From Bacteroidaceae bacterium (lineage in GTDB: Bacteria; Bacteroidota; Bacteroidia; Bacteroidales; Bacteroidaceae), in NCBI GenBank assembly GCA_017470525.1, contig JAFUYM010000069.1:1-37035 (forward strand): a stretch of DNA of 37,035 nucleotides, in the 5' to 3' direction. Numbering within the stretch: position 1 is the first letter of the stretch; each line of letters starts with the position of its first letter. Made by a program: the position numbers and the translations under genes. The notes below the pieces were generated by a model. It saw only the letters and a list, made by a program, of their open reading frames with translations, had not been told where the DNA came from and did not search any database. This document shows positions 1 to 37,035 of this stretch, in pieces.

Positions 1-336
1 CAAGAAAGACCTATTTTTATTGTTTTTATCTATTTTTCTCTTAACATAGTTATTGGGAGCGTTGCCCCAAGTGTTTTTCTTTCGTCCGCCGAAGGCGATA
101 ACTACACATGAATAGGACAAAATTATCTTTTCTTAAAAAGAGATGGCACAAGATGTGATGAAAAGGGCGATTTCTTGAGTTTTCCTCAAAAAACGTGTAA
201 TTGTTTTAATGATAGGTGGTTGCAGAAAAATGGGCACCCAGCGCGAAATGACAGGCGCTGGGTGCTCGTAATTTTATGCGCTGAGTGCGTCAAATGACAC
301 GCGCTGGGTGCGCATATAGGAAAATATTGACATCGG
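1..336 (-). repeat. Element A copy 1 (left edge, cut by window)
   Basis: This copy reads on the minus strand. Its 5' end (about 336) faces the 3' end of purN, some 60 bases away. It holds the three 23-bp units and terminator hairpin (226-313), a conserved AT-rich stretch with ATAGGACAAAATTAT near 112-127, and one arm of the long inverted repeat ending in the CGTCCGCCGAAGGCGATAA block (86-104). The other arm would lie left of the window. Between the arms it has its own short hairpin around 50-75 that the other copies lack. It is homologous along most of its length to 6442-6849, 14791-15171 and 36322-36674. Confidence 0.85.
226..268 (-). terminator. Element A1 terminator hairpin
   Basis: Reading the minus strand, GAGCACCCAGCGC, a 10-base loop and GCGCTGGGTGCCC form the stem, followed by five T. 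One A-C mismatch breaks the second base pair. It lies about 130 bases beyond the purN stop and would serve as the purN terminator. Confidence 0.65.
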
Positions 337-394
337 TACTGGAGAGGGGTGGGGCACAGGGAGGATGTGCCTCTGCTGACCGATGGGTGTGCCG

Positions 395-976
395 CTACTG
401 GATGTTGCGCTTGATGACCTGCTCAATGACCACGGGGAAGTGCTTCATCTCCAGTTGGTGCACCTTCTCGGCAATGTCGTCGGGCGTGTCGGTCGGGTCG
501 AGTGCCACCGAGTACTGGGCGATGTGCTCGCCCTTGTCCAGTTCGGGGTTGACGAAGTGGATGGTGATGCCCGAACGCTTCTCGCCCGCTGCCTTCACCG
601 CCTCGTGCACGTGGTGCCCCCACATGCCTTTGCCGCCATACTTGGGCAGGAGGGCGGGGTGGATGTTGATGATGCGGTTGGGGAACATGTCGATGAGATA
701 GGTGGGGATTTTGGGCAGGAAGCCCGCCAGGATGATGTAGTCGCAGTCGCGTACGGTGCGGATGACGGTGCGTGGCTCGTCGAGCAGTTGCTGGCGGGTG
801 ATGACGGCGGTGGGCACACCGAGCCGTTCGGCGCGCACCAGCGCGTAGGCATCGGCGCGGCTGCTCACGACGATGGGTATCTCCACTTCGGGTTTGTCCT
901 GGAAGTAGCGGATGATGTTCTCGCAGTTGGTGCCGCCTCCTGTGACGAAGATGGCGAGTCTAGTCGGTCGTGTCAT
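395..976 (-). CDS. purN: Phosphoribosylglycinamide formyltransferase
   Basis: This is the folate-dependent GAR transformylase of de novo purine synthesis. It transfers the formyl group of 10-formyltetrahydrofolate to GAR in the cytoplasm. The 193-residue product has the usual family length. It shows the glycine-rich N-terminal loop (VTGGGTN, 11-17), the SSRADA segment (38-43) and the catalytic set: NIHPALLPKYGG with Asn104 and His106, and the aspartate of PELDKG (Asp147). The ATG at 976 is chosen because homologous sequence begins a few residues later (LAIF); a longer reading to 1030 adds only residues without family similarity. It follows the DUF1232 gene by 50 bases on the same strand and is probably co-transcribed with it. 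Confidence 0.95.
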   Translation of the reverse strand: MTRPTRLAIFVTGGGTNCENIIRYFQDKPEVEIPIVVSSRADAYALVRAERLGVPTAVITRQQLLDEPRTVIRTVRDCDYIILAGFLPKIPTYLIDMFPNRIINIHPALLPKYGGKGMWGHHVHEAVKAAGEKRSGITIHFVNPELDKGEHIAQYSVALDPTDTPDDIAEKVHQLEMKHFPVVIEQVIKRNIQ

Positions 977-1026
977 TTTCTCTTTCTGTATGTCGTGAGT
1001 AATATTCCGGGGTTTCTGTGCGGGTT

Positions 1027-1485
1027 TCACCCTATCTGCAGCGGTGGAATCTCCTCGAACTCGATGTCCTCAATCTCCTCCACGGCAGCCTCTTCCTCCT
1101 CGCGGCTCCGCCGGCTCAGGAAGAAGCGGTAGCGGTCCAGTTCGTCGGCAAACTCGTGGGTGGCCCACAGCAGAATCGCCGTGTCGTCGATGAGACCCGC
1201 CACGGGAATCCAGTCGGGCAGCGCGTCCACCGGCGTGACCACATAGACGAGCGCACCCACGATGACCGTCAGGTTCAGCACGTTGTAGCCCTTGTACTTG
1301 CCCGTGAACACGTCGCGGATGTACTGGCAGATGAAGAGGAACTCCTCCTTCACCGACTGCAGTCCTTCCTTGCTGGCATACTTCTTCACCGACTTGAACA
1401 ACTCCTTGAGTTTGCCCGGGTGTGTGGCGTAGTATCTGCCAGCGGCAGCCCATCCGCCTTTCTTGAAGTACTTCGTGTAGTCCAT
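1027..1485 (-). CDS. DUF1232 (YkvA-like) membrane protein
   Basis: The 152-residue protein carries the DUF1232 signature, TPVDALPDWIPVAGLIDD at 84-101, within a hydrophobic hairpin (about 70-110). This motif is known from YkvA-type small membrane proteins whose biochemical role is unclear. The C-terminus (128-146) is very rich in glutamate. The ATG at 1485 is preceded by an AGAAAGGGACAG stretch. The reading upstream to 1569 crosses the likely promoter and is rejected. Next to purN it is probably the first gene of a two-gene transcript; no functional link to purines is evident. Confidence 0.88.
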   Translation of the reverse strand: MDYTKYFKKGGWAAAGRYYATHPGKLKELFKSVKKYASKEGLQSVKEEFLFICQYIRDVFTGKYKGYNVLNLTVIVGALVYVVTPVDALPDWIPVAGLIDDTAILLWATHEFADELDRYRFFLSRRSREEEEAAVEEIEDIEFEEIPPLQIG

Positions 1486-1526
1486 TCTTCTGTCCCTTTC
1501 TTTCGTTGGGTTGATGTTTCCGCTTG

Positions 1527-1534
1527 CAAATGTA
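1527..1534 (-). promoter_or_regulatory. Promoter -7 box for DUF1232-purN
   Basis: CAAATGTA on the plus strand is TACATTTG on the minus strand, a match to the Bacteroidota -7 consensus TAnnTTTG, about 40 bases upstream of the ATG at 1485. No clear TTG lies at the expected -33 position. Confidence 0.5.
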
Positions 1535-1580
1535 CATAAAAATCTTGATTGGTAAGCCTGTCTGAACAAAAAAAATTGAA

Positions 1581-1733
1581 TATCGGAACAAATTATCGTT
1601 AATTATCGTCAATTATCGTTTTTCCAAACCGCCTTGGCGGTGAAGGAGCAAAAAATCTTTATGGGGCAGGCTCTTGCGCCGCGGCGCAAGATAAACGATA
1701 ATTGACGATAATTAACGATAATTTGTTCCGATA
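1581..1733. repeat. Perfect 40-bp inverted repeat around a 73-bp core
   Basis: Bases 1581-1620 and 1694-1733 are perfect reverse complements. Each arm contains three tandem 10-bp copies of AATTATCGTT/C (1591-1620). The core holds two nested palindromes: CCGCCTTGGCGG (1629-1640) and TCTTGCGCCGCGGCGCAAGA (1672-1691). It lies between divergent genes, so it is not placed to terminate either. No ORF is supported inside. Confidence 0.9.
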
Positions 1734-1852
1734 ATTTCTTATGGTGCTTTCTCAAATCCTTTCAGTCTTTGTCCCCCCAAAAAACTCATTGTCAGGAAGA
1801 ACCTTTTTTGCTGTTTTTATCCACTTTTTCCACCGTTTTCACCACAAATGTG

Positions 1853-1907
1853 TCAAAATTTGAAGCCCGTGTTACGCCATGTTTCAAAATCTAAAGCCTA
1901 TGTTACG
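1853..1907. repeat. Imperfect direct repeat upstream of a secreted-protein promoter
   Basis: Two 24-base units at 1853-1876 and 1884-1907 (period 31) agree at about 20 of 24 positions. Each begins TCAAAAT and ends TGTTACG. They end 30 bases before the -7 box at 1938, which suits a regulator-binding site, but none is known to me. Confidence 0.5.
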
Positions 1908-1937
1908 TGGAAAAAATGAAATGTAACGGAATCTCCG

Positions 1938-1945
1938 TAACTTTG
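1938..1945 (+). promoter_or_regulatory. Promoter -7 box of the large secreted protein
   Basis: TAACTTTG matches TAnnTTTG exactly. The implied start near 1952 gives a leader of about 93 bases. The -33 position lacks a good TTG, so activation by a regulator is possible. Confidence 0.65.
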
Positions 1946-2044
1946 GCACCGAATTGCAAAGCCCTGTTCTTGGCGGGTGCCTGCGATACATCTAAACTAA
2001 ATCACTTTTTTATTAACACAATCTATTAACAAACAAAAAACATC

Positions 2045-5000
2045 ATGCTTATGAAAGTATTTACGAAATCTTTCTTAGCCCTGTTACTTATGATGGTAAT
2101 GGGAGTTGTTAGTGTGAATGCGAAGACGGAGCAGGTGCATGCCACCTTCGAGAATCCGAGCAACACGAACACAACTTGGGATGCTGCGACGAAGACGTTT
2201 ACGTGGTCAACCACGTATTACAACCAGTTGCGCAACATCGGTCTGCCTTCTGGCGACATCTCCAAGTACAAGAAACTGGTGGTTGACTGCACCATCGTTT
2301 CTGGCGAACAGTTCCGCATCCTTTTCTACAAGGGCGGTTCTAACCTGACACTCTACGCTAAGGACGGCGTGAACGAGTTCATCATCAAGGACGAACTGGA
2401 AGCCATCGCTCCAGACGACTACAACGAGTACCTGCTCGGCTGCGACGAAATCTGCCTTTCAGGTAACAACGGCGCTGCTCCGGGCGAGGCTGTCATTAAC
2501 GACGTCTATCTGGAGACTTATGACGACGAAGGTCAGAAGGTGTATGCCACTTTCGAGAATCCAAGCAACACCAACACTACTTGGGATGCTGAGACAAAGA
2601 CCTTCACTTGGTCAACGACTTACTACAACCAGTTGCGCAACATCGGTCTGCCTTCTGGCGACATCTCTGGCTACAAGAAGTTGGTGGTTGACTGCACCAT
2701 CAATTCTGGTGAGCAGTTCCGCATCCTCTTCTACAAGGGCGGTTCTAACCTGACACTCTACGCTAAGGACGGCGTGAACGAGTTCATCATCAAGGACGAA
2801 CTGGAAGCCATCGCTCCAGACGACTACAACGAGTATCTGCTTGCTTGCGACGAAATCTGCCTCTCTGGTAACAACGGCGCCGCTCCTGGCGAAGCCATCA
2901 TCAACTCTGTCTATCTGGAGACTTATCCAGAGAACGAGTCTGTTGATATTCCAGAAATCGTTGAGGAAGAAGACCCGGGCAAGCCTGAAGGTTATCTCGA
3001 CTTCACCGAAGAGTTTCCAAGCCTCACTCCGAAGTTGGGTGTGAAGATGGGTAACGGCGAAGTGGTGCTTGGTCAGAGGACTCAGGATGTTGTGGCTGAC
3101 CTTTCCGACTATTCTTCACTGACTGTTGTCGGCACTCCTGGTCTGAAACTCGTGTTCTACATGAACCATGAGGTGGCTGCCCAGCAGAATGCACCTGACT
3201 ATGCAGAGGAAGATGCTGGCAAGTATGTGTTCCTCGACGCACAGACAGGCGAAGACGGTCTCTACACGCTCGACCTCACTCAGTTCGACAAGCAGGACCT
3301 CAATGCTATCTGCTTGCCTTGGGACAACAGCAACAAGGGCACCGTTTGGTACATCCTGCTCAAGCCTGCTGCTCCTGTTTCATTTGCTGATGGCAAGTAC
3401 TATCTGAAGAACGTGGAGTCTGGCCGCTACTGGGGCGCTGGCAACAGTTGGGGCACACAGGCTTCTCTCTTGAAGAATCCTGAGTATGTGACCCTCATTT
3501 CCAATGAGGACGGCACATACAACCTCGAGTCACAGGTTTCCAACGGCGGAACAAGTTACTACTTCGGTGGCGACTACATGGACGGAGCACCTGTTGCAGG
3601 TGGCCTGACCATTGCCGCATCTGCTGGTCACTACACCATCGCCAATGGCGATAACTATTATGGCTATGACGGCTCTTCAACCGTCCTTGGCAAAAACCTT
3701 GCCGCTGACTCTGAGGCTGCTCTCTGGGACGTTATTTCAGAAGCAGACATGGTTGCTTCGCTTGCAGAGGCTACCGCTGATGCACCAGTAGATGCTACAT
3801 TCCTCATTCTTGCACAAGGATTTGGCCGTAATAACCGCAACGGTGGAGGTGCCAATAACGACCTTGGTTCAAAATGGATTGTTTCTGAAGACTGCACAAA
3901 CAAGAACCTTTCTGGTGGTAACAACACAAATAACTGTGCAGAGTCTTTCCACTCTGTTTTCACAGTTAGCCAGACGATTGCAGATGCTCCTAAGGGTGTT
4001 TACAAACTTACGGCTCAGGGCTTCTATCGTCAGGACGGCGACGACAACGACAATCTGCCAGTGTTCTTCATCAACGACGAGACATCTGCATTCCCACTCA
4101 AGACTGGTTCTGAAAATAGCATGTCTAATGCGTCCGAATCTTTTGCCAATGGTCTGTATGCAGCCGATCCTATCTTCATCGAACTGGCTGAAGCAGGCGA
4201 CCTCACCGTGGGTGCAAAACTTGCCGAGAACACCAACCTCTGGTGTATCTGGGACAACTTCGAGTTGACTTATTATGGTCCAGATGCAGATGTGGCTAAA
4301 ATCCAGTTTGCTGACCTCATCGCACAGGTGGAGGCTCTCCGCGCTCAGGCAGAAGGTCTGAAGGACAACGAGAACATCAGCGCCGCTACCGCTACAGCCC
4401 TTGCAGAGGCTCTCAGCGCATCTGAGGAAATTGCCGCCACCAAGGAGGCTTACTCAGCAGCCATTGCAGCGCTCACCGCTGCCAACAACAAGGCTGAAGC
4501 CGACATCAAGACGAAGGCTGCCATCGACGCTCTCTATGCTCTTGCCGAGAACACCAACGTTTACACCGCAGAGGCATACGAGACCTTCATCGGGGCTGTT
4601 GACGGCTACCAGGCTGCTTTCGACGAGGGCACTCTCACTGAGGCTGTCGTGAATCCAGAAATCGTTGCAGGCTGGCACTCTGCCAACTCGTTCGACGACC
4701 TGCTCCTCTCCGCTTGGAGCATCGGCGCAGATAAGTGTCAGGACTTCAACACCGCACTCTACATCAACACATGGTCTGTGGAAGGTGAGAGCGACGGCAC
4801 TCAGTTCAAGGTTCCATTCTTCGAGTACTGGACTGGCGACGCTAACTCGCTGGGCGCAAACAACCTCACTGCTGTGGTTGACGGTGTTCCTGCTGGCGAG
4901 TATGAAATCACAGCATGGGTACGTGTTCGCGCTAAGAACGGCACCGACGCTGCCGACGCTACCGGCATCACACTCTCTGCCAACGACGGCGAGGCTGTTG

Positions 5001-6316
5001 ACGTGACCGAAGGCGAGGCTGTGGCAGGCTCTCAGTTCAACATTGGCGAATACAAGACCACTGCCACTGTGGGCGAGGATGGCAAACTCACCATCACATT
5101 CAACGTGGCTGAAGACAACAACATCAGTTGGCTCTCGTTCAAGAACGTGAAGTATGCTGTTCCTACTGTTCCTGCCGACGCATGGGCTGAGACTGGCGAC
5201 TTCGCTGTGGTGGTTCACGACTACATCAACGGCGAGAAGAACTCATTTGTTGAGCCACGCTGGGTGGTTGACCCTGTCAGTGCTGACAACAACTGCATCG
5301 AGGTGACTTCTAACGACAACCCATCGGCAGAGTGGGACAGCCAGGTGTTCATCACCATCGCTGACGAACTCGGCACCAACGACGTGGTGAAGTTCTCCAT
5401 GGACGTGCGCGCTGACGCTGACGCAGTTGTTTCAACTCAGAGCCACACCACTCCTGGCAACTACAGCGGAGGTCTGTGGAGCGACATCAACATCACGACC
5501 GAATGGGCTACTTACGAGCAGACTTACACAGTTTCCAACGCAGAGGCTAAGACACTCGTGTTCAACCTCTCCAAGGCTGCAGAGGCTAACAACTTCTACT
5601 TCGACAACATCAAGATTTCCATCGAGAAGGCTCCAGAGTTCACATGGTCTGACAACATCATCAAGAACGGTGACCTGGAAGGCTCCGACATCAGTTGCTT
5701 CTTCGCCACCGAGCAGGGTGTGGGCGGTCCATTCAACGCTCCTATCACAGCCGGTGCAGGCAAGGACGGTTCCGCAGGCATCGAGGTTCAGTCTGCTGAC
5801 TCTCCATCACAGGATTGGGACACTCAGTTCTTCATCCGCTCGCCTTACATCCTTCCAGCCGGCACCCACATGCTCGTTGAGTTCGACTACAAGGCAGACC
5901 AGAATGCTGCTGCCGACACTCAGTCTCACCAGGAGCCAGGCGACTACAACCACTGGGCTTGCATCGGCTCTCCAAACTTCACGACCGAGTGGCAGCACTT
6001 CTCAAAGGAGGTGACCGTTGACACTTCGATGGATACAGACAGCAAGGACTTCTACACCATCACCTTCAACCTCGCCAAGGAGAAGACAGCCACGAAGTAC
6101 ACGTTCGACAACATCGCCGTGTATGTTCACAGCGACGTTCTCCCGACCCTCGAGGCTTCTCCAGAGCGTGACATCATCGACAAGCCAGAGATTCCAGTTG
6201 CCATCGAAGGCATCGCTACCGCTCAGAAGGCTAACGGCAAGTACCTCGAGAACGGTCAGGTTGTCATCCTGAAGAACGGTGTGAAGTACAACGTTGCTGG
6301 TCAGGCAATCAAGTAA
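2045..6316 (+). CDS. Large secreted multi-module carbohydrate-binding-like protein
   Basis: The 1423-residue protein has a signal peptide (1 to about 26, ending VSVNA). Three related beta-rich modules follow: two near-identical copies (about 33-159 and 168-294) and a diverged third (about 318-446). Then come a ricin-like YYLKNVESGRYWG module (about 452-575), a jelly-roll-like module (about 585-745), an alanine-rich helical segment (about 750-860) and three more carbohydrate-binding-like modules (about 870-1045, 1050-1205, 1207-1370). The last 40 residues (GQVVILKNGVKYNVAGQ) are a Prevotella-type C-terminal tail, thought to serve export or anchoring. No catalytic motif is visible, so binding or adhesion to glycans is inferred. 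ATG 2045 or 2051 may be used. It appears monocistronic, with its own promoter and terminator. Confidence 0.85.
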   Translation: MLMKVFTKSFLALLLMMVMGVVSVNAKTEQVHATFENPSNTNTTWDAATKTFTWSTTYYNQLRNIGLPSGDISKYKKLVVDCTIVSGEQFRILFYKGGSNLTLYAKDGVNEFIIKDELEAIAPDDYNEYLLGCDEICLSGNNGAAPGEAVINDVYLETYDDEGQKVYATFENPSNTNTTWDAETKTFTWSTTYYNQLRNIGLPSGDISGYKKLVVDCTINSGEQFRILFYKGGSNLTLYAKDGVNEFIIKDELEAIAPDDYNEYLLACDEICLSGNNGAAPGEAIINSVYLETYPENESVDIPEIVEEEDPGKPEGYLDFTEEFPSLTPKLGVKMGNGEVVLGQRTQDVVADLSDYSSLTVVGTPGLKLVFYMNHEVAAQQNAPDYAEEDAGKYVFLDAQTGEDGLYTLDLTQFDKQDLNAICLPWDNSNKGTVWYILLKPAAPVSFADGKYYLKNVESGRYWGAGNSWGTQASLLKNPEYVTLISNEDGTYNLESQVSNGGTSYYFGGDYMDGAPVAGGLTIAASAGHYTIANGDNYYGYDGSSTVLGKNLAADSEAALWDVISEADMVASLAEATADAPVDATFLILAQGFGRNNRNGGGANNDLGSKWIVSEDCTNKNLSGGNNTNNCAESFHSVFTVSQTIADAPKGVYKLTAQGFYRQDGDDNDNLPVFFINDETSAFPLKTGSENSMSNASESFANGLYAADPIFIELAEAGDLTVGAKLAENTNLWCIWDNFELTYYGPDADVAKIQFADLIAQVEALRAQAEGLKDNENISAATATALAEALSASEEIAATKEAYSAAIAALTAANNKAEADIKTKAAIDALYALAENTNVYTAEAYETFIGAVDGYQAAFDEGTLTEAVVNPEIVAGWHSANSFDDLLLSAWSIGADKCQDFNTALYINTWSVEGESDGTQFKVPFFEYWTGDANSLGANNLTAVVDGVPAGEYEITAWVRVRAKNGTDAADATGITLSANDGEAVDVTEGEAVAGSQFNIGEYKTTATVGEDGKLTITFNVAEDNNISWLSFKNVKYAVPTVPADAWAETGDFAVVVHDYINGEKNSFVEPRWVVDPVSADNNCIEVTSNDNPSAEWDSQVFITIADELGTNDVVKFSMDVRADADAVVSTQSHTTPGNYSGGLWSDINITTEWATYEQTYTVSNAEAKTLVFNLSKAAEANNFYFDNIKISIEKAPEFTWSDNIIKNGDLEGSDISCFFATEQGVGGPFNAPITAGAGKDGSAGIEVQSADSPSQDWDTQFFIRSPYILPAGTHMLVEFDYKADQNAAADTQSHQEPGDYNHWACIGSPNFTTEWQHFSKEVTVDTSMDTDSKDFYTITFNLAKEKTATKYTFDNIAVYVHSDVLPTLEASPERDIIDKPEIPVAIEGIATAQKANGKYLENGQVVILKNGVKYNVAGQAIK
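2141..2925 (+). repeat. 405-bp tandem duplication inside the secreted-protein gene
   Basis: The segment starting at 2141 recurs at 2546 (offset 405 bases, 135 codons). Bases 2324-2430 and 2729-2835 are identical over 107 positions, including synonymous sites, while flanking parts differ. This points to recent duplication or gene conversion. Confidence 0.9.
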
Positions 6317-6373
6317 ACACGCTGAATCAGGAACATCCGCATTCACGCGGAATGGAAATTCCTACATAAAGAG

Positions 6374-6406
6374 ATTGGAGGTGCTTCCAGGTGGGGCACC
6401 TCCAAT
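6374..6406 (+). terminator. Terminator of the large secreted-protein gene
   Basis: ATTGGAGGTGC and GCACCTCCAAT form a perfect 11-bp stem 57 bases after the stop, with a short T-rich tail. Confidence 0.75.
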
Positions 6407-6441
6407 TTCTTGTGCAGAAAGGGTGTCATATTTTTCATGGA

Positions 6442-6849
6442 CAGTTCGGGATGGAAGCGCCGATGTCAATATTCTCCTATATGCGCACCCAGCGCGTATG
6501 ATTTGGCGCACTCAGCGCATAAAATTACGGGCACCCAGCGCCTGTCATTTCGCGCTGGGTGCCCGTTTTTTTGCAAGCATCTATCATTAAAACAATTACA
6601 TGCTTTTGGAGGAAAAGACGAGGAATCGGCTTTTTCATTGCATCTTGTGCCATTTCTTTTTGAGGAAGGATAATTTTGTCCTATTCATTTGTTGTTATCG
6701 CCTTCGGCGGACGAAAGAAAAACAGAAAAAAATAGATAAAAATAATAAAAATAGGTCTTTCTTGTTTCATTTCTGTTAGACGAAGAACATGTTTTTCTCT
6801 GTTTTTCTCTATTTTTCTCTGTTTTTTCTTCGTCCGCCGAAGGCGATAA
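6442..6849 (+). repeat. Element A copy 2 (most complete)
   Basis: The element starts near CAGTTCGGGA (6442), a start shared with copy 5. It has three 23-bp units at 6483, 6506 and 6529, then the terminator hairpin. A conserved AT-rich stretch follows (6572-6694). Last comes a long inverted repeat: TTATCGCCTTCGGCGGACGA at 6695 and its complement ending at 6849. The arms carry A-tracts spaced about 10 bases apart, and CGCCTTCGGCG forms a UUCG-capped hairpin. It lies 3' of the large secreted-protein gene in the same orientation and between convergent genes. ORFs crossing it are judged noncoding. Confidence 0.88.
6527..6572 (+). terminator. Element A2 terminator hairpin
   Basis: ACGGGCACCCAGCGC, a 10-base loop and GCGCTGGGTGCCCGT make a perfect 15-bp stem followed by seven T. 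It is a textbook intrinsic terminator lying behind the gene's own terminator at 6374. Confidence 0.88.
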
Positions 6850-6900
6850 TCCCTCATTCATGTTTACAAACTTCCTCCTCACGCAATACGGATAAAATCA

Positions 6901-6934
6901 ACGTGCCCCAGCCAACACATCAGCCAGGGCACGT
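6901..6934 (-). terminator. Terminator of the nitroreductase transcript
   Basis: ACGTGCCC at 6901-6908 and GGGCACGT at 6927-6934 form an 8-bp stem just past the nitroreductase stop. On the minus strand it is followed by TGATTTTAT, a weak T tract. Confidence 0.6.
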
Positions 6935-6962
6935 CAATAATATATATTCATGTGGAAACTCC

Positions 6963-7478
6963 CTACAACTCCGTCACAATCTCCTCGAAAGCCTTCCGCG
7001 TTGTTCCGCGAGGCTTCGCGTCGGCAGCAGGGAATCCGAGCGGGATGAGCACCGCAGCCTCCTCGCTCTCAGGCAACTGCAGCAACTCATGGCAGAGCCG
7101 GGCATCGAAGTTGCACACCCAGCAAGTGCCCAAACCCTGCTCCGTGGCTGCCAGGCAAATGTGCTCGGTGGCAATCGCGATGTCGATGTCACCGTGGTCC
7201 TTCTGGTCGGTGGGGCGGTGCCACGACTGGTCGTGGCGGATGCAGCCCACGATGACCAGCGGCGCGGTGGCGAACCAGTCGCGCGGATAGGTCTGGCGCA
7301 CCTTCTGCAACGCCTCCTCCGAACGGGCGATGTAGAAGTGCCAGGGCTGGAAGTTCACTGCCGAGGGCGCGATGCGGGCGCACTCAAGGATGTAGTCGAG
7401 CCGCTCGTCATCGACGGGCTCGCTGCTGAAGGAGCGGAGGGAGAACCGCTTCTTTGCCAGGTCTTTGAATGTAGTCAT
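6963..7478 (-). CDS. Nitroreductase-family flavoprotein
   Basis: The 171-residue protein matches the short FMN-dependent nitroreductase family. Residues 11-17 (RFSLRSF) are the usual phosphate-binding start, APSAVNFQPWHFY (37-49) the flavin/substrate segment, ATEQGLGTCWV (111-121) the conserved helix, and IPLGFPAADAKPRGTTRK (145-162) the C-terminal FMN loop. Such enzymes use NAD(P)H to reduce nitro or quinone compounds; the substrate here is unknown. It starts 14 bases after the DUF4421 stop, so the two are almost certainly co-transcribed. A folded terminator follows it at 6901-6934. Confidence 0.9.
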   Translation of the reverse strand: MTTFKDLAKKRFSLRSFSSEPVDDERLDYILECARIAPSAVNFQPWHFYIARSEEALQKVRQTYPRDWFATAPLVIVGCIRHDQSWHRPTDQKDHGDIDIAIATEHICLAATEQGLGTCWVCNFDARLCHELLQLPESEEAAVLIPLGFPAADAKPRGTTRKAFEEIVTEL

Positions 7479-7491
7479 AGTGAATGTCGGG

Positions 7492-8910
7492 TTATTTCTT
7501 TTTCAGACGGTCCTTATAGGCTGCGGTCCGCTTGGTGGCTGCGGGGTTGGCAGGCTTGGAGGTCGTCGTGGTGGTTTTCTTTGTAGTGGTTGTGGCGGCT
7601 GGTTTCTTGGCTGCCGTGGTCGTTGTGGTCTTGGTGGCGGCGGCACGTGTCGTCGTGGTGCGCCGGGTCGAGGTGGTTCTCTTCTTCTTCACTGGCTTCG
7701 GACGCTCGTGGAGTTTCGTGTGGATGCGCCAGCCGAAGAAGGCACGGGCTTGCCACTGGGTGTCGCGCACCGAGAAGTCGGTGTCCTTGCCGCTCTTCGA
7801 GTGCTGCACCACCGAGGTGAGCCCGATGAAGTACTTGTCCCACGAATAGATGGCTCCGAGGCGGCCCACGAGGAAGAAGTTGATGTGGCCGTTGTCCATC
7901 TTGTTCACATCCTCCTTGCCGTTCGAGGTGGTGTGCAGTTTATAGTTCTGCCAGACGGTGAGGCAGGGCTGGAAGGTGCCGTGGAGGAGCCAGTGCTGAC
8001 CTGCCACGAGGTTGTAGCCGTAGCCCGCGCCGATGGCGAGCGAGTTCATGTTGATGCGGTTGAGCGTGGAGGTGAACGAGTGGTCGCTGTCGAGGTTGTC
8101 GCCGATGCGGATGCGGCCGATGTTGAGGTTCGCCTGCACGAGGAAACTGCCTGCCGAGCGGCGCTGCACCCAGGTGCTGTTGAACACGGCGGGCAGGGAG
8201 AACCGCTTGCCGTTGAAGACGTAGTAGCCGGTGAGGGCGAACTGGCGCATGTCGGTGCCGTTGAGTTTGTGGCTGTGCGACTGCAGGCCCGTGCGGCCGT
8301 GGAAGGACTCGACCTTCTCGAAGGTGGCATCGATGCCGAACGTGTTGCTGTAGTAGTTGATGGCTGACATCATGTCGGAGATGTCGCTCAGAATCTTGCT
8401 GGGCGAGAGGGAGAAGGAGAGCGAGATGCCCCGGTAGTTCGCCATGATGCCGAGCGTCACCTTCGGGTCGGCGGTCAGGTAGTAGTTGCTGCGGGTGCCG
8501 TCAGGGTTGGTGGCGCGCAGGTTCATGATTTCGCCGAATCCGTCGGTCTTGGCGCGGAAGGTCCAGGTCTCCCTCGGACGTGTCACATAGAAGGTGTCGG
8601 TGGTGATTTTGGCGTTCTTCACGTTGAGGATGCTGTCTGCCTTGATCATCGCCTCCTCAGCCTTGGGCTTGAGCGAGTCGATTTTCACCTGGATGTTCTG
8701 GATGATTTGCTCCTTCTTCTCCTGAAGGCGTTCCAGCAGCGTGGTCTTGGTGGTGTCAACGCTTGTGGTGTCGTTTTTCGCCTTCACCTCGGCGGCTTCA
8801 ACCTTCGCCTTCGTCTTGACGGTGTCGGTCTTCGCGGTGCTCTGCGCCTTGAGGCTGGAGTAGGGGAATAGGGCAAGGGCGAGCAGGGGAATGAGTCGAT
8901 GCGCGTTCAT
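7492..8910 (-). CDS. DUF4421 outer-membrane-like protein with Lys/Thr/Ala tail
   Basis: The 472-residue protein starts with a signal peptide (about 1-22, ending LKAQ). A charged, helical Lys/Thr/Glu-rich stretch follows (about 25-100). The body (about 103-400) has the Bacteroidota DUF4421 pattern (TFYVTRPRETWTFRAK, repeated aromatic-ended strands), as expected for an outer-membrane barrel. The last 65 or so residues (about 405-472) are low complexity, built from Lys, Arg, Thr and Ala, resembling histone H1-like tails. That is unusual for a barrel protein and may bind anionic polymer or peptidoglycan; this is inference. Function is not established for the family. It is probably in one transcript with the nitroreductase. 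Confidence 0.8.
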   Translation of the reverse strand: MNAHRLIPLLALALFPYSSLKAQSTAKTDTVKTKAKVEAAEVKAKNDTTSVDTTKTTLLERLQEKKEQIIQNIQVKIDSLKPKAEEAMIKADSILNVKNAKITTDTFYVTRPRETWTFRAKTDGFGEIMNLRATNPDGTRSNYYLTADPKVTLGIMANYRGISLSFSLSPSKILSDISDMMSAINYYSNTFGIDATFEKVESFHGRTGLQSHSHKLNGTDMRQFALTGYYVFNGKRFSLPAVFNSTWVQRRSAGSFLVQANLNIGRIRIGDNLDSDHSFTSTLNRINMNSLAIGAGYGYNLVAGQHWLLHGTFQPCLTVWQNYKLHTTSNGKEDVNKMDNGHINFFLVGRLGAIYSWDKYFIGLTSVVQHSKSGKDTDFSVRDTQWQARAFFGWRIHTKLHERPKPVKKKRTTSTRRTTTTRAAATKTTTTTAAKKPAATTTTKKTTTTTSKPANPAATKRTAAYKDRLKKK

Positions 8911-8925
8911 GTTCTCTCTGTTTAA

Positions 8926-9017
8926 GGGGGGGGATGGATTTAGGTTTTAGTTTCTCTCTTTCTGTCTTTGGGGGAGGCAGCCCTCCCGTCTGAGGCATTG
9001 CCTTCCTCAGGGGGGGG
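8926..9017. other. Two G8 homopolymer tracts between genes
   Basis: Runs of eight G lie at 8926-8933 and 9010-9017 in the 140-base gap upstream of the DUF4421 start at 8910. The nearer is 16 bases from the ATG, in the leader or promoter region. Such tracts are prone to slippage. Confidence 0.6.
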
Positions 9018-9050
9018 CTCCGTCACACACACTCTCTCTTCGGAGAGGCG

Positions 9051-9446
9051 TCAACTGCGGGTCTTGTACTCGCGGATGATTTTCTCCACCTTCTTGGCAC
9101 CGCTCTCGTCGAGGCGCATGTCCTTGTAGTGGTGCTCCATGAACTCGTGGATGGCGGTGAAGATGACCTCCTTGTAGTCGAAGTTCTGGAACGTCTTGAT
9201 GAGTTTGAGTTGCATCTCCGTCTCGTCGTCGATATAGACGAGTTTGGCGAGTTTCTTGCTCAGCAGCGACTGCTTGCGGGCAGGCCTGCCCACAGGCTGG
9301 TAGGTCATCTGCGGCTGCACAGGCTGCTGTACATACGCCTCAGGTTGTGTCTCGGGTGCGCTGATGCGCTGGGTGCCTGTGCTGTCCGCCTTCACTTCGT
9401 CGATGAAGGTGCCGATGCCCAGGTCTTTTCGCTTGTTGTTTGCCAT
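9051..9446 (-). CDS. Ribbon-helix-helix-like partition partner of ParA
   Basis: The 131-residue basic protein has a flexible Gln/Pro-rich N-terminal part (about 1-60). Its C-terminal part is consistent with a ribbon-helix-helix fold: strand KLVYID (68-73), helix DETEMQLKLIKTF (74-86), turn, and helix DYKEVIFTAIHEFMEHHY (90-107). It lies downstream of parA, the position of the DNA-binding partner in ParA/RHH partition cassettes such as ParF/ParG. Bacteroidota conjugative elements also have small DUF3408-like proteins after a ParA-like gene, and it could belong there. The DNA-binding role is inferred from predicted structure and position. Confidence 0.65.
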   Translation of the reverse strand: MANNKRKDLGIGTFIDEVKADSTGTQRISAPETQPEAYVQQPVQPQMTYQPVGRPARKQSLLSKKLAKLVYIDDETEMQLKLIKTFQNFDYKEVIFTAIHEFMEHHYKDMRLDESGAKKVEKIIREYKTRS

Positions 9447-9504
9447 ATCGTTGTTTTGGGGTTTTATGGGTTACTGGGGGATTTTTCTATCCTTTCTGGC
9501 CTTT

Positions 9505-9552
9505 CTAGCGGGCTAGATTATCCAGATTGGCTAGATTCTCTAGTCATGCTAG
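9505..9552. repeat. Cluster of five CTAG sites between parA and its partner
   Basis: CTAG occurs at 9505, 9513, 9531, 9540 and 9549, mostly as part of GCTAGATT-like words, within 48 bases of the 118-base parA-partner gap. The tetramer is rare in many bacterial genomes. Confidence 0.6.
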
Positions 9553-9564
9553 GTTCCATTTTCT

Positions 9565-10377
9565 CTATTCCTCCGTCTCATTCTCTTCCTCAGCCTTCCG
9601 CGCCTTGGTCTTCCAGTCCTTCGGACGCTTCGCCCCGGTCAGTTCCTCAGCCAGGCGCATATAGTCCTCGGCGCCGTTACTCTCGGGCGCATACTCGAAG
9701 ATGGTCTGGTGACCCAGCGGGCTCTCGTCGAACTTCACGCACTTGCGTATCTTCGTCTTCAGCGTGGGCACCTCATCCTGCTTCTCGAAGAAACGGGACA
9801 CCTCCTTCGCAATCTTCGTCTGCTTGTCATACTTCACCAATAAGTAGCCGCCAATCTGCAAGTTAGGGTTGATTTCCTGCTGAATCTCTTTAATGGCAAA
9901 CAGCAGGTTCTGCATGCCCTGCAGGGAAAAGCCGCTGCACTCCGTCGGGATGATGACGGTGTCGCTGGCAGAGAGCGCGTTGTCGTTCAGCACCGAGTCG
10001 CCCGGGGCGCAGTCGATGATGACATAGTCGTACTCCCCCTTCACCTGCTCCAACTTGCGCGCCAGGATTGTCTCGCGGCTCCGCTTGTTGAGCAGTTCCG
10101 CCTCCATGTTGCGCAACGCCTTCGAGGCAGGGATGTACTCCAGCCCGTCATACCTTATATATATAGGCGCGGGAACCGGTTCCTTCAGCCAGTCGCTCAG
10201 CGTGGGGTCGCCCTCCTTCTGCGAGAAACCCAGCACACCCGACAGGTTGCACTGCTGGTCGGTGTCGATGATGAGCACTTTCTTGCCCAATATCCACAAG
10301 GCAGTCGCCAAGTTGGCACACGTCGTGGTCTTTGCCACCCCTCCCTTATGGTTCAGAAAACTGATGATTTTAGTCAT
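9565..10377 (-). CDS. parA: ParA-family partition ATPase
   Basis: The 270-residue ATPase has the deviant Walker A KGGVAKTT (11-18) with the signature first lysine, the A' motif VLIIDTDQQCN (34-44), and Walker B YVIIDCAPGDS. Length and the NHKGG start resemble plasmid or mobile-element ParA more than a chromosomal Soj with a ParB partner; no parB gene is in the window. The C-terminus is a charged Lys/Glu tail. ATG 10377 is fixed by the conserved beta strand that follows at once and by an in-frame stop upstream. Six short repeats lie in its leader, the first overlapping the start codon, as expected for an autoregulated partition operon. Confidence 0.9.
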   Translation of the reverse strand: MTKIISFLNHKGGVAKTTTCANLATALWILGKKVLIIDTDQQCNLSGVLGFSQKEGDPTLSDWLKEPVPAPIYIRYDGLEYIPASKALRNMEAELLNKRSRETILARKLEQVKGEYDYVIIDCAPGDSVLNDNALSASDTVIIPTECSGFSLQGMQNLLFAIKEIQQEINPNLQIGGYLLVKYDKQTKIAKEVSRFFEKQDEVPTLKTKIRKCVKFDESPLGHQTIFEYAPESNGAEDYMRLAEELTGAKRPKDWKTKARKAEEENETEE

Positions 10378-10495
10378 ATCTTCCCAGTGATTTTAGTCGT
10401 ATCATTTCAATGATTTCACCTGCATCATTCTTTGTGATTTCACCTGCATCATTCCAATGATTTCAGTCATATCATCCTCAATGATTTTGTTAATT
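10365..10495. repeat. Six 23-24 bp repeats in the parA leader (candidate centromere/operator)
   Basis: TGATTT begins units at 10365, 10388, 10411, 10435, 10458 and 10482, giving spacings of 23, 23, 24, 23 and 24. Most units read TGATTTYA, then a short variable part, then ATCATT. The first unit covers parA codons 1-5. Position upstream of parA and regular spacing suit a parS site or operator bound by the small partner protein. Confidence 0.8.
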
Positions 10496-10540
10496 TCTCT
10501 CAAGTTCAGCCGCCTCTTCCGTGCGGCACGGATTTGCTAA

Positions 10541-10586
10541 TCAATTAGAATTGATGCAAATGTACGACTTTTCCGCAAAACAACAA
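10541..10586 (-). promoter_or_regulatory. parA promoter with overlapping palindrome
   Basis: CAAATGTA at 10557-10564 is TACATTTG on the minus strand, with TTG (10584-10586) 19 bases upstream: a full -33/-7 match. The implied start near 10550 falls in the palindrome TCAATTAGAATTGA (10541-10554), a possible operator. The leader of about 170 bases contains the six repeats. Confidence 0.7.
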
Positions 10587-10599
10587 AACATTTAACCGA

Positions 10600-11030
10600 A
10601 ATTATTTTATAATGTTATTATTTTCTTCCCTTCACCTTCCCTCCCGCCCCCTTTTGAAGGTAATCCGCCCCCCTCAAAAACACATCCTGACTTCTTCTTC
10701 AGAACACTCATTCCCAATCCAATCATTAGAATCTCTTACATAACATTCATGAACATTGCCTAACGGCGAGCGAAAGGTTCGTGGGCATTAGATGAGCATT
10801 CGTGTTAAATAAAATTCGTGTTAAATAAAAAATGAAAGCGGTTTTTCTCTTTTTAACATATAATGTCCATCTAATGCCCACAAAGGTTCATGAACTTTTT
10901 TTGACCAATCTGGTCTTCTCAACTCTTTCAAAAACGCCTCCATCACCCTACAAATTGAAGAAAAATTCGACTGAAAAGACAAAAAACGTATCAAATGTAC
11001 CTAAAAGGTAAAAAAATATCCTTTTTCTCT
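10600..11030. other. AT-rich gap between divergent parA and glycosyltransferase 1
   Basis: No gene is supported. GTGGGCATTAGATG at 10781-10794 is matched by its exact complement at 10868-10881. Between them ATTCGTGTTAAATAAA occurs twice without a gap (10798-10813, 10814-10829). A minus-strand TACATTTG box lies at 10992-10999 without a good -33 partner. Confidence 0.6.
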
Positions 11031-11060
11031 TTGCCATTAACCGCAAATTTGCTATCTTTG
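11031..11060 (+). promoter_or_regulatory. Promoter of glycosyltransferase 1
   Basis: TTG (11031-11033), 19 bases, then TATCTTTG (11053-11060). The box runs on as TTTGTGGC, also found at the promoters of the next two glycosyltransferases. Confidence 0.8.
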
Positions 11061-11068
11061 TGGCGAGA

Positions 11069-11240
11069 AATCAAATTAATACCGAGCCAGTCGAGCAAGC
11101 CAGAAATCTGCAAGATGCTTCTTCGGTGCAAGCAAAGGAATCTGCAAGGGCTACCAATCAGCACGAACATAGAATCTGCAAAGGCAGCCAGCAGCATGAG
11201 CAAAGAAATCTGCAAGCCGGCCAATCGGTGCAAACAAAGA
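11069..11240 (+). repeat. 34-bp tandem repeats in the leader of glycosyltransferase 1
   Basis: ATCTGCAA recurs at 11106, 11140, 11174 and 11208, exactly 34 bases apart. Units share AATCTGCAAG at the start and a GCAAACAAAG-like end. A degenerate fifth unit lies at about 11069-11104. The period is not a multiple of three, so the repeat is kept as DNA or RNA rather than as peptide. Confidence 0.8.
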
Positions 11241-11252
11241 ACAACGACCTAA
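11115..11252 (+). CDS. Candidate 45-codon upstream ORF coupled to glycosyltransferase 1
   Basis: The first ATG after the predicted transcription start opens a 45-codon frame. Its TAA overlaps the ATG of the glycosyltransferase (TAATG at 11250-11254). The peptide is rich in Lys, Arg, Cys, Ser and Thr and repeats RCKQR at both ends. It is encoded across the 34-bp repeats. TAATG junctions often couple translation. No homolog is recognised, and whether it is translated is unknown. Confidence 0.4.
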   Translation: MLLRCKQRNLQGLPISTNIESAKAASSMSKEICKPANRCKQRTTT

Positions 11253-12280
11253 TGCAACTGTCCGTCATCGTGCCCGTCTATAACGTGGAACCCTTTCTTC
11301 CGCGTTGTCTTGACTCCATCCTGCGGCAAGGCATGGAAGTTGGGGAATATGAAGTGATTTGTGTGAACGACGGGTCGCCCGACAACTCGGCGCAGATACT
11401 GGCGAACTACCAAGCGAAGCACCCCGACATCTTCCGTGTCGTCACCCAGGAGAATCAAGGCTTGGGCGGTGCGCGCAACACAGGCACTGCCCTGGCGCGT
11501 GGCGAATACGTTGCCTACGTCGATAGCGACGACTACCTCATCGACGGTGCCTACCGCTACCTGCTCGACACTTTCTGCAAAGACAAGCCCGATGTGCTCC
11601 ATTTTTCATGCCAGAATATTTACACCGACGGAACCCAGGTCCCCGATTCTGATGCGAATCTTGAGGGCAGGGTGGTGTTCGACGGTGATGGCGCAGAAGC
11701 CTTCAACAACCAAATCCTCACCAACAATGTGTGGTCGAAACTTTACAAGCGCACCTTTCTGAAGGAACATGGCATCCATTCAGAAATCGTCATCTGCCAG
11801 GACGCGCTCTTCAATTTTGAAGTGTGCCGCCATCACCCCCGCACGGTGATTGTCACATCTTCATTATACCGCTACGAAAACGGTAACGTGGATTCTATCC
11901 AGAAGACTGGCAGGAAAGAGGTGGTGATGGTGCAACTGAACGAATTGCTTTACAACATGGGCATTGTGGAACGGTACCTGCAAGGGGGTGAAGAAGACAT
12001 GAGACCAGCAGCCTTACGTCTGCGAAACTCCTTTATGAGGCTCTATTACAAGAAGATGCTGATGGTGCCGCTGACAAAGAATGAGTGGAAACGCCATACC
12101 GACATACTTGGCAGGAAGAATCGGCGCAAGGTGAAGAATGACACAAGCCAGTGGAGGATGAACTTAGAGGCAAACGTGAAGAACATGGCAGGACATTCTT
12201 ATTGGGAGTACCGCCTTGTCCGTTTCCTATACCAGCATCTCTTCAGAGAAATTCTCTTCCCGCTGCTCATCACCCGATAA
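11252..12280 (+). CDS. Family 2 glycosyltransferase, paralog 1
   Basis: The 342-residue GT-A enzyme of family GT2 transfers sugar from a nucleotide donor to a surface glycan or lipid-linked acceptor. The N-terminus has VIVPVYNVE (5-13), CVNDGSPDNS (37-46), GGARNTG (72-78) and the metal-binding DSDD (91-94). CQDALFNFE is in the place of the CED motif of its two neighbours, a conservative change near the likely catalytic base. The ATG at 11252 aligns exactly with the starts of the other two copies. A longer reading from the GTG at 11060 would begin inside the -7 box. Donor and acceptor cannot be told from sequence. Confidence 0.9.
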   Translation: MQLSVIVPVYNVEPFLPRCLDSILRQGMEVGEYEVICVNDGSPDNSAQILANYQAKHPDIFRVVTQENQGLGGARNTGTALARGEYVAYVDSDDYLIDGAYRYLLDTFCKDKPDVLHFSCQNIYTDGTQVPDSDANLEGRVVFDGDGAEAFNNQILTNNVWSKLYKRTFLKEHGIHSEIVICQDALFNFEVCRHHPRTVIVTSSLYRYENGNVDSIQKTGRKEVVMVQLNELLYNMGIVERYLQGGEEDMRPAALRLRNSFMRLYYKKMLMVPLTKNEWKRHTDILGRKNRRKVKNDTSQWRMNLEANVKNMAGHSYWEYRLVRFLYQHLFREILFPLLITR

Positions 12281-12283
12281 GAA

Positions 12284-12317
12284 GGAACACGAAAATACCA
12301 TTCGTGTTCCTTTTTTT
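12284..12317 (+). terminator. Terminator of glycosyltransferase 1
   Basis: GGAACACGAA, a 7-base loop, TTCGTGTTCC and seven T, three bases past the stop. Confidence 0.92.
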
Positions 12318-12476
12318 GTTTGCCTTGTGCCAGAGGCAAGGGCTAAGTTAATGATCATTCGCAATCGTGCTAAGTTTTTTCTGTTGTTATGGGGAAAAAC
12401 AGGGTGCTTCTCTTCTTTTTCATGTCATATATGCAAAAAAATAAATTGGGATTATCGTAGAAAAGAAGATAAATCG

Positions 12477-12484
12477 TACCTTTG
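12477..12484 (+). promoter_or_regulatory. Promoter -7 box of glycosyltransferase 2
   Basis: TACCTTTG followed by TGGC, as at the other two glycosyltransferase promoters. The nearest TTG (12446) is 28 bases away, so the -33 is poor. Confidence 0.6.
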
Positions 12485-12513
12485 TGGCAAATTGTTTTAC
12501 TATACTTAACACT

Positions 12514-12552
12514 CCATATAACGTGAGTTCGACGGAAGTCACGTTGATATGG
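12514..12552 (+). promoter_or_regulatory. Leader hairpin of glycosyltransferase 2
   Basis: CCATATAACGTGA pairs with TCACGTTGATATGG: 13 base pairs with one bulged G and a 12-base loop, ending 22 bases before the start codon. The ATG of the short upstream ORF (12549) lies within its 3' arm. Confidence 0.75.
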
Positions 12553-12575
12553 AAAAAAGAACACGAGTTAATTAA
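12549..12575 (+). CDS. Candidate 8-codon upstream ORF coupled to glycosyltransferase 2
   Basis: ATG at 12549 opens an 8-codon frame (MEKRTRVN) whose TAA overlaps the ATG of glycosyltransferase 2 by one base (TAATG). Its start codon is buried in the leader hairpin, so translation of both frames could depend on melting it. It is too short to judge by homology. Confidence 0.35.
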   Translation: MEKRTRVN

Positions 12576-13618
12576 TGCAACTCTCGGTCATCGTTCCCGT
12601 CTATAATGTGGAGAAATACCTTCCACGTTGCCTCGATTCGCTGCTGCGTCAGGGAATGGGGGCAGGGGAGTATGAGATTATCTGTGTGAACGACGGGTCG
12701 CCCGACGGGTCGGCGGCGATTCTGGCAGATTACGAGCGGCGGTATCCCGACATCATTTGCGTCATCACGCAAAAGAACGGCGGAGTGGGTGCGGCGCGCA
12801 ACACGGGCATGCTGGCGGCAAAGGGGGAGTATCTGGCTTTCATCGACAGCGACGACTACGTGGTGGACGGGGCGTTCCGCTATTTGCTGGACCACTTCTG
12901 CACCGACGACAAGCCTGATGTGCTGCATTACCAGTACCGTTCCGTCTGGACCGACGGAGTAGCCCTTGCCGACCCCGATGCCAAGCCTGACGGGGAGGTC
13001 CTTCTCGATGGTGACGGGGCAGAAATCTATAATAAAGACAGGCTCGTCTATGTCTGGACCAAGTTCTACCGACACGCCTTCCTCCTCCATCACCATCTGC
13101 AGTTTGAGATAGATATTGCGATGTGCGAGGATGAAGTCTTCAATTTCGACGTCTTCTGCCACCATCCTCGGCTGGTGACTGTCAGTTGCAACGTAAGCCG
13201 CTATGAGCAGGTCAACGGAGGCTCCGCCATGCACATCATGGACAAAGAGCGGGTGCTTGTGCAACTCAACGACCTCCATTACGACATCCATTACCTGCAC
13301 CTCTCCATCGATTCGGGGAACTTCCCAGACTTGAAGCCTGCCGCCTTGCGCACCATCGCCATCTTCGTGCTCACGTTCTCCAATAAGTTCTGCCACATTC
13401 CCCTCACCCGCGGCGAGTGGACACGCTACACCCGCTTGCTGCGTCCTGCCGACATCGACCTGCTGGACGGGAAAAAGGAGCCGACACGGCTGGGGCGCAT
13501 CATCAGTTGGCTGAAGCAAAATTCGCTCCGTTCCTACAAGATATATCGCCTGTCTTATTGGCTCTACGCCAACGTCTTCGAAGGGAAGGTGCGCCAACTG
13601 ATTCTCAGCCGACAATAA
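12575..13618 (+). CDS. Family 2 glycosyltransferase, paralog 2
   Basis: This 347-residue GT2 enzyme is closely related to the genes on both sides. It shows VIVPVYNVEKYLPRCLDSLL at the start, CVNDGSPDGS (37-46), GAARNTG (72-78), the IDSDD metal site (90-94) and MCEDEVFNF as the likely catalytic-base region. The first third is nearly identical to paralog 3 even at DNA level, while the C-terminal half diverges, as expected if donor recognition is shared and acceptor recognition differs. It has its own promoter and terminator, so the three genes are a tandem array rather than one operon. Confidence 0.92.
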   Translation: MQLSVIVPVYNVEKYLPRCLDSLLRQGMGAGEYEIICVNDGSPDGSAAILADYERRYPDIICVITQKNGGVGAARNTGMLAAKGEYLAFIDSDDYVVDGAFRYLLDHFCTDDKPDVLHYQYRSVWTDGVALADPDAKPDGEVLLDGDGAEIYNKDRLVYVWTKFYRHAFLLHHHLQFEIDIAMCEDEVFNFDVFCHHPRLVTVSCNVSRYEQVNGGSAMHIMDKERVLVQLNDLHYDIHYLHLSIDSGNFPDLKPAALRTIAIFVLTFSNKFCHIPLTRGEWTRYTRLLRPADIDLLDGKKEPTRLGRIISWLKQNSLRSYKIYRLSYWLYANVFEGKVRQLILSRQ

Positions 13619-13649
13619 GTGACCATCCGTGCGGATGGTCACTTTTTTT
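13619..13649 (+). terminator. Terminator of glycosyltransferase 2
   Basis: GTGACCATCC and GGATGGTCAC form a 10-bp stem with a 4-base loop immediately after the stop codon, followed by seven T. Confidence 0.92.
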
Positions 13650-13680
13650 GATGCCAGCATTCATTTTTCCCCATTTTTTC

Positions 13681-13711
13681 TTGTTTCCTGTCAAAAGAAT
13701 CAGTATCTTTG
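13681..13711 (+). promoter_or_regulatory. Promoter of glycosyltransferase 3
   Basis: TTG (13681-13683), 20 bases, TATCTTTG (13704-13711), then TGGC. The leader is about 67 bases and ends in AAAGAAAGGG before the ATG, a better ribosome site than its neighbours have. Confidence 0.8.
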
Positions 13712-13784
13712 TGGCGGAATTGATCGATGAACAAAGTGCTGGGGATGAGGAAATCTATCTGTGTAACTAAAGAAAGGGCAAAAA

Positions 13785-14828
13785 ATGTTACTCTCCGTCA
13801 TTGTTCCTGCATACAACGTGGAAAGGTATCTTCCGCGTTGCCTTGAGTCGTTGCTCCGGCAAGGGCTGGGGGCAGGGGAGTACGAGATCATCTGCGTGAA
13901 CGACGGGTCGTCCGACAACTCCGCACTGGTGCTGACGGACTATGTGTCGCTTTATCCCAACATCATCCGTGTGCTCCACCAGCGGCACCAGGGGCTGGCT
14001 CATGCCCGCAATGCAGGCGTGGCGGCGGCTCGGGGCGAGTACATCGCATTCGTCGATAGCGACGACTATGTGGTGGAGGATGCCTACCGCTACCTGCTCG
14101 ACCACTTCTGCGGGCGGAAGCCCGACGTGGTGATGTTCGACCATCAGGAGGTGCACACCTACGTGCTGGGCGACTTCGTGGAGCACGAGCACCTGACCGA
14201 GGGGGAGGCTGTCTTCGAGGGCAAGTTCTGCGAGGCGAAACTCCTGTCCGACACGATGGCAGTGTGGTCGAAACTCTATCGCCGCGCCTTCCTCCAGAAG
14301 CACGGAATCAGTTTCCAGCCCATCTTCTGCGAAGATTTAATATACAACTTCCAAGTGTTTCAGAAACAGCCGTATATGGTTCGCACCAATTGCATGGTCT
14401 ATTACTTCGAGCAGCAGCACGAGGCATCGCTCATCCACGAGCGGAGGAAGGACCTGGTGAAGGTGCAGTTGGGCGACCTCCTCTATGGCATACAGGTGAT
14501 GAACACCTACCTGCAGGAGGGGCACACCCTGCTGGCAACGCTTGCCCGCGAGAACGTCAGCGCCTTCGTCCGCCGCTTCTGCCAGAAACTCTTCTCCTCC
14601 TTCTACACGAGGCGCGAGTGGAGCCTGTATGTGGGCAGGCTGCGCCAGTTGCCCATCCACACGGTCTCCGACGCCATGGAGCAGACCGCGCTGGGCAAGG
14701 GCATCGTGCGCCTCTACAACCTTTCCCTGCGTTCCTATCCCGAGTATCTGCTTGTCTGGCTCATCCACCGGGCATTTTTCCGAAAGAACAATTTTGTCCT
14801 ACGTCCGCACTCAGCGCGTATGATTTGA
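13785..14828 (+). CDS. Family 2 glycosyltransferase, paralog 3, ending in element A
   Basis: This GT2 enzyme of 347 residues has VIVPAYNVE (5-13), CVNDGSSDNS (37-46), AHARNAG (72-78), VDSDD (90-94) and FCEDLIYNF. It matches paralogs 1 and 2 up to about residue 335. The last eleven residues and the TGA are encoded by the first bases of element A copy 3 (from about 14791), so the natural C-terminus was replaced when the element arrived. The lost end is short and beyond the catalytic domain, so activity is probably kept. The same element supplies its only terminator. Confidence 0.9.
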   Translation: MLLSVIVPAYNVERYLPRCLESLLRQGLGAGEYEIICVNDGSSDNSALVLTDYVSLYPNIIRVLHQRHQGLAHARNAGVAAARGEYIAFVDSDDYVVEDAYRYLLDHFCGRKPDVVMFDHQEVHTYVLGDFVEHEHLTEGEAVFEGKFCEAKLLSDTMAVWSKLYRRAFLQKHGISFQPIFCEDLIYNFQVFQKQPYMVRTNCMVYYFEQQHEASLIHERRKDLVKVQLGDLLYGIQVMNTYLQEGHTLLATLARENVSAFVRRFCQKLFSSFYTRREWSLYVGRLRQLPIHTVSDAMEQTALGKGIVRLYNLSLRSYPEYLLVWLIHRAFFRKNNFVLRPHSARMI

Positions 14829-15171
14829 CGCACTCAGCGGATAAGATTACGAGCACCCAGCGCCTGTCATTTCGCGCTGGGTGCTCTGTTTTTTGCAAGC
14901 ATCTATCATTAAAACAATTACACGCTTTTTGAGGGAAACATGCGGAATCGACTTTTTCATTGCATCTTGTGCCATTTCTTTTTGAGAAAGGATAATTTTG
15001 TCCTATTCATGTGTGGTTATCGCCTTCGGCGGACGAAAGAAAAACAGAGAAAAATAGATAAAAACAATAAAAATAGGTTTTTCTTGTTTCATTTCTGTTA
15101 GACGAAGAACATGTTTTTCTCTGTTTTTATCTATTTTTCTCTGTTTTTCTTTCGTCCGCCGAAGGCGATAA
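14791..15171 (+). repeat. Element A copy 3 (fused to the end of glycosyltransferase 3)
   Basis: The copy has three 23-bp units from about 14805, the terminator at 14851, the AT-rich conserved stretch, and the long inverted repeat from TTATCGCC (15017) to GGCGATAA (15171). It keeps the gene-proximal polarity of the other copies. Its left boundary lies inside the reading frame of glycosyltransferase 3. Confidence 0.88.
14851..14894 (+). terminator. Element A3 terminator of glycosyltransferase 3
   Basis: GAGCACCCAGCGC, a 10-base loop and GCGCTGGGTGCTC make a 13-bp stem followed by a T run. Relative to copy 2, the second pair has changed from G-C to A-T on both sides. Confidence 0.88.
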
Positions 15172-15447
15172 CAACTTCCGAAACTTTAATTCATGAAAAA
15201 TTCATGGTCAATTGGCTACGAATTTTTTCATGAACTTTATGATTGTGGCTTCATCAAATCCTTTTAATCCTTCAATCTTTGTTCTTAAATAAACTCCATG
15301 TAACGAAGGAAATAATTTTTGTCTATTTCCCCACAAATTGCAAACTGGAGTTGCTAAATGAAGGCAAAATGAGAAGAAATGCAAAAAAATGATGGGGCTA
15401 TCGCTGTTTTTGTCAGTTTTTCCCTTCCCGGTTCCCCAAAAAGTGAC
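15172..15447. other. Gap upstream of lipoprotein 1
   Basis: No gene is supported. TTCATGAAAAATTC (15190-15203) pairs with a complement at 15220-15234 carrying one extra base. The block AACTTCCGAAA at its left edge also occurs at the inverted repeats near 32800, 33020 and 36750. An 83-codon minus-strand frame here has no recognisable features. Confidence 0.5.
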
Positions 15448-15455
15448 TACCTTTG
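15448..15455 (+). promoter_or_regulatory. Promoter -7 box of lipoprotein 1
   Basis: TACCTTTG; start expected near 15462, leaving a leader of about 119 bases with a small GCGATG/CATCGC hairpin at 15479-15493. Confidence 0.6.
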
Positions 15456-15580
15456 CCAACGACTAATTAAGATGTAATGCGATGACCCATCGCACCGCAA
15501 ACGCACACGACATACCTGTTTAAGCGAGAATTAACTAACAAACGAAGATATATACTAACTTTTTCTGAACAGCAACGACT

Positions 15581-18500
15581 ATGAAGGTGAAGAAACATCT
15601 ATCAACTGTCATCGTGGCATGCGCAGCAGCCCTGATGCTGGCTGGTTGTAGCGATTATGACAATGGATACACCGAAGCGAAACTGAAGTTCATCAGCGAC
15701 TTCCAGGAAGCCTTTGGCGACATCGACCCCGAGCAGGACTGGAACCTCGCCGAGCGTTCCACCGTGACCGTCTCCACACTGAAGGCGTCCGAAATCAAAA
15801 TCTATGCCCTCATGGGCAATGAATACTGCATCGTGGGTGACTACACAGATGTTTCAGGCACACAGATATTGGGCTTCGACATGCTGGAAGGTGTGGAAAC
15901 CATCCTCGTCAGCAACGGAGAGTCCGCCGAGGTGACTGTCCCTGGCGGCGTGGTCGTGTTCGACGGAACGAGGTCAACGCGTACCACCTATACTTCCAAC
16001 AACGGCACTGTCAGCGTGTCGCAAATCACCAATCCCAACGGCGTGACCATCGGCACAACGACCTATCCCCAGTGGCTCTATGCCACCAAGGCGGAAACGG
16101 ATGCCATGAAGGCGGTGGTGCCTGAAATCGGACACCGCGACACCTACACCAACCTGAACAACGTGACGCACGACTTCACCTATGTGTCTAACGGTGCATT
16201 CGTCATTTATCCATATTATTTCCAGACAAGTTCTGTCAACACCATCGGCGTGTATTATTATGAAGGTAACACGCGCAAGGAGGTGGACATCTACACCATC
16301 AGAGGCAATGACCTGCAATATGAGAATGCATTGAGCGGCACGAGCACCAATGTCATCAATGAGGTGGCAGAAGAAACTGGCTGGACCATCAGCAATGGAG
16401 CCAACGTGGCATACAACACATGGTCAACCGAGAACGACCAATCGGGCATGGTCACCCCATTCCTCCAGTATTGGCAGTCGTATGGCAATTACCTTCCAAA
16501 TGCCACAATTTCCAAGACATTCACGGGCTTGGAGCCCGGCACTTATAAACTGACGGTGAATGCCCGCGTTTTCAATGAACGCAACGCCAGCGCATACCCT
16601 TCAGGTGTCACCCTCTTTGCCAACGACAAGTCTGCGACCATTCCTGCTGACGACCAAACCACTTCGGCGGTGTATAACAGCACCAGTGCCGAAATCTATG
16701 GCAACCTTTGGCTGGATAACATCACCGTAGGTGCTGACGGCGAACTCACCGTCGGCTTCCAGACAAACAACATGGTGGGTAACTGGCTGGCATGGAAGAA
16801 CCTGAAAATCGACAAGAAGGGCGACTGGGTAAGTGTAACCGCCGACAATATGGGCAGTGCCAAGCAAGATGTGCGCCGTGGTCAAGGCATCGTGGTCAAC
16901 ATCCCCGCTGGCACCAAGTTCGGCATGTACCTGAAGACAGGTGACCGCAATAACCCCGACAACCAATACTTCTCCGAGAGCGAACTGAACGACCCGAACG
17001 TGGTGGGTGCAGGTGTGACCGACGACGGACTCAATACCAGCGAATCTGTGAAGCAAGTGGCTGGTCTCCATCCCTGCTACGCATCCACTTTCCATGCAGG
17101 CGGTCAGATGTTCCTGGGTTTCGAAGACTGGCCTAACACCGCCAACGAGAGCGACTTCGACCTCAATGACGTGGTGCTCGCCTTCAGCGGTGCCACACCG
17201 ACCATCGTCAACGAAGACCCACAGCCGGCAGCCACATGGATGCTTGCCTGTGAGGACTTGGGCGGCACGTTCGACACCGACTACAACGACGTGGTGCTGA
17301 AAATTGAGCACGTCAGCGGACAGGAGTTCGCCATCGTCACCCCTCTGGCAGCAGGTGGTACACTTGCCAGTTACATCTTCAATGTGCCCGAAAGCGGTGC
17401 AGAGACCTGCCTCGGCGAAATCCACCAACTCTTCGGTGCCGGCTCGGAGGTGAGCGGCTCATACACTCCTATCAACGTGGGCTATTCGCGTGGCAATGCC
17501 GGTTCGTCCGTCACCATCCAAGTGAAGAAAGACTGGTCGATGGCATACTACAGCACCAACACCTACGGACAGGGTACGGCTGGCAAAAACATGGGCGGCT
17601 TCGAAATCCGCACGATGCCCATCGGCACCCAGGCTCCAACTGGAACCCCCACTTTGGCAACCATCGTCAATTCGGGTGCATCGCGCATCCCCGCCCCAGA
17701 CATGGGCGAGGCTCCCTACATCATCTGTCTGCCATACTCATACATAGATATGGATGTGCCTTCAACAGGCTATCAGACAGAGACCGTATGGGCATGGCCA
17801 CAGGAATTCATCCACATCACCGACGATGACAACGGCGGTCAGGGCTGCTATCCTAATTTCAGGTACTGGGTGACCAACCACTACTCAAGCGGAACTTGGT
17901 ACAAGACCAAACGAAACGGCGCCCTCACGGTGGAGGAACTCAAGTATGTGACTCAGTATGCCAACCAATCTGACCTGAAGGCAGTGAGAATCAATGAGAA
18001 CACTGTGATAAAGGGTCAGAGCATCAACTTGGCAAACTACTTCACCACCTCCAGTTCAGGTGCCATCACCTACGACATCGAGGATAAGGCGACAGGTGCG
18101 AAACTGACCAACCAGACGAACCTCAACGTTGCTCCGGCGTATGCAGGACAGACCATCATCACCATCCATCAGGCGGCATCGGGCAACTACGCTGCCAGCA
18201 CCATCACCTTCACGCTGAATGTGGCAGACAACACGCCTGTACGCTTCACCACCACCATCAATGGCAGCAAGTATGCCCTTGCATGCTACGAAGGACGGTT
18301 GAAAGTCGTGACAGACAATCAATGGAATGACTTCCAAAAGTGGTATATTGTTGACCCAGGCGTGCAGGAAGGATTCTTCTGGCTCTACAATGTGGCTCTT
18401 GGCAAGTACCTCACTTGCGACAAGAGCGATTCCTACAGAGATGTCTTCACAGACTATCCAAGCGGTCAGGGTGCCCGGTTCCAATACACCAGCGAAGGTT

Positions 18501-18622
18501 ATCTGGGTCCACGTGTGAACACAGCCCGATACTTTGGCGACAAGACTGCATTCGATGGCAGCGACTACATCCCATACATGGTATGTAAGCCTGAAGTGTC
18601 CTTCGTCTGGACCAAGGAATGA
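15581..18622 (+). CDS. LruC/DUF4842-type surface lipoprotein, paralog 1
   Basis: The 1013-residue lipoprotein has lipobox LAGC with Cys23, followed by SDYDN, an acidic stretch typical of surface-exported Bacteroidota lipoproteins. The N-terminal motif FGDIDPEQDWNLAE (45-58) marks DUF4842/LruC proteins. A carbohydrate-binding-like module follows (about 273-410) and resembles one in the large secreted protein upstream. The LruC core (about 435-765) holds two acidic repeats, DFDLNDVV and DTDYNDVV, that look like calcium sites. An Ig-like domain (about 803-881) and a ricin-like C-terminal domain (about 887-1013) end it. Function in the family is unknown; a role in surface matrix or glycan binding is inferred. 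It is monocistronic with its own promoter and terminator. Confidence 0.88.
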   Translation: MKVKKHLSTVIVACAAALMLAGCSDYDNGYTEAKLKFISDFQEAFGDIDPEQDWNLAERSTVTVSTLKASEIKIYALMGNEYCIVGDYTDVSGTQILGFDMLEGVETILVSNGESAEVTVPGGVVVFDGTRSTRTTYTSNNGTVSVSQITNPNGVTIGTTTYPQWLYATKAETDAMKAVVPEIGHRDTYTNLNNVTHDFTYVSNGAFVIYPYYFQTSSVNTIGVYYYEGNTRKEVDIYTIRGNDLQYENALSGTSTNVINEVAEETGWTISNGANVAYNTWSTENDQSGMVTPFLQYWQSYGNYLPNATISKTFTGLEPGTYKLTVNARVFNERNASAYPSGVTLFANDKSATIPADDQTTSAVYNSTSAEIYGNLWLDNITVGADGELTVGFQTNNMVGNWLAWKNLKIDKKGDWVSVTADNMGSAKQDVRRGQGIVVNIPAGTKFGMYLKTGDRNNPDNQYFSESELNDPNVVGAGVTDDGLNTSESVKQVAGLHPCYASTFHAGGQMFLGFEDWPNTANESDFDLNDVVLAFSGATPTIVNEDPQPAATWMLACEDLGGTFDTDYNDVVLKIEHVSGQEFAIVTPLAAGGTLASYIFNVPESGAETCLGEIHQLFGAGSEVSGSYTPINVGYSRGNAGSSVTIQVKKDWSMAYYSTNTYGQGTAGKNMGGFEIRTMPIGTQAPTGTPTLATIVNSGASRIPAPDMGEAPYIICLPYSYIDMDVPSTGYQTETVWAWPQEFIHITDDDNGGQGCYPNFRYWVTNHYSSGTWYKTKRNGALTVEELKYVTQYANQSDLKAVRINENTVIKGQSINLANYFTTSSSGAITYDIEDKATGAKLTNQTNLNVAPAYAGQTIITIHQAASGNYAASTITFTLNVADNTPVRFTTTINGSKYALACYEGRLKVVTDNQWNDFQKWYIVDPGVQEGFFWLYNVALGKYLTCDKSDSYRDVFTDYPSGQGARFQYTSEGYLGPRVNTARYFGDKTAFDGSDYIPYMVCKPEVSFVWTKE

Positions 18623-18727
18623 CAAGACACATTCCTTACCATCAATAGCCAGAATCGGCAAACTGAAATCTGAAATCGTTTATACAAATAAGATAGTTAA
18701 TAGATAGATAGATTTGATCAATTCCCC

Positions 18728-18767
18728 GGGAGATTTCCTTGTGAAAGGCGGTCTCCCTCTTTTTTTT
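18728..18767 (+). terminator. Terminator of lipoprotein 1
   Basis: GGGAGA and TCTCCC enclose an inner TCCTT/AAAGG pairing, followed by CTC and a T8 run. Confidence 0.8.
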
Positions 18768-18769
18768 GT

Positions 18770-18945
18770 CCCTTTCCCACCGCGATTCGGTGTCTCTTTA
18801 TGACAATCCACCATTGTCACAATGAGTTTTTTTCTCCACGTTACCTTCCTTTTCCTCCATGTTGCTTTCCTATATATATTTAAGGGAGGTTACAAAAGTG
18901 AAAGCAATTGTTTCATTCTGTGAAGAAGATGCTGGCAAGAAGCCG
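18770..18945. other. Gap upstream of lipoprotein 2
   Basis: No gene is supported. CACGTTACCTTCC at 18837 and CATGTTGCTTTCC at 18858 form a loose direct repeat resembling the GTTACG words before the 2045 gene. A TATATATA tract follows at about 18871. Confidence 0.4.
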
Positions 18946-18953
18946 TAACTTTG
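18946..18953 (+). promoter_or_regulatory. Promoter -7 box of lipoprotein 2
   Basis: TAACTTTG followed by CACC, about 120 bases upstream of the start; no clear -33. Confidence 0.65.
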
Positions 18954-19082
18954 CACCAAAGATAATAAAACGACATCTATTCACTATCTGTTTTCTTCAG
19001 CACAGTGAATCTATCGACTTCTATTGACCACGCGAATTGAATCAAACAAAAAAATAGGGACACTTTTAATCAAGTGAAAAAA

Positions 19083-22000
19083 ATGAAAATCAAGAGTTAT
19101 TTGACGGCACTCGTGCCAGCAGCCATCGCCGCACTCATGGCGACCGGCTGTAGTGATTATGACAATGGGTACACCGAAGCGAAACTGAAGTTCATCAAAG
19201 ATTTCCAGGAAGCCTTCGGCGACATTGACCCCGAACAGGACTGGAACCTCGCCGAGCGAGCCACTGTGACGGTCAACGTATCGACACCCTCGGAAATCAA
19301 GATTTATGCCCTCAGGGGCGAGGAATACTGCATCGTGGGCGACTACGAGAACGTCAGCGGCTCACAGGTGCTGGGCTTCGACATGCTGGAAGGCACGGAG
19401 AGTGTGCTCGTCAGCGACGGCAAGACAGGACAGGTGGTGATGCCCGGAAGCGTCGTTGTGTTCGACGCTACGCGCTCAACCCGCACCGTATATGGCGGCA
19501 ACGGAACCGTGCAAATCAACAAAATCACCCAATCCAACGGCGTGACCATTGGCAGCACGACTTATCCGCAATATCTGGAGGCTGATGCCGATGACTATGA
19601 GGCAATGAAGGCGGTGATTCCTGAAATCGGCTACCGCAAGAATTACACCAACCTCAACAACGTGACCCATGACTTCACCTACCGCTCCACCGGCAAATTC
19701 ATCATCTACCCCTACTATTGGGAAACCAGTTCCGACAACACCATCGGCATCTATTATTATGACAATAGCGGCAACCGGCAGGAGGTGGACATCTACACCA
19801 TCAAGGGAGGTGACGAACTGCAGTACCGCCCGCAGCAAGTGACCTCGACGCAATCCATGAGTTGGGCTAATGCCACTACCACGGGCAACTCTCAAATATG
19901 GAAAGATTGGCATGCCATGGTTTGGACCAAAGGCTATGACAACCTGATTAAGAACTTAGGCTTGCCCAACGGCAATCTGCTGGAGCGTTTCACCGATGTG
20001 ACCATCCAGTGCACGATGAAGAAACAGACTCCGGGCATCCGTCTGGTCTTCTATAAGAGTGACGGCACCAACAAGTGGGTGGACATTGCCAATCCTCACC
20101 CCTCTGACGACGGAGAGGAGACGGTCACCACATCTGTCAACCTGCAGTCGCTCGTCAATCAGGACGCAACCTGGAGAGACTATCTGCAAAACTGCTCGGA
20201 AGTCTGCATCGCGGGCAGCCAGAACGAAAGCAACGGCGCGTTCACCGCTGGCAACGGCACAACAGGAGTGTATGGCGACGTCATCATCGACAAGGTGGAT
20301 TTCGAGTGGAGAAGTTCAGGCACCAGCTGGCAGAACTACACGCAGAACTTCTGCTCTGAAATCTTCACCGTGTATGGCAGCGACATGATGCGCGGTCAGG
20401 GCATCGTCATCGACATCCCTGAGGGCACCATGTTCGGCATGTACCTGAAGAAGGGCGACCACAACAATCCCACCCACACTTTCTATTCTGAAAGTTCGCT
20501 CAACACGCCCAGCGTGTGCGGCAATGGTGTGACGGACGACGGACAGGGCAACGTGACCGAAGTGCCAGGACTCCGCCCATGCTACGCCTCCACCTTCAAG
20601 GTCAATGCGCTTAACGGACAGATGTTCCTGGGCTTTGAAGACTGGCCTAACGATGCCAACATGAGCGATTTCGACCTCAACGACGTGGTGTTTGCCTTCA
20701 GCGGCGCCACACCCACCGTCGTCAATGAAGACCCCGAACCTGCTGCCTCATGGATGCTTGCCTGCGAGGACTTGGGCGGCACGTTCGACACCGACTACAA
20801 CGACGTGGTGCTCAAGATAACGCACATCAGCGGACAGACCACTGCCACACTCACGCCACTGGCAGCCGGCGGTACACTTGCCAGTTACATTTTCCATGTG
20901 CCGAAAAGCGGGGCAGAGACCTGCTTCGGAGAAATCCACCAACTCTTCGGCGACGGCTCGGAGGTGAGTGGGTCCTACAAACCTATCAATGTGGGCAATT
21001 CACGCGGCAGCGAGGGACGCTCTGTCAATTTCACGGTGGACAAGACCTGGTCGATGGCTGCATACAGCACTGACACTTGGAGCAGCAACTCCACCACCAA
21101 CATGGGCGGCTTCGAAATCCGCACACTGCCCATCGGCACTCAGGCTCCAACGGGCACACCGACCTTAGGCACCATCATCAATTCAGGTGCATCGCGCATT
21201 CCTGCCCCAGACCTCGGCGCTGCTCCTTACATCATCTGCTTCCCATATTCTTACGTCAAGATGAACACTCCTTCCGTCGGCAAGAAGACCGAAATCGTCT
21301 GGGCATGGCCACAGGAGTTCATCCACATCACCGACTGTTACCCTGATTTCCAATACTGGGTGACCGACCACAAAACCAATGGCGAATGGTACAAGAACAA
21401 GAGAGACTATGCCCTCACGGTGTCACCTCTTGAGTTCGTGAGCGACATTGATGAGCAGAACAATAACAACAACAATACTAATAATAACAATAATAACACG
21501 CAGGGCACACAAGAGTCCAGTTTCGGCACGACCGCCACGATGACTCCTGTGCCTCGAGGCAGCAACAGCGGCTACATGTGGCGCGATGGCGATGACCACC
21601 TCAACCTCTACATGGTGGAAGACCAAGTGCTCGAAGTGTCTCCATACGCCTACAACACCACTGGTGCCATCACCCTCAAATCGTTCGATGCCGGCGGCAC
21701 GGGAACTTCATACACGCTCTCAAGCAATACCGACCTGAACCTCGGCAAAGTCACCATCACCGCACATGCCTACTCTCAATCAGGCACAGTGAGAATGGTG
21801 CTCCACTACGCTGGCGACGCCACTTATAAGGAGAAAGACATCACCATCACCATCAATGTGGCATCGACCAACAGAGTGAAACTCACCACCAACGGCAAGT
21901 CTCTCGTGTACAGCAACGACGGCACCAACGACAGACTCTACCTCGATCCCAACAATTCACAGTTCTGGGTGTTTGAACAATGTCCAGGCGACACAGGCTA

Positions 22001-22274
22001 TTATTACCTGTACAATGAATCACTGGGCAAGTATCTGCGACTGGGCACAGAAAACACTTGGTCGCCAATCTTCACCGACGCGGTGCCAATCAACGATGCC
22101 AGAGGCAAGTTCAGACTCGACAGTGGCAAGATACAATGCAAGTACAACAACGGCTACCTTGGAAGCACAGGGAACGATAATGGCTACGTCTATCTGAACA
22201 AATCGAGTGGCGACGGCATTGTATGGACTTTGGGTTATAACGCCAAGCAGCGCAATGCCAAGGCACGGAAGTAA
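19083..22274 (+). CDS. LruC/DUF4842-type surface lipoprotein, paralog 2
   Basis: The 1063-residue lipoprotein uses ATG 19083, which puts the lipobox cysteine (ATGC) at residue 23 as in both paralogs; the GTG at 19074 would shift it by three. It keeps SDYDNGYTE and FGDIDPEQDWNLAE. Where paralog 1 has a jelly-roll-like module, this one (about 256-410) carries a module related to the duplicated N-terminal module of the large secreted protein (NLGLPNG, then RLVFYK). The LruC core (about 439-746) has DFDLNDVV and DTDYNDVV. A poly-asparagine linker (793-805) leads to Ig-like and ricin-like C-terminal domains. The two paralogs are very similar outside the swapped module. Confidence 0.88.
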   Translation: MKIKSYLTALVPAAIAALMATGCSDYDNGYTEAKLKFIKDFQEAFGDIDPEQDWNLAERATVTVNVSTPSEIKIYALRGEEYCIVGDYENVSGSQVLGFDMLEGTESVLVSDGKTGQVVMPGSVVVFDATRSTRTVYGGNGTVQINKITQSNGVTIGSTTYPQYLEADADDYEAMKAVIPEIGYRKNYTNLNNVTHDFTYRSTGKFIIYPYYWETSSDNTIGIYYYDNSGNRQEVDIYTIKGGDELQYRPQQVTSTQSMSWANATTTGNSQIWKDWHAMVWTKGYDNLIKNLGLPNGNLLERFTDVTIQCTMKKQTPGIRLVFYKSDGTNKWVDIANPHPSDDGEETVTTSVNLQSLVNQDATWRDYLQNCSEVCIAGSQNESNGAFTAGNGTTGVYGDVIIDKVDFEWRSSGTSWQNYTQNFCSEIFTVYGSDMMRGQGIVIDIPEGTMFGMYLKKGDHNNPTHTFYSESSLNTPSVCGNGVTDDGQGNVTEVPGLRPCYASTFKVNALNGQMFLGFEDWPNDANMSDFDLNDVVFAFSGATPTVVNEDPEPAASWMLACEDLGGTFDTDYNDVVLKITHISGQTTATLTPLAAGGTLASYIFHVPKSGAETCFGEIHQLFGDGSEVSGSYKPINVGNSRGSEGRSVNFTVDKTWSMAAYSTDTWSSNSTTNMGGFEIRTLPIGTQAPTGTPTLGTIINSGASRIPAPDLGAAPYIICFPYSYVKMNTPSVGKKTEIVWAWPQEFIHITDCYPDFQYWVTDHKTNGEWYKNKRDYALTVSPLEFVSDIDEQNNNNNNTNNNNNNTQGTQESSFGTTATMTPVPRGSNSGYMWRDGDDHLNLYMVEDQVLEVSPYAYNTTGAITLKSFDAGGTGTSYTLSSNTDLNLGKVTITAHAYSQSGTVRMVLHYAGDATYKEKDITITINVASTNRVKLTTNGKSLVYSNDGTNDRLYLDPNNSQFWVFEQCPGDTGYYYLYNESLGKYLRLGTENTWSPIFTDAVPINDARGKFRLDSGKIQCKYNNGYLGSTGNDNGYVYLNKSSGDGIVWTLGYNAKQRNAKARK
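21459..21497 (+). repeat. Asparagine-codon microsatellite in lipoprotein 2
   Basis: Thirteen codons, twelve of them AAC or AAT and one ACT, encode an Asn linker between the LruC core and the Ig-like domain. Length change here would stay in frame. Confidence 0.9.
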
Positions 22275-22323
22275 AGCGAAAAGGCTTTTCTAAGCAGCAA
22301 TAACATCTTGATTTTCATTTATT

Positions 22324-22372
22324 CCCGAAGGAGGGACGAACCTTGGTGGTTCGTCCCTCCTTCCTTTTCGGG
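22324..22372 (+). terminator. Terminator of lipoprotein 2
   Basis: A perfect 16-bp stem (22327-22342 with 22348-22363; core GGGACGAACC/GGTTCGTCCC) lies within an outer CCCG/CGGG pairing. The T tract is weak. Confidence 0.8.
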
Positions 22373-22502
22373 TTCTTACACATTATTATATATATAAGGT
22401 TATATAGGTGGCTGAACTTTCGGAAGTGATAGCATGTAGAGTGAACATTTTCGTTGCTTTTGAATCTTTATCGCCATTTTTTCACTTTTTTTATGTGAAA
22501 TA
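22373..22502. other. Gap upstream of lipoprotein 3
   Basis: No gene is supported. It is AT-rich, with a TATATATA tract at about 22388 and AACTTTCGGAAGT at about 22416, the short motif also found beside several inverted repeats in this window. Confidence 0.4.
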
Positions 22503-22534
22503 TTTGGAATCTGAAAAAGAAAGTATTAACTTTG
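22503..22534 (+). promoter_or_regulatory. Promoter of lipoprotein 3
   Basis: TTTG (22503-22506), 20 bases, TAACTTTG (22527-22534): a full match. The leader is long, about 209 bases. Confidence 0.8.
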
Positions 22535-22749
22535 CACATTAAGTGTAGTGCAGTCAGCACACGCACGAAATCTTATACTTGTGCAGGAGAAAGCCAATCA
22601 AAAGGAAAAATAGGTACTTAACCGTCCAACCTGCCAAACACCGAACGAACCGATGGATATGAAAGGAATCTGAGGAATGGAAAGACAGACCATGTCAAGG
22701 TAAAAGACATTAATAACACATACGAATTAACAATTTAACAGATAAAACA

Positions 22750-25587
22750 ATGAAGAAGAAACATTTACTTTCATTCCTTGTTCCCGTGGCAGCGGCGTTG
22801 CTGACACTGGTGGGATGTAGCGACTATGACAATGATTTCGGCTCATTCGACTACGAGTACAAGAAAGGTTTTGTCGAAGCATTTGGTGAAATCGACGAAG
22901 AGCAGGACTGGAACCTCGCCGAGCGTTCCACGGTGACCGTGACCACGTCGAGTGCCAAGGACATCAAGATTTATTCTGAGGAGGAAGGCACCTACACGCT
23001 GTTGGCGAACTATCGCGGCATCAGCGGCACCGAGACCTTGTCGTTCGACATCCTGGAAGGCGTCAAGACCATCATCGTGAGCAACGGAGAGACTGCGCTG
23101 AGATCGTTTGTGGGCGGCAGCGTGTCGTTCGACGACATGACTTCTTCGGCTGGTGAAGAACTCGACACCCGTCAGGAAAACGTGAACCGCAACGAATGGG
23201 CTGCACAATATGTCTTGCCAGGCAACGTGACCCAATCGGAAATTGCGAAAGTGAAGGCTGCCTTCAGCCAGCCACACTACGGGGCGGTGAACACCATCTA
23301 CCTGCCTTGGAATGAAATGTGGGTGCAGCATGTATATAAAGGAGAAAGCACCTATCTGAACGGCTTCCTCAAGAACATCGGTGTGGCAAGCGACCAGATG
23401 AACCATCTGCTCATCTACAACAAGGGCAACAAGACCGAGGAAGGCGACGGACTTCCCAACTTCGAGCATATCAACGACTTCAATAGTGGCAAACAAAATG
23501 CCAACTACAGCGATGAACTGAACAATATCATCGGCACAACACTGATGCACAGCATCAACCCCGAAGGTTGCCCAACAGAACAGGTGACCACCGTGACGGG
23601 TGAGACCGTGACACAGGTGAAGCAGTTTGCTTACCACAACACGCAGGACAGCAAGTATCACTTTGAATACATCTACAAAGTGGTGGACGGCAATCTCTAC
23701 ATCGGCTTCGACTTCTACGCACACGGCACAGACAACCAGCCAACCAACAAGAACATGGACGTGGAACGCGACTGGATTTTCAATGACTGGATTATCAAGG
23801 TGAGCAAGGCGGTGTCAAAGAGCGGAGTCACACAGTCCGTTCTTCAGAGCGCGAAGGCTAACGCTTGGATTCTGGCAGCAGAGGATATGGGTAGCACCGA
23901 CGATATCGACTACAACGACGTGGTGGTGAAGGTGCAGCACACTGCTGGCAACAATTACCTGACTGTCACTCCTCTGGCAGCAGGCGGTACTTTGGCTTCC
24001 TACCTCTACTTCAACGACGAATGCATCGGTGAGATTCACCAATTAATGGGTGCAGCACCTGCCATCAGCGGACAATATCCCGTGCTCAATGTCGGCGCCA
24101 CAAGCGCCAAGGGTAGCCGCGTAACAGTCTATAATGTAAACGCCAACTGGTCTCTCTCTTGCTACAGCGTCACCGATTGGGACACTTCATCGCAAGGTTC
24201 AAGGAACATGGGTGGATTCACCATCCGAGTGTTGCCTTCAGGCACACCCGCAGCCGACAAGAAACTGCCTATCGGCAGCAGTCTCTTCGGCAGCAGCAAG
24301 ACATCTATCATACAAGGTCCTAATCCTGGCGATGCACCTTACATCCTTTGCGTTCCTTTCTCTTACCAAAAGGGCAATACACCCAGTGCAGGCAAGAAGA
24401 CCACCTACACATGGGCATGGCCAAACGAACGTAGATATATCGTGAATGCCTATACAGCCTTCGGTGGATGGGTGAACAACCACAACAGCAACAAAGACTG
24501 GTACACTCAACCCAATTCCAGTTATGTCTTCAACACTGCCGCTGCTGGCGCGCCAGAAGAGGTGCAGCCTGTGGAAGAAACTATGACATCTGAGGAAGTT
24601 GCGGCAACCAATGAGGCTTATGCCAACATTGTGCAAGTGAAGGAATATGCTTCACAGAGCGCACCTGAAGGCATTCTGAAACTCAAGGACGGAATCACCA
24701 CCATCAACGTGGATGTGAACCAAGTCTTCGACATCCTCGACTACATTGACACCAACTATCCTGTTTATTGTACTTCTTCCAGCGAAGGTGAAGTCAAAAA
24801 TGTGAATGGCTCACAAACTGTCATGCAGTCCTTCATTGCAGACAAGCAAACCGTCATCACCATCCAGCAACAGGCTATCGACCACAAGACCATTCAGGTG
24901 ACAGTTGTTACGGGTAATAGCGTTAGTCCTCAAAAGCCTGAAGCATCCATCTCTCTCAGCGACAACAGTAGCATGGAAGAAGGCAGCACAAAGACAGTGA
25001 CTATCAACACCAACAGTACAGGAGCGATTTCAGCCTCTACACAGAATGGCGGTATATTCAATGTTTCTGTTAATAATAAGACTCTTTCTATCACTGCTCT
25101 GCAAGCAGGTAATGACAACATCATCATCCATCAGGAAGCAGACGATAACTATGCGGAAACTTACGCATACTTCTCGATGACAGCGACAGAAAAGGCTGGA
25201 AATCCGGAAGAAGGACCGCAAGACAATAATATCAGCCTTGATGGGGCTACGCTCTTGAGCAGAACAAAGAGGGGTGAATATGCTCTCGACATAGAAGATG
25301 GTTCTATCTCTGGCACATATAATGTGAGGTACAACGGCAATATCATTAAGTCCAATGTAACATCTCTCACATTGATTTGGAGAGGTAACTATGTAAACTA
25401 TGGAGGTCCTGATATTGAAAAGAGTACAGCCATGAGGTCGAATGGAGGTGAATACAATTCAACGATTGGTACAACAAAAGATGGTTCATATATAATCTAC
25501 AATCTCAACAAATTCCAGCCATATCAGGCACGTACGATTTATGTATATGCTACGGATGGAAGCACAATGTACTTGTATGTCAAATAG
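22750..25587 (+). CDS. LruC/DUF4842-type surface lipoprotein, paralog 3
   Basis: The 945-residue lipoprotein has lipobox LVGC (Cys23) followed by SDYDND, and FGEIDEEQDWNLAERSTVTV near the N-terminus. It is the most diverged of the three. The central LruC region keeps IGFDFYAHG, then WILAAEDMGSTDDIDYNDVVVK (about 372-393) and TPLAAGGTLASY, but lacks the paralogs' DFDLNDVV copy. Two Ig-like segments follow, then a C-terminal module (about 830-945) found in neither neighbour. The DNA from about 25200 on is more AT-rich than the rest, suggesting that this last module has another origin. It has its own promoter and terminator. Confidence 0.87.
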   Translation: MKKKHLLSFLVPVAAALLTLVGCSDYDNDFGSFDYEYKKGFVEAFGEIDEEQDWNLAERSTVTVTTSSAKDIKIYSEEEGTYTLLANYRGISGTETLSFDILEGVKTIIVSNGETALRSFVGGSVSFDDMTSSAGEELDTRQENVNRNEWAAQYVLPGNVTQSEIAKVKAAFSQPHYGAVNTIYLPWNEMWVQHVYKGESTYLNGFLKNIGVASDQMNHLLIYNKGNKTEEGDGLPNFEHINDFNSGKQNANYSDELNNIIGTTLMHSINPEGCPTEQVTTVTGETVTQVKQFAYHNTQDSKYHFEYIYKVVDGNLYIGFDFYAHGTDNQPTNKNMDVERDWIFNDWIIKVSKAVSKSGVTQSVLQSAKANAWILAAEDMGSTDDIDYNDVVVKVQHTAGNNYLTVTPLAAGGTLASYLYFNDECIGEIHQLMGAAPAISGQYPVLNVGATSAKGSRVTVYNVNANWSLSCYSVTDWDTSSQGSRNMGGFTIRVLPSGTPAADKKLPIGSSLFGSSKTSIIQGPNPGDAPYILCVPFSYQKGNTPSAGKKTTYTWAWPNERRYIVNAYTAFGGWVNNHNSNKDWYTQPNSSYVFNTAAAGAPEEVQPVEETMTSEEVAATNEAYANIVQVKEYASQSAPEGILKLKDGITTINVDVNQVFDILDYIDTNYPVYCTSSSEGEVKNVNGSQTVMQSFIADKQTVITIQQQAIDHKTIQVTVVTGNSVSPQKPEASISLSDNSSMEEGSTKTVTINTNSTGAISASTQNGGIFNVSVNNKTLSITALQAGNDNIIIHQEADDNYAETYAYFSMTATEKAGNPEEGPQDNNISLDGATLLSRTKRGEYALDIEDGSISGTYNVRYNGNIIKSNVTSLTLIWRGNYVNYGGPDIEKSTAMRSNGGEYNSTIGTTKDGSYIIYNLNKFQPYQARTIYVYATDGSTMYLYVK

Positions 25588-25613
25588 TAAGATGTAACTT
25601 TTTTGATAAATGG

Positions 25614-25651
25614 AAGGGAGGGGTGACCGCAAGGTTGCCTCTCCCTTTTTT
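25614..25651 (+). terminator. Terminator of lipoprotein 3
   Basis: AAGGGAGGGGTGACC pairs with GGTTGCCTCTCCCTT (with G-U pairs) and is followed by six T. Confidence 0.8.
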
Positions 25652-25687
25652 GTAACTGAATCGTAACTTCTTTTCCTGCATGAAAAC

Positions 25688-25718
25688 TTGCACGGGTGGG
25701 GAAAAGTCTGTAACTTTG
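25688..25718 (+). promoter_or_regulatory. Promoter of the cation exchanger
   Basis: TTG (25688-25690), 20 bases, TAACTTTG (25711-25718). The start near 25725 rules out ATG 25680 and supports ATG 25743. Confidence 0.82.
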
Positions 25719-25742
25719 CAGCGTGAAAGAAAAGGGAGTGGC

Positions 25743-26696
25743 ATGGTATTGAACATCTTTTTCATCCTTATAGGGTTCGTCCTCCTCGTCAAGGGAGGCG
25801 ACTTTTTGATTGACGGGGCGGTGGCGATTGCGCAGCGCGCAAAATTGTCGGCGATGGTCATCGGGTTGACGGTGGTGGGATTCGGCACATCGATGCCGGA
25901 ACTGCTGGTCAGCACACAGGCGGCGTGGGTCGGTTCGTCGGGACTCGCCATCGGCAATGTGGCAGGTTCCAACATTGCCAATGTCGCGCTCATCCTCGGC
26001 GTCACGTCGCTGATTTGTCCGTTGCCGTCGCAGCGGGCGATGATGCGCATCGACATTCCTTTCATGGTGCTGGCGATGGTGCTCTTCATCGCAGCCGCCT
26101 TCATGGGCACGATCGAGCGGTGGATGGGCATCTGCATGGTGCTGCTGCTCATCGGGTTCATCAGTTGGGAGGTTTTCCAGTCGCGCAAGCAGAACAAGGA
26201 GACGGAGATGACGGTGGTGCCCATGCCGCTGTGGAAAGCCATTTCGCTGGTGATTGTGTCGCTGGCGGCAATGGTGTGGGGTGCCGACCTGCTGATTGAC
26301 GGGGCATCAGCCATCGCGATGGAGTTGGGCGAACTGCTGGGCGTGGGGAAAGAGGCGATGGAGCGCATCATCGGGCTCACCGTCGTGGCAGTGGGCACGT
26401 CGCTGCCGGAATTGTTCGCCTCCGTCATGGCGGCGAGGAAGGGGGAGACGGACATGGCAGTGGGCAACATCATCGGTTCCGTGTCGTTCAACATCCTCTG
26501 TGTCATCGGCGTGGCGTCTGCCATCACGCCTATCCGCAATGCGTGGGAGCCGTTTGCCATCGACTATGCAGTGATGTTCGGGCTTGCCATCCTCCTGTGG
26601 CTTTTCCTCCGCACCCACCACAAAATAGTGCGTTGGGAGGGTGCGATTCTCCTGCTCATTTACATCCTTTACATCGTAAAGACTTTCATGCTCTGA
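25743..26696 (+). CDS. Sodium/calcium antiporter (CaCA family)
   Basis: This 317-residue inner-membrane protein has about ten membrane segments in two inverted halves. Each half carries the alpha-repeat of cation/calcium exchangers: GTSMPELLVS with GNVAGSNIAN (about 49-80) and GTSLPELFAS with GNIIGSVSFN (about 218-250). The two PE glutamates are the expected cation ligands. In the second repeat the usual Asn of GSN is Val, a departure from the YrbG-type pattern that could alter selectivity. Homologs exchange Na+ or K+ against Ca2+. A link to the putative calcium-binding LruC lipoproteins next door is only suggested by position, since it has its own promoter. Confidence 0.9.
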   Translation: MVLNIFFILIGFVLLVKGGDFLIDGAVAIAQRAKLSAMVIGLTVVGFGTSMPELLVSTQAAWVGSSGLAIGNVAGSNIANVALILGVTSLICPLPSQRAMMRIDIPFMVLAMVLFIAAAFMGTIERWMGICMVLLLIGFISWEVFQSRKQNKETEMTVVPMPLWKAISLVIVSLAAMVWGADLLIDGASAIAMELGELLGVGKEAMERIIGLTVVAVGTSLPELFASVMAARKGETDMAVGNIIGSVSFNILCVIGVASAITPIRNAWEPFAIDYAVMFGLAILLWLFLRTHHKIVRWEGAILLLIYILYIVKTFML

Positions 26697-26741
26697 GCGA
26701 GGCAATACTAATCACTCTTTATCTATTTGATTAATCTATTT

Positions 26742-26835
26742 GAACACGAATTGCACGAATCTTACGGTATCTTTAGCCGGGGTAGTTAAAAATCCGTCTG
26801 AAAAAGATTTCGTGAGATTCGTGCAATTCGTGTTC
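26742..26835. terminator. Perfect 21-bp inverted repeat after the exchanger gene
   Basis: Bases 26742-26762 and 26815-26835 are perfect complements (starting GAACACGAATTGCACG) around a 52-base loop. It probably ends the exchanger transcript, though the loop is long for an intrinsic terminator. The arms begin with the same GAACACGAA as the terminator at 12284. Confidence 0.6.
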
Positions 26836-26919
26836 CTTATTATTTGTATTTAACATAACTCCCATTCGGTGAAAAAAGTGGCAAAAGGAATGGCATGCGG
26901 ATGGATGGTCGGTCAGTGA

Positions 26920-27140
26920 ATGTCAATTTCTTCCTATATGCGCACTCAGCGCATGTGATTTGGAGCACCTTGCTCATAATATTACGCGCACCCAGCGCCT
27001 GTCATTTCAGGCTGGGTGCGCATTTTTTTGCAATCTTCTGTTCCACCGACAATTAGGCTTTCTGCAATAAAATTGTGAGAGAAACGGCATTTCTTTTCAT
27101 CGATTGAAATATTCTGAAAAAGAAATCAATTTTGTCCTAT
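26920..27140 (+). repeat. Element A copy 4 (degenerate)
   Basis: It starts at TGTCAATTTC and TATATGCGC, keeps three 23-bp units from about 26940 and the terminator hairpin. The rest can be aligned to the other copies only loosely, down to AATTTTGTCCTAT (27128-27140). The long inverted repeat is missing. It lies 3' of the exchanger gene in the same orientation. This seems to be an old copy in which only the hairpin part has been kept. Confidence 0.75.
26986..27029 (+). terminator. Element A4 terminator hairpin
   Basis: GCGCACCCAGC pairs with GCTGGGTGCGC and is followed by A and seven T. The second pair is C-G here, against G-C in copy 2 and A-T in copy 3. Confidence 0.85.
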
Positions 27141-27359
27141 CGTCGGGATTTTTCGGGAGGGAGTCTTCACCAAAATGTCCATTCTCTCAGAAACGTGGCG
27201 ATTATCCAAAATCGTGCCACAAAATGACGGCAAAAAAAACACAGATGCACGAGATTCTCGTCTCTTAAAAATAAAGCACATTCAGCGGTTTTTTGCCTTT
27301 TCACACAAAAACACCAAAAAAAAGATTAAAAAAGCAAGGATTTTGCCAATAAGTTTTAC
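27141..27359. other. AT-rich gap upstream of rmuC
   Basis: No gene is supported. An 80-codon frame at 27175-27417 crosses the promoter and has no recognisable features. Confidence 0.5.
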
Positions 27360-27367
27360 TACCTTTG
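27360..27367 (+). promoter_or_regulatory. Promoter -7 box of rmuC
   Basis: TACCTTTG, about 103 bases before the ATG; the nearest TTG (27343) is too close to be a standard -33. Confidence 0.55.
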
Positions 27368-27469
27368 CATCCGATACGGAGAAAAATGGGATTCGCCTAT
27401 ATATAAATAATGTGTGAATTACTGACATCGAAAACAAAAACTAACAATATCTATCGCTAATCATTCACA

Positions 27470-28960
27470 ATGGGAACATTCGGCATCATCATATCAGTCA
27501 TTGTGGGTGCGCTAGTCGGCGCGCTCGTCACGGCACTTGTCCTGCAGCAACGGCACGGAAAGGTCGCCACACAGGTGGATGTGCTTCAGGCACAACTGAA
27601 AAGCGAGGCGGAACAGGCCACAAAACTGATGCAGGCAGCGGAAACTGCCCATCGAGAGGCGATGGAGTCGAAGGAGACAGCCCACCAGAACACTTTGGAA
27701 GCCAAAGAAAAGGCTTATCGGGAGGCACTGGAGGCAAAGGAAAAGACCTGTCAGGATGCCATCCGCGAGAAAGAGCGGTCGCATCAGGAAGCCCTGGCTG
27801 CCCAGCAGAAGCAGTTCGACATGACCATCGCCAAGGTGGAAGCGCAGATGAAGGTGGCGACGGACGAGATGCTGAAACAGCGGCAGAAGGAATTTGCCGA
27901 ATCGAGCAACACGAACCTCGGGCAGATTGTGAACCCCCTGCGCGAAACCATCGACAAGATGAAGCAGGCGATGGCGGAGAACACGGAGAAGCAGACCGCC
28001 ATGAGCGGCGAGATGAAGGCAAACATCGAGAACATGATGCGCCAGAGCGAGGCAGCCAAGCGGAGTGCCGACGAACTGAACCGCACGTTCCGGATGGGCA
28101 ACCGTGTGCAGGGCGACTGGGGCGAAACCATCCTCGACGAACTGCTGGAGAGCCAGGGGCTGAAACGCGGCATCCACTACGACACCCAGCCTTACATCCG
28201 CGATGCTGCCGGCAATGTGGTCAGGAGCAGCAACGGCACCGTCATGCGCCCCGACGTGATTCTGCACCTCGACCAGCGCCGCGAGGTCGTCATCGACTCG
28301 AAGGTGTCGCTCACCGCCTTCATGGACTATGCCAATGCCGCCACCGACGAGGAGCGGAAACGCTTCCTCAAGGCGCACATCGAAAGCCTGAAAGCCCATG
28401 TGCGCGAACTCTCCACGAAGGATTACTCCTCCTACATCCAGCCGCCGAAGGCAAAGATGGACTACGTCATCATGTTCGTCCCCCACTCCGCCGCCCTCTG
28501 GACTGCCCTCAACGCACAGCCCGACCTCTGGCGCAACGCCATGACACAAAACGTGTTCATCGCCGACGAGCAGACCCTCTTTGCCGCCTTGCGCATCATC
28601 AACCTCACCTGGACACAGATTGCACAGGCACAAAACCACGAGAAGGTCTATGCCCTCGCCAACGAAATGCTCGACCGCGTGGGACAGTTCATGAAAAAAT
28701 ACCAGGACCTGCGCCACGCCCTCGACCGCGCCAACCAAGCCTACAAGGAAGGAGCGCGCAAGTTGGCACCCACAGGACAGAGCATCCTGACCACCTGCGC
28801 CAAGTTGCAGAAACTCGGAGCCAAGCAGAGCGACAAGAACCCCCTGCCCCAACTCACCGACATCGACGACATTCCGGCTCTGGAGGCACAGGAGACACCA
28901 GAAACTCCCGAAAACGGCGGTTTTGAGCCCGAAAAGAAACAAAACGACCCGTCGGAGTGA
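27470..28960 (+). CDS. rmuC: DNA recombination protein RmuC
   Basis: The 496-residue protein has an N-terminal membrane anchor (about 4-26). A long coiled coil of repeated E-A-K-E-K-like blocks follows (about 30-185). The conserved RmuC nuclease-like domain comes next (about 200-450), with GNRVQGDWGE, MRPDVILHLD and VVIDSKVSL. The PDV, then I-D-S-K order is that of PD-(D/E)XK-like folds. RmuC limits inversions at short inverted repeats in E. coli, of interest because this window is unusually rich in such repeats; that link is speculative. The C-terminal 35 residues are Glu/Pro-rich. A large antisense frame covering the gene is judged a shadow. Confidence 0.93.
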   Translation: MGTFGIIISVIVGALVGALVTALVLQQRHGKVATQVDVLQAQLKSEAEQATKLMQAAETAHREAMESKETAHQNTLEAKEKAYREALEAKEKTCQDAIREKERSHQEALAAQQKQFDMTIAKVEAQMKVATDEMLKQRQKEFAESSNTNLGQIVNPLRETIDKMKQAMAENTEKQTAMSGEMKANIENMMRQSEAAKRSADELNRTFRMGNRVQGDWGETILDELLESQGLKRGIHYDTQPYIRDAAGNVVRSSNGTVMRPDVILHLDQRREVVIDSKVSLTAFMDYANAATDEERKRFLKAHIESLKAHVRELSTKDYSSYIQPPKAKMDYVIMFVPHSAALWTALNAQPDLWRNAMTQNVFIADEQTLFAALRIINLTWTQIAQAQNHEKVYALANEMLDRVGQFMKKYQDLRHALDRANQAYKEGARKLAPTGQSILTTCAKLQKLGAKQSDKNPLPQLTDIDDIPALEAQETPETPENGGFEPEKKQNDPSE

Positions 28961-28988
28961 ACAAAAACGGACATCCTCCAACGGGTCG
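28945..28988 (+). terminator. Hairpin overlapping the rmuC stop
   Basis: CGACCCGTCGGAG and CTCCAACGGGTCG form a 12-bp stem with one mismatch. The stop codon is at the loop edge. No T run follows, so termination is uncertain. Confidence 0.5.
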
Positions 28989-29138
28989 AAAACATTTCAG
29001 CCAAATAAATGTTTCCAAAAGAAGTTCAAAATGTTTCCTTTTGAAAACATTAAATAATGCGTAAAAGCGCATAAATTGTCATAATTTACTACAAAATCAA
29101 AAAAAATTCATTTTTTATTGCATTTTTTATACTTTTTA

Positions 29139-29170
29139 TTTGGCTGGTGTGAACAAAACAGGTAACTTTG
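29139..29170 (+). promoter_or_regulatory. Promoter of the MORN-repeat protein
   Basis: TTTG (29139-29142), 20 bases, TAACTTTG (29163-29170). The leader is about 94 bases and ends in AAAGAAAGGGCAAG before the ATG. Confidence 0.85.
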
Positions 29171-29270
29171 CAATGTCAAAACCAAAAATGCATTGACAAA
29201 CCACCCCAAAAAACAACAAACTCCAACATATAAACAAATACTACATATTAAATAAAAGAAAGGGCAAGTT

Positions 29271-30104
29271 ATGAAGAAGTTTATCTTGACAGTTTTAGCA
29301 TTCTTATCCCTCGGTGCTTATAACCAGATTATGGCACAGGGAGATGCTGGTCAGAAGAATCCTGACCTGAAGAATGGTGGAAAATATACCGGCAACAAGA
29401 AAGACGGTAAGATGCACGGAAAGGGCACGTTCGAATGGAAGAACGGTGACCGTTTCGAGGGTAATTTCGTGAACGGCCAGATTGACGGCTACGGACGTTA
29501 CTCATGGGTGGATGGCGACATGTACCAGGGCGACTTCAAGGACGGCAAGCAGGAGGGCTTTGGCTCTGCCTTCTATGCAGACAAGTGCAACACTTACGAA
29601 GGTGAGTGGAAGAACGGCAAGCGCAACGGTCACGGCAAACTCACATGGGCAAACGGCGACACTTACGAAGGTGAGTGGGTGGACGATGTCCGCGTAGGTG
29701 AAGGCGTGTTCACGGCAGCCAACGGCGACAAGTATGTAGGTCACTACGAGAACAACCAGCGCAACGGCTTCGGCACTTACTATCACAACAACGGTGACGT
29801 GTATGCAGGACAGTGGGTGAACGGTGAGAAGGAAGGTCTTGGCAAGTACACATACGCAAACGGCAACGTCTATGAAGGCCAGTTCTGCAACTCTTACATC
29901 GAGGGTCAGGGAACATTCGTATGGGCTTCAGGCGCAACATACACAGGCCAGTTCAAGGAAGACATGCGCAATGGAATAGGTACTTATACTACAGCAAGTG
30001 GCAAGGTGATTGCAGGCAATTGGAAGGACAACCGCTTCGCAGGTGAAGGTGGCATCCAGAACAACATTCAGAATGGTGGCGGCAACGTACTTGCATCACG
30101 CTAA
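29271..30104 (+). CDS. Secreted MORN-repeat protein
   Basis: The 277-residue protein begins with a signal peptide (1-22, ending IMA, mature end QGDAG). Nine full MORN repeats of about 23 residues and a partial tenth fill residues 39 to about 262, each of the form Y-x-G-x-(W/F)-x-(N/D)-G-x-x-x-G-x-G. MORN repeats build an extended beta sheet and often bind lipids or act as scaffolds; bacterial secreted versions are poorly studied. No enzyme domain is attached. It is monocistronic with a strong promoter and convergent with the next gene. Confidence 0.9.
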   Translation: MKKFILTVLAFLSLGAYNQIMAQGDAGQKNPDLKNGGKYTGNKKDGKMHGKGTFEWKNGDRFEGNFVNGQIDGYGRYSWVDGDMYQGDFKDGKQEGFGSAFYADKCNTYEGEWKNGKRNGHGKLTWANGDTYEGEWVDDVRVGEGVFTAANGDKYVGHYENNQRNGFGTYYHNNGDVYAGQWVNGEKEGLGKYTYANGNVYEGQFCNSYIEGQGTFVWASGATYTGQFKEDMRNGIGTYTTASGKVIAGNWKDNRFAGEGGIQNNIQNGGGNVLASR

Positions 30105-30332
30105 GACGGTTCTCTCTGACTAATTGACAGAAATTGATTTTTAGAAAACAATAAAAAATACCTGTAAATTTTTTTCTTCCAAATAAACATCAGTAGTTTT
30201 CGAATACGTCATACTTACGATAGATATTTTGCCCAAATCTTTGTAAAACAAGTTATAAGTAGTAAATAGTAATTCATAACATCCCCGATAAGTTATTCGT
30301 AATCGAAAATAGTTTTTAATGGAAAATAGGTG

Positions 30333-30390
30333 GACTTCCGCTGCAACAAAGGACTAGTGATAGCCTTTTGAAGAGCGGAAGTCAAATTTT
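30333..30390 (+). terminator. Hairpin with T run between convergent genes
   Basis: GACTTCCGCT (30333-30342) pairs with AGCGGAAGTC (30374-30383) and is followed by AAATTTTTTT. It is 230 bases past the MORN stop; the gap before it (30105-30332) is AT-rich with no gene. Confidence 0.7.
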
Positions 30391-30405
30391 TTTGTGAGAT
30401 GAAAT

Positions 30406-30441
30406 GAAGAAGGTGCTGCTTATTTGAGCAGCACCTTCTTC
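30406..30441. terminator. Bidirectional hairpin containing a stop codon
   Basis: GAAGAAGGTGCTGCT and AGCAGCACCTTCTTC form a perfect 15-bp stem with a 6-base loop. The stop codon of the minus-strand gene (30420-30422) is at the loop, so the stem includes its last codons. On the plus strand CACTTTTT follows, so it may also stop readthrough from the MORN gene. Confidence 0.8.
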
Positions 30442-32594
30442 ACTTTTTGGTCGGCATACTTAGCAAGATAGACACCCTTCTGGGGATGGGAGACCCGGAT
30501 GCCGTTGAGCGTGTAGTAAGCAACGGGAACGGAGGAAACGGCGGCGTTAGCCTCGACTGCGGGGCTGCTGATGCCCGTCAGAATCTCGTTGATGCGGGGA
30601 CTCTGTTCCACACTCTTCAACTGATAATTGGCTTGCGATGAAGCAGATACGCATTTCACATTGAAGACAAACTTTACGATGGCGGTTGCACCGTCCTTCT
30701 TGTACTTCAGTGCCTGTGCAATGGTGTAGGTCTTGTCCACCGCGAGCGTTGCAGGCTTCTGTCCCACATTGAACGTGAGGGTAGAAGGCTGAAACTCGCT
30801 ATACACGTAACCGCTGCCGTAGTCGCTACGCGAGCCAGCAGAGTTGAACCAGTGGCCGTAGCCGTTGGCAGAACTGCCCTGATTGACGACGGCACCTGTC
30901 GTGGGGTTGACGGCGTAAAACTTCATCTTGCCTTCAGCAGGTTCCGCGCTGCTCCACGCACTGAGGCTGCTGCCCACGTTGGAGGGCATCATCTGAAAGG
31001 CGGTGCCAAGCACAGACAGCGCCTCGTTCTTCAGCGTGACAGGCACATAGGAGTGCTCTGTCGTATGGCGTGGCAACTCCACGTCGTAAGTGATGGTTGC
31101 ATCCGTCACGGGCAGGTTCGCGTCGATGAGAGGCGCACCGCCGATGTTCGTGTTGGTGAACTCCACCGTGTAGGGCCACTGGTCATCGTCGGTGATGTCC
31201 TCGTTCCACAGGTGCTGAACGTACTCCTTCGGTGCTGGCGACACCACGAAGTAGAGGCTCTCGGTGTTCTCAGGCACCACGGCAGACACCGTGACCGTCT
31301 TCTCGCCTGCCCCACCCTCGGCGCAATAGAGCGAATCCTCATAGAGATACTTGCGTGAGCCGTCCTTGAGCAGTGCCACGTAGCCGAGACGGAAACCGCG
31401 CTGGTTGTTATACTTGGTGTTGATGTTGTAGTAAGTCTTCTTAGTCGCAATCTTCGTCATGGCATCGCCGTTGAAGTACTCCAGAGGGTCGCCGTCGGCA
31501 ATGTTGGCGCGTTGCTTCAGCGAGGTGAAGCCGGTGGAGATGGTCGTGCCAGCCGCCGGCACATTCAGCGCGATGACGTTGAAGCCTGTGCTCTGCGGAC
31601 AACTGCTGAATGCCACCTGATATTTCGAGCCACCCAGCGACACGTAGTCGAAACTGTAGGGGTAGTTCTTCACCCAGGTCAGCCCCTCTTCCTTCAGCCC
31701 TTCCACGTCGAGGTCGATGGTTGCCATCTTCATGGCATACTCGAAGTACATCTTGTAGAGTTCGTTCACGTCAATCTTGAGCAGGCTCATCAGCACTTCG
31801 TTGGGGTCCAAGCCCTTGCCCGCATCGTGCTGCCAGAGGCTGCCCATGAAGTCGATGCCGTATTTCTCAGCCAGGTAGTAGTGCCACCAGTAGGACTGAT
31901 AGCGCATCCATTCGTGCGTCATGGCGTAGTTGGCGGTGCGGGGGAAGAAAGGTCTGCCATAGACCACCCAACTCTCCGTCCATCGCGGACCAGGGAAGGT
32001 CATGGCTGCCTGCCACTGTGCGGTCTGCTCCCAGAAGGAGGAGCCGTTGCCGATGGCGGTGCGGAAACCAGCATAGCCGCCGTGGTCGCAGAAACTCTGG
32101 TACTGGAAGGAGTGCCCGATTTCGTGACCGATGGTGTGTCCCACAGGCTTGCAGGTGCTGGGATTCACCCAGAGGGCACCAATCACGTTGTCGTAGCCCG
32201 AACCCGTGGCGAGCCACTCTTCCTGATGGAGCAGGCAGATGATCATCTTGTACTTGCTCACCTTCGAGGTGGCTTCGTTGCAGAACTTGAGTTTGTTCAC
32301 GTAGGTGTCGTAGAGGTAGTCTGCCTGTTTGAGCAGGTCGTCGATATCGACATAGTAGAAGTCGCTCTTCGACAGTTCGTTGGGAGCCTTGTTGCCGTAG
32401 CCCTTTTCCCAATAGACGATGAAGTTGTCGTTTTCCTTCGAGCGCGACTTCGAGTACTGTGCGGTGTTCTGCGGGTCGCTCTCCTTGTAGGTGCTGGGGT
32501 TGTTCTTCCATTCGTTGGGAATGTAGATGCTCTTCTGTGCGCTGGCGTTGATGGCTGCCAGTGCGACGATGGTTGTCAATAAAAGTTTTTTCAT
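30420..32594 (-). CDS. Secreted HEIGH-motif putative metalloprotease, DUF6055-like
   Basis: The 724-residue protein has a signal peptide (1-19, ending NASA). Residues 57-70 (NFIVYWEKGYGNKA) fit the DUF6055-type start. The motif GHEIGH (156-161) is an HExxH zinc site, and FWEQTAQW places a glutamate (Glu189) 28 residues later where gluzincin-type enzymes have their third ligand. Beta-rich C-terminal domains follow. The end (YTLNGIRVSHPQKGVYLAKY and a Lys-rich tail) is the Prevotella C-terminal sorting-type tail. ATG 32594 is chosen for the clean signal peptide; the reading to 32633 adds a polar N-terminus. Protease activity is predicted, not shown. An alternative is a catalytically changed glycan-binding relative. 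Confidence 0.82.
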   Translation of the reverse strand: MKKLLLTTIVALAAINASAQKSIYIPNEWKNNPSTYKESDPQNTAQYSKSRSKENDNFIVYWEKGYGNKAPNELSKSDFYYVDIDDLLKQADYLYDTYVNKLKFCNEATSKVSKYKMIICLLHQEEWLATGSGYDNVIGALWVNPSTCKPVGHTIGHEIGHSFQYQSFCDHGGYAGFRTAIGNGSSFWEQTAQWQAAMTFPGPRWTESWVVYGRPFFPRTANYAMTHEWMRYQSYWWHYYLAEKYGIDFMGSLWQHDAGKGLDPNEVLMSLLKIDVNELYKMYFEYAMKMATIDLDVEGLKEEGLTWVKNYPYSFDYVSLGGSKYQVAFSSCPQSTGFNVIALNVPAAGTTISTGFTSLKQRANIADGDPLEYFNGDAMTKIATKKTYYNINTKYNNQRGFRLGYVALLKDGSRKYLYEDSLYCAEGGAGEKTVTVSAVVPENTESLYFVVSPAPKEYVQHLWNEDITDDDQWPYTVEFTNTNIGGAPLIDANLPVTDATITYDVELPRHTTEHSYVPVTLKNEALSVLGTAFQMMPSNVGSSLSAWSSAEPAEGKMKFYAVNPTTGAVVNQGSSANGYGHWFNSAGSRSDYGSGYVYSEFQPSTLTFNVGQKPATLAVDKTYTIAQALKYKKDGATAIVKFVFNVKCVSASSQANYQLKSVEQSPRINEILTGISSPAVEANAAVSSVPVAYYTLNGIRVSHPQKGVYLAKYADQKVKKVLLK

Positions 32595-32630
32595 AAGTTT
32601 TTTGTTAGTGTTGATGTAAGTTTTCTGATG

Positions 32631-32661
32631 CAAAGGAACAACTTATTTTTCAAACAAGCAA
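32631..32661 (-). promoter_or_regulatory. Promoter of the DUF6055-like gene
   Basis: On the minus strand TTG (32659-32661), 20 bases, TTCCTTTG (32631-32638), one base off TAnnTTTG. The leader is about 30 bases. Confidence 0.55.
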
Positions 32662-32747
32662 GAGTTTCGATACGTTGTCATGCTCTTTTGGACTCGTTTT
32701 GTGGCTTTTGGATTTTTGGTGTATCGGAAAGCCATAAAACCGAATCA

Positions 32748-33083
32748 GTCATCAGGCGGTTCCTGGAAAGAAATTGGAAATAATTAGAATTTTAAGTTTC
32801 GGAAGTTCCTTTTTTTACCGCGAAGCGGCCTTTAGAAAAACAAGAAAAAACAAAATAAAACAAGAAAAAACAAGATACATTCTTCATCATGTTGACTATA
32901 TTACATAAATTGCTCACGCTCGACAAAACGAAAACGAGTTCTCGTTTAATCGCAATTTTCTTTTATGTTTTTTTATTTTTTCTTGTTTTTCTAAAGGCGC
33001 GAAGCGTAATAAACACTTCCGAAAACTTAAAATTCTAATTATTCCTATTTCCTTTCCCTAAAACCGCGAAGCAACCTGATGAC
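32748..33083. repeat. Element B copy 1: long imperfect inverted repeat
   Basis: The two halves of this 336-base stretch are complementary in blocks: GTCATCAGG with CCTGATGAC at the ends; AATTAGAATTTTAAG with CTTAAAATTCTAATT; CTTTCGGAAGT-like words; CGCGAAGCG; and CCTTTAGAAAAACAAG with its complement near 32985. The arms consist of A-tracts about 10 bases apart. The centre has ATTCTTCATCAT, also present in copy 2. It separates two same-strand secreted-protein genes. Confidence 0.8.
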
Positions 33084-33114
33084 CTTTTGGATTTGGGAAT
33101 CAATATATATACAT

Positions 33115-33146
33115 GAAAAAGGAGACTGGCATCACTGCCAATCTCC
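33115..33146 (-). terminator. Terminator of the DUF4859 gene
   Basis: On the minus strand GGAGATTGGCA, a 4-base loop and TGCCAGTCTCC form the stem, followed by five T. Confidence 0.88.
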
Positions 33147-33213
33147 TCACATGTGAAACATAATGCTTATGAAAAATAGTCGTTATGTGTGTGTGGTTTG
33201 GAAGGGTCCGTGA

Positions 33214-35871
33214 TTACTTCACGTACACCTTCTTGCCACCCTTGAGGTAAATGCCAGGTGCGGTTGGCTGAGCCACCTTCACGCCGGTGAGAGTGTACCA
33301 TGCGCTGTTCTGAGCCTTGGCTGCAGGAGTCTCGGCAATGCCTACTGCTACAGAACCTGGAGCACCGAGAACGACGGTGTAGAGAACGCGCTTGCCTTCG
33401 TATTCAAATGCGTAGCGGAGCGTGATCTTGTCGTCTGTGCCGAGTGCAACGTCGTCGAGCGTGAGGGTCACCACATATTCCTCAGAGAATGCTGCTTCCA
33501 CACCTGCTTCCACGTCTTCGTAGCCGTTGGCATTGAAGTACTGAACGTCGTCGCCAGGAGTCATTGTAGCCCAAACGCCTTGGCTCTTGCCGTAGTAAGC
33601 CTGAACGCCGCTGAGGAGGTCTTCGTCGATGCCGAGGGCTTCAGCAATCTTAGCCTTGTCGATGGTCACGTCGAAGAATTCACCGCTCTTCGTCTTGTCA
33701 ATCTTGTCTTCCTCGATGGCAACAGCCTCTTCGATGGTGCCGACGATTTCAGCCTGTGGAATGATTTCATCCACATAGACCACGTTCAGTTCATACTTGA
33801 TTGCCTTGTTGCTGGCTGTGTTCACCCAGTAGTAGGTAGCCACGAAGAAGTCGCCCACCTGACGCTGGCTTGGAATCTGGTCGAAGCCGAAGACACCGTC
33901 CTTCAAGATCCATTCGATACCGAATGAGTTAGTGCCCCATGAGCCAGCGAATGCTGTGTTCACGTATTCTGCACCGAGTTTCTCGCTTGGCATTGCCATC
34001 CAGAAGCCGCCGTCGAAGCCAGTGTTTGGAGCGTAGCCCGTGGAGCCTGTGAGTTCAGGATAAACCTTTGCAGTGGCAGGAGCCTTCAGACCGTAAACGG
34101 TGTAAGTGCCGTCGCCGATGAGTTCCTTAATCTTGTCGATGCCGAGGTCGAGTCGCATCTGTGCCTGACCTTCCTCGTCCATACTGCCGTAGTAACTGTC
34201 AGCAGGAATAATCTGCATGGTGATAGGCAGTGTAGCCACGATGTCGAACTGGCTGTCTGGGTTCACGCCTGGGTCTTCGTCCTCAATTTCCCATCCTTCC
34301 GGATAGATGGTGAAGTTCACGTTCACAGTGTAGTACTTGTCAGAGTACTTGTAGAGGAACTTGGTCTTGTAGAGGTAAGGCTCAGTGATTGCCTTGTCCT
34401 CATAGCCAGAAACCTTGCCGAGGAAGTAGCCGCCGTACTGACCGATGGCGAACTTGCCGTTTGGCAGGTCAGTGTAGTTGATATAGACAGGAGACTTATT
34501 GCTCCAAGTATCTACAAAGCCGTCTGCGTTGAAGTAAAAGCCGCCTTCACCTGTGGTGTGTTCTGTAGCCAGCACACCTTCAGAAGAGAATGCGTAGAAG
34601 TCAGTCAGTGCGCTTGCCTCGCAGCCGAGTTTCTCGAGCACCTCGTCCATGCCAACCGTGAATGCCTTGGTTGAGTAGTCGCCCATAGCATAGTTGTAAA
34701 CCTCGATGGTGGTTGAACCAGCCTCGGTGCACTGGTCGAATGGAACCTCCTCTGCTGGAGGCTCTGGTGCCTGTGCCTCAGTCACGTTCACCTGAACCTT
34801 GATTCTGGCAGCCTTGTCGCCCACGGTCAGATAAAGATATGTGTAGTCGGTGTCGCCAGCCTTCAGAACGCCTGGGAACTGACCCACTGAACCGATGGTG
34901 AGTTCGCCTTCTGCCAGCGCGAAGTCCTGCAGATAGTAAGTGTTGGCGCCTGTGTTCCAAGTCTTGGGAGCGTTGTATTCCAGCACCACGTCCTTGTCGG
35001 TAGCCTCGTCATAGTTGGAGTAGCGGCCAAACCATGCACCGCCGGCAGCGTCAGCAGGAAGTGCCAGCGTGTTGGTCCAGGAATATACGGTTGTCTCGTT
35101 GTCTTCGCCTTCGTTCAGTTTCTCCGACTGCACCACGCGGGTGAGGATGTAGTCAGACACTACGGGGTCCAAATCAGCCTGAGCCACGCCGAGTGCATCA
35201 TACACACCGTCGAGTGTGGCAGTGACAGCCGTGCCTTCATACTGACCGCCTTCCTCGAAGTCGATGGTCACGGTGTAGTCCTTCACGATGTTGAGTTTCG
35301 TGAGGTCGGTCTCAGGAGCAGAAAGCGTTGGTTCTGGAGCGGCAGCGATGTTCTGGGTCACCTCGAAGGACACTTCCTTCTCGCCGTTCACGAGATAGAC
35401 AGTGGTCTTCAGCACAGAAGCCTCATACTTCTTGGTGAAAGTTTTAGGCATCTGACCCACATACACGTTCACGCGGTCTTCGCCAGAGTCGTTGCCTTCG
35501 GCTGTGGCATCCTCAAATTCAATGCCCACGAACCAGGAAGCGCCGCCGTATTCGTGTGGCAGACCCTCGTCGTCCAACCAGAACTCGTTTTCGTTACCCG
35601 TGTACTGGTTTGTCTTGCCGTCGGCAGTCTTGACGTAGAAGGCACCCACGAATGGTTCCTCTGCCTTCGAAGCCGTAGCGATAAGTTCCTTCAGTGCAGC
35701 AGCGTCAGCCAGACCGAGGGCTGTAGCGATTTCGCCCGGAGCGAAAGACTGCTGTCCAGCCACCCAATTGTCTGTCGGGTCTGCATTGATGACAGCCTGA
35801 TACTGCGCCTTTACTGTCGTGCTCACCATCATCAGCATGAGCACCAAGAGAGAAGAGTAAATTTTTCTCAT
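33214..35871 (-). CDS. Secreted protein with five tandem DUF4859-like modules
   Basis: The 885-residue protein starts at ATG 35871, giving a clean signal peptide (about 1-23, ending TVKAQ). An upstream ATG at 35937 would begin in the promoter. About five modules of 120-170 residues follow. Each has an amphipathic helix ending A-L-G-(L/I/V) near its start and an F/Y-rich glycine-ended strand (for example EIATALGL, YDALGVAQ, LEKLGCEAS, DLGIDKIK, AEALGIDED), matching Bacteroidota DUF4859, whose role is unknown. The C-terminus (AWYTLTGVKVAQPTAPGIYL, then KKVYVK) is the same tail class as in the DUF6055-like neighbour. Surface binding to polysaccharide is inferred. The gene has its own promoter and terminator. 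Confidence 0.85.
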   Translation of the reverse strand: MRKIYSSLLVLMLMMVSTTVKAQYQAVINADPTDNWVAGQQSFAPGEIATALGLADAAALKELIATASKAEEPFVGAFYVKTADGKTNQYTGNENEFWLDDEGLPHEYGGASWFVGIEFEDATAEGNDSGEDRVNVYVGQMPKTFTKKYEASVLKTTVYLVNGEKEVSFEVTQNIAAAPEPTLSAPETDLTKLNIVKDYTVTIDFEEGGQYEGTAVTATLDGVYDALGVAQADLDPVVSDYILTRVVQSEKLNEGEDNETTVYSWTNTLALPADAAGGAWFGRYSNYDEATDKDVVLEYNAPKTWNTGANTYYLQDFALAEGELTIGSVGQFPGVLKAGDTDYTYLYLTVGDKAARIKVQVNVTEAQAPEPPAEEVPFDQCTEAGSTTIEVYNYAMGDYSTKAFTVGMDEVLEKLGCEASALTDFYAFSSEGVLATEHTTGEGGFYFNADGFVDTWSNKSPVYINYTDLPNGKFAIGQYGGYFLGKVSGYEDKAITEPYLYKTKFLYKYSDKYYTVNVNFTIYPEGWEIEDEDPGVNPDSQFDIVATLPITMQIIPADSYYGSMDEEGQAQMRLDLGIDKIKELIGDGTYTVYGLKAPATAKVYPELTGSTGYAPNTGFDGGFWMAMPSEKLGAEYVNTAFAGSWGTNSFGIEWILKDGVFGFDQIPSQRQVGDFFVATYYWVNTASNKAIKYELNVVYVDEIIPQAEIVGTIEEAVAIEEDKIDKTKSGEFFDVTIDKAKIAEALGIDEDLLSGVQAYYGKSQGVWATMTPGDDVQYFNANGYEDVEAGVEAAFSEEYVVTLTLDDVALGTDDKITLRYAFEYEGKRVLYTVVLGAPGSVAVGIAETPAAKAQNSAWYTLTGVKVAQPTAPGIYLKGGKKVYVK

Positions 35872-35934
35872 AATAGTAATAATAGCTAAATAGTTAATAA
35901 TTGTGGTTAATAATTTTTTGATTGATTTCGCTGG

Positions 35935-35965
35935 CAAAGTTCACGCTTTCTTTTGAAAAAAGCAA
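35935..35965 (-). promoter_or_regulatory. Promoter of the DUF4859 gene
   Basis: On the minus strand TTG (35963-35965), 20 bases, GAACTTTG (35935-35942), one base off consensus. Confidence 0.6.
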
Positions 35966-36144
35966 GCATTTCCGTCGTGTTTTTTTTGACAATGGAATAT
36001 TTTACCCTCTTTTTAGACAATATTTGCATTTCGTGGTGCGCAATGCTGATGAGGAAAGGGCATCGGGAGAGTACAAAAATGGTATAAACGGAGGGTGAAA
36101 AAGGCGAAAATGAGGGGCAGACGTAAAAAATACGGCAGAAAATA

Positions 36145-36174
36145 TTGTCTAATGAAGAATAATTCGTAACTTTG
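36145..36174 (+). promoter_or_regulatory. Orphan promoter
   Basis: TTG (36145-36147), 19 bases, TAACTTTG (36167-36174): a full consensus match on the plus strand with no protein gene downstream. Confidence 0.8.
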
Positions 36175-36180
36175 CACCCG

Positions 36181-36298
36181 TCGGATGTGATCATGCGGCT
36201 GAGTCTGCACACAGAAGACAAGTAAGTTTTTCATTAATATAGCTAATCTAACAAATTCAGGAACGACACTGCGGGATGCAGCGTCGTTTTCGTTTTTT
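36181..36298 (+). ncRNA. Candidate small RNA of about 115 bases
   Basis: The predicted start is 7 bases after the orphan promoter. The end is an intrinsic terminator: AACGACACTGC (36262-36272) pairs with GCAGCGTCGTT (36278-36288) with one mismatch, then TTCGTTTTTT. A 10-codon frame (36193-36225, MRLSLHTEDK) lies within and could be a leader peptide. Beyond the terminator element A copy 5 lies in the opposite orientation, so this is not the leader of a visible gene. No known RNA family is recognised. Confidence 0.6.
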
Positions 36299-36321
36299 AT
36301 GCTTCTCACAGGAATTGGTGA

Positions 36322-36674
36322 TTATCGCCTTCGGCGGACGAAAGAAAGACCTGTTTTTCTCTATTTTTATTGTTTTTATCTATTTTTTTCTGTTTTTTCT
36401 TCGTCCGCCGAAGGCGACAACCACACACCAATAGGACAAAATTATCCTTCCTCAAAAAGAAATGGCACAAGATGTGATGAAAAAGCTGATTCCGCATGTT
36501 TTCCTCAAAAAGCATGTAATTGTTTTTAATGATAGATGCTTGCAGAAAAACGGGCACTCAGCGTGAAATGACAGGCGCTGGGTGCCCGTAATTTTATGCG
36601 CTGAGTGCGCCAAATCATACGCGCTGGGTGCGCCTATAGGAGAATATTGACATCGGCGATTCTATCCCGAACTG
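36322..36674 (-). repeat. Element A copy 5
   Basis: The minus-strand copy begins near CAGTTCGGGA (36674, reverse strand). It has three 23-bp units and the hairpin (36545-36589), the conserved AT-rich stretch and a compact long inverted repeat (36322-36420). Its gene-proximal end faces the minus-strand gene that enters from the right edge, consistent with the polarity of the other copies. Confidence 0.87.
36545..36589 (-). terminator. Element A5 terminator hairpin
   Basis: Minus strand ACGGGCACCCAGCGC, a 10-base loop, ACGCTGAGTGCCCG, then five T. Two mismatches weaken the stem. The changed 3' arm pairs better with the middle 23-bp unit, which has CACTCAGCG. Confidence 0.65.
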
Positions 36675-36777
36675 ACGTATCTTTGTTTCTCAAAAAAAAT
36701 CTTTGTTGAAGATATAGAATATTTTTGTTCACCTACTTATTATACAATTCAACTTTCGGAAGTTCTTCTTAACGCTT

Positions 36778-36915
36778 CGCGTCTTTAGAAAAACCATAAA
36801 AAACCAAAGAAAACCTCAAAAAACCAATATTCTTCATCATTATTAAAGAACTTGATTAACCGAATATTGTTTTTTATGGTTTTTTATGGTTTTTTATGGT
36901 TTTTCAAAGACCGCG
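36778..36915. repeat. Element B copy 2: inverted repeat with 10-bp periodic arms
   Basis: CGCGTCTTTAGAAAAACCAT at the left is complementary to the block ending GACCGCG at 36915. The right arm has three exact 10-base units TTTTTATGGT (36871-36900). The centre has ATTCTTCATCAT as in copy 1, and CTTTCGGAAGTT lies just outside (about 36752). Confidence 0.8.
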
Positions 36916-36953
36916 TAACTATTCAGCGATTAGCCATATTGCCCTATCCTCGC

Positions 36954-37034
36954 TTAAAATAAAGCGTGGATAGCTGCGTAAGTTGAGTTGTTGTGCTTCT
37001 TGGCCGTCTCAACGATTGATAGCAGGTCGAGGAA
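36954..37034 (-). CDS. C-terminal fragment of a gene running off the right edge, possibly transposase
   Basis: An open minus-strand frame enters from the window edge and ends with TAA at 36954-36956. Its last 26 residues include LLSIVETAKKH and STYAAIHALF. The ETAK-like helix near the C-terminus recalls IS66-family transposases, but 26 residues are too few to be sure. No terminal inverted repeat of an insertion sequence is identified. Confidence 0.5.
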   Translation of the reverse strand, partial: FLDLLSIVETAKKHNNSTYAAIHALF

Positions 37035-37035
37035 G

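Follow-up and report, generated by a model that had tools for sequence, protein, structure and literature searches.

M1, a lineage-restricted interspersed repeat of uncultured Bacteroidales that lies near gene ends and bears a terminator-like hairpin

REP and BIME sequences are extragenic palindromes present in many copies, and in DNA uptake sequence pairs inverted copies of one site make terminators at gene ends. Such uptake sequence pairs are mentioned as terminators in an account of pneumococcal repeats (PMC3049150). The same account describes the SPRITE repeat of Streptococcus pneumoniae as having about 30 copies per genome, a terminator-like hairpin, a location near CDS 3' ends and enrichment between convergent genes, with no target duplication demonstrated, and reports that pneumococcal repeats follow the coding strand bias (PMC3049150); repeats of the pneumococcal genome also cluster with one another (PMC10969869). 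BrickBuilt of Porphyromonas gingivalis consists of 1 to 22.8 tandem 23-nt units without spacers together with a leader and a tail, is always intergenic, occurs in 19 copies, has a narrow host range and carries terminal inverted repeats like those of ISPg1 and ISPg9 (PMC4596501).

The repeat examined here, M1, is a lineage-restricted family of this known kind, interspersed and bearing a hairpin that resembles a terminator, with SPRITE-like placement and BrickBuilt-like 23-nt units. Its likeness to SPRITE, judged by description, extends to copy number, hairpin, gene-end placement, enrichment between convergent genes (modest in M1) and the absence of any demonstrated target duplication, but SPRITE combines high AT content with a duplex of 18 bp and a long U-rich tract, whereas M1 is built of three phased 23-nt units between two boxes. 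The host of SPRITE belongs to a different organism group from the M1 hosts, while Porphyromonas gingivalis belongs to the same bacterial order as they do. M1 shares with BrickBuilt, again by description, the tandem 23-nt units and a narrow host range, and differs from it in having mostly three units, a terminator-like hairpin and no parent IS that we could find; by eye, the 12-nt BrickBuilt ends (PMC4596501) do not resemble the M1 boxes. Like REP/BIME sequences M1 is extragenic, palindromic and present in many copies, but no RAYT-like gene was found beside it, and as in uptake sequence pairs one site recurs in it in inverted form; arrays of this site turned up at a few tens of locations. Because the defining features of MITEs and REPs were either not established or not found, we file M1 under neither class. 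A literature search that largely excluded subscription journals found no paper on the M1 repeat.

The window, the whole stretch of 37,035 nucleotides that was analysed, is one contig (C13) of a 3.24-Mb genome of a Bacteroidaceae bacterium in 83 contigs, about 83% complete (hereafter the home genome). It holds the following features.

112..329, minus strand: M1 copy 1, downstream of purN
6467..6684, plus strand: full-length M1 copy 2 of 218 bp, with every part from the left box through the three units, hairpin and spacer to the right box
14789..15006, plus strand: M1 copy 3, overlapping the 3' end of a glycosyltransferase gene
26924..27140, plus strand: M1 copy 4, without M2
36431..36649, minus strand: M1 copy 5
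1..111, no strand assigned: altered M2, cut by the contig edge
6695..6849, no strand assigned: M2, a separate long inverted repeat with 57-nt arms and 41 nt between them
15017..15171, no strand assigned: M2
36322..36420, no strand assigned: M2, short form
6467..6481, plus strand: left box CAATATTCTCCTATA of copy 2, a weak palindrome
6483..6505, plus strand: 23-nt unit 1 of copy 2
6506..6528, plus strand: 23-nt unit 2 of copy 2
6529..6551, plus strand: 23-nt unit 3 of copy 2, the hairpin 5' arm plus 10-nt loop
6552..6572, plus strand: inverted half-unit (hairpin 3' arm) and T-run of copy 2
6573..6666, plus strand: spacer of copy 2, nearly constant in length, with little conservation in the second half
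6667..6684, plus strand: right box AGGATAATTTTGTCCTAT of copy 2, an imperfect palindrome

The first-pass annotation had treated the five copies as one composite element of fixed order. The order of units, hairpin, T-run and AT-rich stretch is indeed shared, but the composite splits into separable parts. The repeats themselves are real, far beyond chance: a search of the home genome with positions 6442-6860 returned 67 matches, the second-ranked at E 1.8e-160, and beyond a few that span the query these cover either about positions 19-175 or about 254-408 of it. Searching with M1 only gave 39 matches, of which 26 are long (E about 6e-24 or better); the total includes weak ones on C11, C45 and C80:14828, and about 26 are full copies. 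Searching with M2 only gave 72 matches, many of them both arms or both strands of one place, and M2 was found without M1. M2 or its remains lie behind seven M1 copies, four of them on the window contig. Among relatives, M2 matched in 11 of 40, three of which have both repeats; G013, G014 and G020 matched M2 24, 37 and 8 times and did not match M1 at all. We therefore reject a single composite element: what had been described is the neighbourhood of two independent repeats, separable in the home genome and in relatives, and M2, roughly 155 bp long, is an independent family that trails M1 in a recently multiplied sub-lineage. The long inverted repeat assigned to three full copies corresponds to M2, which is entire at 6695-6849 and 15017-15171, shortened at 36322-36420, and altered and cut at the contig edge beside copy 1. 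Its ends were thought to be UUCG-capped; instead, GCCTTCGGC stands at both ends, and these form the base of the long stem in the fold.

The window is dense in M1, with five of the approximately 26 full copies of a 3.24-Mb genome lying within 37 kb, and holds other repeated sequence besides. Positions 1581-1733 contain a 44-nt inverted repeat (98% complementary) with CGATAATT motifs, and similar sequence adjoins M1-related sites on C29 and C53. At 36778-36915 and 32828-32998 are long, AT-rich inverted repeats that contain repeated A-tracts and are M2-like in design, with other GC-rich ends, and a 33-nt inverted repeat (GAACACGAATTGCACGAATC) at 26742-26835 lies directly upstream of M1 copy 4. 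Within genes, a direct repeat at 2130-2834 (405-bp spacing, 92% identity across 300 nt) falls in a gene of 1423 aa, and three large consecutive genes at 15581-25587 (1013, 1066 and 945 aa) have long DNA stretches in common.

M1 is a 218-bp module in which two related boxes enclose the units and the hairpin, in the order box CAATATTCTCCTATA, three 23-nt units, inverted half-unit, T-run, spacer and box AATTTTGTCCTAT. Each unit consists of GCGCACYCAGCGC and an AT-rich 10-nt spacer, and the inverted half-unit closes a hairpin of 13-14 bp. The two ends of the module nearly repeat each other in direct orientation and, since the box is partly palindromic, can also form a weak inverted-repeat pairing. 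The 12-mer ATTTTGTCCTAT from the right box has 27 exact matches in the 83%-complete home genome (reversed control, 0): 23 of these boxes end M1 copies, one ends a one-unit form and three belong to orphan 3' halves. The one-unit copy, on C10, is shorter, and two of the three sites with the 3' half alone are on nearly identical contigs and are perhaps an assembly duplicate. The home genome also holds a second M1 sub-family of seven weaker copies.

The length of M1 is more constant than its sequence. Among the 25 complete copies, a set that leaves out one M1 truncated at a contig start, the one-unit form and the orphan forms, 19 measure 218 bp, five 217 and one 219, with seven single-column gaps inside M1 in their alignment. 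This length is kept across about 45 poorly conserved base pairs: the AT-rich stretch that the first-pass annotation took to be conserved is only 40-48% identical at columns 165-210, and it is its length and the closing box that are maintained. Near-exact length in a loosely conserved sequence is a testable puzzle. One answer would be that M1 is a DNA-level array for protein binding, in which four copies of one 11-bp site (three direct, one inverted) and two boxes at near-fixed distance form a nucleoprotein complex with a recombinase or a nucleoid protein. The fixed length would fit, as would the fact that C/T at position 5 is a frequent variant in all four sites. However, the right box departs from the 16-bp palindrome AGGAYAAWWTTRTCCT at 0-2 positions in 23 of the 25 copies whereas the left box departs at 3-5 in 23 of 25, the core in relatives (units and hairpin) sits in other flanks, themselves separable repeats, with no fixed length seen, and a one-unit version exists. 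Moreover, one non-M1 site in 350 kb (L204) matches the palindrome at two mismatches, and no protein partner was found. We regard such an array as unlikely.

The core of M1 was found in eight of 60 relatives, all of one genus, and gave no match in 24 other genera, each searched in one genome. The hosts are a few uncultured kin of Prevotella. An exact-pattern scan of a genome collection described as covering 84,980 species returned 13 stretches from six assemblies titled as uncultured Prevotellaceae, Bacteroidaceae or Bacteroidales (RUG204, RUG242, RUG418, RUG13218, RUI029 and Reindeer_1_mag_61), where RUG denotes rumen genomes. One such scan of viral contigs gave no match, and a phage or virus carrier is not supported. 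The TAATATTAC motif is present in relatives.

To place M1 relative to genes, we used 62 copies with 6-14 kb of surrounding sequence (the full 37 kb in the case of the window), a home-made hexamer-model gene caller and predicted tRNAs; flanking regions had been selected because they contain M1, and the relatives are represented by 28 regions of known contig extent, a subset of their copies. Setting aside nine copies that lack a neighbour, 53 divide into 23 sense tandem (+,+), 14 antisense tandem (-,-), 12 convergent and four divergent cases. M1 and the gene upstream of it share a strand in 41 of 60 cases (p 0.003). As convergent cases are uninformative on orientation, the tandem ratio of 23:14 is the appropriate test (one-sided p 0.09); by group it is 10:3 for the full-length copies of the home genome (p 0.046), 2:4 for its second sub-family and 11:7 for relatives. 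M1 occupies 12 of 31 convergent gaps and four of 32 divergent ones (p 0.02), and 13 of the 41 same-strand copies start at most 40 nt from the stop codon. Two tRNA genes (Lys, Leu) also lie upstream of M1 on the same strand. The M2 loci looked at (n = 20) comprise 12 tandem, two convergent, two divergent and four incomplete contexts. Computationally, then, M1 has a site preference, and its preference for 3' ends is real but modest.

The rule that the repeat always lies in the gene's orientation thus fails in the wider sample, with its antisense tandem copies and its four copies between divergent genes. In the window, the terminator end was said to face a gene's 3' end in all five copies; the upstream gene could be verified for four, and the supposed gene at the right edge is unsupported because the gene calls end to the left of copy 5. 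The stop codon of the glycosyltransferase gene (14828) falls within M1 copy 3, which therefore supplies the last codons of that gene.

The hairpin stem is maintained, as computed from an alignment of 55 of the 62 copies. It covaries by three of five measures, with 43 cells changed on both sides against 16.3 in shuffles (reached by none of 500) and 91.3% of stem cells paired against 86.3% in shuffles and 20-49% when slid, a percentage raised by the omission of seven copies (L219, L220, L226, L237, L241, L242 and L243, six of them with at least three detector mismatches). The other two measures are unremarkable: pairs with double changes number 5 against 3.4 (31/500) and pair types 11 against 11.2 (413/500). 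In 12 of 40 distinct copies from relatives unit 3 is changed and most of the outer stem lost; in a thirteenth changed copy (L104) the altered unit 3 is matched by an altered closing arm, so that the stem is re-paired.

The first-pass annotation also offered an RNA processed from mRNA ends. A 3'-end element of this sort, processed from the mRNA or protecting its end, would be gene-oriented, as the frequent same-strand upstream genes might suggest, and the hairpins are stable in the fold. None of the tests run favours it, however. Of the 37 tandem copies 14 are antisense, and Rfam at gathering score gave no match in the window and only tRNAs at 16 other loci. Wobble pairs in the stem are more often A.C than G.T (60 vs 19 in one count, 55 vs 26 in another), and on the sense strand G.U is not favoured over A.C (21 vs 48; shuffles 34.8 vs 61.8). 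Selection on the opposite strand was considered from these wobble pairs and rejected; column make-up explains most of the bias in shuffles, so we draw no strand from the stem pairs. An mRNA 3'-end element is improbable.

Whether the hairpin terminates transcription can be approached through predicted terminators. Our own detector, which calls an intrinsic stem plus T-run, accepted 38 of 62 copies in the sense and 16 of 62 in the antisense direction; the rest fail, and the T-run is weak in relatives (e.g. GTCTTTGATG). An antisense terminator scored in seven of 14 antisense-lying copies against eight of 41 same-strand ones (one-sided p 0.03), four of the seven being of one sub-family. Where a gene end faces M1, another terminator was predicted in 19 of 68 cases, as compared with 59 of 129 where M1 is missing (p 0.02, one detector; the shuffled control for this comparison gave 16/129, but its stretches ran to as much as 400 nt and the real ones to about 270). 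This apparent deficit is an artefact of the shorter stretch that can be searched between gene ends and M1, since controls at equal room predict 18.2 +/- 3.4. With the deficit gone, replacement of terminators by M1 comes down to one locus, where the gene end in G003 has an ordinary 16-bp hairpin and T-run and the syntenic position in G010 is taken by an M1 in reverse orientation, with a hairpin and then a T-rich stretch in gene direction.

These results bear on the possibility that M1 is a selfish insertion only, that is, a passive miniature mobile element that is tolerated downstream of genes and purged elsewhere, with a hairpin that serves movement rather than termination. Fewer copies in divergent gaps, no terminator deficit at equal room and stems changed in relatives would all be expected, as would copies sitting behind existing terminators: an independent terminator is predicted ahead of 14 of the 41 same-strand copies, and the 2045 gene in the window has its own strong predicted terminator ahead of M1 (-23.0 kcal/mol, hairpin at about 6377-6403). 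A similar reading is offered for pneumococcal repeats (PMC3049150). The compensatory stem changes speak against it, although arm conversion could also yield them, as does the terminator swap between G010 and G003. We hold selfish insertion to be a serious possibility that falls somewhat short of being probable.

M1 also appears to be mobile, as its dispersal and the turnover of its sites suggest. It is dispersed in one genome at high identity. The purN copy of the home genome has no M1 core at any of 15 relatives' purN loci (by detector and downstream sequence; at least one locus ends early), which indicates that sites turn over, yet some species pairs share an M1 at orthologous positions (G017/G026, G010/G011, G006/G026). 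At three of the relatives' purN 3' ends (L137, L139, L141) other repeat-like sequence of the CACAGATT type, with inverted partners, takes the place that M1 has in the home genome. At L216/L234, L221/L225 and L086/L185 the nucleotide alignment between species ends at or shortly behind M1, as if at a breakpoint. By eye, no target duplication is evident in the M1 flanks, and the relatives looked at offered no clean empty site. The mobile noncoding 3' element of the first-pass annotation thus stands in so far as M1 is mobile, or at least turning over, and commoner at gene 3' ends; it is the strict orientation rule that falls.

As to what would move it, no transposase was found beside M1 and, with exact right boxes as the guide in the 83%-complete home genome, we found no transposase-encoding long version, which would have marked the copies as ordinary miniature transposons. 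The paralogous genes between M1 and an orphan 3' half on C29 were considered as such a version, and one paralog compared with Pfam matched no family. A REP/RAYT system with a Y1 (HUH) transposase would suit a palindromic, extragenic repeat in tens of copies, and the home genome has one Y1_Tnp match, of 26 bits. No Y1 transposase flanked by the repeat was found, though, in 16 genomes: at 10 loci no M1 array lies within about 1.5 kb of the Y1 match, and four of nine searched M1-bearing genomes (G002, G010, G011, G033) have no Y1_Tnp match. This system is very doubtful for M1. An undescribed mobile system, in which four phased recombinase sites and two boxes at near-exact distance would form a DNA loop moved in trans, with the hairpin as a two-way host terminator, is also hard to credit.

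The reading we favour, with moderate confidence, is that M1 is a small noncoding, lineage-restricted interspersed repeat that spreads and persists chiefly behind genes, a place in which the hairpin can be used as an intrinsic terminator. It would spread by movement in trans and be retained where the hairpin may act to end transcription; some copies may terminate from either side, one direction being served by the T-run after the inverted half-unit and the opposite one by the complementary strand of the second, AT-rich spacer. Termination by M1, like its mobility, is what we infer. If this reading is true, terminator-carrying interspersed repeats would extend from pneumococcus to uncultured Bacteroidales, and a gene end that has an ordinary terminator in one species while its counterpart elsewhere has M1 would be a natural test of whether mobile repeats are taken over as terminators.
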